Assembly (NCBI GenBank): GCA_002862085.1
Contig: PKCK01000092.1
Span: 1 to 64,000, forward strand
Direction: 5' to 3'
Length of the DNA: 64,000 nucleotides
Source: Planctomycetota bacterium
Lineage (GTDB): Bacteria > Planctomycetota > UBA1135 > GCA-002686595
The translations under genes and the position numbers were made by a program. Shown in pieces: positions 1 through 64,000 of this stretch. Below the pieces are notes generated by a model that was given only the letters and a program-made list of their open reading frames with translations, did no database searches and was not told where the DNA came from. The stretch's first letter is position 1; each line of letters starts with the position of its first letter.

Positions 1-1179
1 GACGTGGCCGCGGTCGAGGCCTTCGGAAAGGAGCTCGCAAGGGACCTGGAGGCCGCCGAGGACGACGTCCGTCGCCTCGCCGGAGAGCCGGGCTTGAAGG
101 TGAACAGCCCCAAGGCACTGGGCGCGATCCTGTTCGAGAAGCTTCGCATCCAGGACGAGGCGGGCGTGAAGCGGCCCAAGAAGACGAAGACGGGCTACGC
201 CACCGATCACGCCACGCTCACGGAGAACTACGCGGAGGTCGAGATCGTCCAGCGCTTGTTCGAGTACCGCGAGGTCTCGAAGCTCAAGAGCACCTACGTC
301 GATGCTCTCCCGGGCTTCGTCGACCGCAGGACGGGGCGCATCCACTGCTCCTTCAGCCAGGCGGTCGCCGCGACCGGGCGGCTGAGCTCGAGCGAGCCGA
401 ACCTGCAGAACATCCCCGTCCGGACGGAGCGCGGGCGCCGCCTGCGCGCGGCCTTCGTCCCCCGCGAGCCCGACGAGCACGGCCGCTGGGTCCTGCTCGC
501 CGCCGACTACAGCCAGGTCGAGCTCCGTATCCTCGCGCACCTCTCGGGGGACGAGAAGCTCGCCGAGGCCTTCCGGGAGGGCCGCGACATCCACGCGTCC
601 ACGGCCTCGATCGTCTTCGGCGTGGCTCCCGAGGACGTCGACCGCACGATGCGGAGCCAGGCCAAGGCCGTGAACTTCGGCCTTCTCTACGGCATGGGAC
701 CGCAGCGCCTCGCGCGCGAGACCGGGCTCACCGTCGTCGAAGCGCGCGATTTCATCGACCGCTACTTCGCGGCCTTCCCGAGCGTACGCGGCTGGATCGA
801 CGGCGTCCTCGAGGGCGCCCGCGAGAACGGCTACGTCGAGACCCTCATGGGCCGCCGCAGGCCGATGCCCGACGTCACCTCCTCGAACCAGCGCGCCCGC
901 GTCGCCGCCGAGAACGCGGCGGTCAACACGCCCGTCCAGGGTTCCGCCGCCGACATCATCAAGAAGGCCATGATCGACCTCGAGGGCCGCCTGGAGACGT
1001 CCCCACTCCAGGCGCAGATGCTCCTGCAGGTCCACGACGAGCTGGTCCTGGAGGTCCCCGAGCGCGAGCTCGAGGACACGATCGCCGTGGTCCGCGGCGC
1101 GATGGAGGGCGCCGTCGACCTCGAGGTCCCCTTGAGGGTCGACTTCGGCCACGGCGCGAACTGGCTCGAGGCGCACTGA
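1..1179 (+). CDS. polA: DNA polymerase I, C-terminal part (5' end outside window)
   Basis: This is the polymerase domain of a family A DNA polymerase, which fills gaps during repair and Okazaki-fragment processing. The reading frame is open from base 1, so the upstream 5'-nuclease and 3'-5' exonuclease domains lie outside the window. About 392 residues are visible. Motif A (DYSQVELRILAHLSGD), motif B (RSQAKAVNFGLLYG) and motif C (QVHDELVLEV) are all intact and in the usual order. The stop is TGA at 1177-1179. The next gene starts 111 bp downstream on the same strand. The identification is certain at family level. Confidence 0.97.
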   Translation, partial: DVAAVEAFGKELARDLEAAEDDVRRLAGEPGLKVNSPKALGAILFEKLRIQDEAGVKRPKKTKTGYATDHATLTENYAEVEIVQRLFEYREVSKLKSTYVDALPGFVDRRTGRIHCSFSQAVAATGRLSSSEPNLQNIPVRTERGRRLRAAFVPREPDEHGRWVLLAADYSQVELRILAHLSGDEKLAEAFREGRDIHASTASIVFGVAPEDVDRTMRSQAKAVNFGLLYGMGPQRLARETGLTVVEARDFIDRYFAAFPSVRGWIDGVLEGARENGYVETLMGRRRPMPDVTSSNQRARVAAENAAVNTPVQGSAADIIKKAMIDLEGRLETSPLQAQMLLQVHDELVLEVPERELEDTIAVVRGAMEGAVDLEVPLRVDFGHGANWLEAH

Positions 1180-1290
1180 GGGCAGGGCGAGCAGGAACAC
1201 AGGGGGAGGCCCTGGGCGTCGCTCACCTCAAGCTTCTCCGGGGCGAGGTCGATACCCCCTGGGTCACCCCCTGCCGCGGAGCCCCTGCCC

Positions 1291-2175
1291 ATGTCGACCC
1301 AGCTTCAACTCGCCTCCGACCTGATGACCCCGGCGGAAGCCGAGATCACCATGAACTCCTCCGAGGACCGCTGCGCACTCCTCGGCGCCGACGGACGCAT
1401 CGAGAGGACGAATTTCCCCTGGGATCGCGACGGCCGAGCCGGCGATCCCCTCGGTCTCCAGAGCGCCCGGGTCGGCTGCGACTACGTCGCGGCCTGCGCC
1501 GCGGCGGCCGCTGCGGGCAACCGCCGCGCTGGCACGATGTACGCCCAGCTGCGCCGTCTCCTCCGCGGCGAGATCGACTGCGTCCGCATCGACTTCGAGC
1601 GCCCCGCCCGCGGCGGCGGTGTGCAGCGGACCATGGCGACCCTCCAGCGCACGTCCGACGAGAGGACCACGAGCGGCCCCGTCCTCGTCTCCTTCTCCAG
1701 TCGATCCGGGCCCGCGCCGCAGCCGACCGCCGTGCCCGAAGCAGGCTTCTCGGTCCCTGCGGGAACGCCCCTCGGCCGCCTGGTTCCTGCGCTGAACTCC
1801 ATCGATGCTCACGCCGCGGTCCTCGACGAGCGCGGCCGAATCGTCGCGGTGAACACGGCATGGAGCCGCTTCTCCGCGGCCAACGGCGGAGACGCCTCCT
1901 GCACGGGAGCCGGGGCCAACTACCTCTCCGTCTGCGAGCGCGCCCAGGACTCCGGCGACGCCCGCGCGGCGGACTTCGCCCGGGGCTTGAAGAGCGTGCT
2001 CCGCCGCGCACGGCACGCCCACGTGAGCGACGCCCGCGCGGGTCAAGGCGGGGAGGCCCACCGCTTCCGCGGTCGCGCCGCCGCTCTCGACCTCGCCGAG
2101 GGCCACTACGTCCTGATCACCCACACGAGGATGGCTCACGCCGAGCCGGCCCGCGCCGTGGGCCAGGCCGCCTGA
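1291..2175 (+). CDS. PAS-domain protein without an output domain
   Basis: A predicted soluble protein of 294 residues. Residues about 165-270 read like a PAS/PAC sensor: a stretch AAVLDERGRIVAVNTAWSRF is followed by GANYLSVCERA and a helix. This matches the pattern of PAS domains attached to histidine kinases and diguanylate cyclases. Residues about 25-130 look like a diverged second copy (ALLGADGRIERTN, GCDYVAAC). No kinase, GGDEF or helix-turn-helix region is present, so it may act on a partner protein or be a truncated sensor. The start ATG follows a 111-bp gap after polA. The PAS family is fairly sure, the role unknown. Confidence 0.7.
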   Translation: MSTQLQLASDLMTPAEAEITMNSSEDRCALLGADGRIERTNFPWDRDGRAGDPLGLQSARVGCDYVAACAAAAAAGNRRAGTMYAQLRRLLRGEIDCVRIDFERPARGGGVQRTMATLQRTSDERTTSGPVLVSFSSRSGPAPQPTAVPEAGFSVPAGTPLGRLVPALNSIDAHAAVLDERGRIVAVNTAWSRFSAANGGDASCTGAGANYLSVCERAQDSGDARAADFARGLKSVLRRARHAHVSDARAGQGGEAHRFRGRAAALDLAEGHYVLITHTRMAHAEPARAVGQAA

Positions 2176-2211
2176 TCGGCCGGCCTGGATGGAACGGGCG
2201 GCTGGCCCATC

Positions 2212-2254
2212 CATCGACCCTGCCCGCGGGACCTGCCCGCGAGCAGGGTCGATG
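2212..2254. terminator. Strong hairpin between convergent PAS gene and dinB
   Basis: A 12-bp perfect inverted repeat (CATCGACCCTGC at 2212-2223, its complement at 2243-2254) encloses a second 6-bp stem (CGCGGG/CCCGCG) with a 5-nt loop. It lies in the 82-bp gap between two converging genes, so it probably ends transcription from both sides. There is no T-tract. Confidence 0.6.
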
Positions 2255-2257
2255 CGT

Positions 2258-3523
2258 TCAGGCCTCGGTGTCTCCGACGCCATCCGCCGGCGTGCCGTCC
2301 CGTCCCTCCGGGGCCGTGCTCCCGAGGAGGCTCGCGGGCAGCACCGTCCCGCGACCGAAACGGCGCCGCAGTTTGTCGAGACTCGGGGTCACGCGCGCGA
2401 GCTTGTCCGCGGTCTCGACGAAGTCCTTCCTGGACGATGCGTCCGCGTCCGCCCCGAGGAAGAGCACCTCCTGGAAGGGTTGGCGCACGTCCTCGAGCTT
2501 GGCGACCTGCACGCCGAGCAGCCTCAGCGGCCTGGTCTCCACCCGCCCGAGGAGCTCACGAGCGGTGGCGTAGATGCGCGCGCCGATGTTGGTCGCGAAG
2601 TCGAGGCTCTTCGTCCTCGTGACGGTCCGGAAGTCGCTGAAGCGCGCCTTGACCGTGATCGTCCGGCCACGCAGGCCCTTGTCGCGCAGGTAGAACGCGA
2701 CCTCCTCGCAGAACGTGAAGAGCAGGTTCTGCAACTCCTCGCGATCCGCGATGTCCTCGGCGAAGGTGCGCTCCATCCCGTGGGACTTCTCCTCGCGGCG
2801 CGCGGTCACCCGGCGCGGATCGACGCCGTGGGCGAGGTCGTGGATCCAGACGCCCGACGCTCCGAACCGACGGGCGACGTCGCGCTTGGGCTGCCGCGCG
2901 AGCTCCCCCACCGTCCGGATGCCGAGAGCCTCGAGGCGCTTCGCCGTTCGGGGCCCGACGCCGAAGATCTTCGACACCGGCAGAGGATCGATGACCTCGC
3001 GCACCTCGTTTCGCTGGATCACGCGGAAGCCGTCGGGCTTGTCGAGGTCGGACGCGAGCTTCGCCAGGAACTTCGTCGGTGCGACGCCCACCGACGCGAC
3101 GAGGCGCGTCTCCCGGAGGATGTCGTTCTTGATCCGCCGACCGATCTCCTCGGCATCCCCGAAGAGGCGCTCGGATCCCTCGACGTCGAGGAACGCCTCG
3201 TCGAGGGAGAGCGGCTCGACGGTCGGCGTGTAGCTGCGAAAGATCCCCATGATCTTCGCGCTCACCGCCGTGTACTTGTCGAAGTCCGGCGGGAGCAGCA
3301 CGAGGTCCGGACAGAGCCGGCGCGCGGTCGCCGTCGCCATGGCCGAGTGGACGCCGTAGCGTCGGGCCTCGTAGCTCGCCGCAGCGATCACACCGCGGCT
3401 CCGCTCGGGGCCGCCGACGCACACCGGGAGCCCCTCGAGCGACGGGTTGTCCCGCACCTCGATGGACGCGTAGAAGGCGTCCATGTCCACGTGGAGGATC
3501 GTCAGAGGCTGGGGTGCGGTCAT
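2258..3523 (-). CDS. dinB: DNA polymerase IV (translesion, Y family)
   Basis: An error-prone Y-family polymerase of 421 residues that copies past damaged template. The N-terminal catalytic motif DMDAFYASIE and the second acidic motif LSLDEAFLDV are intact. The helix-hairpin-helix thumb (FGVGPRTAKRLEALGI) and little-finger domain follow. A QEVLFLG segment near residue 375 could contact the beta clamp. The ATG at 3521-3523 was chosen because the family signature begins eight residues later. The frame is open to 3985, but that extension has no Y-family character. A TATCAT hexamer lies 15 nt upstream. I found no recognisable LexA box, so SOS control is not shown. Confidence 0.94.
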   Translation of the reverse strand: MTAPQPLTILHVDMDAFYASIEVRDNPSLEGLPVCVGGPERSRGVIAAASYEARRYGVHSAMATATARRLCPDLVLLPPDFDKYTAVSAKIMGIFRSYTPTVEPLSLDEAFLDVEGSERLFGDAEEIGRRIKNDILRETRLVASVGVAPTKFLAKLASDLDKPDGFRVIQRNEVREVIDPLPVSKIFGVGPRTAKRLEALGIRTVGELARQPKRDVARRFGASGVWIHDLAHGVDPRRVTARREEKSHGMERTFAEDIADREELQNLLFTFCEEVAFYLRDKGLRGRTITVKARFSDFRTVTRTKSLDFATNIGARIYATARELLGRVETRPLRLLGVQVAKLEDVRQPFQEVLFLGADADASSRKDFVETADKLARVTPSLDKLRRRFGRGTVLPASLLGSTAPEGRDGTPADGVGDTEA

Positions 3524-3538
3524 GGCGCGGTGGCCTGA

Positions 3539-3544
3539 ATGATA
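3539..3544 (-). promoter_or_regulatory. Putative -10 hexamer of dinB
   Basis: The minus strand reads TATCAT, ending 15 nt before the dinB ATG. It fits the TAnnnT pattern seen before several other genes in the window. No convincing -35 element was found. Confidence 0.35.
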
Positions 3545-3581
3545 GTCTGCATCCTGAGCGCGCGACTCGGCCCGGAGCGGA

Positions 3582-3636
3582 GCCACGACCGACTCGTGAC
3601 GCGTGACCGCAGCGGTCGAACGCGTGCGGTCGTGGC
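3582..3636. repeat. Nested inverted repeat upstream of dinB
   Basis: An outer 10-bp perfect repeat (GCCACGACCG at 3582-3591, complement at 3627-3636) encloses two ACGCGT palindromes and an inner GACCG/CGGTC pair with a CAG loop. The element is 59-113 bp upstream of the dinB ATG. It could be a regulatory binding site or an RNA structure. Confidence 0.45.
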
Positions 3637-3946
3637 ATGAGACAGCCAGCCGCGGAGTCGCCCGCTCAACCAGCTCTCTGCGTCCAAACGCCCACGATCC
3701 GGGCCGCGGCCCCGAGCTCGCTCGGTCCGTCGGGGCAGGCCGTTGAGGGCTCGCCCGGCGGCGCCGCCTTCGCAGAAGATCCGGATCGCGATCGATGTAC
3801 CGACGTCGGGCCGCGGTTCGGGGACACCCGGCCCCTCGAGTTCCGCTCGGGTGCGGACGGCAGCATCCTCGGGACATCCGATCCGACCGCGGGCCTCGTG
3901 AGCCGAATCCGTGCGGCCGAGCGATCTGCGCGAGGAGCGGCGCGAT

Positions 3947-3952
3947 TACCAT
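3947..3952 (+). promoter_or_regulatory. Putative -10 hexamer of the KAS III gene
   Basis: TACCAT ends 10 nt before the ATG at 3963, so a transcript would begin at or very near the start codon. The same hexamer precedes the lysophospholipid transporter fusion gene on the other strand at 46805-46810. Confidence 0.35.
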
Positions 3953-3962
3953 CCGCCGGCCC

Positions 3963-4997
3963 ATGCGCTTCGAGTCCGTCCACATCGAATCTCTCGGGCT
4001 GGCCCTGCCTCCCGAGGCGACGACCTCCGATGCCCTGGAGGAGCGCCTCGCGCCGCTCTACGACCGCCTCGGCGTCAGCGTCGGCCGGCTCGAGCTCATG
4101 AGCGGGATCCGGGAGCGACGCTTCTGGCCCGCCGGGACCCGTCCGAGCGACGCGTCGGTCCTCGCGGGCGAGGACGCGCTGGCGCGCGCCGGGATCTCGC
4201 GCGATCGCATCGGCTGCGTCGTCCACTCCGCGGTCTGCCGCGACTTCATGGAGCCGGCGACCGCCTCGGTCGTCCACGCCCGGCTCGGGCTCCCGCCCAC
4301 CGCCGAGGCCTTCGACCTCTCCAACGCCTGCCTCGGCTTCGCCAACGCCATGGCCCTCGTGGCCGGACGCATCGAGCGCGGCGAGATCGCGGCTGGTCTC
4401 GTGGTGAGCGGTGAGGACGGTGGCCCCCTCGTCGAGGAGACCGTGCGCGCGCTCCTCGCCGAGGGCGTCGGCCGCGCGGAGCTCAAGCGCGCCTACGCCT
4501 CCCTGACCATCGGCTCGGGCGGCGCCGCGGCGGTGCTGTGTCATTCGAGCGTGGCCACGAGCTCGCATCGACTCGTCGGCGGGCTCTCCCGGGCCGCGAC
4601 CCAGCACCACGAACTCTGCAGCGGAGACCGCGCCGACGGCGCGAGCGGGCCGCTCATGGACACGGACTCCGAGGCCCTGCTGCACGCAGGGAACGCCCTG
4701 GCGAAGGAGACCTGGCCCGCGTTCCTCGAGGAGCTCGGCTGGTCCGCGGACGCCGTCGATCGAATCGTCACCCACCAGGTGGGCGTCGCGCACAAGCGCC
4801 TGCTCTTCGAGACCCTCGACCTCGACCACGACCGTGACTTCACCACGGTCGAGACCCTCGGGAACGTCGGCTCGGTGTCGCTGCCCGCGACCCTCACCCT
4901 CGCCGCACGCGACGGTTTCATCGCGCCCGGCCACCGCGTGGCCATGCAGGGCATCGGCAGCGGACTGCACTGCCTGATGCTGGGCCTCGAGTGGTGA
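3963..4997 (+). CDS. 3-oxoacyl-ACP synthase III-like ketosynthase (FabH/OleA family)
   Basis: A thiolase-fold condensing enzyme of 344 residues. The catalytic triad of the KAS III family can be read: Cys123 (SNACLGF), His271 (THQVGVAH) and Asn301 (GNVGSVS). Such enzymes join an acyl-CoA or acyl starter to malonyl-ACP, or condense two acyl chains head to head as in OleA. Substrate specificity cannot be read from the sequence. No OleC or OleD neighbour is present, and the esterase downstream is not of the OleB haloalkane-dehalogenase type. The ATG at 3963 follows a TACCAT hexamer by 10 nt, and the KAS III fold begins here. It may supply the fatty-acyl cluster at 6.6-11.9 kb, but there is no operon link. 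Confidence 0.85.
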   Translation: MRFESVHIESLGLALPPEATTSDALEERLAPLYDRLGVSVGRLELMSGIRERRFWPAGTRPSDASVLAGEDALARAGISRDRIGCVVHSAVCRDFMEPATASVVHARLGLPPTAEAFDLSNACLGFANAMALVAGRIERGEIAAGLVVSGEDGGPLVEETVRALLAEGVGRAELKRAYASLTIGSGGAAAVLCHSSVATSSHRLVGGLSRAATQHHELCSGDRADGASGPLMDTDSEALLHAGNALAKETWPAFLEELGWSADAVDRIVTHQVGVAHKRLLFETLDLDHDRDFTTVETLGNVGSVSLPATLTLAARDGFIAPGHRVAMQGIGSGLHCLMLGLEW

Positions 4998-5004
4998 GCG
5001 CGTC

Positions 5005-5580
5005 TCAGCTGCCCTCGAGCCGCTCCCGGATGGATCTGCGCGTCGAGTCCGAACTCACGCGGGAGAGGACACGCCGAGCCGCTTCGTCGTCCTCGGAGGC
5101 GAGCAGAAGCACGCACCGGACGATCGCCCGCTGAACGCGCCAGTGGCCATCCTCGGCCCCCAGCTCGACCAGCGCATGCGCGGCCTTCTCCACCCAGAGC
5201 GGGCCCAGGTCGCCGGCAGCGCGCGCGAGATGCCCGAGAGCCTCTGCGCGCGCCCCGGCCTGATCGACCGAAGCGGCGGCGTGGAGAGCGTTCTGCAGCG
5301 CGGTCTCCGCCGCTCGCGTGTGGCCGCGCTCCACGAGCGCCTTCACGGTCCACGCCGCGATCGCACAACGCTCGTAGGCGTCACCACAGCCCGCGCCCGC
5401 GGCGAGTGCCTCTCGCGCGATCCTGCTGACGCGATGCTCCGCGACGGAGCGAACGACCTGCGCCAGGGCCTGGGAGCGGAACCAGGGATCGGGGATCGAT
5501 CGCGCCAGGGCGAGGGCGCCGCCGGGATCCTGGGGGGCGAGCCTGGAGACACGGTCGCGGAGCTGAGTCGGTGTCGCCAT
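5005..5580 (-). CDS. Small helical-repeat protein of unknown function
   Basis: A 191-residue, Ala-rich, predicted all-helical protein. Segments such as ARSIPDPWFRSQALAQVVRS and AERGHTRAAET-like stretches resemble the degenerate TPR-type repeats common in Planctomycetota proteins. No signal peptide or membrane segment is visible. Its stop lies 7 bp from the stop of the converging KAS III gene. It starts at the ATG at 5580-5578, diverging from the esterase gene. I cannot assign a function. Confidence 0.6.
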   Translation of the reverse strand: MATPTQLRDRVSRLAPQDPGGALALARSIPDPWFRSQALAQVVRSVAEHRVSRIAREALAAGAGCGDAYERCAIAAWTVKALVERGHTRAAETALQNALHAAASVDQAGARAEALGHLARAAGDLGPLWVEKAAHALVELGAEDGHWRVQRAIVRCVLLLASEDDEAARRVLSRVSSDSTRRSIRERLEGS

Positions 5581-5693
5581 GGCGGAGGACTGGAGCAGCC
5601 GGGGGGGCCTCGGTCGTTGCCCCGACGGCTCCCGGCGCCGCCGATCACGACCGGCAACGTGGGTCGCGGCGCCACGACGCGCGTGGACGAGGA

Positions 5694-5699
5694 TACCCT
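5694..5699 (+). promoter_or_regulatory. Putative -10 hexamer of the esterase gene
   Basis: TACCCT ends 8 nt before the ATG at 5708. This suggests a leaderless transcript. Confidence 0.35.
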
Positions 5700-5707
5700 C
5701 CGGCCCC

Positions 5708-6382
5708 ATGAGCACTCTTCTCGACTGCGTCGTCCTCGAGCCCGGCCGCCCCGCGGACGCGGCCGTGATCTGGCTCCACGGCCTCGGCGCCAGCGGCCAC
5801 GACTTCCCGCCCGTCGTCGCCGAGCTGGGCCTGCCCGAGGACCACGCCATCCGCTTCGTCTTCCCGCACGCGCCCCGGATCCCCGTGACGATCAACGGCG
5901 GCATGGTGATGCCGGCGTGGTACGACATCCTGAACATGGACTTCGACCAGCGCCGCGTCGACGAGGACGGCGTGCGCGCCTCGGCGGCGCGACTCGAGGA
6001 CCTCGTCGCCCGCGAGCGAGAGCGGGGGATCCCGGCGGCGCGCATGGTGCTCGCGGGCTTCAGCCAGGGCGGCGCGATCGCGCTTCACACGGGGCTGCGT
6101 CACCAGGAGCGCCTCGCCGGGGTGCTCGCGCTCTCGACCTATCTCGCCGTCGATGGCGACGTCGAGGCGGAGCGCGCGGCCGCGAACCTCGACGTCCCGA
6201 TCCTCCAGTGCCACGGCTCCGAGGATCCGATGGTCTCGATGGCCAAGGGGGAGGCCGCGCGCGACCGTCTGCGCGCCCTCGGGTACGAGGTGGAATGGGA
6301 GGACTACCCGATGCAGCACCAGGTCTGCATGGAGGAGATCGAGAGGATCGGCGCGTGGCTGCGCCGGGTCCTCTCGCTCTGA
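5708..6382 (+). CDS. Carboxylesterase / phospholipase, alpha/beta hydrolase
   Basis: A 224-residue alpha/beta hydrolase of the YpfH/EstB (phospholipase/carboxylesterase, PF02230) family. The oxyanion-hole segment WLHGLGASGHDF, the nucleophile elbow GFSQGG, the Asp turn (HGSEDPMV) and a late His (MQHQVCMEE) are in order. The length is normal for the family. It would hydrolyse short acyl esters, lysophospholipids or acyl-thioesters in the cytoplasm. The start ATG lies 8 nt after a TACCCT hexamer. The next gene begins 249 bp downstream. Confidence 0.9.
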   Translation: MSTLLDCVVLEPGRPADAAVIWLHGLGASGHDFPPVVAELGLPEDHAIRFVFPHAPRIPVTINGGMVMPAWYDILNMDFDQRRVDEDGVRASAARLEDLVARERERGIPAARMVLAGFSQGGAIALHTGLRHQERLAGVLALSTYLAVDGDVEAERAAANLDVPILQCHGSEDPMVSMAKGEAARDRLRALGYEVEWEDYPMQHQVCMEEIERIGAWLRRVLSL

Positions 6383-6576
6383 CGCGGCGACCTCCGGGCC
6401 CCCGCCCCCCCACTCGCCTGCGAAGGACCGGAGCCAGGTCGGGGCGACCGGCTCGACGGCCAGCTCCCGGAGAGGCCTGCGACCCGACGTGGACCCGGCG
6501 GCCTGGACGAATTCGATGGAGGTTTTGTGGTCCTCGCGGTGTCCGACGGGGTGGCTGAATCGTTACAACTCCGGCC

Positions 6577-6604
6577 AAGCCTTTCAGAAAAATCTGAAAC
6601 GCTT
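6577..6604. promoter_or_regulatory. 28-bp palindromic operator upstream of GbsR-type regulator
   Basis: A 7-bp perfect repeat TTTCAGA (6582-6588) and TCTGAAA (6593-6599) is separated by AAAA and extended by AAGC and GCTT after one mismatch. The region is markedly AT-rich compared with its surroundings. It ends 28 bp before the GTG start of a winged-helix regulator. A dimeric regulator binding its own promoter is the simplest reading. Confidence 0.6.
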
Positions 6605-6631
6605 CCCGATCCCTCCACGAAGGCCCCCCCC

Positions 6632-7324
6632 GTGACCGATTCCCAGGCCCCCATCGATCCGTCAGCGCTCGCGCCCCTCGAGGGCGGCGCCCTGGGCTTC
6701 CCGGGCCTCGAGCAGGAGCTCAAGGACGAGCTCGCGACCTTCGAGTCGTTCTTCAAGACGTTCGGGTTCAAGCGGATCCACGGGCGCGTCTGGGGCCTGC
6801 TCGTCCTCGCAGGACAGCCGCTCTCCGCCAAGGAGGTCGTCGCCGAGCTCGGGATCAGCCAGGGCGCGGCGAGCACCACGATCAACGAGCTCGTCGAGTG
6901 GGGCGCGGTCACCTCGACCTTCGATCCCGCGCGCAGGTGCAACGTCCACGAGGCCGTGGGCAACACCCTGTCGATCGTCGCGACCGTGCTCCGTCGGCGC
7001 GAACAGGTGGCCTTCGACCACTTCAAGACGGGCGCGACCCGGATGCTCGAGATCATCCGCGAGCGCCACGGCCAGAGCGACCCCCGGGTCCTCACGCTCC
7101 GCTCGATCATCGCCACCTGCGATCTCGCCGACGCGGTGATGAAGCTCGTCTTCACGAGCGTCTCCAACGCCCTGGGCGATCCCCAGAGCCTGCTCTCCAA
7201 GGCGATCGGGACCGCGCTCAAGGTGGGCGTCGGCGTGCCCGCTCGCGTGCTCCAGAGCGCGATCCCGCGCGCCCTCCCCCAGGAACCGCCGCTGGACGCG
7301 GACGAAGAGGATCCCCGTGGCTGA
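6632..7324 (+). CDS. GbsR/MarR-type transcriptional regulator
   Basis: A 230-residue DNA-binding protein of the GbsR class (COG1510). The segment FKRIHGRVWGLLVLAGQPLS leads into a winged helix-turn-helix: KEVVAELGISQGAASTTINELVEWGAV. A long helical C-terminal half follows. I chose the GTG at 6632 rather than the upstream GTG at 6527, because the earlier start would place the AT-rich palindrome 6577-6604 inside the coding sequence. The last 8 bp overlap the FabF-like gene, so the two are translationally coupled. It probably controls the ketosynthase-ACP-FAD enzyme cluster and itself. The ligand is unknown. Confidence 0.85.
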   Translation: MTDSQAPIDPSALAPLEGGALGFPGLEQELKDELATFESFFKTFGFKRIHGRVWGLLVLAGQPLSAKEVVAELGISQGAASTTINELVEWGAVTSTFDPARRCNVHEAVGNTLSIVATVLRRREQVAFDHFKTGATRMLEIIRERHGQSDPRVLTLRSIIATCDLADAVMKLVFTSVSNALGDPQSLLSKAIGTALKVGVGVPARVLQSAIPRALPQEPPLDADEEDPRG

Positions 7325-8567
7325 TCGCCCCGCACTTCCGCGCATCGTCATGACCGGGGTCGGGCTCACGAGTCCGAACGGCAACGACCTCGCGACCTAT
7401 CGGCAGAACCTGCTCGCGGGCGTGTCGGGCGTGTCGCCGTACGAGATCCGCTACTTCGGGGCGACGGTCGCGGGTCAGTGCGACTACGACGCGAAGAAGC
7501 ACCAGAGCCGCAAGAGTCTGCGCCGCGGTACACGGGCCGGATCGATCGCGATCTACTGCGCGAACGAGGCGCTCGAGAGCGCCCAGGTGGACCTGGAGAC
7601 GGTCGACAAGAGCCGTATCGGCGTCTACGTGGGGACGACCGAGCACGGCAACGTCGAGACGGAGCAGCAGATCTACGAGATCAGCCAGTACGACTACGAC
7701 ACGTCCTACTGGTCCCATCACCACAACCCGCGCACGGTGGCGAACAACCCCGCGGGCGAGGTGACCCTCAACACCGGCATCACCGGGCCCCACTACGCCA
7801 TCGGCGGCGCCTGCGCCGGCGGCAACCTGGGCATCATCCAGGGCGCCCAGATGCTGGCCCTCGGCGAGTGCGACATGGCCGTCGCGGGCGGCGTGTCGGA
7901 GAGCATCCACACCTTCGGGATCTTCGCGAGCTTCAAGGCGGAGGGGGCCCTCGGCGAGCACGGGGACCCCACCAAGGTCAGCCGCCCCTTCGACAAGGAG
8001 CGCAACGGCATCGTCGTGAGCGAGGGCGGGTGCCTGTACGTGCTGGAGCGCTACGACGACGCCGTGAAGCGCGGCGCCCCGATCATCTGCGAGATCGCTG
8101 GCTGGCACGTGAACTCGGACGCCGCGGACTTCGTCCTGCCCCTGCCCGAGCGCCAGAACGAGTGCATGCGCGGCGCCCTGGCACACGCCGGGATGAGCGC
8201 CGAGGACGTGCACGTCGTCAGCACCCACGCCACCTCCACGCCCCAGGGCGATATCCAGGAGTCGGGCGCGGTGCGCGAGGTCTTCGGCGACTCCGCCAGC
8301 ACCTCGATCAACAACACCAAGAGCTACATCGGACACACGATGGGCGCGGCGGGCTCGCTCGAGCTCGCGGGCAACCTGCCGTCCCTCACCGACGGCATCG
8401 TGCACCCGACCATCAACGTCGACTCCCTCGACCCCGAGTGCGAGGTCCGGGGACTGGTGATCAACGAGCCCCTCGACCGCGGCCGCGTCGACACGATCCT
8501 CAACCTCAGCTTCGGGATGCTCGGCATCAACAGCGCCCTCATCGTGAAGCGCTGTGAGAGCAGCTGA
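7317..8567 (+). CDS. FabF-like 3-oxoacyl-ACP synthase (KAS II family)
   Basis: A 416-residue condensing enzyme of the KAS I/II family. The Cys-His-His triad is present: Cys166 in GGACAGG, His304 in THATSTPQGD, and Lys335/His340 in TKSYIGHTMGAAG. The nucleophile context differs from housekeeping FabF (usually TACASG-like). Together with an insertion at residues about 100-140 rich in Tyr and His, this points to a specialised enzyme rather than core fatty-acid synthesis. It starts with GTG inside the end of the regulator gene. An ACP and two FAD oxidoreductases follow on the same strand. It probably elongates an acyl chain on that ACP. Confidence 0.88.
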   Translation: MADRPALPRIVMTGVGLTSPNGNDLATYRQNLLAGVSGVSPYEIRYFGATVAGQCDYDAKKHQSRKSLRRGTRAGSIAIYCANEALESAQVDLETVDKSRIGVYVGTTEHGNVETEQQIYEISQYDYDTSYWSHHHNPRTVANNPAGEVTLNTGITGPHYAIGGACAGGNLGIIQGAQMLALGECDMAVAGGVSESIHTFGIFASFKAEGALGEHGDPTKVSRPFDKERNGIVVSEGGCLYVLERYDDAVKRGAPIICEIAGWHVNSDAADFVLPLPERQNECMRGALAHAGMSAEDVHVVSTHATSTPQGDIQESGAVREVFGDSASTSINNTKSYIGHTMGAAGSLELAGNLPSLTDGIVHPTINVDSLDPECEVRGLVINEPLDRGRVDTILNLSFGMLGINSALIVKRCESS

Positions 8568-8654
8568 TCCTCCCTCCCCCACCAGCACAGCTCTCGCAGC
8601 CGCGGGAGCCCCCCCAGCAAGCCTCGCGGGGCCACGCGCCCCCGCCCACTCGAC

Positions 8655-8927
<273 letters not shown>

Positions 8928-8965
8928 CAGGGCAGAGCGCGGCCGCATCGGCCAGCGCCCACGAC

Positions 8966-10360
8966 ATGGAGACCTTCGACACCATCGTCATCGGCGCCGG
9001 AATGAGCGGCCTCGCGGCGGGCATCCGCCTGGCCCAGTACGACCAGCGCGTGGTCGTGCTGGACCGACACTCCCTCTGGGGCGGCCTGAACAGCTTCTAC
9101 AAGAAGAAGGGGCGACGATTCGACGTCGGGCTCCACGCCCTGACCAACTACGTGCCCAAGGGCACGAAGGGCCGCCCCCTCACGCGTATCCTCCGCCAGC
9201 TGCGCATCCCCTACGACGCGCTCCAGCTGGGCGAGCAGACCGGCAGCCGCGTGAGCTTCCCCGGGGTCTCCCTGCGCTGGACCAACGACTTCGAGGTCCT
9301 CCGCGCGGAGATCGCGGACAAGTTCCCGGGCCAGATCGACGGGTTCGATCGTCTCGTCCGCGACATCGCCGGCTACCCGGACCTCGTCGAGGTCGAGGGC
9401 GAGCCGCCCATGGCCAGGGACGAGCTGAAGGCGTACATCACCGACCAGACGCTGGTCGAGATGCTGCTCCTGCCGCTGCTCTACTACGGGAGCCCCACGC
9501 CGGACGACGTCGAGTGGGCGTCGTTCATCATCCTGTTCAAGAGCCTCTACGAGGAGGGCTTCGCGCGACCCGAGGGCGGAGTCCGCACCGTGCTCGACCT
9601 GCTGCGGAACCGCTTCAAGGAGCTCGGCGGCGAGCTCCGCATGAACAACGGTGTCTCGCGGATCCTCTCCGGGCAGGGCGGCGTCGAGGGCGTGGTGCTC
9701 GACGACGGCACGGAGCTTCGCGCCCCGGTCGTGCTCTCGAGCGCGGGCTATGTCGAGACCCTTGGACTCACCGAGGCCGCGGACGTCGTCTCCTCCGCCG
9801 ACGTCGGGCCCCTGACCTTCGTCGAGTACCTCACCGTCCTCGACCAGCGGCCCGCCGACCTCGGACACGACGACACGATCGTCTTCTTCAACACCGAGGA
9901 CCGCCTGGTCTACGGCCCTCCGGAGAAGGGCGCCCTGGTGGACGACCGCAGCGGGGTGATCTGCTGCCCCGACAACTACGCGTCCGCCGAGCCGCTCCCC
10001 GACGCGCTCTTCCGGCTCACCTTGCTCGCCCGGCACGACACCTGGACCGCCATGCCGGAGGACGAGTACGTCGCCGCGAAAGAGCGCATCTGGGAGAGCG
10101 CCCACGCCACCGCGGCGCCCTACGCCTTCGACGCGCGCCCCCACGCCGTGTACGTCGATGGCTTCACGCCGCGCACGATCCAGAAGTTCACCGGCCACCT
10201 CGGCGGCGCCGTCTACGGCAGCCCCCGCAAGCAGCGCAGCGGCCGCACCCCCATCGACGGCCTCTTCCTCTGCGGCACCGACCAGGGCTACCTCGGCATC
10301 GTCGGCGCGATGCTCTCGGGGATCGCCATGGCCAACCAGCACGCGCTCGCAGTCCGCTGA
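8966..10360 (+). CDS. CrtI/phytoene-desaturase-like FAD oxidoreductase (first copy)
   Basis: A 464-residue flavoprotein. The N-terminal dinucleotide-binding motif [15 protein letters not shown] is followed by the GG doublet motif ([20 protein letters not shown]). The C-terminal FAD-contact segment [21 protein letters not shown] is also present. The family includes phytoene desaturases, retinol saturases and related enzymes that add or remove double bonds in long hydrophobic chains. Here the neighbours are an ACP and a ketosynthase, so a fatty-acyl or polyene substrate is more likely than a carotenoid: no crtB or other terpene gene is present. It is followed 23 bp later by a second copy. Confidence 0.85.
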
Positions 10361-10383
10361 GACCAGCGTCTCACCAGCACGCC

Positions 10384-11910
10384 ATGACCGACACCGCGCC
10401 CCTCGGCCAGCCGTCCATCGCCGGCCGCGACAAGAAGTTCTACGCCGGCCACCGCGACGGCAAGCGTCCCCTCAAGGGCGACCCTCTGAAGGGCGCCAGG
10501 GACCGCTACGACGTCGTCGTCATCGGCTCGGGCCTCGGCGGGCTCACCGCCGCCAACATCCTCGCGCGCGCCGGGCGCAGCGTCTGCGTCATCGAGCAGC
10601 ACTACAACTACGGCGGCCTCGCCACCTGGTTCAAGCGCAAGGGCGGCCATGTCTTCGACATCTCGCTGCACGGATTCCCGTTCGGGATGAAGAAGACCTG
10701 CCGCAAGTACTGGGGGCCCGAGGTCGCCGCTCGCATCGTCCAGCTCGACGGCGTGCGCTTCGACAACCCGCAGTTCAGCTTCGACACCGAGTTCACCCGC
10801 GACTGCTTCACGGACAAGCTCGTGAGCGTGCTGGGCCAGGACCGCGCGGTGGTCGAGGGGTTCTACGACGACCTTCGTCGGATGAACTACTACGACCAGG
10901 ACCAGCGCACCACGGGCGAGCTCTTCGAGGAGTACTTCCCTGGACGCAACGACGTGCACAGGCTCCTGATGGAGCCCATCAGCTACGCGAACGGCTCGGG
11001 CCTGGACGATCCGGCGATCAGCTACGGCATCGTCTTCTCGAACTTCATGTCCAAGGGCGTCTTCACCTTCACCGGCGGCACCGACGGCCTCGTTCGTGAC
11101 ATGCGCCGCATCCTCGGGGAGAACGGCGTCGACACCTTCAGCCGCTCGCGCGTCGACCAGATCATCGTGGAGAACGGTCAGGCCAAGGGCGTCCGCGTCG
11201 GCGACCGCGTCATCGGCGCAGACGTCGTCCTCTCGAACGCGAGCATCCACGGCACCGCCCTCGGCCTCGTGGGCGAGGAGCACTTCGCGGAGGACTGGGT
11301 CGAGGGCCTCAAGAAGGTCCGCCTCAACACCTCGAGCTGCCAGGTCTACATGGGCCTCAAGGAGGGCGAGTCCCTCCCCTGGGTGAGCGACCTCTTCTTC
11401 ACCTCGACGCGCCCCACCTTCGACAGCGCGGCCCTCTGCGACCTGCACGGCGAGAGCCGGACGTTCAGCTTCTACTACCCCAAGGGCCGGCCGGAGGATC
11501 AGGCCGCGGGGAAGCCGGACCGCTACGTCATCGTCTCCAGCACCAACGCGCTCTTCGAGGACTGGGAGCGCATGAGCCCCGAGGAGTACGAGGCGAACAA
11601 GCAGCGCATGGTCGACGAGACCATCGCGGACATCGAGCGCCGCGTGCCGGGCACCGCCGCGAAGATCGAGCACGCCGAGGCCTCGACGCCGCTCTCGTTC
11701 CGCTTCTACACGGAGTCCCCCCACGGCACGTCCTTCGGGACCAAGTTCGAGGGCCTGCCGTACTCGATGGGCCTCTCCGACCAGGTCGAGGGCCTCTACC
11801 ACGCGGGATCCGTCGGGATCATCATGAGCGGCTGGCTCGGCGCGGCGAACTACGGCGCGATCACGGCCAACAAGGTGGACGCACGCCTCGCCGCCATGGC
11901 GAGCGCCTGA
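10384..11910 (+). CDS. CrtI/phytoene-desaturase-like FAD oxidoreductase (second copy)
   Basis: A 508-residue relative of the preceding enzyme, with a polar 40-residue N-terminal extension before [18 protein letters not shown]. The second motif is [20 protein letters not shown]. The C-terminal FAD segment ([22 protein letters not shown]) is diverged from the first copy. The two proteins therefore probably do different steps or form a heteromer. The ATG at 10384 is 23 bp after the first copy. The ketosynthase-ACP-oxidase run ends with this gene. Confidence 0.85.
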
Positions 11911-12040
11911 GCCGGCCTCCCGACCGAGGCGGCTCGGAACGAGACAGGGGGGGGGCCGGGAGGCCAGCGACGACGCCCGGAGCACCTCCCGGGCGCGCCC
12001 ACCCCGGGCCTCCCGGGACGACCATCGCCCGACGCGCGGT

Positions 12041-12046
12041 TAGTCT
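12041..12046 (+). promoter_or_regulatory. Putative -10 hexamer upstream of the double-propeller gene
   Basis: TAGTCT followed by GG, 62 nt before the ATG at 12109. The same TAGTCTGG octamer lies 30 nt before the large lipoprotein gene at 28545. Confidence 0.3.
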
Positions 12047-12108
12047 GGTCCCGCGGCTCGGCCGCGTTCGGGCCGCGCTCCGCGTGAGAGATCCACTCAC
12101 GCTCACCC

Positions 12109-15100
12109 ATGCTCCGACACTCGCTCACAGTGCTCACCGCCGCTGCGCTCGCCGCGCCCGCGCTGGCGCAGCGGACGCCCGTGACGCCGCCCGCGAATCC
12201 GCTGCCGCCGCGGCTCTTCGTCCACGCGCTGAGCGGCGGAACGGCCGTGTGGGCGGACGGGACCCTCGGCCCGGTGGAGCTCGACCGATCGGTGGGGAGC
12301 GCCGCGCCGGGCGACGGCGCGACGCTCCAGGTGGGATCGCGCTCGTTCACGACGGGTTTCGGGACCCGCGCTCCGAGCGTGGTCGCCTTCGATCTCGAAG
12401 GGGAGGCGCTGATCTTCCAGAGCTGGGTCGGGATCGACGAGGCCGTCGGCAGCGCCGGCACCGCCCGTTTCCAGGTCCTCGGCGACGGAGCGCTCCTCTT
12501 CGACTCGGGCCTCCTCAGCGGCTCGGACCAGGCGGTCTCCACGGGTCGACTGGACGTGCGGGGCGTGCGCGAACTCCTGCTCGTGGTCCTCGACGGCGAT
12601 GACGGCTTCGACCAGGACCATGCTGACTGGGGCGACCCGGTCGTCTTCGCGCCCGCGGCGCCCGACGGCAGCGGGGCGTCGAGCCGCGGCGTCCGGGGTT
12701 CGTGGGGCCCGCTGCTCCCCTGGCCGGTGCAGCCGGTGCACGCCAGCCTGCTCGCGAGCGGGCACATCGTCTCCCACGCCAGCGCGGACCCCACCGGTCC
12801 CGGCGACCCCGACCCCGCCTCACCCCACGACTCGACCCGCGTCGACCGAGCGACCGTGGGCTCGTGGACCCACGAGACGATCGATCATCCCACCGAGGAG
12901 CTGGTGGGCGCAGGGCACGCGCGGCTCGCCGACGGAACCCTCGTCGAGCTCGGCGGCTTCGGCGGACGAAGCGGCGGCGCCGCCGTCGGGCAGGACCAGG
13001 CGAGCCGCCTCGAGGAGACGAGCGGGGCGTGGGTCCCGATGGCCCCCATGGCGCGGCCCCGCTTCGGCGCGGCCGCGCTGACCCTCGGAGACGGATCCCT
13101 GCTCGCCCTGGGAGGATCGAACGCGGGCGGCTCCGGCCTCTTCCACCCCGAACGCTTCGCCGGCGGCCGGTGGACCGCGCTGGAGGGCATCGACGTCTCC
13201 GCGTGGAACGTCGTCGGTGACCCATCGCTCGACGGGACCTTCCCCGCGGCCTTCGTGACGTCCTCGGGCGAGATCCTCTGGACCGGCTGGGACGAGCGCG
13301 CGGCCCTGCTCGACCTGACCGGCCGCGGCGCCACGGCCTTCGTGGGAACCCGCGAGCTCACCCAGCGAGCGTGGGGCACCGCCTCCCAGCTGGGGCCGGA
13401 CCTCGTCGTCCTCGTCGGCGGCGTGGATCACCGCGGCGCCCCTGGCGACGCGCTGCGCAGCGCCGCACGGGTGGAGACATCGGGCGCCTCCCCCACGGCG
13501 GCGGCGACCCTCCCCCCGACTCTCCGGCGGGCTGATCACGACGCGACCATCCTGGCGGACGGCTCTCTCCTCGTCACAGGGGGCGCCGCGCGTCACGCGG
13601 AGGGTGCGAACCCCGCGTCGCTGGAGACCGCCGAGCTCTTCGACCCCGTGACGGGGACCTGGACGCTCTGCGCAGGGACGACGGCCGACCGCGGCCATCG
13701 CTCGAGCGCGCTCCTGCTCCCCGACGCGACCGTCTGGGTCGGCGGCGGGGACGGCCGGGCCGATGCCCAGGTGTTCTCGCCCCCCTACCTCTTCGACCCG
13801 TCGACCGGCCAGCCCGCCCCCCGGCCGGCGATCACGTCCGCGCCCCAGCAGCTCGCCTACGGCGGGACCTTCGGCGTCGGCCTCGCCTCGAGCGGCGCCA
13901 TCGCAGGCGTCCACCTCGTACGCCCGGGGAGCTCGACCCACGGGACCAACTCCGATCAGCGTTTCCTGGCGCTGCCCTTCACCCAGGCCGGCGCGTCACT
14001 CTCCGTCGACGCACCCCCGAGAGGCCACGACGCGCCCCCTGGCGCGTACATGCTGTTCGTGGTGGACGCCGCGGGCGTGCCCTCCACGGCGGCGTGGGTC
14101 CGCATCGGGCCGCCCCGGCCGAGCCTCTGGGAGTTCGCCTTCTCGAGCGACGCGACCATCCCCGAGCCGCGTCACGAGACGGCCATGGTCGAGGTGAGCG
14201 GGAAGACCTACCTCATCGGCGGCCGTGGTCCGAAGCAGACCCAGGAGTACGACCCGGTCCGTCGCACGTGGACGGATCTCGGACCTCCGCCCTTCGAGAT
14301 GCACCACTTCCAGCCCGTGGCGCTCGACGGCGCGATCCTCGTCGTCGGCGCGTTCACAGGCGGGTATCCGAACGAGTCCAACGTGCAGAGGGTGTGGACC
14401 TTCGATCCCGCGGCGAACAGCTGGAGCGCGGGTGGCCCGATCCCGCCCGGCCGGCGGCGCGGCGCGGCGGGTGCGGTCGTGTACGGAGGCAAGGTCTACC
14501 TCGTCGGCGGCAACAACCAGGGCCACAACGGCGGCGCCCGGCCCTGGTTCGACGAGTACGACCCGGCCAGCGGGACCTGGACCGTACTCCCCGACGCTCC
14601 GCGCCCCCGCGATCACTTCCTCGCCGTGGTCGTCGGGAACCGCCTCGTGCTGGCGGGCGGCCGCGCGACGACCCAGCCCAACCCCTTCGTCGGCACCATC
14701 CCCGAGGTCGACGTCTTCGACTTCACGACCGGGACGTGGAGCACCGCCGCGGCTCCGCTCCCCACGGAACGCGCCGGCACGATGGCCGTGCCCGTGGGGC
14801 GTTACGCCGTCGTCGTCGGCGGCGAGAGCGGGAGTCAACTCGCGGCTCACGACGAGGTGGACGCCTTCGACGCCATCGCCGAGCGCTGGACCGCTCTGCC
14901 GCCGCTGGTCGCCGGTCGCCACAGCGGCGGGATCGCGGTGCTCGACGGGGTCATCCACGTGGCCTCGGGCTCGGGGAACCGCGGAGGCTCGCCAGAGCTC
15001 CCCACCCTCGAGGTCCTCGATGGGAGAGCGCTCCTGTCCACCTCGCCGACCAACCCGGTGGAGAACGCCGGCTTCGACGACGGCCTCACCGGCTGGACGG

Positions 15101-15453
15101 CCACGGGCGGCGTCGCCCTGAACGAATGGGGCGGAGTCGCGGCTCCCTCGGCCCGCATCGACGAGGGGAGCATCGAGCAGCTCCTCCCCGTCGTGGCTGG
15201 CCAGGGCTACAGGATGCGTGCGCTCTTCACCTCGCCCGCGGGCGCTGGCTCCGCGATCCTGCGCGCCACGTTCCTCGACAGCAGCGGGGCGGTGCTCACC
15301 CAGCCTCAGTCCCCTCTCGCTCCCTCGGCCGCCGCGCGACTCGCCGAGCTCGTCGCCTCCGCCCCCGGAGGCGCGACCCACGTTCGGATCGAGCTCGAAG
15401 CCACGGGTGGTCGCACCTTGCTCGTCGACGACCTCACGCTGACCGCGCTCTGA
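12109..15453 (+). CDS. Secreted galactose-oxidase-fold / kelch double beta-propeller protein
   Basis: A 1114-residue exported protein. A signal peptide (cleavage after LAQ, about residue 21) is followed by an NPCBM-like carbohydrate-binding domain (about 40-182). Next come a galactose-oxidase-type propeller (about 190-560) and its DUF1929 E-set domain (about 565-665). A second kelch propeller (about 680-965) and a C-terminal jelly-roll CBM-like domain (about 975-1114, NAGFDDGLTGW start) complete it. One copper-ligand His is kept (His611 in STHGTNSDQR). The cross-linked Tyr is replaced by Phe319, the Cys is absent, and the axial Tyr is replaced by Gly529 before His530. A classical copper-radical oxidase is therefore unlikely. 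It may bind surface or environmental polysaccharide. Confidence 0.85.
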   Translation: MLRHSLTVLTAAALAAPALAQRTPVTPPANPLPPRLFVHALSGGTAVWADGTLGPVELDRSVGSAAPGDGATLQVGSRSFTTGFGTRAPSVVAFDLEGEALIFQSWVGIDEAVGSAGTARFQVLGDGALLFDSGLLSGSDQAVSTGRLDVRGVRELLLVVLDGDDGFDQDHADWGDPVVFAPAAPDGSGASSRGVRGSWGPLLPWPVQPVHASLLASGHIVSHASADPTGPGDPDPASPHDSTRVDRATVGSWTHETIDHPTEELVGAGHARLADGTLVELGGFGGRSGGAAVGQDQASRLEETSGAWVPMAPMARPRFGAAALTLGDGSLLALGGSNAGGSGLFHPERFAGGRWTALEGIDVSAWNVVGDPSLDGTFPAAFVTSSGEILWTGWDERAALLDLTGRGATAFVGTRELTQRAWGTASQLGPDLVVLVGGVDHRGAPGDALRSAARVETSGASPTAAATLPPTLRRADHDATILADGSLLVTGGAARHAEGANPASLETAELFDPVTGTWTLCAGTTADRGHRSSALLLPDATVWVGGGDGRADAQVFSPPYLFDPSTGQPAPRPAITSAPQQLAYGGTFGVGLASSGAIAGVHLVRPGSSTHGTNSDQRFLALPFTQAGASLSVDAPPRGHDAPPGAYMLFVVDAAGVPSTAAWVRIGPPRPSLWEFAFSSDATIPEPRHETAMVEVSGKTYLIGGRGPKQTQEYDPVRRTWTDLGPPPFEMHHFQPVALDGAILVVGAFTGGYPNESNVQRVWTFDPAANSWSAGGPIPPGRRRGAAGAVVYGGKVYLVGGNNQGHNGGARPWFDEYDPASGTWTVLPDAPRPRDHFLAVVVGNRLVLAGGRATTQPNPFVGTIPEVDVFDFTTGTWSTAAAPLPTERAGTMAVPVGRYAVVVGGESGSQLAAHDEVDAFDAIAERWTALPPLVAGRHSGGIAVLDGVIHVASGSGNRGGSPELPTLEVLDGRALLSTSPTNPVENAGFDDGLTGWTATGGVALNEWGGVAAPSARIDEGSIEQLLPVVAGQGYRMRALFTSPAGAGSAILRATFLDSSGAVLTQPQSPLAPSAAARLAELVASAPGGATHVRIELEATGGRTLLVDDLTLTAL

Positions 15454-15875
15454 CGGGCGCCCGAGCGCCGCCGCTTCGAGCGAGCCCACCTCATCGGTCC
15501 CTCGTGGGGCGGTCCTGGGCGAGGGTCTCCCCGGCGCGGACGAGCTCGCCGTCCCAGCTCTCGGCGTCATCGCGGTCCTCGCGCTGCTCGGGACGGTCAT
15601 GGCGGCGCGTCGCGCGAGCCAATTCCTCCACGTCGATCTCGACCGCTGCTCCTTCGCGCGCCCGGCGGACGGGGAGCGCGCCTCGCTCCCGACGAGTCCG
15701 TCGCTCGGCGTCTGCTCGAACGAGACCGGCGCGAGGGCCGACGACACGGTGATCCACGAACACCAGCTCGTGCTCGAGTGCTCCGCGGACGGAGCAGTGA
15801 CGATGCTCCGCTTCCGGGGTCTGGAGCCCGTCGGCGAGGCCCTCCCCGAAGTCCTGCGGCGGCTGGGAGCTCCTC
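15454..15875 (+). other. Coding-like orphan stretch, possible gene remnant
   Basis: These 422 bp lie between two converging genes. One plus frame is open with strong third-position GC bias. It encodes a hydrophobic segment (LAVPALGVIAVLALLGTVMAA, about 15540-15602) followed by a soluble stretch with DTVIHEHQLVLECSADG and LRFRGLEPVGEALPEVLRRL. The only in-frame ATG is at 15599, after most of the hydrophobic segment. No start codon lies between the TGA at 15440 and there, and the frame then runs on into the opposite gene to 16135. It may be a decayed membrane-anchored protein or a gene with an unusual start. Confidence 0.3.
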
Positions 15876-17450
15876 TCAGCCCTTCCCGAGAGGCAGGAGC
15901 AGGCCCGCGCTCCCGTGGCCGATGCCCTCCGGCAGCCCGCCGGCCCAGCGGCGGAGCCGCCGGGTCCCGTCGGGCCCGGTGCCTTCGATCCCGCAGGAGA
16001 AGGGAACGCCGAGGGGCACGGCGTCGAAGCTGGCCGGCAGCCGCAGGCGCATCCCGCGGCCCGCGCGCGCCACCTCGCGGCCCAGCCGCGCGACGAGGTG
16101 CGCGTCCTCGAGCCCCCCGGGGTTCTCGAGCGTGAGGATGAGGTCCCGGCCGACCCGCCGCGCGGAGACGGTGGCCGGCGGATCGGCGGGGCGCTCGCGG
16201 AGCATCTCGAGCCGGCGCGCGAGGCCGTCAGCGGTGGCCACGCGCCTCCGCCGCAGAGGCGCGTCGAAGAGGAGTCGCGTGCCTGCGCGCAGCTCCGCCT
16301 CGTCTCCCCCCGCCCCGACGGAGGGCCCGCCGCTCCACGACAACAGGACCGCGAAGAGCGGATCCGGCCCGGGCTCCCGGGCCCCCCCCGAGATCCGCAC
16401 GCGCACGCGGCGCTCCTCCCGAGCCTCGAGGTCGAACGCGTGCGGCACGCCGTCGAGCTCGAAGGCCCCGTGGGGCACGAAGATCGACGCGCGCGCGCTG
16501 ACCTCTCGATCGAGCGGGTTGCGCACGACGACCTCGATCTCCCAGCTCCCGAACCACTCGCCGCGCGCCCTCGACTCCAGGGTCTCGGGCTCGACGTGGA
16601 GGTCGGGCGCCTCGACCGGGTACGGCACCTCGGCGTCGGGCGCGAGGCGCGCCAGGGCTCGGGCCACCAGTGCCCTGTGGGGTTCGTTCGTGTTGATCCC
16701 GAAGAGGGGGCGACGCGCGAGCGCGAGGAGCTCGTCCGGGTCGTCGATGCTCCACGCCCACGCCTCCACGTGCGACCAGTCACCCTGGGCGTCCTCGGTG
16801 AACCACCCCCCCGGACCGACGCCGTAGGCGGCGATCCGCTCGTCCCTGGTGAAGCGGCGGTCGTCCTCGGTCGCCAGCGGCGCGAGCAGCATCGCGTCGA
16901 GCCCTGCGTCGCGCGCGTCGAGGCAGACCTCGCGATTGAAGCTCGCGACGCGGCAGGGGATCGGCGGGTGCGCCTCCTCGAGGAGCCGGGCGAGCCCCTC
17001 GACGAGCCCTCGCTCCTTCAGCTCGATCATGTGGAAGGGGCGCTCCCCGCGGCGCTCGGGCGTCAGGGCGAGCGCCTCGTCGAGGACCGGGACCGGCTCG
17101 CCCGCGAAGCGCTTGCCGAACCACGAGCCCGCGTCGACGCCGTACAGGCCGCGGAGGTCGAGCCCCGCGAGCGGCCCCGTGCCGTCCGTGGTCCGGTCGA
17201 GCCGCGCGTCGTGGAACACCACGAGCTCGCCACTTCCGCAGGCCCGCACGTCGTACTCGACCCCGTCCACGCCCAGTTCGAGGGCGCGGCGCAGGCTCGC
17301 GAGCGTGTTCTCGGGCGCCTCGCGCGGGGCCCCGCGGTGCCCGAGGACCAGCGGCGGGCCCCCGGCCTGCGCGCCCGAGACCTCCAGCGCGTCGAGGCCG
17401 GCGTAGACGTCTCGCCGGGGCGTGGAGCGCTGGAAGGGACCGCTGGGCAA
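15876..17450 (-). CDS. Glycerophosphodiester phosphodiesterase with C-terminal beta domain
   Basis: A 524-residue protein whose first half (about 30-270) is a GDPD (UgpQ/GlpQ) TIM barrel. VLGHRGAPREAPENTLASL gives the catalytic His-Arg and the metal Glu, VEYDVR gives the second acidic pair, and VVFHDARLDRTTDGTG carries the second His. It cleaves glycerophosphodiesters to sn-glycerol-3-phosphate and an alcohol. The second half, about 250 residues, is beta-rich and not recognised. No signal peptide is seen. It is the last gene of a minus-strand operon: selD, a lipoprotein gene, and this gene 13 bp later. Confidence 0.88.
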   Translation of the reverse strand: MPSGPFQRSTPRRDVYAGLDALEVSGAQAGGPPLVLGHRGAPREAPENTLASLRRALELGVDGVEYDVRACGSGELVVFHDARLDRTTDGTGPLAGLDLRGLYGVDAGSWFGKRFAGEPVPVLDEALALTPERRGERPFHMIELKERGLVEGLARLLEEAHPPIPCRVASFNREVCLDARDAGLDAMLLAPLATEDDRRFTRDERIAAYGVGPGGWFTEDAQGDWSHVEAWAWSIDDPDELLALARRPLFGINTNEPHRALVARALARLAPDAEVPYPVEAPDLHVEPETLESRARGEWFGSWEIEVVVRNPLDREVSARASIFVPHGAFELDGVPHAFDLEAREERRVRVRISGGAREPGPDPLFAVLLSWSGGPSVGAGGDEAELRAGTRLLFDAPLRRRRVATADGLARRLEMLRERPADPPATVSARRVGRDLILTLENPGGLEDAHLVARLGREVARAGRGMRLRLPASFDAVPLGVPFSCGIEGTGPDGTRRLRRWAGGLPEGIGHGSAGLLLPLGKG

Positions 17451-17463
17451 GGGAGAGCGCGCG

Positions 17464-18660
17464 TCAGCGCGGGTACGTCACGAGGAGGTCGCCGGAGTAG
17501 CCGCAGCTGACCAGCGCCGTGCCGATGCCGTCGAAGGTGCCGGAGGTGAGGTGGTGGATCTTGGCCGTGTCCCGCGCGACCGAGCGCTTCGACGTCGCGA
17601 ACCGCGGGAACACGCCCCCTGCCCCGGCCTGCTCGATCAGGCGCACCACGCGGATCTCCCCGTCGTAGCCAGCGGTGCAGGCCTCGACGCCCTCCGCGTC
17701 CGCGTCGATGTCCACGAAGAGCGCGCCCCGCAGGCGGTTCCCGACCCGGTGCAGCGCGGTCGTTCCCGAGCGATCACCACGCCGCTGGTGGAGCGTGAAG
17801 CTCCCGTCGTTCCCGCAGACCGCGTAATCCACGCCCTGGAACGCCGCGATCCGCGCGAGGGTCGCCCCGAAGTCGTGGGTGCGCGCGAGCTGCCATTCCC
17901 CGGCGGCGCCGCGGCGATAGCGGAAGGTCTTGCCGTCGTCGCAGGCGAGCACGAAGCCGTCGTCCACGAGGCAGGCTCCCTTGGCGTTGCCGGTGTGCGT
18001 CGTGCCGATCGCATCGACGAGGAGGGCGCCGCTCTCGCGGTCGATGTACCCCACCAGCGCTTCGCCGAAGAAGCCCGCGAAGACGACCTCGAGCCCTTCG
18101 CGCCCGGGGAGCACGTCCCCCACCGCGACCGCGTGGACGAGCCCCGGGGTGACGAAGCGCTGCTCACGCCATGCGCCGCGCGGTCCCGAGCGCGACAGGA
18201 CACGGACGAGGCCGGGCTCACCATCGTCCTCGCCTCCGCGCAGCACGCCCACCGCGACGATCTCATCACCGGGGGCCTCGGGATCGAGGTCACCGGCTGC
18301 CACCTGAACCAGCTCACCGCCGGGCTCCCTCGATCCGCTGATGCCCTCCATCGGGATGGGCCAGGGGAGCTCCAGCGGTCCGAAGCTCCCGTCGCGCAGT
18401 CCGAGGAGCCGGATACGCCCGAGCTTGTCCACCGAGACGATCTCATCGCCTGCGAGCCCGACGTCGAACTCGCCGCAGGCGACGCCGTTGATGCGAACGT
18501 CTCCCTCGTGGGCGACCTCGAGAGCCCAGCCCTCTGCGAGCACCGCCGGGCGAGAGATGGGGTCGACGCGGCGCGCTTCGCCGCCCGCGGGTTCCCCGCT
18601 GGAGGCGCAGGCGGCGACGAGAGCAGCGAGGAGAGCGAGAGCGATCGAGGTCCGGGCCAT
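17464..18660 (-). CDS. Lipoprotein with FG-GAP/VCBS-like repeats
   Basis: A 398-residue exported lipoprotein with the lipobox LVAAC followed by ASSG (Cys about residue 19). The mature part has repeated aspartate-rich turns of the FG-GAP/VCBS kind (GLAGDEIVSVDKLGRI, GDLDPEAPGDEIVAVG, FVDIDADAEGVEAC), consistent with a beta-propeller. The enzymatic role, if any, is unknown. The ATG at 18660 was chosen because the signal peptide begins there. Only 10 bp separate it from the selD stop, and 13 bp from the glycerophosphodiesterase gene, so the three are probably cotranscribed. Confidence 0.75.
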   Translation of the reverse strand: MARTSIALALLAALVAACASSGEPAGGEARRVDPISRPAVLAEGWALEVAHEGDVRINGVACGEFDVGLAGDEIVSVDKLGRIRLLGLRDGSFGPLELPWPIPMEGISGSREPGGELVQVAAGDLDPEAPGDEIVAVGVLRGGEDDGEPGLVRVLSRSGPRGAWREQRFVTPGLVHAVAVGDVLPGREGLEVVFAGFFGEALVGYIDRESGALLVDAIGTTHTGNAKGACLVDDGFVLACDDGKTFRYRRGAAGEWQLARTHDFGATLARIAAFQGVDYAVCGNDGSFTLHQRRGDRSGTTALHRVGNRLRGALFVDIDADAEGVEACTAGYDGEIRVVRLIEQAGAGGVFPRFATSKRSVARDTAKIHHLTSGTFDGIGTALVSCGYSGDLLVTYPR

Positions 18661-18670
18661 GGCGCGGTGG

Positions 18671-19741
18671 TTAGCGCAGCTGGATGAAGGAGTCACTCGC
18701 GCGCTCGACCACCTCGCCGACGCGATGGACGGGCACGTCCCGCTTCGCCAGCTCGTCCTCGAGCCGCGGCGCGTCCTCCTCGGCCAGCACGATCAGCAGG
18801 CCGCCAGAGGTCTCGGCGTCGTAGGTGATGTCCACGAGGGCCTGATCGAGACCCTCCGCCACGTCGACCTCTCCGGCCAGGGCCGACTTGCCGCGACCCA
18901 CGCCCCCGCTCACGACGCCCTTGGCCGCCAGGTCGCGCGCGCCGGGGAAGAAGGGGACGCTCGCGAGGTCGAAGCGGAAGGTGACGTCCGAGGACGCTGC
19001 GATGTTGCGCGCGTGGCCGTTCAGGCCGAAGCCCGTGATGTCGGTGCAGGCGTGGGCGCCGGCCGCGTTCATGGCCAGCGCCGCGTCGCGGTTGAGGGTC
19101 GCCATCTGCTCGGCGGCCGCGCGCACGGCCTCCTCCGGCGCCTTCTGGAACTTGCCCGCGGTGGTCATGGAGCCCATGCCCAGGGACTTCGTCAGATAGA
19201 CGAGGTCCCCGACCTGCGCGCCGCCGTTGGCGGTCAGCTCCTCGCGCCTCACGAGCCCGGTGACCGCGAAGCCGAACTGGGGCTCCGGAGCCTCGACCGT
19301 GTGCCCGCCCGCGACCACGGCGCCGGCCTCGGCGATCTTCTCGAAGCCTCCGCGGAAGATGTCCGCGACCCACGCCTCCTCGAAGCCCTTGGGGAACCCG
19401 GCGAGATTCAGCGCGCTGATCGGGCGCCCGCCCATGGCGTAGACGTCGCTCAGGGAGTTGGCCGCGGCCACGGCGCCGTACAGGTAGGCGTCGTCGAGGA
19501 CCGGCGGGAAGTAGTCGACCGTCTGGACGAGCAGCGCCTCGCCGCCGGCGGCCAGCCCGTCCTCAGGGCCGATGCGCACGACCCCCGCGTCGTCGACCGT
19601 CTTCGGGCCGACGAGCAGGCGCTCGTCGTCGAACTGCTTCATGTCACGCAGCACCTGCGTGAGCTGCCCCATGGGCATCTTCGCAGCTCAGCCGGCGCAG
19701 GCCGCGTAGTCGGTCAGTCGCTTGTTCCGCTTGAGGCGCAT
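18671..19741 (-). CDS. selD: Selenide, water dikinase, itself a selenoprotein (in-frame TGA)
   Basis: SelD makes selenophosphate from selenide and ATP for selenocysteine synthesis. The conventional frame starts at 19678, but the active-site loop then lies upstream of it. Reading from ATG 19741 gives MRLKRNKRLTDYAACAG, then TGA (19690-19688), then AAKMPMGQLTQVL. This aligns the TGA (codon 18) with the catalytic Cys/Sec17 of E. coli SelD and Lys21 with its essential Lys20. The rest is a full-length SelD: LVGPKTVDDAGV, DAYLYGAVAAANSLSDVYAMGG, GGHTVEAPEP and DITGFGLNGH. A SECIS-like hairpin follows at 19644-19662. A TAAAGT hexamer ends 6 nt before ATG 19741 and supports this start. 356 residues including Sec. 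Confidence 0.93.
19644..19662 (-). promoter_or_regulatory. Bacterial SECIS-like hairpin in selD
   Basis: On the minus strand an 8-bp perfect stem (TCACGCAG/CTGCGTGA) closes a GTG loop. The first loop base G is 34 nt after the TGA, within the 16-37 nt window and with the apical G described for bacterial SECIS elements. A competing hairpin (GAGCTGC/GCAGCTC) lies closer to the TGA. Confidence 0.7.
19688..19690 (-). other. Selenocysteine codon (TGA) of selD
   Basis: An in-frame TGA at codon 18, at the catalytic Cys/Sec position of SelD. Translation is open in the same frame for 17 codons before it and 338 after it. Recoding rather than stop is required for an active N-terminal loop. Confidence 0.88.
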
Positions 19742-19747
19742 GGTTCG

Positions 19748-19753
19748 ACTTTA
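19748..19753 (-). promoter_or_regulatory. Putative -10 hexamer of selD
   Basis: The minus strand reads TAAAGT, ending 6 nt before ATG 19741. It agrees with the upstream start and suggests a leaderless transcript. Confidence 0.4.
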
Positions 19754-19909
19754 CGCCCGGGGACGGGCCCTTGGAAGCGGCGCGATCGAGCCTTCGAACG
19801 TCCATCGGGGCGACGCCGGGCTCCGCGACCCTTCACGGCGGACGCCGCACCTCGACGCGCTCCTGCGCGACGTGGCCCAGGATCGCGCGCTCCCCGGCCC
19901 GCGCTCACC

Positions 19910-21199
19910 TCAGGCCGGCACGTACCGCGGATCCCCGAGCAGCCTCGTCCGCAGGGCCGCGCGCGTGTCGACGACCATCACGTCGGCCGCCGCGACGGAC
20001 TCGAGCTCGACGCCGTCCTGATCCACGAGCACCACGCACACGTCGATGCCGTCCTCGAGGGCCGCGGCCAGATCGCGCGACTCGCCGAGCTCGCAGAGCG
20101 GGACGAGGGGGTCGCAGTAGGAGACCTCCGCGCCCTCTCCGCGGAGCCGGGCGGCGAGGGGGAAGGCGGGTGACTCCTCCGTGATCCCGACGCCTCGCTT
20201 GTAGGCGACGCCGATCAGCAGCACGCGCGCACCGGCCACCGCGATCCCGCGCCGGCCGAGCGCCGCCTCGACCTTGCTCGCGACGTACCCCGGCATCGCG
20301 CGGTTGATCTCGCCGGAGAGCTCGACGAAGCGCGTCTCGGCCCCCGCGCGGCGCGCTGCCCATGCGAGGTAGAAGGGGTCGATCGGCAGACAGTGCCCGC
20401 CCATCCCCGGCCCCGGATCGAAGCGCGTGAAGCCGAAGGGCTTCGTCGCTGCGGCGTCGAGCACCTCCCAGATGTCGAGGCCCATGGCGTCGAAGGCGAT
20501 CTTGAGCTCACCGACGAGAGCGATGTTGACCGCGCGGTGCACGTTCTCGACGAGCTTCGCGGCCTCGGCGACCTCCGCGCTCGACACCGGGACGACCGTC
20601 TCGAAGACCCGCTCGTAGAGCGCGGTCGCGCGCTCGGTGGCGCCCGGGCTCGTCCCTCCGACGAGCTTGGGGACGCGCGCCCCCAGCGGGTCGCCTCCGG
20701 GGGCTTCGGGGTCCACGCGGCCCGGATCGACCCGCTCCGGGGAGTACGCGAGCTCGAGATCGGGTCGGCCGGCGAGGGCGCCTCCGAGGACCTCCCGGGT
20801 GGTGCCTGGCCAGGTGGTCGACTCCAGGACGACGAGGGCACCCTCGCTCGCGTTCTCGGCGATCGCGACCGCCGCGGCGCGCACGGCGCCGAGATCGGGC
20901 TCGCGCGCCTCGGTGAGCGGCGTCGGCACGCAGACCAGCACGGCGTCGCAGTCCGCGAGGACCGCGGGGTCGGTCGAACCTCGCTGCCCCGCAAGGGGCG
21001 CGACCAGCGCGTCGTCGAGGTGGGCCAGGGGCGAGCGCCCTCCCTTCAGCGCGGCGAGGATCCCCTCGTCGAGATCGTGGAGGCGTAGACCGATCCCGGG
21101 CGCGCGGGCGAGCATGGACGCCAGCGGGATCCCGACGGCGCCGAGACCGACGATCCCGACGGTCAACTCGTCCGCGGCCTCCAGGTCAGCTCTCTCCAT
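19910..21199 (-). CDS. UDP-N-acetylhexosamine / UDP-sugar 6-dehydrogenase (WbpA/WecC-like)
   Basis: A 429-residue NAD-dependent nucleotide-sugar dehydrogenase that oxidises C6 of a UDP-hexose to the uronate. It has an N-terminal Rossmann motif (VGIVGLGAVGIPLASMLA) and VCVPTP. ESTTWPGTTREVLG, the linker EAAKLVENVHRAVNIALVGE and the catalytic segment GPGMGGHCLPIDPFYLAW follow in order. The GGHC context is that of the UDP-GlcNAc/ManNAc group rather than UDP-glucose dehydrogenase. It should feed surface polysaccharide synthesis, but no glycosyltransferase is adjacent. It starts 39 bp after selA on the same strand, so co-transcription with selA is likely though the link in function is unclear. Confidence 0.9.
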   Translation of the reverse strand: MERADLEAADELTVGIVGLGAVGIPLASMLARAPGIGLRLHDLDEGILAALKGGRSPLAHLDDALVAPLAGQRGSTDPAVLADCDAVLVCVPTPLTEAREPDLGAVRAAAVAIAENASEGALVVLESTTWPGTTREVLGGALAGRPDLELAYSPERVDPGRVDPEAPGGDPLGARVPKLVGGTSPGATERATALYERVFETVVPVSSAEVAEAAKLVENVHRAVNIALVGELKIAFDAMGLDIWEVLDAAATKPFGFTRFDPGPGMGGHCLPIDPFYLAWAARRAGAETRFVELSGEINRAMPGYVASKVEAALGRRGIAVAGARVLLIGVAYKRGVGITEESPAFPLAARLRGEGAEVSYCDPLVPLCELGESRDLAAALEDGIDVCVVLVDQDGVELESVAAADVMVVDTRAALRTRLLGDPRYVPA

Positions 21200-21238
21200 G
21201 GCGATCCCGGACGCGCGAGGGCCCGCGGTCTTCCCGGC

Positions 21239-22672
21239 TCATGCAGAGGCGACCGCTCGGAAGGCCGAGAGCAGGCGCGCCTCGTCCCCTTCGAGCAGCG
21301 CCCGCGGATCCAGGAGGACGCGCCCGTCATGGATGCGCACGAAGACGGGCGGCTCCCCGGCCCGGAGGACGTCGGCGAGGCGGTCCGCACTGCCGCCGTC
21401 CCAGCGCACGCGCACGGCCACCGAGGGCAGGAACACCGTCGGCGCGCTCCCGCTCCCGGGCTGGGACTCCGAGTCGACGACGTCGGCTTGGAAACCGCCG
21501 AGGCCGGCGATCGCGGCGGCGAGTCGGTCCGCGACCGGGCGCAGCTGCTCACGGCTCAGGTGCATGTGCTTGCGGGCAGGCAGCTCGTCCCCGCGCCCCG
21601 CGAGCAGGAGCTCGAGGGTCGCCTCGAGGCCCGACAGCGCGACCTTGTCGAGGCGGAGCGCCCGGTAGATCGGATTCTTGCGGAGGGCGCGGATCGCGGC
21701 GCGTCGGCCGACGATGAGCCCCGCCTGGGGCCCGCCGAGGAGCTTGTCACCGGAGAACGCCACGACGTCGACGCCCGAGGCGACGGCCTCCTTGACGACC
21801 GTCTCGTCGCCCACGATCTCCAGGGAGCGCGCGCCGTCTGCCTCGATCCGCCCCGACCCGAGATCCCAACCCGAGGTCACCCCCCGGTCACGGCCCAGCC
21901 GCGCGAGCTCCTCGGGCGGCACCTCCTCGGTGAAGCCCACGACGCGGTAGTTGCTCGTGTGGACCTTCATCAACAGACCCGTGTCGGCCGTGATCGCGCG
22001 CTCGTAGTCCGCGATGCGCGTGCGGTTCGTCGTGCCCACCTCGACCATGTTCACGCCGGCGCGGGCCATCACGTCCGGGACGCGGAAGGAGCCTCCGATC
22101 TCCACGAGCTCGCCCCGGCTGACGATCGCCTCGCGGCCTCCGGCGAACGTCTGCATCATCAGGAACGCCGCCGCCGCGCAGTTGTTCACGGCGATCCCCG
22201 TCTCGGCCCCGGTCGCCCGGGCCAGCAGCACGCCGAGCCGGCCGTCCCGCTCGTTGCGCCGCGCCGAGTAGCGGTCGAGCTCCAGGACGCAGTAGCCGCG
22301 CGCCGCCGCGGCCATACGCTCGGCCACCTCGGGGTGGACGGGCGCTCGCCCCAGGTTGGTGTGGAGGACGACACCGGTCGCGTTGACCGCCGGCACGACG
22401 CCTCGGCCCGCCTCGCGGGTCGCGCGGGTGACGAGGTCCGCGAGGAGCGCTCCGCGCTCGACGTGCTCCTTCACCGCCGCGGCGTCGAGCTTCTCCGCGC
22501 CGATGCGCTGGCGCAGGGCGTCGAGCGCGTCCTGCGCCAGCTCGACGCGGACCGCCCCGGGGATCCGCGCGAGCGGCCCCGCCCCGTCAGCCTCTCCGAG
22601 GCTCCGGACGAGCTCGTCCACCGACGGCAGGGCGCGGAAGGGGTTGGCGGATCGCTCGGGGGTCTCGGGCAT
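21239..22672 (-). CDS. selA: L-seryl-tRNA(Sec) selenium transferase
   Basis: SelA is a PLP enzyme that turns seryl-tRNA(Sec) into selenocysteinyl-tRNA(Sec) using selenophosphate. The 477-residue protein has the expected N-terminal helical domain (LPSVDELVRSLG). The fold-type I core follows with NATGVVLHTNLGRAP, AVNNCAAAAFLM, SRGELVEIGGSFRVPDVM and EVGTTNRT. PLP lysine 310 lies in FSGDKLLGGPQAGLIVG. The ATG at 22672 begins the family N-terminus. It lies close to selD (the UDP-sugar dehydrogenase is between) and diverges from recJ. selB and selC were not found in the window. Confidence 0.95.
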   Translation of the reverse strand: MPETPERSANPFRALPSVDELVRSLGEADGAGPLARIPGAVRVELAQDALDALRQRIGAEKLDAAAVKEHVERGALLADLVTRATREAGRGVVPAVNATGVVLHTNLGRAPVHPEVAERMAAAARGYCVLELDRYSARRNERDGRLGVLLARATGAETGIAVNNCAAAAFLMMQTFAGGREAIVSRGELVEIGGSFRVPDVMARAGVNMVEVGTTNRTRIADYERAITADTGLLMKVHTSNYRVVGFTEEVPPEELARLGRDRGVTSGWDLGSGRIEADGARSLEIVGDETVVKEAVASGVDVVAFSGDKLLGGPQAGLIVGRRAAIRALRKNPIYRALRLDKVALSGLEATLELLLAGRGDELPARKHMHLSREQLRPVADRLAAAIAGLGGFQADVVDSESQPGSGSAPTVFLPSVAVRVRWDGGSADRLADVLRAGEPPVFVRIHDGRVLLDPRALLEGDEARLLSAFRAVASA

Positions 22673-22802
22673 GGTCGTCGGGCGTGGGTCGCTCTGCACC
22701 CCAGTATGAGGGCCCCGCGAGCCACGGGCGAGGGGAACGCCGCGGCAGCTCGCCGCGCTGCGGAAGACGGGACCGGCAGCGCGCCTGCCTGTCCCGGCTT
22801 GG

Positions 22803-22808
22803 TAGCCT
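22803..22808 (+). promoter_or_regulatory. Putative -10 hexamer of recJ
   Basis: TAGCCT ends 6 nt before the ATG at 22815, again implying a leaderless mRNA. Confidence 0.35.
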
Positions 22809-22814
22809 CCATCC

Positions 22815-24617
22815 ATGACGACCTCGCCGACCGGATCCGGGCTCTCCACATCGGCCACGCACCCCGAGGAGAGCGGCGATCCGGCCGCCGGCGACGACCG
22901 CCGCAGCCAATGGCGGGTGGCGCAGCCGGACCCGGAGATGGTCCGGCGCCTCGTGCAGTCCGAGCGCCTGCCCGAGGTCCTCGCGCGGCTCGTCGTCAAC
23001 CGCGGTCACGAGGACCCCAAGGCCGTCCAGGACCTCCTGACCCCCTCGCTCCACTTCCTCCACGACCCGGCGGGTCTCCCGGAGATGGAGCGCGCGGCGG
23101 CGCGCGTCCAGCGCGCGGTCGAGTCGGGTGAGACGATCCTGATCCACGGGGACTACGACGTGGACGGGGTCAGCGGGACCGTCCTGCTCGTCCGCCTCGC
23201 CCGGACCCTCGGCGCGAAGGTGGAGTGGCACATCCCCCACCGCACGCGGGACGGCTACTCCTTCGGGGACCACAGCGTCGCCAAGGCGGAGGAGGTCGGC
23301 GCGACCCTCGTGATCAGCGTGGACAACGGGACCTCCGCCGTCGAGCCGGTCTCGGCCCTGGCGGAGGCGGGCGTGGACGTCATCGTCACCGACCACCACG
23401 AGCCGCCCGACGGGGAGCTCCCGCCGACCCACGCGCTGGTGAATCCCAAGCTCCCGGGCCACGACTACCCCTTCCGCGAGCTCTGCGGCAGCGCGGTCGC
23501 CTTCAAGCTCGCCTGGGCCGTGTGCCAGCGCATCAGTGGTTCGGACAAGGTCCGCCCCGACCTGCGCGCGTATCTCCTCGAGGCCCTCGGGTACGTGGCC
23601 GTGGCGACGATCTGTGACGTGGTCCCGCTCATCGGCGAGAACCGCGTGTTGACCCACTTCGGCCTGCGCGCCCTCCGCGACGCTCCGGCCCCGGGGATGC
23701 TGGCGCTGCTCGAGCGCACGGGCCTCGCGGGCCGCGACCTGACGCCCGAGGACGTCGGCTACCAGATCGGCCCGCGCATCAACGCCAGCGGACGCATGGA
23801 CAGCGCGGCGAGGGCGGTCGAATGCATGCTCGCGGCCGACGCCCCGGAGGGCCGGCGCTGCGCCGAGGCCCTCGAGCTGCTCAACGACGCGCGCCGTGAG
23901 GTCGAACGCGAGGTGCTGAAGAGCGCGCTCGGGCAGGCGAACGAGCACAAGGACGACGGGATCCTCGTGGTCGGCGGCGACGGCTGGCACCCGGGCGTCG
24001 TGGGGATCGTGGCCTCGCGCCTCGTGGACAGGTTCGACAAGCCCGCCCTCGTGATCGGGATCGACGAGCACGGCGTGGGGCGGGGAAGCGCGCGCTCCGT
24101 CGACGGGGTCAGCGTGCTCGACATCATGAAGGCGGGCGCCGATCACATGCGCCGCTTCGGCGGGCACGCCATGGCCGCGGGCTGCGAGATCGAGGCCGCC
24201 GCCCTCGGGCCCCTGCGCGAGGCGCTGGTGGCGGAGGCCGTCGCTCTCGGCAGGGAGGAGAGCGCTCGTCCCCTCGACATCGACGCGCGGGTGCGCCTCG
24301 AGGGGCTCGACGAGTCCCTCATGGCTCAGATCCAGCGGCTCGAACCCTGCGGCGAGAAGAACCCCAAGCCCGTGCTGCTCGCCGAGGACGTGCGGCTCGA
24401 CGACATGCCGCGGCTCATCGGCCAGGACCGCAGCCACCTGCTCCTGAAGATCCGCTCGGGTACGGCGGTCTTCAAGGCCCTCGCCTTCGGCATGGGCAAG
24501 CGCGAGCCCGAGCTCTCCATGGGCCGGCCGCTGGACATCGTCTTCACGCCGCGCATCAGCCACTGGCGCGGCCGGAGCGAGCTGGAGCTCGTCCTCTCCG
24601 ACTTCGCGTCCCGCTGA
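22815..24617 (+). CDS. recJ: Single-stranded-DNA exonuclease RecJ
   Basis: A 600-residue DHH-family 5'-3' exonuclease used in recombination and mismatch or base-excision repair. DHH motifs are in order: HGDYDVDGVSG (residues 111-121), VISVDNGTSA, VTDHHEPPDGELP and FRELCGSAVAFKL. The DHHA1 domain follows with GIVASRLVDRF and RFGGHAMAAGC. The C-terminal OB fold ends with the usual LDIVFTPRISHWRG-type strand. About 40 polar residues precede the conserved core. It diverges from selA across 142 bp. Confidence 0.94.
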   Translation: MTTSPTGSGLSTSATHPEESGDPAAGDDRRSQWRVAQPDPEMVRRLVQSERLPEVLARLVVNRGHEDPKAVQDLLTPSLHFLHDPAGLPEMERAAARVQRAVESGETILIHGDYDVDGVSGTVLLVRLARTLGAKVEWHIPHRTRDGYSFGDHSVAKAEEVGATLVISVDNGTSAVEPVSALAEAGVDVIVTDHHEPPDGELPPTHALVNPKLPGHDYPFRELCGSAVAFKLAWAVCQRISGSDKVRPDLRAYLLEALGYVAVATICDVVPLIGENRVLTHFGLRALRDAPAPGMLALLERTGLAGRDLTPEDVGYQIGPRINASGRMDSAARAVECMLAADAPEGRRCAEALELLNDARREVEREVLKSALGQANEHKDDGILVVGGDGWHPGVVGIVASRLVDRFDKPALVIGIDEHGVGRGSARSVDGVSVLDIMKAGADHMRRFGGHAMAAGCEIEAAALGPLREALVAEAVALGREESARPLDIDARVRLEGLDESLMAQIQRLEPCGEKNPKPVLLAEDVRLDDMPRLIGQDRSHLLLKIRSGTAVFKALAFGMGKREPELSMGRPLDIVFTPRISHWRGRSELELVLSDFASR

Positions 24618-24634
24618 GCCCCGGCGTGAAGGCC

Positions 24635-24656
24635 GCGGCCAGCTGCGGCTGGCTGC
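24635..24656. terminator. Hairpin between recJ and the sulfatase gene
   Basis: A 9-bp stem with one G-T pair closes a TGCG loop, 18 bp after the recJ stop, in the 101-bp gap between converging genes. There is no T-tract. A further 8-bp inverted repeat (24671-24678 and 24716-24723) brackets the rest of the gap. Confidence 0.45.
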
Positions 24657-24718
24657 CACCAACGGCCCTCGCTGATCCGCCCGTGGCGCTCAGCGACGAG
24701 CGGACCTCCCGGACAGGA

Positions 24719-26098
24719 TCAGCGGGAGTCCGGGGCCGCGTCCTGCTCGGTCGCTCCACCGTAGCCGAGCGCTTCGAGTCGTCTCCGCGTCGCCTCGTCG
24801 AGGCTCGCTGCGCTCCCGCTTCCGAGCGCGGCCATCCCGGCCTCCACCGCCCGGAGCTCCCCCCTGAGCCGGGCGAGCTGCTCGACCGCTTCACCCGCGA
24901 GGTTCCTCTGCTCGCCCGGGTCCCGGCGAAGGTCGAAGAGCAGCGGCGGAGCGCCGTCCTGCTCGATGAGCTTCCAGCCATCGGACACCCAGCTGGTGAG
25001 GGGCGATCGCCAGAAGTTGCCGTGTGCCAGCGTCCCGCGTGGAGGCCCTCCCTCGCCTCTGGTGAGCGGCAGGAGACTGCGCCCGACGAACTGTCCCGGC
25101 GCCGGCAGATCGCACAGTTCCAGCAGCGTCGGCGCCAGGTCGATGTGCCGCGCGGGCGCCTCGACGACGCCGGGCACGAGCCGGCCGGGAGCGTGGATCA
25201 CGAGGGGCAAGTGCACGAGCTCCTCGAAGAGGGTGTGGCCGTGCTCGAACCCGCCGTGCTCGAGGAACTCCTCGCCGTGATCCGCCGTGAGGGCGATCAC
25301 CGTCTCCGAAGATCCCCGGGAAGCGCGGAGGCGATCCGTGAGTCGGCCGAACTCCGCGTCGAAGTACGCGACTTCACCGTCGTAGAGATGCTTCGCACGG
25401 CGGATCGTGTCGGCACCCGGCGTGAGGCGCCCGGTCCGAATCGCGATCATCTGCTCGCGCGTGCCGAAGGTCCAGTCGCTCTCGCGGTCCTCCGGCGCCG
25501 CCCACCGCTCCCGGAACGCCCCCGGTGGCGCGTAGACGCAGTGCGGGTCGAAGTAGTGCACGAGGAGGAAGAAGGGCTCATCGCCCGCCTCCTCTTCGAT
25601 CCATCGCAGGGCCGCCTCGGTCGTCGCACGAGCCGCCCTGACCTCGCGGTTGTTGTCGTAGGACTGGACGTCCACCGTCTCGAAGCCGCGCGTCACGCCG
25701 AACTTCGCGGGGTCGAGGAAGTCCACGTTCACGACCGCGTGGGTCCTGTACCCACCGTCCGCGAATGCGTGCGCCAGAGTGGTCACGCCGTCCGCCATCC
25801 GACGGAACTTCCCCACCTGACCGCCAGCCCCGTGCTCGATCGGGTGGAGCGACGTCAGGATCGACGCGATCGACGGCAGCGTCCAGGGAGCATGGCCGCG
25901 GAGTTCGGTGAAGCGCACGCCCTCCGCGGAGAGCCGATCCACGTAGGGCGTCAGCCCCTCGGCTCCCCCCGCGCTCGACACCGCGTCCGAGCGCCAGGTG
26001 TCGCAGATCACCAGGACCACGGACGGCCGATCCGGCTGAGCATCGCCGGAGCAGCCCGCGGCCAGGAGCAGGGAGAAGAGGCTGATCAGGCGTTTCAT
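24719..26098 (-). CDS. Sulfatase-fold (alkaline phosphatase superfamily) lipoprotein
   Basis: A 459-residue exported lipoprotein (lipobox LAAGC). The metal-binding segment VLVICDTWRSDAV, the histidine LVHYFDPHCVY and the late site ALTADHGEEFLEHG define the alkaline phosphatase/sulfatase fold. The nucleophile region reads APWTLPSIASIL, so a Thr (or the following Ser) stands where true sulfatases have Cys or Ser in C/S-x-P-x-R. Formylglycine formation is therefore not expected. It could be a phosphodiesterase, a phosphoglycerol transferase-like enzyme or a diverged sulfatase. Its ATG overlaps the TGA of the M28 peptidase gene by 4 bp, so the two are translationally coupled. Confidence 0.82.
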   Translation of the reverse strand: MKRLISLFSLLLAAGCSGDAQPDRPSVVLVICDTWRSDAVSSAGGAEGLTPYVDRLSAEGVRFTELRGHAPWTLPSIASILTSLHPIEHGAGGQVGKFRRMADGVTTLAHAFADGGYRTHAVVNVDFLDPAKFGVTRGFETVDVQSYDNNREVRAARATTEAALRWIEEEAGDEPFFLLVHYFDPHCVYAPPGAFRERWAAPEDRESDWTFGTREQMIAIRTGRLTPGADTIRRAKHLYDGEVAYFDAEFGRLTDRLRASRGSSETVIALTADHGEEFLEHGGFEHGHTLFEELVHLPLVIHAPGRLVPGVVEAPARHIDLAPTLLELCDLPAPGQFVGRSLLPLTRGEGGPPRGTLAHGNFWRSPLTSWVSDGWKLIEQDGAPPLLFDLRRDPGEQRNLAGEAVEQLARLRGELRAVEAGMAALGSGSAASLDEATRRRLEALGYGGATEQDAAPDSR

Positions 26099-28428
26099 CG
26101 GGAGTCATCTCCTTGATCGGGGGATCCGAGGGCCCAGGTCGAGGTCACCTCGGAGCGGTCCCCGCTCCCGCGCGCGACGGTGTCGTCGGGGCGCGCGGTG
26201 ATCCACGGCTCGATCGCGCCGCGCACGGCGCCGTGCCAGAGGCCGCCGCGCACCTCCGTCATGACGAGCGACGGGACCTCACCCGGGCCCGACTCGAGCA
26301 CCATCTCGTGCCCGCCCGAGCGCGGCGCGAGCAGGCGGAAGGAGCCGCGCGGCGAGGACACACCGTCGACGACGACGGATCTGGCGCCTGTGGGGAAAAG
26401 TTGCATGCGATCGCACCCCTCCCTGGGGGTCACGAGGAGGCGTACGAAGGACCACCCGCCAGCGCGAGCGCCACGCTCGAGGATCTCGACGCGGCCAGGC
26501 TCTTCGAGGCGCCGGCCGAGATCCCGGTCCGGGACGGGCCCCCTGGCGAAGCCCCGCTCGAAGCGCTCCACGGCGGGTCCCTGCCCGGCGAGGACCACCC
26601 TCGACGGCCCCTCCTCCGGCGTGCGAACGATCACGTTCACGTGCCCCGGCTCCGAGGACGTGAACGATCCGAGCTGCATGGAGAGCAAGCCGGCCACGCC
26701 TCCGACGACGAGCGCCCCGAAGGTCACGAGCGGCGTGGCCGCGGCCAGGAGCAGGCAGGGGGCCAGGAGGAGGAACGGCACGAAGAGCGGCACCGCCGGG
26801 ATCGAGACGGGCACGGGGACCCCGAGCGAGAGCACCGGACCCGGCATCGTCCCGAAGGCCTGGAGCACCGCCGCGTGCAGCGGCGCCCAGAGCACGGTGG
26901 CCACGACGAGCCCCGCCAGGCCCCCGAGGACGTGGCCACGCGCGGTCGCGATCGGCGCGGCCGCCAGGACGCCGACCGCGGTCACGGCCGCGGGCAGCGC
27001 GACCAGATGCACGGTCCCGACGACGGAGAAACCCAGCGCCAGGGACAGGGGCCCGAGGAGCAGGAGCGCGCCGGCGAGCCCCTCGCTCGGCCCGATGAAG
27101 CGTCCAGCCGCGACGAGGCAGAGAGCGAAGGCGGCCAGCGCCGCGAAGACGCAGGCGAGGATCAGAGGGCCGGCGTGCGCCTGGTGCACCACGGGCGCGA
27201 CGCCGAGCGCTCCGACGAGGAGCCTCATCGCGTGCGCCCCCGCGCCGGAGAGCACGAAGGCGAGGACGAGGAGCGGGACGCTCAGCAGGACGCGTCCCGG
27301 CCGGACGAACGGGCGCCGCAGGAGCGCGGCGACCGCCGCGAAGGCGAGGATCAGCGCGAGCACCGAGCCGGCCCGCGCGACCGTGACGCTCATCCGCGCG
27401 AGGACATGCCCCCCCACGTCGAAGAAGAGCGCGTCGCCGGTGGGCTCGAAGTCCGGGTCGCCCGGGAAGGGCGCGGCTGCGAGCCCGCGGACCGCGTCGA
27501 GTGCGTTGGTGCAGTGGTGCTGGAGCGAACGCCGCGACAGGTTCGCGATGTCGTCGAGCGGCGTGTGGTAGGAGGTCACTCCACCGATGAAGGCGAAGTT
27601 CAGGCCGGGCACGCCGCGCTCCCTCCACACGGTGTAGTCGGTGTCGTTGGGCATCCGCCGGTAGACCTCGACGGAGGCCGACGAGGCGCTCGGAGCGCGG
27701 GACTCTCCCGCGAAGCTCTCCACCGCCCAGCGGTTCCGAGGTCCGGTCTCGAACATGCGGCTCGGTCCCGAGTTGCCGCGTCCCTCGAGGTTGATCACCG
27801 CGCCCACGCGCGCGCTGAGCGGGTGGTGCTCGGCGAAGAGCTCGGCGCCGAGCAGGCCCTGCTCCTCGCCGTCCTCGAACAGGAGGACGACGTCCCGCTG
27901 GAGCCCTGGGCCCGAGGTCAGCGCGCGCGCCACCTCGAGCCAGGCCGCGACACCCGCCAGGTCGTCCCCGATGCCGGGGCCGGCGAAGACCGAGTCGTAG
28001 TGGGCCATGCAGAGGATCGCGTCGCGCCCGGAGTCGCGCCGCCGGGTGCCGTCACCGCGGAGGACGGCGACGACGTTGCGCGCGGTGCCCATGACTCCCT
28101 GGCGTGGGCAGGCGCCGAAGATCTCCTGGACCTCCGGCTCGAGGCCGAGGCGGCGGAGCTCCGCCAGGATGCGCTCGCGGCAGCGCGCGTTCGCCGCCGA
28201 GCCAGGAGGCCTCGGCGGCGAGAGCGACCCGTCCTCGTCACGCGCGATGCGCTCGAGCACCTCGAGGGCGCGCCCCGCCGACGCCTCGTCCGGCGGCGCC
28301 TGTGCGTCGCTGGGAGCCGGCGGCCGGACCAGCCAGAGGGTGACGGCCGCCGTCATGACCCAGAGAAGGGTCCCGACGAAGGGCAGGCCGTCACCGGCGC
28401 GCCGCGCGGCGTCGTTCGACGTGGACAT
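26095..28428 (-). CDS. Membrane-bound M28 aminopeptidase with polytopic C-terminal half
   Basis: A 777-residue protein. One N-terminal membrane helix (LPFVGTLLWVMTAAVTLWLV) anchors an M28 zinc peptidase domain (about 50-330). The metal ligands are visible: MAHYDSVFAGPGIGDDLAGVA, FEDGEEQGLLGAELF, NLEGRG and SYHTPLDD. From about 350 to 600 there are roughly eight hydrophobic helices, then a soluble beta-rich tail. The layout recalls eukaryotic ERMP1/Fxna peptidases. The ATG at 28428 was chosen because the anchor begins soon after it. It overlaps the sulfatase-fold gene by 4 bp (ATGA). The substrate is unknown; the active site should face the periplasm. Confidence 0.85.
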   Translation of the reverse strand: MSTSNDAARRAGDGLPFVGTLLWVMTAAVTLWLVRPPAPSDAQAPPDEASAGRALEVLERIARDEDGSLSPPRPPGSAANARCRERILAELRRLGLEPEVQEIFGACPRQGVMGTARNVVAVLRGDGTRRRDSGRDAILCMAHYDSVFAGPGIGDDLAGVAAWLEVARALTSGPGLQRDVVLLFEDGEEQGLLGAELFAEHHPLSARVGAVINLEGRGNSGPSRMFETGPRNRWAVESFAGESRAPSASSASVEVYRRMPNDTDYTVWRERGVPGLNFAFIGGVTSYHTPLDDIANLSRRSLQHHCTNALDAVRGLAAAPFPGDPDFEPTGDALFFDVGGHVLARMSVTVARAGSVLALILAFAAVAALLRRPFVRPGRVLLSVPLLVLAFVLSGAGAHAMRLLVGALGVAPVVHQAHAGPLILACVFAALAAFALCLVAAGRFIGPSEGLAGALLLLGPLSLALGFSVVGTVHLVALPAAVTAVGVLAAAPIATARGHVLGGLAGLVVATVLWAPLHAAVLQAFGTMPGPVLSLGVPVPVSIPAVPLFVPFLLLAPCLLLAAATPLVTFGALVVGGVAGLLSMQLGSFTSSEPGHVNVIVRTPEEGPSRVVLAGQGPAVERFERGFARGPVPDRDLGRRLEEPGRVEILERGARAGGWSFVRLLVTPREGCDRMQLFPTGARSVVVDGVSSPRGSFRLLAPRSGGHEMVLESGPGEVPSLVMTEVRGGLWHGAVRGAIEPWITARPDDTVARGSGDRSEVTSTWALGSPDQGDDSR

Positions 28429-28508
28429 CGCGCCGATGGTGGCACATCCGCGTGCCCGGACGCACGCGGGTCCCCCGGGAAGGTCCGCGCTGCGGGCCCC
28501 ACCGCTGC

Positions 28509-28514
28509 TAGTCT
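28509..28514 (+). promoter_or_regulatory. Putative -10 hexamer of the large lipoprotein gene
   Basis: TAGTCT followed by GG, ending 30 nt before the ATG at 28545, in the divergent gap with the M28 peptidase gene. Confidence 0.35.
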
Positions 28515-28544
28515 GGGCGCTCGACTCCCTCCCGGATCCGCTCC

Positions 28545-31500
28545 ATGGCACGACGCACCGCCGCGCACCGTACCGCGCCCGCTCGCCCCCGCTCCACAGC
28601 TCACCTGATCGCGCTGCTCGCCCTGCCCCTGGGTCTCGTCACCGCCTGCGGCGGCGACGACGCCGAGCCCGGCGTGGGCATGGGACTCGACGCGCAGGGC
28701 CAGCCCCCCACCGAGGCCGTGCTGCGCCGCGAACGGGTGGCCGTTCACTTCTCGAAGGAGGAGTTCGGCGAGGCACTCGACGAACTCGCGCCGCTCCTCG
28801 AGGGCGACGATCCCTCGCCCGCGGACCTCATTACCCAGGCCCAGGTCGCCCTGCGCCTCGGGGACTTCGACCTCGCCACCGCCGCCACCGCCCGCGCGGA
28901 GGAGCTGGCCCCCGGCTCTCCCGCGGTCCTCTACACCCGCGCGCGCCTCGCGGTGCTCGACGGCGACACCGAGGCCGCGGTCGGCGCCTTCGAGGCGGTG
29001 CTGGAGGCCGTCCCCGAGGACGCGCCTTCCAAGCTCGGACTCGCGGACGCCATCGTGCTGGAAGCGGAGACCCCGGACGACTTCGCGCGCGCCCGGACGC
29101 TCCTCGAGGAGGTCGCCTCCCTCGGCCTCCCGAACGGACTCCAGTGGTACGTCACCGCGGTCTACCGCCGCTGGCGCCTGGCCCTGGAAGCCGACGAGCC
29201 CGAGGAGGTCGTCGTCCGGTGGGAGACCCTCTGGAACGACCTGGGGAACGAACAGGGGTTCAAGCCCGCCAGCGAGGCCGACCTCGACCCCGGCGAGCTC
29301 GCCGGCGTGAAGCCGCCCGCCGCGCGCGGCTCCTTCCCCTCCGGCCCGCCCGCCCCGCCGGCGTTCGGCGCGCCGCGGACCATCGCGACGCTCGGCGAGA
29401 GCGCGCGCGACGTCCAGCTCGTCGACATGAACGGGGACCGGCTGGTGGACGTGCTCAGCGTCGGCGACGGGACGCTGACGCTCGTGACCCGCAGCCGCGA
29501 CGGCGGGACGAACGAGAGCACCCAGCTCCTCGAGGGAGTGACCGGTCCCTACCGCGCCCTCGACCTGAACCAGGGGCGAGGCGGCGACACCCTCGACGTG
29601 ATCGCGGCGCAGGGCTCGGCGCTGGCGCTGATCGAGCAGTCGGACGAGCTCTCGGGCGCGGCGTGGGAGACCTCCCCCGTGGCGCTCCCGGACATGGGCG
29701 GCACGATCCGGGACCTCGAGATCGTCGACCACGACCACGACGGCGACCTCGATCTGCTCGTGGTCGGCGACTTCGGCGCGCGGCTCCTCATGAACGCGGG
29801 CGCCGGGGCGATCGTCGACGCGAGCGGGGAACTGCTCCCGAGGGGGACCTGGGAGGACGTCACGGAGATCGCGACGCTGCCCGGCGCAGCGCTGACCTGG
29901 TGCGTGGCCGAGGACTTCGACGGGGACCAGGACGTGGACCTCCTGATGGGAGGCCCCGCCGGCATCCACCTCATGGACTCCCAGCGACGCGGACTCTTCG
30001 TCGACCGCGGCGCGGAGCTCTTCCCGTCGATGGGCTTCCCGCGTGAGCCCGCGGTGGCCGACATCGACGGGGACGCGAGGCCGGATCTCTTCGTGGCGAC
30101 GCCCGAGGCCTCGATGGTCCTCCGTCAGACGCCGGGCGGCGCCTTCACGCCCGTCGCCCTGACGCACACGCTGGCCGACGGGGCGGTCCCGACCCTCACG
30201 GACCTCGATCTCGACGGCGCCGTGGACGTGGTCTGGAGCGGCGCCGACGGCGCCGGCCAGGCCGTGTACGGCCTCGCGCTGGACACGGCGGTCGCGGCGC
30301 CGCTGCCGGCGATCGAGGGAGCCCGCGGTCCGCTGATGGTGGCCGAGGTCGACGCCCCCGATCCCTACGCGAGCCCCGTCCTCGACGTCGTGACCATGCA
30401 CGGCGCGGACCTCGTGGCGATCTCACCGGAGGGAGAGCCCGACAGCTCGATCTACCTGAAGTTCATCGGCAAGAAGGACAACCGCCAGGGCGTCGGCGCC
30501 ATCGTCGAGGTGCGCGCGGGCGAGGTCTACCGGCGCATCTTCCTGCGCGGCGGCGCCGAGGTCGTCGGCATCGGCGAGCAGGACTACGCGGACGTCGTGC
30601 GCATCACCTGGCCCAACGGCGTCGTGAGTCAGGAGACGGACGTCGAGAAGGGCGCCCAGTTCATGCTCGACAACGACACCTTCGCCGAGCAGCAGGAGGG
30701 CCTGATCGGCTCCTGCCCGTTCCTCTACACCTGGAACGGCGAGACCTTCGAGTTCATCAGCGACGTCATCGGCATCACGCCCCTGGGCCTGCCCATGGCG
30801 CCCGGGATGCTCGTCCCGCCCGACCACGACGAGTACGTCCTCGTCCGCGGCGACCAGCTGGTCCCCGACGAGAACGGCGAGCTCGTCCTGCAGTTCACCG
30901 AGGAGCTCCGTGAGGTGACCTACCTCGACCGGGTGCGCCTCGACGTGGTCGACCACCCCGCGAGCGCGGACGTCTACCCGAACGAGCGCTTCACCTTCCC
31001 GCCCTTCCCCGAGCCGCACACGCACACCGTCTCGCGCGTCGCGGCCGTCGAGAAGGCCACCGGGAGCGACGGGAAGGACTGGACCGAGGAGCTTCAGGAG
31101 CAGGACTTCCGCCACCCCGCGCCCTTCGCGCGCCTCGGCGGTCAGTACCTCGGCCTCGCCGAGCCACACTTCCTCGAGCTCGAGTTCGACCCCGCCGACC
31201 TCGAGGGCGCGAAGCAGCTGCGCCTGGTCGCCACCGGCTGGTTCTTCTGGAGCGACGCGAGCGTCAACGTCGCCTCCGCCACGACCCCGGGGGTCGGCTT
31301 CGTCCCGCCGATGATCCAGGTCCCCGGCCCCGACGGCACCTGGGTCCCCGCCGGGCCGCCCATCGGCTTCCCCGCCGGGAAGACGAAGACGATGGTCGTC
31401 GACGTCACCGACATCGTCCCGCGCGAGGACCCCCGGATCCGCCTCGGCTCGACCCTCGAGCTGTACTGGGACATGATCCACCTCGCCACCTGCGACGACG

Positions 31501-32045
31501 ACGCCGACCTCGTGACCCATCCCCTGGAGCCGGCCGCCGCGAAGCTCTGGTCACGGGGGTTCTCGAAGCCGCTCGTGCCCGAGCGCGAGGACCTGCCCTT
31601 GTTCTTCGACTGGGACCAGGTCGAGCAGCGCCCGCGCTGGAACCAGCACCCGGGCCGCTACACCCGCTTCGGCGACGTGAAACCGCTCCTGGGTGAGATC
31701 GACGATCGGTTCGTGATCATGGGCTCCGGCGACGCCCTCGAGCTCCGCTTCGACGCGAGCCAGCTTCCCCCCGTACCGGAGGGCTACGAGCGCGACTACC
31801 TCGTGTTCCTCGACGGCTGGGCCAAGGACCGGGACCCCAACACCTACGAGGCCCTCGAGGTCGAGCCCCTCCCCTTCCACGGAATGAGCGGCTACCCGTA
31901 CGGCCCGGACGAGTCTTTCCCCGACACCCCCGAGCACCGGGAGTGGCGCGCCACCTGGAACACCCGCGAGGGGCACCAGTGGATCATCCCCCTCTCGCCG
32001 GAGCGCGAGCAGGAGTGGGTCGAGGGCATCATGACGAGCCGCTGA
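28545..32045 (+). CDS. Giant TPR/FG-GAP/ASPIC lipoprotein
   Basis: A 1166-residue exported protein. A Tat-like or long signal peptide ends in a lipobox (GLVTAC then GGDD). TPR-type helical repeats (about 50-240) are followed by an FG-GAP/VCBS propeller (about 280-620) with repeated acidic turns such as VDHDHDGDLDLLVVGD, EDFDGDQDVDLLMGG and ADIDGDARPDLFVA. An ASPIC/UnbV-like domain comes next (about 640-710, NRQGVGAIVEVRAG and VVRITWPNGVVSQ). The last 450 residues are rich in Trp, Tyr and Pro, contain jelly-roll-like strands, and are not recognised. Proteins of this build are typical of Planctomycetota. Function is unknown; surface binding is likely. Confidence 0.82.
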   Translation: MARRTAAHRTAPARPRSTAHLIALLALPLGLVTACGGDDAEPGVGMGLDAQGQPPTEAVLRRERVAVHFSKEEFGEALDELAPLLEGDDPSPADLITQAQVALRLGDFDLATAATARAEELAPGSPAVLYTRARLAVLDGDTEAAVGAFEAVLEAVPEDAPSKLGLADAIVLEAETPDDFARARTLLEEVASLGLPNGLQWYVTAVYRRWRLALEADEPEEVVVRWETLWNDLGNEQGFKPASEADLDPGELAGVKPPAARGSFPSGPPAPPAFGAPRTIATLGESARDVQLVDMNGDRLVDVLSVGDGTLTLVTRSRDGGTNESTQLLEGVTGPYRALDLNQGRGGDTLDVIAAQGSALALIEQSDELSGAAWETSPVALPDMGGTIRDLEIVDHDHDGDLDLLVVGDFGARLLMNAGAGAIVDASGELLPRGTWEDVTEIATLPGAALTWCVAEDFDGDQDVDLLMGGPAGIHLMDSQRRGLFVDRGAELFPSMGFPREPAVADIDGDARPDLFVATPEASMVLRQTPGGAFTPVALTHTLADGAVPTLTDLDLDGAVDVVWSGADGAGQAVYGLALDTAVAAPLPAIEGARGPLMVAEVDAPDPYASPVLDVVTMHGADLVAISPEGEPDSSIYLKFIGKKDNRQGVGAIVEVRAGEVYRRIFLRGGAEVVGIGEQDYADVVRITWPNGVVSQETDVEKGAQFMLDNDTFAEQQEGLIGSCPFLYTWNGETFEFISDVIGITPLGLPMAPGMLVPPDHDEYVLVRGDQLVPDENGELVLQFTEELREVTYLDRVRLDVVDHPASADVYPNERFTFPPFPEPHTHTVSRVAAVEKATGSDGKDWTEELQEQDFRHPAPFARLGGQYLGLAEPHFLELEFDPADLEGAKQLRLVATGWFFWSDASVNVASATTPGVGFVPPMIQVPGPDGTWVPAGPPIGFPAGKTKTMVVDVTDIVPREDPRIRLGSTLELYWDMIHLATCDDDADLVTHPLEPAAAKLWSRGFSKPLVPEREDLPLFFDWDQVEQRPRWNQHPGRYTRFGDVKPLLGEIDDRFVIMGSGDALELRFDASQLPPVPEGYERDYLVFLDGWAKDRDPNTYEALEVEPLPFHGMSGYPYGPDESFPDTPEHREWRATWNTREGHQWIIPLSPEREQEWVEGIMTSR

Positions 32046-32107
32046 GCCCACGCTGCCGTCTCCACGCGGCTGGGGCCCACGCCGCCTCTCCTGGGGATCC
32101 GCAGGCT

Positions 32108-32129
32108 CGCCGCGGGCGCGCCCGCGGCG
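32108..32129. terminator. 22-bp GC palindrome between convergent genes
   Basis: A perfect palindrome built from CGCCGCGGGCG and its complement, 62 bp after the lipoprotein gene and 10 bp before the stop of the FAH-family gene. As RNA it folds into about 9 bp with a GCGC loop. There is no T-tract. Confidence 0.5.
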
Positions 32130-32138
32130 CGCGCGACC

Positions 32139-33251
32139 TCAGAGCAGCCCGCGCCCCGCCAGGTTTCGCATCAGGTGCGAGGCGCCGAAGGTCCACTCCG
32201 GGCACTCGGTGGAGAGGCGCACGGTGTTGGTGAGCGCTCCGAGGTGCTCGTTCGCGATCGTGACGACGTCCCCGAGCTTGTGGGTGAACCCGCCGCCCGG
32301 GGTGTCGCGATCCTGGGTCGGCGCGAAGAGCGTGCCCAGGAAGAGCATGAAGCCGTCGGGGTACTGGTGGTGCCGCCCGATGGTCTGGGCCACGAGGTCC
32401 ACGGGGTCGCGGCTGATCTGCGACATGGACGAGTGCCCCGCGAGCTCGAACCCGTCCTCCCCCACGACCTTCAGCGTCAGCTCCGCCGCGCGCACGTCGT
32501 CGAGGCCGTAGCTTCCGTCGAGGAGACGGATCATCGGACCGATCGCGCACGAGGCGTTGTTGTCCTTGGCCTTCGAGAGCAGCAGCGCCGAGCGACCCTC
32601 CACGTCCCGCAGGTTCACGTCGTTGCCGAGGGTCGCGCCCTTGATCTCGCCGCGCGACGTGACGGCGAGCACGACCTCGGGCTCGGGGTTGTTCCAGGTG
32701 GAGATCGGGTGGAGCCCGACGTCCGCGCCGGTCCCCACCGAGGACAGGACCTGGGCCTTGGAGAACACCTCCGCGTCAGGGCCGATGCCCACCTCGAGGT
32801 ACTGGCTCCAGAGCCCTTCCTCGATCAAGGCCGCCTTGACCTCCTGCGCGGTCTCGGATCCGGGGACGACGCTCGACAGGCTGTCTCCGATCCTCGCGCC
32901 GATGCGCGCGCGGATGGCCTCGGCCCGGGCGGGATCCCCCGCCGCCTGCTCCTCGATCACGCGCTCGACCATGGACCGCGCGAAGGTCACGCCGCAGGCC
33001 TTCACGGGCTGCAGATCGCAGGGCGCCAGCCATTCGAACGACTCGCCGGACGTGTCGAGGCGTTCCCCTGACGCGGTACGGACGAGATCCGCAGCATCGT
33101 CTCGCTCCAGCACGTCGCGCACGGTGGGCGCATCCTTCGAAGTGATGTCGAGGACCTCCCCCGAGCGCAGGGTCACCACGCAGGGCCCGATCCCCGGTCG
33201 CTCGACGCGGCCGAGCCAGAGCCCGCGCGGGTCGAGTCGATTCACGTCCAT
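32139..33251 (-). CDS. Fumarylacetoacetate hydrolase family protein
   Basis: A 370-residue member of the FAH fold, whose members hydrolyse or decarboxylate beta-dicarbonyl acids such as fumarylacetoacetate or acylpyruvates. The metal-binding core is visible: NNPEPEVVLAVTSRGEIKG, TLGNDVNLRDVEGRS, LLLSKAKDNNASCAIGPMI and a GGGFTHKLGDVVTI C-terminal segment. The N-terminal extension of about 170 residues, with KACGVTFARSMVERVIEE, is of the arabinonate-dehydratase/FAH type. The ATG at 33251 was chosen because GGAG lies 6 nt before it. It is last in a minus-strand run with a thioesterase and an EamA transporter. Confidence 0.88.
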   Translation of the reverse strand: MDVNRLDPRGLWLGRVERPGIGPCVVTLRSGEVLDITSKDAPTVRDVLERDDAADLVRTASGERLDTSGESFEWLAPCDLQPVKACGVTFARSMVERVIEEQAAGDPARAEAIRARIGARIGDSLSSVVPGSETAQEVKAALIEEGLWSQYLEVGIGPDAEVFSKAQVLSSVGTGADVGLHPISTWNNPEPEVVLAVTSRGEIKGATLGNDVNLRDVEGRSALLLSKAKDNNASCAIGPMIRLLDGSYGLDDVRAAELTLKVVGEDGFELAGHSSMSQISRDPVDLVAQTIGRHHQYPDGFMLFLGTLFAPTQDRDTPGGGFTHKLGDVVTIANEHLGALTNTVRLSTECPEWTFGASHLMRNLAGRGLL

Positions 33252-33274
33252 GGTCACTCCCGGGCGCGGCGCCC

Positions 33275-33688
33275 TCAGTCCATCGACATCGCCTCGAGGG
33301 CGTCGCGTAGATCCTCCGGGATCGGCCGGCTCTCGCCGGTCGCGGCGTCGTAGCAGACGAGGACGGCCTTGGCCTCCGCCCAGACCTCGCCGTCCTCCGA
33401 GCGGACGCGGTAGCCCTGGTGGAAGGACGACTTGCCGATCTCGAGCGTGTTGAGCTCGACGCGCACGCTGGCGCCCCCGCGGCCAGGGCGCTTGAACCGC
33501 ACGGTGGTCTCGGCGAGCAGGAAAGGAAAGCGGTTGTCCTCGAGGACGCCGGCCATGCGGCAGAAGGCGAGACGGGCCTCCTCGAAGAGAGTCATGTAGA
33601 CCGCGTTGTTGAGGACGCCCTGGTTGTCCTCGTCGGACCAGCGGGTCGTCGTCTCAAGGACGAAGTGAGGCGTGGCGGGGAGCTCCAT
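33275..33688 (-). CDS. Acyl-CoA thioesterase, YbgC/4-hydroxybenzoyl-CoA type
   Basis: A 137-residue hot-dog-fold protein. TTTRWSDEDNQGVLNNAVYM is the family's active-site helix region (Asp and the NxVY element), and ETTVRFKRPGRGGASVRVEL is the central strand. It hydrolyses acyl-CoA thioesters; the chain length is not readable. The length is normal. It starts 13 bp after the EamA transporter gene and stops 23 bp before the FAH-family gene, so all three are probably one operon. Confidence 0.88.
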   Translation of the reverse strand: MELPATPHFVLETTTRWSDEDNQGVLNNAVYMTLFEEARLAFCRMAGVLEDNRFPFLLAETTVRFKRPGRGGASVRVELNTLEIGKSSFHQGYRVRSEDGEVWAEAKAVLVCYDAATGESRPIPEDLRDALEAMSMD

Positions 33689-33701
33689 GTCGTCCAGCTT
33701 G

Positions 33702-34649
33702 TCAGCGCGGCCGCCGGGCGACGAGGGCCATTCCGGAGAAGAGGCCGAGCGCCGCGAGGCCGAGCGCCGGCGTCAGGCGCTCGCCGAGGAGGAGGTGGGC
33801 CGCCACGGCCGTGATGATCGGCTGGGCGAAGATGAAGAAGGCCGTCGTCGAGGCCTGGACCCTCGCCAGAGCGAAGGAGTTGAGGGCGTAGGCGACGATG
33901 GTCGGGAAGACCACGACGTAGGCGAGCGACCACCACGCGCCGCGCGACGCCGTCTCGGGTGCGAGGTCCTGGCTCGCCGCGAAGAGCGGCAGCCACGGCA
34001 GCGAGAGGACGTAGATCCAGGCGACGAGGACGAGCGCCGGCATCCGCGTCAGCAGCGGCTTGGTCCACACCAGGTAGACCGCGTAGCAGAGCGCATTGAG
34101 CGCCATCAGCCCGTTCCCGAGCGCGTGATCGCTCGAGAGATCCGCTCCGCGCTGGAGGAAGAGCGGGACCGCGCCGACGAGCGCGACGCACACCCCCACC
34201 CCGCGAGCCGGGACGAAGCGCTCCTTGCGCGCGGCGACCGCCACGGCGTAGGCGAACACGGGGATCAGACAGATCACGAGGCCGGCGTTCATCGGCGTCG
34301 AGCGCTCGAGCCCGACGAGGAAGAGCCCTTGGTTGAGCACGATCCCGAGGAGGGCGAAGCCCGCCAGGGGCAGGAGGTCCGCGCGGCGCGGGACCGCTCG
34401 CCGACCGTAGACCGCCAGCGCCAGCGCGAGCAGGCACACGGCCCCCACCCCGATGCGCCAGGTGGCCACGGCGAAGGGCGTGAAGCCCGCCTCCGCGTCC
34501 ATGGCCAGCCGGCCGAAGACCGGGAAGAGCCCGAAGCACAGCTGCACCGCGGCGAGGGCGCACAGGCCCGCGCCGACTCCCCCGGCTGCGGGCGAGGGAG
34601 CCTGGCCGACGGAGGCGGCGGTCGTGGGCGGGGATGCGGCGGCGGGCAT
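33702..34649 (-). CDS. EamA-family (DMT) membrane transporter
   Basis: A 315-residue inner-membrane protein with about ten hydrophobic helices and two EamA repeats (LCALAAVQLCFGLFPVFGRL and GNGLMALNALCYAVYLVWTK start them). The first repeat ends with ALLGIVLNQGLFLVGLERST. The family exports or imports small metabolites; the substrate is not predictable. The ATG at 34649 was chosen because helix 1 follows about 25 residues later. Upstream in-frame sequence to 34775 is basic and unlike the family. It is first in the run with the thioesterase and FAH-family genes. Confidence 0.87.
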   Translation of the reverse strand: MPAAASPPTTAASVGQAPSPAAGGVGAGLCALAAVQLCFGLFPVFGRLAMDAEAGFTPFAVATWRIGVGAVCLLALALAVYGRRAVPRRADLLPLAGFALLGIVLNQGLFLVGLERSTPMNAGLVICLIPVFAYAVAVAARKERFVPARGVGVCVALVGAVPLFLQRGADLSSDHALGNGLMALNALCYAVYLVWTKPLLTRMPALVLVAWIYVLSLPWLPLFAASQDLAPETASRGAWWSLAYVVVFPTIVAYALNSFALARVQASTTAFFIFAQPIITAVAAHLLLGERLTPALGLAALGLFSGMALVARRPR

Positions 34650-34775
34650 GGGCGCAGGAGGGTCGCGGCGCGGGAGCGCTCCGATGGCGACACCCCGGGC
34701 TTCTCCCTCCCGATGCGCGCGGATGCGCCGGGCAGGGATGATCCGACGAAGGCACCGGGGAGCTGCGCGCGGCAC

Positions 34776-34781
34776 TATCCT
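34776..34781 (+). promoter_or_regulatory. Putative -10 hexamer of the Nudix gene
   Basis: TATCCT ends 8 nt before the ATG at 34790. Confidence 0.35.
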
Positions 34782-34789
34782 CGGGCGCC

Positions 34790-35422
34790 ATGAGCGCCGA
34801 CCGCGCCCCCCAACCCGAAGGCCCCCCGGACGGAGCCCCCGACGGGCCGCGCCCCTGGCCGGTCACCGACACCCGTGTCGGGACGGACTACCGCATCTTC
34901 CGCTCCCGCCTCGATACGGTGACCAACCCGCGCACCGGCGGGTCCATGGACAGGGTCGTCCTCGAAGCTCCGGACTGGGTCAACGTGATCGCCCTGACCG
35001 AGAGCGGCGACGTCGTCACGGTCGAGCAGCACCGCTTCGGCACCCGCACGGCGACGGTCGAGGTCCCCGGCGGGATGGTCGACCCGGGCGAGGAGCCCAT
35101 CGAGGCCGCCCGCCGCGAGCTCCTCGAGGAGACCGGCTTCGCGGCCGAGCGCTGGACGAGCCTCGGGAGCGTTGCTCCCAACCCCGCCTTCCTGACGAAC
35201 CGGTGCCACCACTTCCTCGCCGAGGGCGCCGTCCGTCACGCGGAGCCCGCTCTCGACGGCGGCGAGGACATCGTCGTGCGGCTCGTGCCCCTCGCGGAGC
35301 TCGCCGCGCGCATCCGGTCGGGAGAGGTGGACCACGCCCTCGTGCTGACCGCGATCCAGCGCGTCGCGGATCTCCGCGTCGCTCCCCGTGGCGGCGAGGG
35401 CGCCGGGCCGAGCGATGGCTGA
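34790..35422 (+). CDS. Nudix hydrolase (ADP-ribose pyrophosphatase-like)
   Basis: A 210-residue Nudix protein. The Nudix box GMVDPGE...AARRELLEETGF matches G-x5-E-x7-RE-U-x-EE-x-G-U exactly. The following Pro-containing segment (GSVAPNPAFLTNRCHHFLAE) resembles ADP-ribose pyrophosphatases. It should hydrolyse a nucleoside diphosphate linked to a moiety X, possibly ADP-ribose. It is the first of two genes; the downstream flavoprotein gene overlaps it by 8 bp. Confidence 0.9.
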   Translation: MSADRAPQPEGPPDGAPDGPRPWPVTDTRVGTDYRIFRSRLDTVTNPRTGGSMDRVVLEAPDWVNVIALTESGDVVTVEQHRFGTRTATVEVPGGMVDPGEEPIEAARRELLEETGFAAERWTSLGSVAPNPAFLTNRCHHFLAEGAVRHAEPALDGGEDIVVRLVPLAELAARIRSGEVDHALVLTAIQRVADLRVAPRGGEGAGPSDG

Positions 35423-36527
35423 CGGGCACGCACGGGTGGTCGTCCTCGGCGGCGGCATCGCGGGCCTGGCCAGCGCGTGGTTCGCCGCCTCGCTCTCCGA
35501 CCTCGAGGTCGTCGTCGTCGAGCGCGAGCCACGTCACGACGCGCACTCCTCCGGACGGAGCGCCGAGATCCAGCGGATCGCGGTCCCCGACCCCGTCGCC
35601 CGCGAGCTCGCCATGGCGACCGACGCCATCTACGCGGATCCAAAGACCTCGGGCCTCCCCTCGGAGCTGGACCTCGTCGAACGTGTGGGTCTCGTCGTCG
35701 GGCACGCGGCCGCGGAGCCCGAGTGGCTCGGAGACCTGGAGGGCCGCGTCGAGATGCATCCGCTCGACCCCGAAGAGGCCAGGCGCCGCGCACCACACAC
35801 ACGCCTCGAAGCCGCGCACGCCACCTGGTTCCCGACCGCTGGACAGGTGAACGCCCCGCGTCTGCTCGCGACGCTCGCGCGGAGCTGCGCCGCGCGCGGC
35901 GTTCGGTTCGTCCGGAGCAGCGGGGAGGCGCGCATCGAGGTCGAGGACGGCCGCGTGTGCGGCGTCGCTCCCGCGCTCGGCGAGTCGATCCCCGCGGCGC
36001 GCGTGATCAACGCGGCCGGCGCCTGGGCCCGGGAGGTCGGCGCCGCGGCCGGCGCGCCGCTGCCCCTGCGCCCGACACGGCGCCACGTGCTCGCCTTCGG
36101 TCGGGACGCCCGGGTCGCGGCCCCGCCCGTGGTCTGGGACGACGCCGCCGCTCTCTACGTGCGCGCCCGCGGAGATCGCTGGCTCGTCTCGCCCTGCGAC
36201 GTCCACGACGCGGCGCCCGCGGAGGAGGGCGGCTACCCCATCGACCCCGATGTCATGGGCAGCACCCGCGACCGCCTGACGCCCTTCGCTCCAGCGCTCG
36301 CGGACGCACCGCTCGTGGACGCGTGGGCCGGCTACCGCGACCTGGCCCCGGACGATCGGCCGGTGCTCGGCCGGGACCCGCGGGTCCCGGGACTCTCCTG
36401 GTGCGCGAGCTTCGGCGGACACGGGATGACCCTCGGTCTCGCCGCTGGACGATCCGCTGCGCGCGCGACGCTCGGACTGGAGGATCCCTGGGCGGCACAC
36501 TGCGACCCGATGCGCCTTCGCGAGTGA
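35415..36527 (+). CDS. FAD-dependent oxidoreductase (DAO / glycine oxidase-like)
   Basis: A 370-residue flavoprotein of the D-amino-acid oxidase superfamily. It begins with the FAD motif VVVLGGGIAGLASAWFAA, then VVVVEREPRHDAHSSGRSAEI. The fold's later elements are VINAAGAWAREVGAAAG and a C-terminal GLSWCASFGGHGMTLGLAAG. The substrate is probably an amine or hydroxyacid. The ATG at 35415 lies inside the end of the Nudix gene (ATGGCTGA), so the two are coupled. The family is sure; the reaction is not. Confidence 0.85.
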   Translation: MADGHARVVVLGGGIAGLASAWFAASLSDLEVVVVEREPRHDAHSSGRSAEIQRIAVPDPVARELAMATDAIYADPKTSGLPSELDLVERVGLVVGHAAAEPEWLGDLEGRVEMHPLDPEEARRRAPHTRLEAAHATWFPTAGQVNAPRLLATLARSCAARGVRFVRSSGEARIEVEDGRVCGVAPALGESIPAARVINAAGAWAREVGAAAGAPLPLRPTRRHVLAFGRDARVAAPPVVWDDAAALYVRARGDRWLVSPCDVHDAAPAEEGGYPIDPDVMGSTRDRLTPFAPALADAPLVDAWAGYRDLAPDDRPVLGRDPRVPGLSWCASFGGHGMTLGLAAGRSAARATLGLEDPWAAHCDPMRLRE

Positions 36528-36580
36528 GAACATCACGCGTTCGAAGCCTCCGCTTCCGTGGGAGATCGCGGGCAACTCCT

Positions 36581-36586
36581 TAGAAT
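36581..36586 (+). promoter_or_regulatory. Putative -10 hexamer of the PSCyt/PSD1 gene
   Basis: TAGAAT ends 9 nt before the ATG at 36596. Confidence 0.35.
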
Positions 36587-36595
36587 CGACGCAGC

Positions 36596-39500
36596 ATGAT
36601 CGGCGCCGCGCTCATCTCCTTCGGACTCATCGCCCCGCTGAACCAGGGGGACGACCCCCGCGCCGAGGAGGTCGCGCGTCAGTTCGAGGCCGAGGTGCGC
36701 CCGGTCCTCGCGGAACACTGCGTCAGCTGTCACAGCGGCGATGACCCGAAGGCCGGCCTGCGCCTCGACTCCGTCAGCGCCCTGAGGGCCGGTGTCGACG
36801 GAGAGCCGCTGTTCGAGGCGGGCGACCCCGACGCGAGCCTCCTGATCGAGGCCGTCCGCTACGAAGATCCGTTCCTGGCGATGCCCCCGTCCGGCAAGAT
36901 CCCGGACGACGACATCGCAGCCCTGGAGCGCTGGGTCGCCGCCGGCGCCCACCTGCCGGCCGCGGTCTCCTTCGACGAGACCGACCGCCTCCGCTGGTGC
37001 TTCCTCCCGCCCGTGGCGCCGGCGGTGGAGCTCGAGGACGGGCAGGACCCCATCGACGCGCTGCTCGGCGCGCGCATGGAGCAGGAGGGGGTCGAGGCCT
37101 CCGGGCCGGCGGCGCCGCTCGCGTGGCTCCGCCGCGCGACCTTCGACCTGACCGGTCTCCCCCCCACTCCCGAGGAGGTCGACGCCTTCCTCGCGGACGG
37201 CGAGCCCGGGGCGAAGGAGCGCGTCGTCGATCGCCTGCTCGCGTCCCCCGACTTCGGTGAGCGCTGGGCACGGCGCTGGCTCGACCTCGTGCGCTACGCC
37301 GAGACGAAGGCGCACGAGTTCGACTACCCGATCCTGAACGCCTGGCAGTACCGCGACTACGTGGTGCGCGCCTTCGACGCCGACGTCCCCTACGACAGGT
37401 TCGTGACCGAGCTCCTCGCGGGTGACCTCGTCGAGGAGCCGCGCCTCGACCCCGAGGGCCGCTTCGACGAGTCGCCCCTCGGGACCGGCGCGTGGTTCCT
37501 CGGCGAAGAGGTCCACTCGCCCGTGTCCCCCCGGGGCGATCAGACCGACCGCGTGGCCCACCAGGTGGAGGTCCTCTCCAAGGCGGTCCTCGGCCTCGGG
37601 GTGTCGTGCGCCCGCTGCCACGACCACAAGTTCGACCCCATCAGCGCCGTCGACTACCACGCCCTCGCGGGGTTCGCGATCTCCACCGCGCCGCGGCAGA
37701 TGCGCTTCGAGACGGACGGGGCGAACCGCGCCGTCGCGAACGAGATCCGCGCTCTCGAGCGCCGGCTCCGGCCGCGCGCCGCGGGAGCCATCGCAGCGGC
37801 CCTCCGCGACGCGGCCGCGCACGCCGAGGACGTCGTCGCTCTCTACTCCATCGCGAGGGCGCCCGAGGACGACGAACTCAGCGCCCGGGAGGCAGCGCAT
37901 CGGCTCCGGTCCGCCCTCGCAGAGCAGGGCGCCGGCGAGCACGTGACCGATGTCCTGCTGGAGGACTTCGAGACGGGAGAGCTCGAGAGCGGCGGCCTCG
38001 GCCCCTGGGCCCGGACCGGCGAGGCCTTCGACCCCGGCCCGGTCGTCCGCGCCACCGTCGAGGCCAAGCAGGCCGAGATGCGGCCCCGCGGGACGTACGC
38101 GGTCAACAGCTACGCCGGACACGACGGGAACGGGGACCGCTTCGTCGGCACGCTGACGAGCGCGCCCTTCACCGCGAGCCACGACCACCTGCACCTCCTC
38201 GTCAACGGCGGCGATCAGGAGGCGACGAGGATCGAACTGCTCGACGCGGAGAGCCGCGAGGTCCTCGAGACCGTGCGCGGCCGGCGCTCCAACCGCTACG
38301 ACTGGCGACACTTCGACCTCACCGAGCTCCGTGGCCGCTCGCTGCGCCTGCGCGCGGTCGACGAGGACAGCGGCGCCTGGGGCCAGATCGGCCTCGATCA
38401 GGTGATCCTCTCGAGCCGACGCGACGCCGCGGCAGCCGAACGCAGCGCACTGACGGCGGCCGCGTGGCTGCGCGTCCTCGAGTCCGACGCGTGGACGAGC
38501 GGGGCCGGATGGCTCGCCGCCCGCAGCGCCGGCCCCGAGGCGCTCCGCAAGGCGCTCGAAGACCGCCCACCGGCAGGCGGCGCGGCTCCCGCGGCCGAGG
38601 CGCCGCGAGTCCTCGTGGAGTACGGGGCGCTCTCCGGAGCGCACTGGATCCCCAACGGTCCGGCCTTCGGCCCCGCGCCCGGCTCGGAGGGCGCCATCGC
38701 GCTGACCCTCGCGGACGAGGGGCTCGTGGTCGACTCGGTGGCGACGCGCCCCGCGGCGGTCTCCCACGGTCTGTGGTCCGAGCTCGCCGTTCACCCCGAC
38801 GCCGCGACGAGAAGAGGAGGAAGCCTGAACTGGGTCCAGGCGGGCCGGACCCTGGCGAGTCCGTCGTTCCTCGTCCGCACGGGGCGCGTCGCGCACCTCG
38901 TCCGCGGCGAGGGGAAGCTGATCACACCGATCGCCTCCCACAAGATGGTGGCCGGTCCACTCCACGGCGCCTCCATCCGCCGCTTCGACACGGGCGGCCG
39001 ATGGGAGTGGATCGTCCAGGACATGCCCTCCGCGAAGGGGTGGCACGCCCACGCCGAGTGGAGCGCCACGGGGCCCGCGCCGCTTCACGTGGCGCGCACG
39101 ATCGAACTCGACGCGGGCGCGGCACCACCCGTGCTCGGAGGCTGGGAATCCACCGACCTCGAGGAGGAGGGGCCCGGCGCTCACCTCGCCGCGCTGCTCC
39201 GGGACGCCGCCGAGCTTCTCGAGCGAGGCGGGATCCAGGGCCGCGTCCTCGGGGACGAGGAGCGCGCGGCGCTCCTCGAGGTCGCCGAGTTCGCCAGCCG
39301 CCGGATCCAGGCCGTGCGCACGCAGCTCGCCGCCGAGCTCGCCGCGGAACAGGCCTCCTTCGCGGCCCTCGTGGAGCGCCGCCAGCTCACCTCGCGCCTC
39401 GCGCCCGCCGCCCTCGACCTCGAGGGCCGCGATGAGCTCGTGCTCGACCGGGGCAGCTACGGCTCCCCCGGCGCGCCCGCGCCCCGCGCCGCGCCGCGCG

Positions 39501-40396
39501 TGCTCCTCGCCGCGAACGCCGGGCCGGACGCGGTCGACGGCGAGGGGAGCGGGCGCCTGCGCCTCGCCCGCTCGCTCCTCGACTCGGAGTCCCGACTCGT
39601 CCAGCGCGTCTGGGTCAACCGTCTCTGGCAGGCGATGTTCGGCAAGGGGATCGTCGGCACCCCGGACGACTTCGGCGCCATGGGAGCCGTCCCGACCCAC
39701 CCCGCCCTGCTCGACCACCTCGCGATCTCCTTCGAGGCGGACGGCTGGTCCACCAAGCGAATGCTGCGGCGCATGGCGCTCACCGAGGCCTACGGCCGCG
39801 CGACGGAGCCCACGGAGAGCGCGCGCGAGCGCGACCCGAAGGGCGACCTCCTCGCCCACGCGCGCACGCGGCGCATCGACGCCGAGGAGGTCCGTGACGC
39901 GCTGCTCGCGGTGAGCGGAGAGTTGAACACGGCCCGCTTCGGCCCCCCCGTCCCGATCCACCTGACCGCCTTCATGACGGGCCGCGGCCGGCCCGGCGGC
40001 TCGGGCCCCCTCGACGGGGATCGAAGGCGCTCGATCTACCTCGAGGTCCGGCGCAACTTCCTCCACCCGTTCCTGACCGTGTTCGACATGCCGACGCCCT
40101 CGACGTGTCACGGCCGGCGCACGAGCGCCAACGTGCCCGCCCAGGCGCTGGCGATGCTGAACGACCCCTTCGTGGAGGGCCGCGCCGAGGCGCTGGCGGA
40201 GCTCGCGCTGGGATCGAGAGAGGGCCTGCACGACCGGGCGACCCTCGTGTGGCGCCGCGCCCTCGGCCGCGCGCCGCGCCCCGCCGAGCTGGCCCTCGTC
40301 GATCGCCTCGCGGCGGAGGCGGGCGACGAGCGCGCGACCCTCGTCGACGTCGCGCACGCCGTCCTCAACACGAAGGAGTTCCTCTTCCTCCGATGA
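36596..40396 (+). CDS. Planctomycete cytochrome c (PSCyt1) / DUF1549 / DUF1553 protein
   Basis: A 1266-residue exported protein, a hallmark of Planctomycetota. After a short hydrophobic N-terminus comes the PSCyt1 haem-binding domain (CVSCH at about 40-44, MPP axial-ligand region near 100). DUF1549 follows (about 150-370, with a CARCHDHKFDPI motif). A beta-sandwich insertion sits at about 455-600 (GDRFVGTLTSAPFTASHDHLHLLV and GAWGQIGLDQVIL), like modules in GH32-type proteins. DUF1553 is C-terminal (about 980-1260, RVWVNRLWQAMFGKGIV and GRRTSANVPAQALAMLNDPF). The function is unproven; carbohydrate or redox roles have been proposed for the family. Its stop overlaps the DUF1501 start (ATGA). 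Confidence 0.93.
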   Translation: MIGAALISFGLIAPLNQGDDPRAEEVARQFEAEVRPVLAEHCVSCHSGDDPKAGLRLDSVSALRAGVDGEPLFEAGDPDASLLIEAVRYEDPFLAMPPSGKIPDDDIAALERWVAAGAHLPAAVSFDETDRLRWCFLPPVAPAVELEDGQDPIDALLGARMEQEGVEASGPAAPLAWLRRATFDLTGLPPTPEEVDAFLADGEPGAKERVVDRLLASPDFGERWARRWLDLVRYAETKAHEFDYPILNAWQYRDYVVRAFDADVPYDRFVTELLAGDLVEEPRLDPEGRFDESPLGTGAWFLGEEVHSPVSPRGDQTDRVAHQVEVLSKAVLGLGVSCARCHDHKFDPISAVDYHALAGFAISTAPRQMRFETDGANRAVANEIRALERRLRPRAAGAIAAALRDAAAHAEDVVALYSIARAPEDDELSAREAAHRLRSALAEQGAGEHVTDVLLEDFETGELESGGLGPWARTGEAFDPGPVVRATVEAKQAEMRPRGTYAVNSYAGHDGNGDRFVGTLTSAPFTASHDHLHLLVNGGDQEATRIELLDAESREVLETVRGRRSNRYDWRHFDLTELRGRSLRLRAVDEDSGAWGQIGLDQVILSSRRDAAAAERSALTAAAWLRVLESDAWTSGAGWLAARSAGPEALRKALEDRPPAGGAAPAAEAPRVLVEYGALSGAHWIPNGPAFGPAPGSEGAIALTLADEGLVVDSVATRPAAVSHGLWSELAVHPDAATRRGGSLNWVQAGRTLASPSFLVRTGRVAHLVRGEGKLITPIASHKMVAGPLHGASIRRFDTGGRWEWIVQDMPSAKGWHAHAEWSATGPAPLHVARTIELDAGAAPPVLGGWESTDLEEEGPGAHLAALLRDAAELLERGGIQGRVLGDEERAALLEVAEFASRRIQAVRTQLAAELAAEQASFAALVERRQLTSRLAPAALDLEGRDELVLDRGSYGSPGAPAPRAAPRVLLAANAGPDAVDGEGSGRLRLARSLLDSESRLVQRVWVNRLWQAMFGKGIVGTPDDFGAMGAVPTHPALLDHLAISFEADGWSTKRMLRRMALTEAYGRATEPTESARERDPKGDLLAHARTRRIDAEEVRDALLAVSGELNTARFGPPVPIHLTAFMTGRGRPGGSGPLDGDRRRSIYLEVRRNFLHPFLTVFDMPTPSTCHGRRTSANVPAQALAMLNDPFVEGRAEALAELALGSREGLHDRATLVWRRALGRAPRPAELALVDRLAAEAGDERATLVDVAHAVLNTKEFLFLR

Positions 40397-41838
40397 GCAG
40401 GCGGGATCTCCACCACCTCGGAGCTTCGTCCCCCTTCGTGGACCGACGCGAGCTCCTGACCCGCGCCGCCGGAGGCTTCGGCGCGGTCGCCGCCGCGGCC
40501 CTCTTCGGCTCCGACCGCGCGCTGGCCGGCGCCCAGGAGGCGACGCGGCCCCTCGCGGTGCGCCCTCCCCACTTCGGCGCCCGCGCCAGGAACGTGATCT
40601 TCCTCTACATGGACGGCGGCCCCGCCCAGATGGACACGTTCGATCCCAAGCCCGAGCTCGAGCGCTGGGACGGCAAGCCGATGCCGATCGAGGCCCCGCC
40701 GACGCAGTTCAACGACGTCGGCTCGGTCATGGCCTCCCCGTGGACGTTCCGGCCGGGCGGCGAGAGCGGGCTCCCGATCTCGGACCTGTTCCCGAAGATC
40801 CGCGAGCAGGCCGACAAGCTCTGCGTCATCCGCTCGATGGTCTCGAAGTTCCCCGAGCACACCGCAGCGAACTACCTGCTGCACACGGGGCACAACCCGG
40901 CCGGCCGGCCCTCCATGGGCGCATGGTGCACCTACGGACTGGGCTCGGCGGCCGAGGACCTTCCGGGCTACGTGGTCGTGGACGGCGGGCTCGTCCCGCC
41001 GGGCGGCCTCGAATGCTACGGCTCGGGATTCCTGAACCCCGCGTTCCAGGGCTCCGTGTTCCGGCCCGAGGGTCAGCCCGTGGCCCACGCTCGCGGCCCC
41101 CACACCGGTTCCGAGCGCGGCCTCCGCCGCCGCGCCCTGCTCGACGGCCTGGACGGGCTGGCGCGGAAGGGCGACCGTGGCGTCGACGCGGCGATCGCCA
41201 ACTACGAGCTCGCGTACCAGATGCAGGTGGCCGTGCCCGAGCTCGCCGACATCTCGAACGAGCCCGCGGCCCTGCGCGAGCGGTACGGCGTCGACGATGA
41301 GTTCGACCCGACCAAGACCTTCGCGCGCCAGTGCCTCCTCGCGCGGCGGCTCGTGGAGGCCGGGGTGCGCTTCGTCCAGGTGCCCATGGTCCGGCTCGGC
41401 GCCGACCGCTGGGACCAGCACACGAACATCGAGGACGGCCATGGCAAGAACGCGCGCGCCGTGGATGCCCCGATCGCGGCGCTGCTCCAGGACCTCGAGA
41501 GCCGCGGCCTGCTGGACACCACCCTCGTGGTCTTCGCGGCCGAGTTCGGCCGGACCCCCATGGCCCAGGGCCGGGGGGCGACCCGCGGGCGGGACCACAA
41601 CCCCCACGGCTTCTCGATCTGGCTCGCCGGCGGCGGGGTCAAGGGCGGCACGACCTACGGCGCCACCGACGAGTTCGGCCTCCACGCCGTCGAGGACCGC
41701 GTCGAGATCCACGACCTCCACGCGACGATGCTGCACCTGCTCGGGCTCGACCACACGAGGCTGACGGTGCGGTTCGACGGGCGAGACATGCGGCTCACGG
41801 ACGTCCACGGCCACGTCCTCGACCGGATCCTGGCCTGA
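40393..41838 (+). CDS. DUF1501 protein (sulfatase-like fold, Tat-type signal)
   Basis: A 481-residue partner of the preceding protein. The N-terminus has an RRELLTRAAGGFGAVAAAALF stretch of the twin-arginine type. DUF1501 elements follow: NVIFLYMDGGPAQMDTFDPKP, SMVSKFPEHTAANYLLHTG, FAAEFGRTPMAQG...GRDHNPHGFSIWLAGGG, and a C-terminal EIHDLHATMLHLLGLDH. The fold is alkaline phosphatase-like. DUF1549/1553 and DUF1501 genes are nearly always paired in Planctomycetota and presumably act together in the periplasm on an unknown substrate. The overlap with the upstream stop indicates coupled translation. Confidence 0.93.
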   Translation: MSRRDLHHLGASSPFVDRRELLTRAAGGFGAVAAAALFGSDRALAGAQEATRPLAVRPPHFGARARNVIFLYMDGGPAQMDTFDPKPELERWDGKPMPIEAPPTQFNDVGSVMASPWTFRPGGESGLPISDLFPKIREQADKLCVIRSMVSKFPEHTAANYLLHTGHNPAGRPSMGAWCTYGLGSAAEDLPGYVVVDGGLVPPGGLECYGSGFLNPAFQGSVFRPEGQPVAHARGPHTGSERGLRRRALLDGLDGLARKGDRGVDAAIANYELAYQMQVAVPELADISNEPAALRERYGVDDEFDPTKTFARQCLLARRLVEAGVRFVQVPMVRLGADRWDQHTNIEDGHGKNARAVDAPIAALLQDLESRGLLDTTLVVFAAEFGRTPMAQGRGATRGRDHNPHGFSIWLAGGGVKGGTTYGATDEFGLHAVEDRVEIHDLHATMLHLLGLDHTRLTVRFDGRDMRLTDVHGHVLDRILA

Positions 41839-42008
41839 GGGAGGTCTTGTGGGGGGCGCGATCCGGCATCGGGCGGCTCGCCTCGGAACACGGGGTCGGG
41901 TGACCCGGAGGCCGAGGCGGCCGGTCGACATCCCCTCTCGAGGCCTCAGAAACGCGCTCGCCCACCCGTTTGGGCCAAATCGAACGGAATGAAACGCCGG
42001 TCCCCGCG

Positions 42009-42014
42009 TATGGT
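42009..42014 (+). promoter_or_regulatory. Putative -10 hexamer of the Met-rich protein gene
   Basis: TATGGT ends 30 nt before the ATG at 42045. Unlike the leaderless candidates, this gene also has a clear ribosome binding site (CAGGAGAC, about 42028-42035). Confidence 0.35.
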
Positions 42015-42044
42015 TCCAGGCAACTCCCAGGAGACAGACTCCCT

Positions 42045-43061
42045 ATGAACCTGAAGACCAAGACCCTCATCCTCGCCGTTCCCGTGGCTCTCGCCATGAG
42101 CCCCGTGGCCGAGGAACTCGACCTGACCCCGCGCTTCACCAAGGGGCAGACCCTCATCGTCACCAACACCATGTCCATGGAGATGGGCCTCGACGACGTC
42201 TCGGCCCTGATGGACGGCCAGGAGATGCTCGCGGGCGCCGTCGAGTTCGACATGGAGATGGCCATGACCCAGGAGCTCACCGAGAAGATCCTGGAGGTCC
42301 GTGACGGCAAGATCGCCAAGATGAACGTGACGACCGACGCCATGGACGTCGAGGTGTCCGGCGAGGTCAGCGCCATGGGCGACGGCGACTCGCTCGACGA
42401 GTCGGTCGAGAGCCCCACGGTCGGGCGGACAGTTCAGCTCACGATCGACCAGTACGGCGAGGTCTCCCGCAAGGACATCACCGAGGACACGGAGCCGCTC
42501 GGCGACGCCGAACTGGCCACGGTCACCCACCGTTCCCACTTCGAGCTGCTGAGCCCCTCCGAAAAGGTCGAGGAAGGCAAGGAGTTCGAGATCGCACCCG
42601 AGTGGAAGGAGATGCTGGAGCAGGCCATGAGCGGCATGGACACCTCCGAACTCCCGCCGGAGGCCGCCGACGCGATGGAAGGCATCATGGACAGCGCGAT
42701 GGACGCGATGGACTTCGCCGCGACCGGCAAGGTCACCAAGGTCGAGGACGGCGTTGCCACCATCGAGTACGAGATGGACATGGACATGAACGTCGACGAC
42801 CTGATGGACATGATCATGGGCGCCATGCCCCCGGAAGCGTCCGACCAGATGCCCCCGATCAACGCCATGCTCGAGATGAGCATGAACATGACCGGCACCG
42901 GCACCTACGACATCGAGTTCGGCCAGTACACCTCCATGGAGATGGACGGCGAGTTCGAGATCGTCTTCTCCGGCGACGCCGATCTCGGCGGCGCCATGGG
43001 TGAGGCGAGCGCCACCATGTCCGGCGAAGTCACCATCAAGAGCACGATCTCCGCCGAGTGA
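42045..43061 (+). CDS. Methionine-rich acidic secreted protein, unknown function
   Basis: A 338-residue protein with a signal-peptide-like start (LKTKTLILAVPVALAMSPVA). About 36 of its residues are Met, often alternating with Asp or Glu, as in EYEMDMDMNVDDLMDMIMGA. There is no Cys. Beta-strand alternation (TGKVTKVEDGVATIEYEM, GTGTYDIEFGQYTSMEM) suggests a repeated beta-sheet fold like that of large Planctomycete-specific proteins. Met-rich exported proteins often bind copper or silver, but here Met could also simply pack the core. A good ribosome binding site and a strong terminator mark it as a single-gene, probably well-expressed unit. Confidence 0.75.
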   Translation: MNLKTKTLILAVPVALAMSPVAEELDLTPRFTKGQTLIVTNTMSMEMGLDDVSALMDGQEMLAGAVEFDMEMAMTQELTEKILEVRDGKIAKMNVTTDAMDVEVSGEVSAMGDGDSLDESVESPTVGRTVQLTIDQYGEVSRKDITEDTEPLGDAELATVTHRSHFELLSPSEKVEEGKEFEIAPEWKEMLEQAMSGMDTSELPPEAADAMEGIMDSAMDAMDFAATGKVTKVEDGVATIEYEMDMDMNVDDLMDMIMGAMPPEASDQMPPINAMLEMSMNMTGTGTYDIEFGQYTSMEMDGEFEIVFSGDADLGGAMGEASATMSGEVTIKSTISAE

Positions 43062-43101
43062 CTTCCCGCCGTCACCGGCGGCCGACGGTGATCCGGTCAG
43101 G

Positions 43102-43131
43102 AGGGGCTGCGGGCGAACGCTCGCGGCCCCT
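43102..43131 (+). terminator. Rho-independent terminator of the Met-rich protein gene
   Basis: A 13-bp stem (two G-T pairs, AGGGGC...GCCCCT ends) with a GAAC loop, 41 bp after the stop and followed by TCTTCG. It is the most terminator-like hairpin in the window. Confidence 0.7.
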
Positions 43132-43184
43132 TCTTCGTAGGCGCCCCCCCGTGCCGCCGACCCCGGGACGCCTGGCGCGCACCG

Positions 43185-46100
43185 TCACGACTCCGCTGCA
43201 GGCTTCTCCTCGGCCCGCCCCGCCGCGCCGCGAACGGCGTCGAGCAGCGCGAGGGTCAGCGGGCGGCGCCTCTCCTCCGGGGGGAGATCGAGGACCGCCT
43301 GGGCGAGGTCCTTGAGCCCCTTGAGGTCCACCTTGCCGGTTCCGAGCATGGGGATCTCGCCCACCTCGAAGTACATCGCCGGCTTCGGCTGGAAGAGGTT
43401 GGGCAGGTCGGTCTCCCCGAGGCCCTCGTGAAGCAGGGCGCCGTCGAAGGGAAGGCCCGCATGGAGGACGACGAGCTGCTCGCCCTTCGTCTCGTCCTCC
43501 ACCGCCGTCACCGCGATCGCGGGGGGCGCTGCGTCCTCGTCGAGCGCGCCCTCGTGACCGCGGGAGAGCTCCATCGCGAGGTCCTGCAGCGCCTCCTCCA
43601 CGCGGCCGTGGGGCACCATCTCTCCGCCGATCTTGCTGAAGCGGGAGAGCCGGTCCGTGATGAAGAGGAAGCCGTCGCGATCGAGGTACCCGATGTCCCC
43701 GGTGGTGTACCAGCCGTCGATCAGGACCTCGGCCGTCTTCTCAGGCATCCCGAGATAGCCCTGCATGACGTTGGGCCCCTTCGCGAGGATCAATCCTGCG
43801 TCCCCCACCCCGCGCTCGACGACGCTCGCCGGGTACGCGTCCTGATCCACGATGCGCACCGCCACCCCCGGCAGCGGACGGCCGATCGACCCCGGCCTGT
43901 GACTGCGCGCGCGGCGCGGAGCGTCGTCACCGCCGGGGAGGTTGGCGGAGACGACAGGGCTGAGCTCGGTGCAGCCGTACCCCTCCATCAGCTGCGAGCC
44001 GAACTTCGCCTTCCATGCGGCCGCGAGGGCCTGGCTCAGCTTGGCCGCCCCCGAGAGCGCCACGCGCACGCGCGCGAACTGCTCGGGCGCGCAGCGGCGG
44101 AGATAGGACTGGTAGAAGGTCGGAGTGCCGATCGTGATCGTGACGCCGTGCTCGCCGCACATCTCCCCGATCACCTTCGCATCGAGCGGGTTGGCGTGAT
44201 ACACGGCCTTCGATCCCGAGAGCAGCGTGGTCCACAGCGTGACCGTGTAGCCGAAGCTGTGGAAGAAGGGGAGGATCCCGAGCACTGCGTCGCCGGGTCC
44301 GAGGGAGATCACCTGGAGCACCGACTGGGCGTTCGACAGGACGTTGGAGTGGCTCAGCATCACGCCCTTGGGCGCGCCCGTGCTGCCGCTCGAGAAGATG
44401 ATCGTCGCGGTCTCCTCGGAGGCCGGGGCACCGCCGCGCGGGGAGGGCGCCTCGAAATTCGCGAGCCAGGTCCCGGGGAGGAACGACTTCGCGAGGAAGC
44501 CGAGCTTCATGCCCGTGGTGATGGCGGGGCGTACGTCCTCGAGCAGGATCGTGCGGTCGGGGGGCAGCGGCGACTCTCGCTCCAGGGCCCCGAGGAACCG
44601 CCTGGCGGTGATGATCGAGCCGCAGTCCGCCCGCTCACACATCTCGGCGAGGTCGGCGTTCTGAAGGGTGTAGTTCAGGTTGACCGTGGCGCGGCCTTCG
44701 AGCGCGAGGGCGATGTTCGCGAGGGCGCCGCCTGCGCCCGGCGGGAGCAGGACCGCCACGTTCTTGCCCTGCCCGAGGAGCGGGCGCAGCGCCTCGCGCA
44801 TGCAGAGGGAGCCCACGAGCAGCTCGCGGTAGCTCAAGGAGACGCCGGTCCCGCAGACGATCGCGGGGTGGCGCGCATAGCTTCTAGCCTCGCGCAGGAA
44901 TCGCCATGCGAGGGATCCCCTCCGCCCCTGCCGCTCCGTCCGCAACGCAGCGATCTGCTCCTGGATCCGCTGGCGGACCGTGAACGCGTCCACGTCCGGG
45001 GAGAGCGCCTCGCCGATCGCGATGTCCACCTTGTAGGGAAAGCGCCTGGGGAGCTTCCTGAACGCGCGGCCGCCCGAGAACGAGAAGATGCTCCCCCACA
45101 GGCGGTCGAGCGCGACGGGCAGCACCGGGATGCGGGCGTTCCGCGCGATCCGCTCGAGCCCTGTCCGGAAGGGCATCGTGTGGCCGCTCCGCGTGATCGC
45201 TCCCTCGGCGAAGATGCACACGAGCTCCCCGGCGCGCGCAGCCTCCACCGCCTGTCCCAGCGCCGCCTCCTTCTCCTCCTGGCTGTCACGACCCGACACG
45301 GGGATCGCGCCCATCCGCCGCGCGAACCAGCCGAGCAGCGGGACCTCGAAGAACCCCCGGAACATCAGGAAACGCACGTCGCGGCCGGCGACCGCGGCGA
45401 TCAGCACCGCGTCCACGAAGGACACGTGGTTCGCGACCAGCAGGGCGCCGCCCCGCTCCGGGATCCGCTCGCTCCCCCGGATCCTCGTCCGGTAGACGGC
45501 GTGGGCGAGGATCCAGATCAGGAAGCGCACGGTGAAGTGCGCCGCGAAGCGCAGCGAGGCGAGGAACGCGATCACCAAGAGCACGCCCGTGACGGCGATC
45601 ATCCCGGGCGGCGTCAGGCCCCCGGCCTGCATGAGCGCGAGGGCCGGACCGGCCAGGAGGATCCCGATGAAGTCCATGCCCTGGCTGAAGCCGAGGACCG
45701 ATCCGCGGGTCGCGTCGGGCGGGAGGACCTGGCAGAGGGTGCGGACCGGCAGGGAGAAGACCCCGGACGACACGCCGAGCACCGAGAGACAGATCGCGAC
45801 CCACTGCGTGCTCAGGGGCGCCGCCTGGATCGCGAGGAGCGAGCCCGCCATGCCGAGGAGGCCGAGCGGCGTGAGGCCCGGCTCGATCCTGTCACCCGAC
45901 AAGCGGCTCGCGATGACCGCCCCCACCGCGATACCGAGGGCCACCGGGAGGAGCAGGAGGCTCGTCTCCTCCTTGTCGAGCTCGAGAGTGGTGAGGCCGT
46001 ACTCGTTGACGATCAGCACGACGAGGGCGCCCACGAAGTAGTAGACGGCGCTGCCGGCGATGGAGACCCCGAGGTGCGGGACCCCGCGAACGCTCCGGGA

Positions 46101-46781
46101 CTGCCGCAGCATCTCCGCCGCGAAGTTCAACGGGATGACACGCGAAGGGTCCCGTGGTTCCTGGTGCTCGATGGGCAGGCACGCGAGCCAGCCCAGGGTC
46201 GCGAGGCCGACGTACACCACCCCCGGGATCCAGAGGCGGTCGCCGAAGTGCTCGGCCAGGGTGCCCGCCAGAACGATCCCGCCGAGGATCGCGACGGTCG
46301 TGCTCGTCTGGATCAGGGCGTTCGCCCGCGACATGTCCCGGCCGGGGATGATCTCCCGCAAGATGCCGTACTTGGAGGGCCCGAAGAGCGCGCTCTGGGC
46401 TCCCATGAGGAACACCACCGCGAGCAGCGCGGCGTAGCTCTGCAAGGAGAGGGCGATCGTCGCCGCGCCCATGACGACGATCTCGAGGACGTTCGCCGCC
46501 TTGATGATCGACGACTTGGAGAGGCGGTCGGCGAGCGCGCCCGTGGACGTGCAGAGGAGCACGAAGGGCAGCGCGAAGAGCGTCGCCGGGAGCCACTGAC
46601 GGCTGGTCCCGTCGGAGCTCACGGCGAGCGGATCAGCCGCCATCCACGGCAGCGCCTCCGCGGTAGCCGCGGAGACGGTGAGCAACAGGATCAGCTGCTT
46701 GAACGCGTTGTCGTTGAAGGCTCCGAGGAACTGGGAGCCGATGAGGGCGCTGAAGGAGCGTCGCTTGAGGGGTCCGAGCAT
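43185..46781 (-). CDS. Lysophospholipid transporter - PlsC acyltransferase - acyl-ACP synthetase fusion
   Basis: A 1198-residue three-part protein. Residues about 1-420 are an MFS transporter like LplT (SALIGSQFLGAFNDNAFKQL start, MGAQSALFGPSKYGIL). Residues about 430-620 are a PlsC acyltransferase with ANHVSFVDAVLIAAVAG (HxxxxD) and EGAITRSG. Residues about 650-1180 are an AMP-forming acyl-ACP/CoA synthetase with ATIIFSSGSTGAPKGVMLSH, EGYGCTELSP, YTTGDIGYLD and DRLSRFSKIGGEMV. E. coli has LplT and bifunctional Aas as separate proteins that import lysophospholipids and re-acylate them. The fusion does all three steps in the inner membrane. A TACCAT hexamer lies 23 nt before the ATG. Confidence 0.93.
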   Translation of the reverse strand: MLGPLKRRSFSALIGSQFLGAFNDNAFKQLILLLTVSAATAEALPWMAADPLAVSSDGTSRQWLPATLFALPFVLLCTSTGALADRLSKSSIIKAANVLEIVVMGAATIALSLQSYAALLAVVFLMGAQSALFGPSKYGILREIIPGRDMSRANALIQTSTTVAILGGIVLAGTLAEHFGDRLWIPGVVYVGLATLGWLACLPIEHQEPRDPSRVIPLNFAAEMLRQSRSVRGVPHLGVSIAGSAVYYFVGALVVLIVNEYGLTTLELDKEETSLLLLPVALGIAVGAVIASRLSGDRIEPGLTPLGLLGMAGSLLAIQAAPLSTQWVAICLSVLGVSSGVFSLPVRTLCQVLPPDATRGSVLGFSQGMDFIGILLAGPALALMQAGGLTPPGMIAVTGVLLVIAFLASLRFAAHFTVRFLIWILAHAVYRTRIRGSERIPERGGALLVANHVSFVDAVLIAAVAGRDVRFLMFRGFFEVPLLGWFARRMGAIPVSGRDSQEEKEAALGQAVEAARAGELVCIFAEGAITRSGHTMPFRTGLERIARNARIPVLPVALDRLWGSIFSFSGGRAFRKLPRRFPYKVDIAIGEALSPDVDAFTVRQRIQEQIAALRTERQGRRGSLAWRFLREARSYARHPAIVCGTGVSLSYRELLVGSLCMREALRPLLGQGKNVAVLLPPGAGGALANIALALEGRATVNLNYTLQNADLAEMCERADCGSIITARRFLGALERESPLPPDRTILLEDVRPAITTGMKLGFLAKSFLPGTWLANFEAPSPRGGAPASEETATIIFSSGSTGAPKGVMLSHSNVLSNAQSVLQVISLGPGDAVLGILPFFHSFGYTVTLWTTLLSGSKAVYHANPLDAKVIGEMCGEHGVTITIGTPTFYQSYLRRCAPEQFARVRVALSGAAKLSQALAAAWKAKFGSQLMEGYGCTELSPVVSANLPGGDDAPRRARSHRPGSIGRPLPGVAVRIVDQDAYPASVVERGVGDAGLILAKGPNVMQGYLGMPEKTAEVLIDGWYTTGDIGYLDRDGFLFITDRLSRFSKIGGEMVPHGRVEEALQDLAMELSRGHEGALDEDAAPPAIAVTAVEDETKGEQLVVLHAGLPFDGALLHEGLGETDLPNLFQPKPAMYFEVGEIPMLGTGKVDLKGLKDLAQAVLDLPPEERRRPLTLALLDAVRGAAGRAEEKPAAES

Positions 46782-46804
46782 GGTGTTCAGTCCGCGCCGC
46801 CGCG

Positions 46805-46810
46805 ATGGTA
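46805..46810 (-). promoter_or_regulatory. Putative -10 hexamer of the transporter-acyltransferase fusion gene
   Basis: The minus strand reads TACCAT, ending 23 nt before the ATG at 46781. Confidence 0.3.
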
Positions 46811-46983
46811 CGGCTCACGAGGAGGATCGGACATCACGGGCCGCGCCGAAGCACAAGGGTTCGAAGCGGGCTGTCAAGCGACGCTGATCGATGCGGCTGC
46901 CCCGTCCGGATACGAGCGCGCCCCCTCACCCGGCGACGCGACGGTCGGCGGACGAGAGGGCGCGGCTCCGGACGTGAGGCCCC

Positions 46984-48735
<1,752 letters not shown>

Positions 48736-48800
48736 GTGGGTCACGGGGCGAGTGGGATGATTCTGAGAGAGGGCCCCTCCAGGAGGCTCCAGTGCCCGGA

Positions 48801-48829
48801 ATGCCGCGAAGCGCCTGTCTTCGCGGCGT
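48801..48829. repeat. Hairpin in the thiC leader, upstream of the riboswitch
   Basis: A 9-bp perfect stem (GCCGCGAAG/CTTCGCGGC) with a 7-nt loop, extended by one G-T and one A-T pair. It lies inside a wider GGAGGC/GCCTCC repeat (48782-48841). It sits between the putative thiC promoter and the aptamer. It could be a processing or stability element, or a terminator for read-through. Confidence 0.4.
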
Positions 48830-48864
48830 GACAGGGCCTCCGTGAGTGGCCTTTCGCGGGAACG

Positions 48865-48870
48865 ATCATA
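48865..48870 (-). promoter_or_regulatory. Putative -10 hexamer of thiC
   Basis: The minus strand reads TATGAT in a locally AT-rich stretch, giving a leader of roughly 215 nt that contains the hairpin at 48801-48829 and the TPP aptamer. No clear -35 element was found. Confidence 0.35.
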
Positions 48871-48988
48871 GAAGATTCACCGCCCATGCCATCAGATATA
48901 GGAGCCAGGGCTCCTGCGCCATGCGCCGCTCTGCCTCGCCGCTCTTCCCGACTGTGCGGCACACCCTCTCCCATCCGCCCATCGAACG

Positions 48989-51217
48989 ATGAACAAAGAC
49001 CGCTTGCTTCGCTTCGCGACGCGCGTCCTGATCGTGTTCGGCTGCACCGCGGCCTTCACGAACTGGACCTTCGCCTTCCAGTGATGAGGCGCCGGCCCTC
49101 GCGCTCCCGGTGGGAGCGCGCCCGGTGACACCGCCGGCGGCGGTGGTGGCAGTCAAGGTCCTGGCGCGACGGGCGGCGGCGGAGGGCCGGCCGGACCCAG
49201 CGGCCCGGCTGGACCGCCCGCGCCCGGAGCCCCCCCCGCGGGCAACCCCGGGGCCATGGGCGTGCCCGAGGTCCCGACGGGCATGGGAGGCCTCCCGGTC
49301 CTGCCCGGCGAGGATCCCTACGACCTCGACCGCTACGGCCAGACGACCGATCCGAACGACTGGCAGCTGTGGTGGCAGTTCAACCGCGACCGCTTCCTGC
49401 GCTTCTCCGGCATCAACACCGGCGGTGCGTACACCGGCTCCGACGGCGTCTACCTCGGCCGCGGCCAGGTCAGCCGCGAGACCATCGGCGGGCGCGCGAG
49501 CGATGCGCTGATCGACACGGTGCTCTCCGACGCCCTCCAGAAGGGCATCCAGAAGGGCTGCACCAACCGATTCAGCCAGAGCGCTCTCGTCGCGATGTCC
49601 AAGGTCGGTGGCGAGCACCAGCGCGTCTACGACTTCATGACCCGTTGGTACCTCGCCAACGGCACGCCCGAGATGCATCCGACCGCGGCCTTCCTCCTCG
49701 GAGTGATGGGCGGCGAGCAGAACATCGAGCTCCTGCGCGACATCGCCCTCAACACGAAGGCAGGCTGCGAGGCTATCACGCCCGGGGGCAAGCCGACGAC
49801 GGCGCGGGTCCCCATGGACATCCGCTCCTTCGCCGCCTACGGCCTCGGCATGATCGGCTCGCGCTCCCCCAAGCAGGAGGTGCGCCAGGCGATCGTCGAG
49901 GCACTCGTCGAGATCATCGAGAACGACGCGAGCGAGGCCAACGACGCACGCGTCGCCGCGATGATCGCCATGGGCCTCGTGCCCCTGCACGTCGACGAGG
50001 ACGTCGTGGCGTGCTACTGCGGCACCTGCGTGGTCCCCGATCCCCACACGTCGCTGCGGCCCCAGGTCACGTACCTGATGCGCTACTTCACCGCGACGAA
50101 GGAGTTCGATCCGGTGCTGCGCTCCCACACCGCGACCACCCTGGCTCGCCTCGTGGCCGCTCGTCCCGAGGGCATGACCAACCGCATGAAGGAGGGCGTC
50201 GCAGAGGTCCTCATCCGCGCGCTGCGGAAGTCCTCGCGCCAGCCCGAGAACGTGCGCGAGAGCTCGGTGCTCGCCCTGGGCCTGATCGGCGACGCCGACG
50301 ACGACGCGGTCGACGAATGGATCCGCTGGCAGATCCGCAAGTCGATCAAGTCCGGCGGCGACATGGAGAAGCGCTTCGCGCTGATCTCCCTGGCCGAGGT
50401 CGGCGGCCACCGCGGGCAGGGCGATGAGCCCTTCAGCGCGCTGGCCGAGATTCGCTCGACCCTGCGGGGCGAGCTCGTGCGCGGCAAGAAGCGCGTGAAG
50501 CCCTGGGCTGCCCTCGCGGTCGGCGTGCTCGGCTTCGAGCTCGGCGCCAAGGGCCAGGCCCTCGACGTGGAGCTGGACACCGCTCTCGGCAACGTCATCC
50601 GCGCGGGCAAGCGCGTGGACGACCTCGGTGCTTTCGCCCTCGCAGCAGGCATGCGCGGGTCCATCGCTCTCATGCCCAAGCTGCGGCCGAAGGTCGAGCG
50701 CACCCGCGACGCGGCCGCCCGCGGCTACGTCGCGATGGGCCTCGGGATGCTCCAGGACAAGGAGTCGATCGAGGTGCTCAAGGAGACCTTCGCCGAGGGC
50801 CAGGGTGCACCGGTGCTGCAGATGCGCACGGGCCTCGCGCTCGGCCTCCTCGGAGAGGGCAGCGTGGTCGACGGGCTGCTCGAGTCCATGAGGAAGGCCG
50901 CTGCGGCCTACGAGGCGCTCGACAAGAACGCGACCGAGCGCCAGCGACTCGAGGCCGAGGGCGAGCTCGTCGCAGCGATCACGGCCCTCGGGTACATCGG
51001 GGACAAGCGCGCGCTCGACGAGCTCTGCCGCATCACGGTGGACGACGAGGACGAGTTCCCGCCGGCGGCTCGCGAGGCCGCCGTGGTGGGCCTCGGGATG
51101 CTGGGCGACCGCTCCCCGCAACCGTGGCGCCTGGCGCTGACCCTGGGCGCCAACTACCGCGCCCGCACAGCGACCCTCACCACCGGTGAGCGCACCGGAG
51201 TCCTCGACCTCGAGTGA
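48989..51217 (+). CDS. Secreted HEAT-repeat protein with tandem in-frame TGA codons (probable Sec-Sec selenoprotein)
   Basis: From ATG 48989 the frame encodes a signal peptide (MNKDRLLRFATR, then VLIVFGCTAAFTNW, likely cut after TFA). It then meets two consecutive TGA codons (49082-49087). It continues in the same frame through a Gly/Pro/Ala-rich linker (GAGPRAPGGSAPGDTAGGGG...) into the conventional ORF that starts at ATG 49256. That ORF alone has no signal peptide. The remaining 650 residues hold about ten HEAT-type helical repeats (AAYGLGMIG, SVLALGLIGD, GYVAMGLGML, TGLALGLLGE, ITALGYIGD, AVVGLGMLGD) and a CYCGTC motif. A SECIS-like hairpin (49100-49120) follows the TGAs. With recoding the protein has 742 residues. 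If the TGAs are true stops, the gene starts at 49256. The HEAT call is sure; the recoding is an inference. Confidence 0.72.
49082..49087 (+). other. Tandem TGA-TGA, candidate Sec-Sec dipeptide
   Basis: Two adjacent in-frame TGA codons (codons 32 and 33), a few residues after the predicted signal-peptide cleavage site. The window also contains selA and a Sec-containing selD. The alternative is that these are ordinary double stops of a 31-codon ORF. Confidence 0.6.
49100..49120 (+). promoter_or_regulatory. SECIS-like hairpin after the tandem TGA
   Basis: A perfect 9-bp stem (CGCGCTCCC/GGGAGCGCG) closes a GGT loop. The first loop G lies 25 nt after the first TGA and 22 nt after the second, inside the 16-37 nt window for bacterial SECIS elements, and the loop begins with G as the consensus requires. 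Confidence 0.6.
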
Positions 51218-51225
51218 CGCCTCTC

Positions 51226-51247
51226 CCCGCTGGCTGCTGCCAGCGGG
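51226..51247. terminator. Hairpin 9 bp after the HEAT-protein stop
   Basis: A 9-bp perfect stem (CCCGCTGGC/GCCAGCGGG) with a TGCT loop. No T-tract follows. Its position directly after the stop fits a terminator. Confidence 0.5.
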
Positions 51248-51263
51248 AACGGTCCTGTAAGCT

Positions 51264-51295
51264 CGGGCCCGCGCGGTGACAGCCGCGCGGGCCCG
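51264..51295. terminator. Second strong hairpin before the metallopeptidase gene
   Basis: A 13-bp perfect GC stem (CGGGCCCGCGCGG and complement) with a TGACAG loop, 46 bp after the HEAT-protein stop and 45 bp before the next ATG. A TAAGCT hexamer at 51258-51263 immediately precedes it, so it might instead be a 5'-leader structure of the metallopeptidase mRNA. Confidence 0.5.
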
Positions 51296-51340
51296 CTTCG
51301 CGTCCGAAGGCCCCGCGCGTGCAGAGCCCACCCTCTCCCC

Positions 51341-52351
51341 ATGCACTGGTCCGAACTCCCCCGCGAAGCGCTGCTCGACAGGCGCATCGGGGACCTCGGC
51401 GTGACCATCGAGGATTCGCCACTGGCGCCGCGCCTCGCGGCCCTGGATCGAGAGCTGGAGGCTCGCGGCCTGCTCTTCCGACCCTACACCTGGCTCTCCA
51501 CGGAGTGGTTCGCGCCGGATGGCGCCACGGGCTTCGCGATTCCGTTCTTCCTCGCCCACCCGCGGCTCGTCAGGCTCGAGAGGAGCCAGATGCTCGAGGT
51601 GGAGGGAGGATCCGCGGCGGAGTGCATGAAGCTCCTGCGCCACGAGACCGCCCACGCCATCGACAACGCCTATGGCCTGCGGCGGCGCCGCCGCTTCCGC
51701 GACATCTTCGGCCGGCCGGGGCTTCCCTACCGCGCGAGCTACTCGCCCGACCCGACGAGCCGCGACTACGTCCTTCACCTGGATTACTGGTACTCCCAGT
51801 CCCACCCCCTCGAGGACTTCGCGGAGACCTTCGCGGTCTGGCTCGGACCCGGTAGCCGCTGGCGCAAGCGGTACGCGGGCTGGCCCGCCCTCGAGAAGCT
51901 CCTCTACGTGGACGAGCTGATGGACGAGATTCGTGACGCGCCGCCGAAGCTCCGCACGCGGCGCCGCGAGGAGCCGGCCCACGGAGTCCAGCGGACACTG
52001 CGCGCCTACTACGCGCAGAAGAAGGCCCACTACGCGGAAGAAGCCACGCCGGCCTTCGACGGCCAGCTCGAGCGAGCCTTCGCTCTCCCCGAGGACGCGG
52101 CGCCGCGCGCCCCCCGGCTCGCCCCCTTCCTCCGCGAGCATCGACGTGACCTCGTCGCGCGGGTCGCCCGCTCCACCGGCCAGCACCGCTACCTGCTCGA
52201 CCACGTGGTCCGCGAGATGATCGCCCGGGCCAAGTCCCGGGAGCTGCGCCTCTCCTCCAGCCGGGAGTCTTCGCTGCTCGACGCGGCCGTCGTCCTCACG
52301 TCCCTCACCGGCCACTTCCTCTACGGCGGCTCGCCCCGCTACCACCGCTGA
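51341..52351 (+). CDS. Putative zinc metallopeptidase (HExxH, Peptidase_Mx-like)
   Basis: A 336-residue predicted soluble protein. H101-E102-T-A-H105 (LLRHETAHAIDNAYG) is a gluzincin-type zinc site. HPLEDFAETFAVWL at about 155-168 supplies the probable third ligand (Glu158 or Glu162). The length and spacing match the putative zinc-binding metallopeptidase family found in many Planctomycetota and Proteobacteria. It has no signal peptide, so it should act in the cytoplasm. An ATP-grasp ligase gene begins 10 bp downstream, so the two are an operon and probably make and trim the same product. Confidence 0.8.
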   Translation: MHWSELPREALLDRRIGDLGVTIEDSPLAPRLAALDRELEARGLLFRPYTWLSTEWFAPDGATGFAIPFFLAHPRLVRLERSQMLEVEGGSAAECMKLLRHETAHAIDNAYGLRRRRRFRDIFGRPGLPYRASYSPDPTSRDYVLHLDYWYSQSHPLEDFAETFAVWLGPGSRWRKRYAGWPALEKLLYVDELMDEIRDAPPKLRTRRREEPAHGVQRTLRAYYAQKKAHYAEEATPAFDGQLERAFALPEDAAPRAPRLAPFLREHRRDLVARVARSTGQHRYLLDHVVREMIARAKSRELRLSSSRESSLLDAAVVLTSLTGHFLYGGSPRYHR

Positions 52352-52361
52352 CGCACCCACG

Positions 52362-53399
52362 ATGCCCCGCTCGTCCAGGCTTCGAATCGCCGTGCTCATG
52401 CACGAGGCTCTCGTCCCGCCCGAGTCCATCGCGGGCCTCGACGACGAGCAGGTCGATCAATTCAAGATGGAGTACGACGTCACGACCGCGCTCCAGGGCC
52501 TCGGGCATGACGTGATCCACGTGCCGGTCGCCGACGAGCTCAAACCGATCCGGGCGGCGCTCCGGGAACACCGGCCCCACGTGGCCTTCAACCTCCTGAT
52601 GCACTTCCACGACGCGGGGATCTACGACTCCGCGGTCGTCGCCTGGCTCGAGCTGCGCAAACAGCGCTACACCGGCTGCAACCCTCGCGGCTTGCTCGTG
52701 GCCAACGACAAGGCCCTCTGCAAGAAGGTCCTCCACTACCACAGGATCCGCGCGCCGAAGTTCTTCGTCGTGCCCCGCGGGAAAGCTCCCAAGAAGCTCC
52801 CGAAGGGCCTCCGCTGGCCGCTCTTCGTGAAGTCGCGCAGCGAGCACTCGTCCACGGGGATCAGCCAGGCCTCGATCGTCCACGACCCCGAGCAGCTGAG
52901 CGCCCGGGTCAACTACGTCCACGAGCAGGTGGGGACCGCAGCACTTTGCGAGGAGTACATCGAGGGGCGCGAGCTCACCATCGGCGTGCTCGGCAACAAG
53001 CGCGTCGAGGTCTCGCCGGTGTGGGAGATCTTCATGGACGACCTGCCCGCCGGCGTGGCGAACATCACCACGAGCCGCGTGAAGTGGGATCGCGCCTACC
53101 AGAAGAAGATCGGCCTGCGCACCGGCCCCGCGGAGGGCCTCGACGGGGCCACCGTCGCGCGCATCCAGCGCACCGCTCGGCGTATCCACCGCGCACTGGG
53201 GCTCTCCGGTTACAGCCGCATCGACATGCGGATGGACGCGGACGGCCAGGTCTGGATCCTCGAGGCGAATCCCAATCCCGACCTGTGCTTCGGCGAGGAC
53301 TTCGCCGAGAGCTTCGAGACGCGCGGCTACTCCTACCCCGAGCTCCTGATGAAGATCGTGCGCCTCGGCCGCTCCTACGAGGCCCCCTGGATGGGCTGA
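52362..53399 (+). CDS. ATP-grasp ligase, D-Ala-D-Ala ligase-like
   Basis: A 345-residue ATP-grasp enzyme. Elements resembling Ddl can be read: RPHVAFNLLMHFHDAGIYDS, GLLVANDKALCKKVLHYHRI, PLFVKSRSEHSSTGIS (ATP lysine), CEEYIEGRELTIGVLGNKR and the metal site WILEANPNPDL. It forms an amide or peptide bond through an acyl-phosphate. A true Ddl is possible because thrS and the mur cluster follow. Pairing with a metallopeptidase and its Ddl-atypical N-terminus (LMHEALVPPESI) suggest a dedicated peptide- or amine-ligating role instead. Confidence 0.82.
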   Translation: MPRSSRLRIAVLMHEALVPPESIAGLDDEQVDQFKMEYDVTTALQGLGHDVIHVPVADELKPIRAALREHRPHVAFNLLMHFHDAGIYDSAVVAWLELRKQRYTGCNPRGLLVANDKALCKKVLHYHRIRAPKFFVVPRGKAPKKLPKGLRWPLFVKSRSEHSSTGISQASIVHDPEQLSARVNYVHEQVGTAALCEEYIEGRELTIGVLGNKRVEVSPVWEIFMDDLPAGVANITTSRVKWDRAYQKKIGLRTGPAEGLDGATVARIQRTARRIHRALGLSGYSRIDMRMDADGQVWILEANPNPDLCFGEDFAESFETRGYSYPELLMKIVRLGRSYEAPWMG

Positions 53400-53417
53400 C
53401 GCTGGATCGGCGTCAGC
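53395..53417. terminator. Hairpin overlapping the ATP-grasp stop codon
   Basis: An 8-bp perfect repeat (GCTGACGC/GCGTCAGC) with a 7-nt loop includes the TGA stop at 53397-53399. It is possibly part of a double terminator with 53472-53506. Confidence 0.35.
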
Positions 53418-53471
53418 GAATGCGCCAGGAACGTCACCGAGCCATCGGGCGAGGAACGGATCCTGACGAGA

Positions 53472-53506
53472 AGCGGCGGGCCCCCCCGAACCGGGGGCCC
53501 GCCGCT
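53472..53506. terminator. 14-bp hairpin between ATP-grasp gene and thrS
   Basis: A 14-bp perfect stem (AGCGGCGGGCCCCC and complement) with a 7-nt loop, in the 132-bp gap between two converging genes. It is a likely bidirectional terminator; TCCTCG follows on the plus strand. Confidence 0.65.
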
Positions 53507-53531
53507 CCTCGAATCAGCGCGGGTCCTCCGA

Positions 53532-55328
53532 TCAGGCGCTCGGCTCGGGGAGCTCGAGGGACTTCGTGTCCCGCAGCCCGCGGATCATGTCGAGGAAGGT
53601 CTCGAAGGGGACGACGACCTGCTCGCGCGTGCCGCGGCGGCGGACCGCGACGGTCCCCTCCTCGGCCTCACGCTCACCGGCGATCAGCATGTAGGGCGTC
53701 TGCGCCCGCTGAGCCTCCTTGATCTTCTTGTTCATGTGGCCGGCGTCGAGCATGGCGTCGACGCGGAACAGCTCCGACTCCAGGCGCTCGGCGACGCCCC
53801 TGGCGTAGTCGGCGTGCTCCTCACGGATCGGGATCACGGCCACCTGGCTGGGCGCGATCCAGAAGGGGAACTTGCCGCCGAAGTGCTCGATGAGCCCCCC
53901 GACGAAGCGCTCGAGGCTCCCCAGGATCGCCCGGTGCACCATGATCGGCCTCATCTGCGAACCGTCGGGCGCGGTGTAGGCGAGGTCGAAGCGCTCGGGG
54001 AGATTGAAGTCGCACTGGATGGTGCTGTTCTGCCACTCGCGACCCAGCGCGTCCTTGATCTTGTAATCGATCTTGGGGCCGTAGAAGGCGCCACCGCCCT
54101 CGTCGAGCTCGAGCTCGAGGTCCACGGCGGCGGCCGCCTGGCGCAGGCTCTCGGTGGCCCGCTCCCAGATCTCGTCGTCGCCGATCGTCTTCTCCGCTGG
54201 CTTGGTGGCCAGGTACGCCTTGTACTCGAACCCGAAGGTCGTGAGGACGGTGTCCACGAGCCTGCAGACGCCTGCGATCTCGTCGGCGAGCTGGTCCGGC
54301 GTGCAGAAGATGTGCGCGTCGTCCTGGGTGAACCCGCGCACGCGGAGCATCCCGTGGACGACACCGGAACGCTCGTAGCGGTAGACGGTGCCGAGCTCCG
54401 CCCAGCGCAGGGGGAGCTCACGATAGCTGCGCCCACGATCCTTGAAGATCAGCGCATGGCCCGGACAGTTCATCGGCTTGATGCGGTACGGCAGCTCGTC
54501 GAGCTCCATGGGCGCGTACATCATCTCGCCGTAGTTCTGCAGGTGGCCCGAGACCGCGAAGAGGCTCTCGCGGGACACGTGAGGCGTGTACACGGGCTTG
54601 TAGCCGCCGGCCGTGTGCAGGTCCCACCAGTAACGCTCGAGCTCGCGGCGCACGACGCCCAGGTTCGGGTGCCAGAAGACGAAACCCGCGCCCGCGTTCG
54701 CGTGAACGCTGAAGAGGTCGAGATCCGTGCCGAGCTTGCGGTGGTCCCGCTTCTTGACCTCCTCGAGCCACTCGAGGTGCTCCTTCAGCGCGTCCTTCGT
54801 CCAGAAGGCGGTCCCGTAGATGCGCTGGAGCATCGGGTTCTTCTCATCACCCCGCCAGTAGGCGCCGGCGACGTGCTGGAGCTTGAAGTGGAACTCGTGC
54901 TCGCTGAGCGAGTCCACGTGCGGTCCCTCGCACAGATCGCCCCAGCGATCCTCGCCGTCGCCGTGGAAGTAGAAGGAGATCTCCTCGCCCTCGGGGATGA
55001 GGTCGAGGCCCTCGATCTTGAACTCCTGCCCCCAGGACCGGAGCCGCTCGCGCGCCTCTTCCCGGGTGAACACCTCCTTCTCGATCTTCGGAGAGCGGTT
55101 CGCGATGCGCCGCATCTCCTTCTCGATCTTGCGCAGGTCCTTGTCGGTGAGCTGCTCGGGGAGGTCGAAGTCGTAGTAGAAGCCGTGCTCGATGGAGGGC
55201 CCGAAGCCGAACTGGGCCTCGGGGAAGAGCTTCTGCACGGCCGACGCCATCAGGTGGGCGACGGAATGGCGGAGGGTCGACAGCGGGTGGGGCCCCTCCA
55301 CCTGAGGAGCCGGGTCTGCCTGGATCAT
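53532..55328 (-). CDS. thrS: Threonyl-tRNA synthetase (without TGS domain)
   Basis: A 598-residue class II synthetase. The second additional domain region is present (RHSVAHLMASAVQKLFPEAQ, the HxxxH editing site; WGDLCEGPHVDS). The catalytic core carries KPMNCPGHALIFK, RVRGFTQDDAHIFC and PIMVHRAILGSLERFVGGL, and the anticodon-binding domain completes it (VAVIPIREEHADYA, GHMNKKIKEAQ). The N-terminal TGS domain found in E. coli ThrS is missing; the protein starts directly at the editing domain. Some bacteria naturally lack TGS. A TACTCT hexamer 37 nt upstream may be the promoter. Confidence 0.97.
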   Translation of the reverse strand: MIQADPAPQVEGPHPLSTLRHSVAHLMASAVQKLFPEAQFGFGPSIEHGFYYDFDLPEQLTDKDLRKIEKEMRRIANRSPKIEKEVFTREEARERLRSWGQEFKIEGLDLIPEGEEISFYFHGDGEDRWGDLCEGPHVDSLSEHEFHFKLQHVAGAYWRGDEKNPMLQRIYGTAFWTKDALKEHLEWLEEVKKRDHRKLGTDLDLFSVHANAGAGFVFWHPNLGVVRRELERYWWDLHTAGGYKPVYTPHVSRESLFAVSGHLQNYGEMMYAPMELDELPYRIKPMNCPGHALIFKDRGRSYRELPLRWAELGTVYRYERSGVVHGMLRVRGFTQDDAHIFCTPDQLADEIAGVCRLVDTVLTTFGFEYKAYLATKPAEKTIGDDEIWERATESLRQAAAAVDLELELDEGGGAFYGPKIDYKIKDALGREWQNSTIQCDFNLPERFDLAYTAPDGSQMRPIMVHRAILGSLERFVGGLIEHFGGKFPFWIAPSQVAVIPIREEHADYARGVAERLESELFRVDAMLDAGHMNKKIKEAQRAQTPYMLIAGEREAEEGTVAVRRRGTREQVVVPFETFLDMIRGLRDTKSLELPEPSA

Positions 55329-55365
55329 GGGATCGAGTGTCTGGTTGGTTGTGGGTCCGAGGCGC

Positions 55366-55371
55366 AGAGTA
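55366..55371 (-). promoter_or_regulatory. Putative -10 hexamer of thrS
   Basis: The minus strand reads TACTCT, ending 37 nt before the thrS ATG. No T-box-like structure was recognised in the leader. Confidence 0.3.
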
Positions 55372-55488
55372 TGGACCCGCAGCGCCGCGGACGGAAGCCC
55401 GCCCCTGGCGGACGGTTCTCATCGGTGATCGGTGTGATCGGTCGCTGGTTGGAGCAGGAAGCGGGACCGCGGGAGCCATGGAGGCTCC

Positions 55489-56481
55489 TCAGTGCCGCCG
55501 CCAGAGCTTCACCTCGAGTTCGAGTTCGACGCCGGAGTGCTCGGCGACCCGCGCGCGGGTCTCCTCGATCAGCGTGAAGACGTCTTCCGCGCTGGCCTCG
55601 CCCGTGTTGACGAGGAAGTTCCCGTGGCGCTCGGAGATGATGGCGCCGCCGATCCGGCGGCCCTTCCCTCCCGCCTCGTCGACGAGGAGGCCGGCCGTGC
55701 GCCCGCCCGACACCTCGGGGTCGGGATTCTTGAAGACGCAGCCCGCGCTCCACTCGGTGACGGGTTGGACCGCGTTCTTGCGGCGCAGGTAATCACGGCT
55801 GTCCCCGGCCACCTCGGCCTTCGGCCGCGGCTCGAAGCGCAGCACCGCCCCCGCGACCACGGCGTCACCGAGCCGGCCGTCGCGGTACCCGGGCGCCCAG
55901 GCCTCGGCGTCGATGTCCTCGAACTCACCGAGCTCGTTCACGACGCGGATCTGCTCGACGACGTCGCTCATCTGCCAGAGGGTCCCGTCAGGGTCCTTCC
56001 CGCCGGCGTTCATCGCGATCCCACCGCCCACCTGCCCGGGGACGCCGGCCATCTTCTCGAGGCCGGAGTAGCCGAGGTCGCGCGCCGCGCGGCAGAGCTT
56101 GGGGAGGGGCACTCCAGCCCACACCGCCAGTCTCGGATCGTCTGCGGGATCGGGCGGCGCCACTCGGGCGCTCGGCACGACCTCGTCGAGCAGTCCGCCG
56201 CCGCCCTCGTCCGCGCCCGGTGGCGGAGCCATCGGGCGGAAGACGAAGTTCATCCGATCGGTGGCGATGACCACCCCTGGGAGCCCGCGATCGTCGATGA
56301 CGAGATTCGCCCCGCCGCCGAGGACCCGCGGCGTGAACCCCTCGTCCTTCGCTCGGACGATCGCCGCGCGCAGCTCGTCAGGGTTCGCGGGCTCGAGGAG
56401 CCACTCGACCGAGCCGCCGACGCGCAGCGTGGTGCGAGCGCCGAGGTCAGCGTCCTTCAGCGAAGCGCAGGGCCACTGCAT
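55489..56481 (-). CDS. murB: UDP-N-acetylenolpyruvoylglucosamine reductase
   Basis: MurB uses FAD and NADPH to make UDP-N-acetylmuramic acid. The 330-residue protein has LRVGGSVEWLLEPANPDEL, the FAD segment RVLGGGANLVIDD and GLEKMAGVPGQVGGGIAMNAG. The active-site loop SAGCVFKNPD is present. The proton donor is Cys rather than Ser, a variant known in type II MurB proteins. A 35-residue insertion (about 85-115, Pro/Asp-rich) separates the FAD subdomains. Its start overlaps the end of murC by 35 bp on the same strand, so they are coupled. Confidence 0.94.
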   Translation of the reverse strand: MQWPCASLKDADLGARTTLRVGGSVEWLLEPANPDELRAAIVRAKDEGFTPRVLGGGANLVIDDRGLPGVVIATDRMNFVFRPMAPPPGADEGGGGLLDEVVPSARVAPPDPADDPRLAVWAGVPLPKLCRAARDLGYSGLEKMAGVPGQVGGGIAMNAGGKDPDGTLWQMSDVVEQIRVVNELGEFEDIDAEAWAPGYRDGRLGDAVVAGAVLRFEPRPKAEVAGDSRDYLRRKNAVQPVTEWSAGCVFKNPDPEVSGGRTAGLLVDEAGGKGRRIGGAIISERHGNFLVNTGEASAEDVFTLIEETRARVAEHSGVELELEVKLWRRH

Positions 56482-57922
56482 CGGTGAGGTCCCCTTCCAC
56501 CTGGTCGATGTCGCCCGCGCCGAGCACGAAGGCCGCCGACCTCTTGGTCAGACCGGCGCAGAGTTCCATGGCGGCCTCCCGGGGAGCTCCCCCGACGACG
56601 GCGTCGACGCCTGCGCGGCGCAGACGCGTCACGAGCGTCTCCGCATCGGCGCCTTCCATGCGATCGATGTGCTTGCGCGCGCCGTAGACGTCCGCCACCA
56701 CGACGCGGTGCATCCCGCGCAGCGCCTCGACGAAGCCGTCCATGCAGCGGGCCGTACGGCTCGCCTGGTGCGGTTGGAAGAGGACGTGCAACTCGCGCCG
56801 CGGGAACGCTCGGAGGGCCGTCTCCAACGTGACGCGCAGCTCCGTCGGATGGTGCGCGTAGTCGTGCACGATCGGGACTCCGCCGGGCTCCCCCCAGGGT
56901 TCGAAGCGGCGGGCAGCGCCGGGGTACTCCGACACGCCGCGCGCCGCGCTGGCAGGCGCCACGCGGGCGAGACCGACGGCCAACGCCACGGCGAGAGCGG
57001 CGTTGTCGACGTTGAAGCGGCCCGGCGCCGAGAGCTGCACGGGAGGTGTCGCCCACCCGGGACCGCGCAGGCCGAAGCGGAAGACGCCGCGGCTCTCCCC
57101 CACGAGATCGGCGTGGAGCTCGATTCCCATGCGCAGGACAGGCGCCCTGGAGGCCTCTGCGAGGCTGTCCGGCACGTCCGCTCCGAGCACCACGAGCCCC
57201 TGCGGGTCGACGGAGTTCACGAAGCGACAGAAGGCTCGCTCGAGCTCCGCGAAGGAGCCGTAGCAATCGAGGTGGTCGGCCTCGAGATTCGTGACGATCG
57301 CTCCGGTGGGCGCGAGCTGGAGGAACGAGCGGTCGTACTCGCACGCCTCCACGGCGAACCAACCACCCGGATCCGGCACCACGGCGTTCACGCCGTGGTC
57401 GCGGTGAAGCCCCCCCACGAGCGCGCCCGCCGCCGGCCCGCCCACGTTCGCGAGGGCGCCGTGCAGCATCCAGCTCGTCGTCGTCTTGCCGTGGGTGCCG
57501 GCCACCGCGAGGGTGCGGCCCGCAGGGCACATCCGCCCGACGAGCTGCGCGTACTTGATGACCTCGATCCCGCGATCACACGCCTCGACGACCTGGGGGT
57601 CCTCGGCGGAGACCGCGGCGGAGCGGACGACGAGCTCCGCGTCCTCGGGCAGGCGCTCCGCTGCGCTGGGGCCGAACCCGATCCGGACGCCCGCTTCGCT
57701 CAGCGCAGCGGCGAACGGCGAGGCCTCGCGATCATGACCCGTGATCCGGTGTCCCAGAGCCGCGAGAACCCTCCCGGCCCCCGAGAGCCCCGCGCCGCCG
57801 GCCCCGAGGAGGTGGATACGGCCGGGCAGCCCGGCGCCCGCGAGACCGCCTCCCTGCGGCCTCACTCCTCCCTGAGCGGTCCCCTGCGTCGGCTGCGGAA
57901 TGGATTCCCTCACGTGCGCCAT
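56447..57922 (-). CDS. murC: UDP-N-acetylmuramate--L-alanine ligase
   Basis: MurC adds L-Ala to UDP-MurNAc, the first peptide step of peptidoglycan. The 491-residue Mur ligase shows RIHLLGAGGAGLSGAGRVLA and the P-loop AVAGTHGKTTTSWML. EACEYDRSFLQLAPTGAIVTNLEADHLDCYG and the C-terminal VPIVHDYAHHPTELRVTL segment follow. The ATG at 57922 gives about 35 polar residues before the first Rossmann strand; the frame is open further upstream but has no family character. It is followed by murB. The DUF2007 gene starts 57 bp away on the other strand. Confidence 0.95.
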   Translation of the reverse strand: MAHVRESIPQPTQGTAQGGVRPQGGGLAGAGLPGRIHLLGAGGAGLSGAGRVLAALGHRITGHDREASPFAAALSEAGVRIGFGPSAAERLPEDAELVVRSAAVSAEDPQVVEACDRGIEVIKYAQLVGRMCPAGRTLAVAGTHGKTTTSWMLHGALANVGGPAAGALVGGLHRDHGVNAVVPDPGGWFAVEACEYDRSFLQLAPTGAIVTNLEADHLDCYGSFAELERAFCRFVNSVDPQGLVVLGADVPDSLAEASRAPVLRMGIELHADLVGESRGVFRFGLRGPGWATPPVQLSAPGRFNVDNAALAVALAVGLARVAPASAARGVSEYPGAARRFEPWGEPGGVPIVHDYAHHPTELRVTLETALRAFPRRELHVLFQPHQASRTARCMDGFVEALRGMHRVVVADVYGARKHIDRMEGADAETLVTRLRRAGVDAVVGGAPREAAMELCAGLTKRSAAFVLGAGDIDQVEGDLTDAVALRFAEGR

Positions 57923-57979
57923 CACAGCAAACGGAGGGGGTCGCTTGAAGCATCGCTCCCGGAACTCGAACCTGCGTCC

Positions 57980-58222
57980 ATGAGCGTCAGCGACTTCGCC
58001 GTGGTCCACACCGCGGCCAGCCAGATGGAAGCGCAGATCCTCGCCGGTCTGCTCGTCTCCGAGGGCGTCCCCGCGCGGGTCCCCGGCTCCGAGCTCAACG
58101 ACGAGTTCGGCCAGGCCATGAAGATGGGCCCGGCGGACGTTATCGTGCCTCTGCAGCACCTCGAGGCAGCCCAGGACATCGTCGCCGCCTGGAGGGAACG
58201 GGGAGCTCAGGGCAGGGGCTGA
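57980..58222 (+). CDS. DUF2007-family small protein
   Basis: An 80-residue protein of the putative prokaryotic signal-transducing type (DUF2007). FAVVHTAASQMEAQILAGLL leads to VSEGVPARVPGSELN and ADVIVPLQHLEAAQDIVAAW. This is the ferredoxin-like layout of the family, in which an N-terminal helix carries conserved E-A and a V-P-x-x-x-x-E-A motif lies at the end. Its role is unknown. It diverges from murC. Confidence 0.8.
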   Translation: MSVSDFAVVHTAASQMEAQILAGLLVSEGVPARVPGSELNDEFGQAMKMGPADVIVPLQHLEAAQDIVAAWRERGAQGRG

Positions 58223-58291
58223 GCAGACCGACCACCCCGTGACCGCCCATCCCCCCTCCCTCGCCAGGACCACCTACCGCACCCCGATCCC

Positions 58292-59074
58292 ATGGGCCTC
58301 GTACACCCCCTCCGCCGCGCCAGCGCGGCCCTCACCCCGGCCGCTGCCATCTTCCTGGGCGCCTGCTCGGCTCCCACGGCGAAGGTGATGCCGTTCATCG
58401 GATCCCTCGGCCTCGACGGTGACCTGTCCATCGATGGCGGCAGCCCCGCGGCCAGATCGAGTTTCGGTGAGCTGGGTGCCAGCGGCGACGAGGCCTCCCT
58501 GGGCGGCATGGCCCGCATCGGCTTCGGCGCAGCCGAGCTCTCGGTCGCTGGCCTCGGTGTCGACTACGAGGGCAGCGGCACCGCGGCCAGCGAGTTCCAA
58601 CTCGACGGCGACACGATCGCCGCCGGCACGGCAGTCAACACCGACGTCGATCTGCAGCTCGCACGAGCGCTGTTCACCTGGGACCTGGTCCCGATCGGAG
58701 GGATCGACCTCGGCATCGGAGTCGGCGCGACCCTGCTCGATCTGCAGATCGATCTTCAGGAGCGGGGCGGGCCGACGCGGATCACGACCACCGAGGTCAT
58801 CCCCGTTCCCATGGTCGGCGCCCGCGCCGCCTGGGAGTGGGGCCCGGTCGACCTGCGCGCCGACGTCGGCGGCTTCGTGATCGAGCTCGACGGCGAGGAG
58901 ACGACGGTCATCGACGGCGACCTGTCCGCCGCGGTTGATCTCCTCGGCGTCGGGGACCTCGTCGTGGGCTACCGCGTCACCTCGATCGACACCGAGTACG
59001 AGGACTCGGACGCGACGGTGAACGCTGACCTGGACCTCGAGGGCTACTACTTCGGCGTCCTGTTCGGCTTCTGA
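58292..59074 (+). CDS. Predicted outer-membrane beta-barrel protein
   Basis: A 260-residue exported protein. The signal sequence ends in FLGACSAPT, which could be a lipobox. The rest alternates hydrophobic and polar residues in beta hairpins (MARIGFGAAELSVAGLGVDY, IDLGIGVGATLLDLQIDL, VDLRADVGGFVIELDG). It ends in YYFGVLFGF, with the terminal aromatic typical of outer-membrane barrels. It resembles small OmpA/OmpW-like barrels, but no family is assigned. It stands alone between murC and murG, on the opposite strand to both. Confidence 0.65.
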   Translation: MGLVHPLRRASAALTPAAAIFLGACSAPTAKVMPFIGSLGLDGDLSIDGGSPAARSSFGELGASGDEASLGGMARIGFGAAELSVAGLGVDYEGSGTAASEFQLDGDTIAAGTAVNTDVDLQLARALFTWDLVPIGGIDLGIGVGATLLDLQIDLQERGGPTRITTTEVIPVPMVGARAAWEWGPVDLRADVGGFVIELDGEETTVIDGDLSAAVDLLGVGDLVVGYRVTSIDTEYEDSDATVNADLDLEGYYFGVLFGF

Positions 59075-59171
59075 GCAGCCACCCGACCTGCGCGCTGATG
59101 GCCACTGCCCGAGAGCAGGATGCGCGCGGCACCGGGACACCGGCCGGGCGAGTCGCCCGACGCGCAGTGCG

Positions 59172-60425
59172 TCACCCGGAGACGCCAGCGACGAGCGCCC
59201 CGGGGCCGGCCGAGAGCCCCGCGAGCTCGGACCAGACCCGCTTCGCCGCGTCCGCCGGCACCGCCTCGCGGAGGTGGCGGCGCATCAGCTGACGCTCGAT
59301 CTCGCCATGCTCTCCGAGGAAGCGCACGAGCTCCTCGCAGCGGCCGTGGTCGAGGTCCTGCTCGTCCACGATGCGCACCCCACCGCAGAGCTGGCGGGCG
59401 TTACGGACCTGGTGGTTGTCCGCGTGATGCGGGTAGGGCACGACCCACGCGGGGGTCCCCACCGCGCCGACCTCGGCGAGGGTCGAAGCTCCACCGCGGC
59501 AGAGCACGCCGTCGGCGGCGACGAGAGCGAGTCGCACGTCGTCGAGGAACTCGACCGCGGCGTAGCCCGCGAGGTCGTCAGCGCCCTCGGTGCGGCGGCC
59601 CGGGCCGACCTGGTGGAACACCTGGACGCCTGAACCCAGGAGGATGCTCACGTGCTGCCGGATGAAGGCGTTGAGCCCGCGCGCACCCTGGCTCCCGCCG
59701 AGGACCACGAGGAGGGGACGGGCGGGGTCGAAGCCGAGGTCGTCCTTGGCCTCTGCCTGCTCGCGGTCGGGAGCCGTCGGCGGCTTGAAGCAGGGCGAGA
59801 CCGGCGGCCCGACGAGCTGGTGCTTCCGTCCCTCACGTCCCGGCGGCAGCGTCTCGCGCCAGGCGTGCAGGACCCGCTGGCAGAGGGGACCGAGCGTTCG
59901 GGTCGCCTTGCCCGCCGTCGCGTTGATCTCGAGCAGGACGACGGGGATCCTGAGCGACCGCGCGGCGAGGGCCGCGGGCGCTGTGGTGAACCCGCCCAGG
60001 CCGAGAAGCACCTGCGTCCGGTGCATCGCCAGCGCGCGGCGGGCCTTCAGGAAAGCGGGCACGATCCGGCGGCCGAGGCGCCGGAGCGAAGGCGCACCGC
60101 CGCCCTGGGGCTCGAGCTCCAGCACGATGCGCTCGAGGTCCGGCGCAGCGGGGTGCTGGTCGAGCTCGGCCATGCAGCGGTCCTCTGCCCGGCGGCCGCT
60201 GTGGAACCAGAGAAGGTCGTCCAGCCGGCTCTCCCCGCCGTCGAGCCCCTCGTGGAGAGCGTCCAGGAGGTGCAGACCAGGCACCACGTGACCTCCGGTC
60301 CCGCCGCCCGCGACCGCGAGGCGGAGAGCCGCGAGATCGGGCGCGCCGGGCGCTGGCCGCGGGAGCTCGTAGGCGCGCTCTGCGCCATCCCCGGGGGACG
60401 TCGAATCAGGCAGTGGAGCCACCAC
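59172..60425 (-). CDS. murG: UDP-GlcNAc:undecaprenyl-PP-MurNAc-pentapeptide transferase
   Basis: MurG makes lipid II at the inner face of the membrane. The GT28 protein has the N-terminal loop AVAGGGTGGHVVPGLHLLDAL and VLLGLGGFTTAPAALAA. The donor-site segments LLVVLGGSQGARGLNAF and GVLCRGGASTLAEVGAVGTPAWVVPYPHHADNHQ follow. The GTG at 60425 is favoured: a GAGG lies 6 nt upstream, and the start is 8 bp after the preceding small gene's stop. This gives 417 residues with a 40-residue leader. An in-frame ATG at 60563 would run through that small gene. Confidence 0.93.
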   Translation of the reverse strand: MVAPLPDSTSPGDGAERAYELPRPAPGAPDLAALRLAVAGGGTGGHVVPGLHLLDALHEGLDGGESRLDDLLWFHSGRRAEDRCMAELDQHPAAPDLERIVLELEPQGGGAPSLRRLGRRIVPAFLKARRALAMHRTQVLLGLGGFTTAPAALAARSLRIPVVLLEINATAGKATRTLGPLCQRVLHAWRETLPPGREGRKHQLVGPPVSPCFKPPTAPDREQAEAKDDLGFDPARPLLVVLGGSQGARGLNAFIRQHVSILLGSGVQVFHQVGPGRRTEGADDLAGYAAVEFLDDVRLALVAADGVLCRGGASTLAEVGAVGTPAWVVPYPHHADNHQVRNARQLCGGVRIVDEQDLDHGRCEELVRFLGEHGEIERQLMRRHLREAVPADAAKRVWSELAGLSAGPGALVAGVSG

Positions 60426-60433
60426 GGAACGCC

Positions 60434-60631
60434 TCAGCGGACCCGCACGGGAGCGGCGGCGAGGGAGACCATGGCCGAGATCGCGGGGCGCTCCGCGCCC
60501 GCCACGACGGCGGCCTCGGGCGCCTCGGGGCTGGTCTCGTCGGCGACGAGGCAGCCCAGGCAAGGACGCAGGTGCAGGCCGACGGCCGCCGCGAGGGCGA
60601 TGAACAAGGTGGTGCGGAAGCGGCGGGTCAT
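60434..60631 (-). CDS. Small exported or membrane protein in the cell-wall cluster
   Basis: A 65-residue protein (MTRRFRTTLFIALAAAVGLHL... with two Cys at PCLGCLVADE). The N-terminus is a signal peptide or single membrane helix; the mature part is Ala/Glu-rich. Its ATG overlaps the TGA of the LysM gene (ATGA) and it ends 8 bp before murG, so it is translated as part of the ftsW-LysM-murG run. It is not recognised. It could be a small division or cell-wall factor. Confidence 0.6.
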   Translation of the reverse strand: MTRRFRTTLFIALAAAVGLHLRPCLGCLVADETSPEAPEAAVVAGAERPAISAMVSLAAAPVRVR

Positions 60632-61680
60632 CGAACGACGTACTCGGCTCGATCGGCGCGGTTGGGGCTGGAGGCGACCCGCGGGCTCTGGCTGGCGGCG
60701 GCGCGCGGACGCGCGGCGTCGACGGCCGCGGGGGGCACCTCGTCCAGAGGGGGAAGGATGATCGACTGCCCGACGGCCACTCGATCCGGATCGAGGCCGG
60801 GGTTCAGCTGCTGCACCGCCGCGATCGACCGCCGGTAGGTGCCGAGTTCTCGTTCGAGGACCGTGCTGAGCATCTCGCCGGGGCGGATGGTCACCGTGCG
60901 TTGACCCTCGGCAGCCACCGGCGCCTTCGACGCGACCTGCGCGGGGGACGCGGAGGTCTTCGCGGGGAGCTTCAACACCATGCCTTCCCGGATGATGTCG
61001 GGATTTGGAAGGCCGTTCAAGCGACAGATCGCGTCCATGGCGCTGGTGGTTCCGCACTCCTTCGTCGCGATGGCGGAGAGAGAGTCGCCCGAGCGCACGA
61101 TGTACTCGCGTGCGATGCCGGCGGGCGCCGCGAGCGGTTTCGCCGGGGCCGCTGACGCCGCGGCCATCACCTGGTCGGCGGCGGGCTCGAGCTGATCGAG
61201 GAAGCCGCGCTGGCTCTTCGCCTCCGCCGCGAGGCCCGCGAGCTCGTCCATCTCGGTCGACGCCGCGCTGCCACCGAGCACCTGGACGCCCGTGAAGCCG
61301 TCGGGGCCTCCTCGGGACGGACGCAGCTGGGAGGAGCCGGGTGTGACCGCGAGGTCCGCGCTTCTGCTCGGGAGAGCGGGCGCGCCAGGATCCACGCGGT
61401 GCGCGTCGTCCTGGAGCCCTGGAGTCCTCGCACGCGTGGCCGTCCCGGGGACCTCGTCGATGCCGCCGAGGGGCGCGCCGCCGCGAAGTCCGCGGCGATC
61501 GCCTCGATCGGACGCCTGGACCTGGCCCGGTACGTGAGCGGTCTCCACCAAGCGGACGAGCTGCTGATCCGCTCCTGCCTGAGCCGGATCGGCGGCGTCG
61601 TCCTGCCAGAAGAAGCCGACGAGGAGGATCACGACCAGGAAGAGGACGGCGATCGCGGCGTGACGTTCGTTGAGTCTCAT
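60628..61680 (-). CDS. Membrane-anchored protein with two LysM domains
   Basis: A 350-residue protein with an N-terminal membrane helix (AAIAVLFLVVILLVGFFW), a disordered Pro/Gly-rich stretch and two LysM peptidoglycan-binding modules. These are at about 195-243 (EYIVRSGDSLSAIATKECG...VLKLP) and about 262-312 (TVTIRPGEMLSTVLERELG...SIILPP). It probably faces the periplasm and holds cell-wall proteins at the septum or sacculus. It lies 21 bp after ftsW and overlaps the next small gene by 4 bp. Confidence 0.88.
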   Translation of the reverse strand: MRLNERHAAIAVLFLVVILLVGFFWQDDAADPAQAGADQQLVRLVETAHVPGQVQASDRGDRRGLRGGAPLGGIDEVPGTATRARTPGLQDDAHRVDPGAPALPSRSADLAVTPGSSQLRPSRGGPDGFTGVQVLGGSAASTEMDELAGLAAEAKSQRGFLDQLEPAADQVMAAASAAPAKPLAAPAGIAREYIVRSGDSLSAIATKECGTTSAMDAICRLNGLPNPDIIREGMVLKLPAKTSASPAQVASKAPVAAEGQRTVTIRPGEMLSTVLERELGTYRRSIAAVQQLNPGLDPDRVAVGQSIILPPLDEVPPAAVDAARPRAAASQSPRVASSPNRADRAEYVVR

Positions 61681-61701
61681 GGGTGGGGATGGGGTGTCGG
61701 G

Positions 61702-62943
61702 TCAGCCGGAGGCGGACCCATGGGTCTCCTGGCTCGGGGCGGCGTGGCGCGCAGCTCCGAGGGCGAGGCCCACGGCTGCACAGGCAGCGAGCAATCCGCT
61801 GCCCCCGTCGGAGATGAAGGGAAGGGCCATGCCCTTGGGAGGCGCCAGGCCGGTGACGACCTGGAGGTGGATGAGGGCCTGCAGGCCGACCGAGGTGGTC
61901 AGGCCGAAGGCGGCGAGCGCGGCGAAGCGGTCGTGGATGCAGAGCACGAGACGCAGGGCGTGCCAGGCGAAGGCGGCGAAGATACCGACGACGAGCAGCA
62001 CTCCGAACATCCCCAACTCCTCCCCCACGAGCGCGAACACGTAGTCGGTCTGCATGTACTGCAGTCCCGCGTTCCTGAAGCCGCCCTGGGCGAAACCGAC
62101 GCCGAAGAGATCGCCGGACGCCATGGCCTCGGCGGCCCGGCTGACCTGGGAGTTCGTGGACTCGCCGGCCCACACGGCGAAGCGCTCGCGGACGTGGGAG
62201 AAGACCTGGATGGCGAGGAGCAGGAGCACCGCGGCCATCGCTCCCACGAGTCCCACGTGCTTCATACGCGCGCCGCCGACGTAGAGGGTCGCACCGAAGC
62301 AGAAGAGCAGCAGGAGCGCGCCGCCGAGGTCGGGCTCCTTGAGGACGAGGCTGGCGGCGAGGAGCCCGACGAGCAGGGTCGGGACGAAGCCGCGCCGCAG
62401 GTCTCCGAGGTCGTCGTCGAGCAGGGCGCAGCGCCTGGCTGCCCAGAGGACCAGCGCGACCCGCGCGAGCTCCGAGGCCTGGATCGAAGGCCCCCTCCCG
62501 AGGATCCTGATCCAGCGGTGGGAGCCGTTGAGGGGCTGTTCGAAGCCGGGAACGAAGCAGAGCACGAGGAGCACGAAGGCTCCCACCGTGGCCGCGGGAA
62601 TGAGGGGCTCGATACGCCGCGGGCCGAGGGCCATGCCTGCGATGAGCAGCGCGAGCCCGGCGAGCCGGAAAGCCGTCTGCTCCAGCATCTGCCCCCGGAA
62701 CGCTTCCGGCGGGAGAGTCGTGGCAGCGTGGGAGAGCTGGATCAGCATGCCGAAGACGAGAGCCACGAGGACCGTGCAGAGCAGCGCGTTGCGGGGCCCG
62801 GCCGGATGTGCGGAGCGGGCGCGGTCGGCCGCGCGTCGTGCGGCGTCGCCGAACGGACGCGCGATGGCGGCCGCGCCGTCGAGGCGCCGCGCGAACCACG
62901 CTTTGGCGGCGTCCGACGCCGCTGTTCCCACCGCACGCGCCAT
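61702..62943 (-). CDS. ftsW: SEDS-family peptidoglycan polymerase FtsW
   Basis: A 413-residue polytopic protein with about ten hydrophobic helices. SEDS landmarks are visible: GSHRWIRILGRGPSIQASELARVALVLWAA, LKEPDLGGALLLLFC, GVGFAQGGFRNAGLQYMQTDYVFALVGEELG and the C-terminal PPKGMALPFISDGGSGLL. It polymerises glycan strands from lipid II with a partner transpeptidase. About 60 polar residues precede helix 1. The ATG is 2 bp after the mraY stop. FtsW rather than RodA is favoured by the mur cluster. Confidence 0.92.
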   Translation of the reverse strand: MARAVGTAASDAAKAWFARRLDGAAAIARPFGDAARRAADRARSAHPAGPRNALLCTVLVALVFGMLIQLSHAATTLPPEAFRGQMLEQTAFRLAGLALLIAGMALGPRRIEPLIPAATVGAFVLLVLCFVPGFEQPLNGSHRWIRILGRGPSIQASELARVALVLWAARRCALLDDDLGDLRRGFVPTLLVGLLAASLVLKEPDLGGALLLLFCFGATLYVGGARMKHVGLVGAMAAVLLLLAIQVFSHVRERFAVWAGESTNSQVSRAAEAMASGDLFGVGFAQGGFRNAGLQYMQTDYVFALVGEELGMFGVLLVVGIFAAFAWHALRLVLCIHDRFAALAAFGLTTSVGLQALIHLQVVTGLAPPKGMALPFISDGGSGLLAACAAVGLALGAARHAAPSQETHGSASG

Positions 62944-62945
62944 GC

Positions 62946-64000
62946 TCAGCGCACCTTCAAGAGGGCCAGGCTCGCCATGGCGCACACGGCCGCCACGATC
63001 CACGCGCGCGTGACGATGGTCGCCTCGTGCCACTCCTTCTTGCCCGGCCGGAAGATCCCGCCGGTCGTCTGGAGCCCGTGGTGGATGGGCGCCATGGTGA
63101 AGAGTCGCTTGCCGCCCGTGCGCTTGTACCAGACGCGCTGAAGCGCGCTGGAGCCGAGCTCGGCGAAGAAGACGAAGCCGAGCAGCGGCAGGACGAGCTC
63201 CTGCTTGGCCACCATCGCCATCCAGGCGAGGAGCCCGCCGATCGGGAGGGACCCCGAGTCCCCCATGAACACCTCGGCGGGGTGAGCGTTGTAGTAGAGG
63301 AAGCCCAGGCACGACCCCACGAGCGCCGACCCCATGACCGCCATCTCCGCGGCCTCCGGGATGTAGGGGACGTCGAGATAGAAGCTCCAGTCCGAGCGGC
63401 CAGTGACGTAGCAGAAGACCGCCAGCGCCGAGCCGGACATGAGCACGCAGCCCGCCAGCAGCCCGTCCATGCCGTCGGTGATGTTCGTCGCGTTCGCGGT
63501 ACCCGCGATCACGAGCCACCCGAACGCGATGAAGACGAGGGTTCCGAAGACCGTCCCGCCCAGGGGGATCTCGATGTCCTTCAGGAAAGGCGGATAGACG
63601 TCGAGCAGCGAGAAACGGCCGGACGCATGGGCGTACCAGGCGAAGCCCACGACCACGAAGAGCACGGCGATCGTCTGGCCAGCGAGCTTGGCCTTCGCAG
63701 AGAGCCCGCTCGAGCCCTTCACCGCCAGCTTGAGGTAGTCGTCGACGAACCCGACGGCGCTCAGCCCTGCGACGAGCACGAGACCGAGCACGACCTGGAG
63801 GTTCGAGAGATCGCACCACAGCAGCACGCTCACCATCAGCGAGGTCACGAGGAAGCTGCCCCCCATCGTGGTCGTGTTGTTCTTCCCCGAGGCCTCCGCG
63901 CGACGCGCCAGCTCCGGCGCGTCGGTCTTCGAGGTGTTCTCACCGACACGGTGCGACCGCAGCCAGGCGATGGTCGGCCGCCCGAGCGCCATCGCGAGCA
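62946..64000 (-). CDS. mraY: Phospho-MurNAc-pentapeptide transferase (5' end outside window)
   Basis: MraY attaches UDP-MurNAc-pentapeptide to undecaprenyl phosphate to form lipid I. The visible 348-plus residues show NNTTTMGGSFLV, the catalytic acidic pair in AVGFVDDYLKL, NATNITDGMDGLLAG, FMGDSGSLPIGG and the His loop MAPIHHGLQTTG. The frame is still open at base 64000, and roughly 30 N-terminal residues should lie beyond the window. The internal ATG at 63992 is therefore unlikely to be the true start. It is followed directly by ftsW, without the murD that usually lies between them. Confidence 0.94.
   Translation of the reverse strand, partial: LAMALGRPTIAWLRSHRVGENTSKTDAPELARRAEASGKNNTTTMGGSFLVTSLMVSVLLWCDLSNLQVVLGLVLVAGLSAVGFVDDYLKLAVKGSSGLSAKAKLAGQTIAVLFVVVGFAWYAHASGRFSLLDVYPPFLKDIEIPLGGTVFGTLVFIAFGWLVIAGTANATNITDGMDGLLAGCVLMSGSALAVFCYVTGRSDWSFYLDVPYIPEAAEMAVMGSALVGSCLGFLYYNAHPAEVFMGDSGSLPIGGLLAWMAMVAKQELVLPLLGFVFFAELGSSALQRVWYKRTGGKRLFTMAPIHHGLQTTGGIFRPGKKEWHEATIVTRAWIVAAVCAMASLALLKVR

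Follow-up and report, generated by a model that had tools for sequence, protein, structure and literature searches.

A predicted secreted HEAT-repeat protein with two consecutive in-frame UGA codons is a probable Sec-Sec selenoprotein in Planctomycetota

A predicted export signal, a UGA pair and a HEAT-repeat solenoid share one reading frame

The window analysed here is a 64-kb stretch of DNA (64,000 nucleotides) from a 4.39 Mb planctomycete MAG of 132 contigs. When TGA is read as a residue, positions 48989-51217 of its forward strand form a single frame of 742 residues, which opens with an ATG at 48989, runs through TGA TGA at 49082-49087 and continues uninterrupted as far as the closing TGA at 51215-51217, as the first-pass annotation had described. 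Because the gene's own stop is TGA, this codon still serves as a stop in the genome. The frame begins with a signal peptide (48989..49075, +), recognised by inspection, by its conservation in orthologues and by substitutions biased to third codon positions, with a predicted cleavage between TFA and FQUU. The TGA pair, which we read as Sec32-Sec33, is followed by a Gly/Pro-rich linker (49088..49330, +, end approximate) and a HEAT-repeat solenoid (49331..51214, +, start approximate) that contains the loop CYCGTC (50012..50029, +). HEAT is the only Pfam family in the product, with HEAT_2 at 57.1 bits and HEAT_PBS at 49.7 against gathering cut-offs of 27.7 and 20.9, respectively.

A structure model built from six sequences reaches a modest overall pLDDT of 61.5. 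Inspection of the model reveals helical repeats over the solenoid, no confident structure for residues 1-142 (pLDDT below 50) and a low-confidence stretch between helices at model residues 313-318, which correspond to the CxCGxC loop. A Foldseek comparison with the PDB, for which this modest model was the query, returned generic HEAT/ARM solenoids.

Under the standard code the open reading frame begins after the TGA pair, and the product then lacks the signal peptide as well as the reactive head. An internal ATG at 49256 gives a 653-aa ORF and UGA UGA is a strong stop, both of which would suit a HEAT protein that starts at 49256 behind an ordinary stop subject to read-through, a frameshift, an assembly error or a pseudogene. 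The substitution pattern argues otherwise. Of 56 substitutions in the signal peptide, counted over nine non-independent pairs, 38 fall at third codon positions; the linker gives 42 of 56 over four pairs, and one pair (L047/L048) has little third-position bias (6/14). Judged from these substitutions, the signal peptide and linker are under protein-level constraint, which counts against a start at 49256.

The genome encodes the machinery for Sec insertion

The window carries selA (21257..22639, -) and selD (18773..19720, -), each over its NCBIfam cut-off. The selD gene contains one in-frame TGA, indicating that selenophosphate synthetase is itself probably a selenoprotein. Genes for SelB and tRNA-Sec lie outside the window in the same genome, also over cut-off, in line with the earlier statement that this genome decodes TGA as Sec. 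Among 61 genomes, namely that of the window and 60 relatives, 59 score over cut-off for tRNA-Sec and 59 for selB; the corresponding counts among 14 control genomes are five and two. No other UGA-reading tRNA was found within the 64-kb window.

Orthologues retain the UGA pair or exchange its first codon for Cys

A six-frame search of 81 genomes of the family at E 1e-95 yielded 25 clade-A rows, three of which are truncated by a contig end short of the site (G010, G095, G072), leaving 22 readable N-termini. Inspection of these reveals TGA TGA in nine (G000, G001, G002, G003, G007, G008, G018, G030, G079) and TGC TGA, encoding Cys-Sec, in 11 (G021, G025, G026, G073-G077, G097-G099); one has Ser-Cys (G009) and one, the second G026 copy, has neither. 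An in-frame UGA is thus present in 20 of 22 readable genes. Exchange between Sec and Cys is seen mainly at the first site (TGA in nine, TGC in 11) and at the second site only as the Ser-Cys of G009. The first-pass annotation had proposed looking for a signal peptide linked to UU, UC, CU or CC, and by inspection the site directly follows a signal-peptide-like start in all 20 Sec-bearing clade-A genes, nine with UU and 11 with CU. Neither an indel nor a signal peptide fused through another frame, both named beforehand as outcomes that would speak against a Sec-Sec protein, appeared among the orthologues.

Within the genus of the window, five further genomes carry the gene (G001, G002, G003, G007, G008), all with TGA TGA in the same frame, so that the continuity of the frame is not attributable to chance. 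These five genes are spread over four assembly series with different names, a point against an error of sequencing common to all. Three other genomes of the genus with the Sec trait (G004, G005, G006; 82-88% complete) gave no match at the search level. Across 154 genomes of the class, each genome that has a match at E 1e-90 is a member of the window's own family, with at most seven candidates scored per genome. A search of the same 154 genomes with the pattern AQG-[TGN]-TGA-G, which is unable to match the window's own site, returned 27 matches, of which 14 belong to the HEAT family and 13 appear chance-like on reading their translations; the reversed pattern used as a control returned 15.

The UU head occurs in three places of the tree, one of them beside CU in the same genus (G018 versus G097-G099). 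G009 and the UU clades sit on weakly supported forks (80/55, 88/90), and we therefore claim at least two Cys/Sec switches, not three. Given that Cys-Sec is the commoner head, Sec-Sec seems to be a repeated variant of it.

The position of a Cys directly behind a signal peptide in the CU members would also be expected of a lipoprotein in which this Cys, or the first Sec, is the lipidated +1 residue. Directly ahead of the site, inspection shows mostly AQG, AFQ or QAQ, not the lipobox of lipoproteins, and the residue in question is Sec in nine genomes, such that lipidation is a very improbable role for the head.

A covarying hairpin follows the UGA pair

Downstream of the pair lies the hairpin CGCGCTCCC-GGT-GGGAGCGCG (49100..49120, +), whose 9-bp stem and GGU loop were noted in the first-pass annotation and are confirmed here. 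It begins 12 nt after the second TGA, and 21 nt separate that codon from the loop. Among 2000 synonymous recodings of this stretch, mismatch-free triloop stems that reach 9 bp or more within the allowed range turn up at a rate of 0.001. In clade A, each of the 20 Sec-bearing genes carries a triloop hairpin that opens 18-21 nt after the second TGA, with perfect stems of 5-9 bp and the loop GGT in 19 (GTG in G025). The synonymous-recoding P is at most 0.07 in 19 of these and 0.19 in G026, values that come from related genes and are not independent. The Ser-Cys orthologue G009 has no such hairpin.

Covariation was analysed with 12 distinct rows standing for 19 sequences, G025 with its GTG loop being excluded as misaligned. 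Paired cells amount to 96.4%, versus 78.7 on shuffling, and both partners vary in four of seven pairs. Covariation scores 0.487 versus 0.129, a level that none of 500 shuffles attains, and the score falls to 0.12 or less when the partner is slid by 1-3 columns. Two of the five covariation measures are weaker, namely both-side pair changes (14/500 shuffles) and further pair types (42/500). The third pair from the loop occurs as AU, UA, GC and CG, plus GU once; because the 3' member of this pair coincides with a Gly wobble position, protein coding provides no explanation for its variation.

When total folding energy is computed for the first 48 nt that follow the TGA, the native sequences do not fall below their synonymous recodings (z between -0.8 and +2.4 across the 20 Sec-bearing genes of clade A), which weighs against a structured element and is explained by the GC-rich character of the stretch. 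The evidence for the hairpin is the specific stem-loop and its covariation. At gathering threshold, Rfam detects only a TPP riboswitch in the 64-kb window.

The bacterial SECIS model, as given in PMC13188914, specifies a spacing of 16-37 nt, a loop of 3-9 nt with G in its first two positions and a stem of 4-16 bp, and the clade-A hairpins fall within it in loop, stem and spacing. The likeness to the bSECIS selenoproteins of that model extends to Cys/Sec exchange and to the accompanying Sec machinery. They differ from the present case, where two adjacent UGA codons apparently share one hairpin and the product is an exported HEAT protein.

The sharing of a single hairpin could also mean that Sec is inserted at the second UGA only, with the first read as Cys or some other residue (a UGA-reading tRNA being one possible route), so that all heads would be Cys-Sec; Cys is indeed the more frequent first residue, in 11 of the 20 Sec-bearing genes of clade A. 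We regard this as improbable, with the search for other UGA-reading tRNAs covering the 64-kb window, since the first codon is TGA in nine of nine UU genes and lies 21-24 nt from the loop, within the published 16-37 nt; the first-pass annotation had stated a SECIS-like distance for both codons. Ordinary stop read-through, a frameshift, an assembly error or a pseudogene is extremely unlikely in light of a pair conserved in nine genomes, a first-site Cys in 11 and a covarying hairpin. With UU and CU orthologues, this hairpin and the Sec machinery all in favour, the earlier proposal of a probable Sec-Sec selenoprotein gains support: on these sequence comparisons, the gene very probably encodes a bacterial selenoprotein in which UGA UGA is read as Sec-Sec.

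A sister clade has a single UGA, and Sec-bearing members share a cysteine-containing loop

With the G022 gene as query, the 81 genomes yielded seven more single-TGA genes (G061, G062, G036, G087, G088, G090, G029). In all eight genes of this clade B a single TGA occupies the corresponding position behind the signal peptide, placing Sec near the mature N-terminus in two clades of the HEAT family. Their heads read QCUG, QGCUG, GQUG or PGUGPGGC. Each gene has a hairpin of 7-11 bp when one mismatch is allowed and G is required in the first two loop positions; taken individually, the perfect stems are non-significant (P 0.07-0.65).

Inspection of the solenoid indicates a second conserved feature. 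The loop after the GLVPL helix is CxCGxC in 25 of 25 clade-A rows and in none of six HGG paralogues in the alignment, and the same loop reads C...HxC in all eight clade-B genes. Each of the 28 Sec-bearing genes thus has at least two Cys in one inter-helix loop. Among 19 HGG genes picked by their HGG motif, the loop was located in 16, of which 14 have no Cys in it and two have one. G009 and the second G026 copy lack Sec yet keep CxCGxC, indicating that the loop is not strictly Sec-dependent.

The HGG paralogues occur in the same genomes and resemble the Sec-bearing proteins in their signal peptide, Gly-rich linker and HEAT solenoid. They differ in a His-Gly-Gly head in place of Cys/Sec and in the missing loop Cys pair of the 16 located. 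Eighteen non-Sec paralogue loci (L002, L016-L032), the best match in most genomes, carry HGG[TQSN][YS]RGPGDTVP after the signal peptide. An N-terminal His of this kind could act as a copper-brace-like ligand.

The metal-binding-like character of HGG in these 18 loci brings forward the main rival for function, in which the Sec-Sec protein is real and its head is a soft-metal ligand, such that the N-terminus, the Sec-Sec or Cys-Sec pair and CxCGxC would coordinate extracytoplasmic Cu(I), Hg, Cd or Zn. CxCGxC likewise resembles a metal ligand. We consider this reading possible but on balance unlikely: Sec is usually retained for redox catalysis, and one paralogue in the window's own genome (L003) is without HGG. 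The tetrapeptide GCUG, moreover, is a known redox motif, described in PMC10452626 as the C-terminal active site of mammalian thioredoxin reductase, where it sits on a flexible tail and is reduced by a second Cys centre.

Relation to known selenoproteins and a proposed mechanism

The resemblance to thioredoxin reductase lies in Gly-Cys-Sec-Gly on a flexible tail together with a second Cys centre. In contrast to that enzyme, an FAD/NADPH flavoenzyme without HEAT repeats whose Cys-Sec motif is C-terminal, the present motif is N-terminal, occurs on a protein with HEAT repeats only and includes Sec-Sec. Consecutive Sec-Sec was first claimed for the thioredoxin-like algal protein PDI_e with its motif GUGUU (PMC7539508). 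Both proteins thus have two adjacent Sec from consecutive TGA codons, and differ in that GUGUU on a thioredoxin-like fold is replaced here by QUUG, HEAT repeats and a bacterial-type hairpin. Some archaeal FrhD/VhuD have multiple Sec residues (PMC13188914), and Planctomycetes with selenoproteins have already been described (PMC4807772).

The first-pass annotation knew of no described family with this layout. The algal precedent removes the adjacent Sec-Sec itself from that statement, which holds provisionally for bacteria. A term search found neither Planctomycetes, HEAT nor diselenide in the available text of two reviews of prokaryotes (PMC13188914, PMC9312934), and neither Planctomycetes nor HEAT in that of the deep-Sep paper (PMC12013277). 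Among the matches listed, as represented by titles and the starts of abstracts and with subscription literature thinly covered, there was no bacterial case of adjacent UGA/Sec, of a HEAT selenoprotein or of a secreted selenoprotein. Sec-Sec is accordingly put forward as new in bacteria on a provisional basis. On the sequence evidence, the bacterial selenoprotein family with a Cys-Sec or Sec-Sec head is genuine and unusual.

To account for these features, we propose that SelB and tRNA-Sec would decode both UGA codons using the single hairpin just downstream. Export and cleavage would then leave a mature N-terminus of about F-Q-Sec-Sec-Gly, with the Sec pair carried on a Gly/Pro-rich tether ahead of the HEAT solenoid. 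The pair may cycle between a reduced form and a diselenide, replaced in the CU relatives by a selenenylsulfide, and pass electrons to and from the CxCGxC loop or external substrates in a manner akin to the GCUG arm and second Cys centre of thioredoxin reductase. Against such a cycle stands the difficulty of reducing a diselenide in an oxidising compartment. By analogy, the most likely function, with about an even chance, is that of a redox head, Cys-Sec or Sec-Sec, borne on a flexible tether by an exported protein; the diselenide or metal role that the first-pass annotation suggested for the pair stays at the level of inference. A broader proposal, which we hold more tentatively and at somewhat less than even odds, is that this lineage evolved vicinal Sec-Sec at least twice, from or beside Cys-Sec, and that a swinging diselenide arm on a disordered tether together with CxCGxC on a HEAT scaffold constitutes an undescribed extracytoplasmic redox type made from two UGAs and one SECIS.

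The family provides an evolutionarily supported bacterial Sec-Sec motif with natural UU and CU versions to compare. It thereby makes testable whether one bacterial SECIS can serve two consecutive UGA codons, what a vicinal diselenide does beyond a selenenylsulfide and why a costly residue is placed at the tip of an exported protein.

Gene neighbourhood

The neighbourhood was compared across the window and 14 of the 15 regions from relatives (G030 left out). The recurrent neighbours listed, which are unannotated, include no recognisable redox partner. A thiC relative lies beside the gene in nine of 11 clade-A regions. In the window, thiC (46987-48642, -) adjoins the gene and has a TPP riboswitch at 48631-48724 (-). 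Downstream lies a pair at 51341-53399 (+) that consists of an ORF without an NCBIfam match, which we take from its motif to be metallopeptidase-like, and an ATP-grasp protein resembling D-Ala-D-Ala ligase at scores below the curated cut-offs shown. Elsewhere in the family, secreted HEAT paralogues stand in arrays of five or six neighbouring copies (G036:C349:17855-30793, G032:C37, G016:C349).
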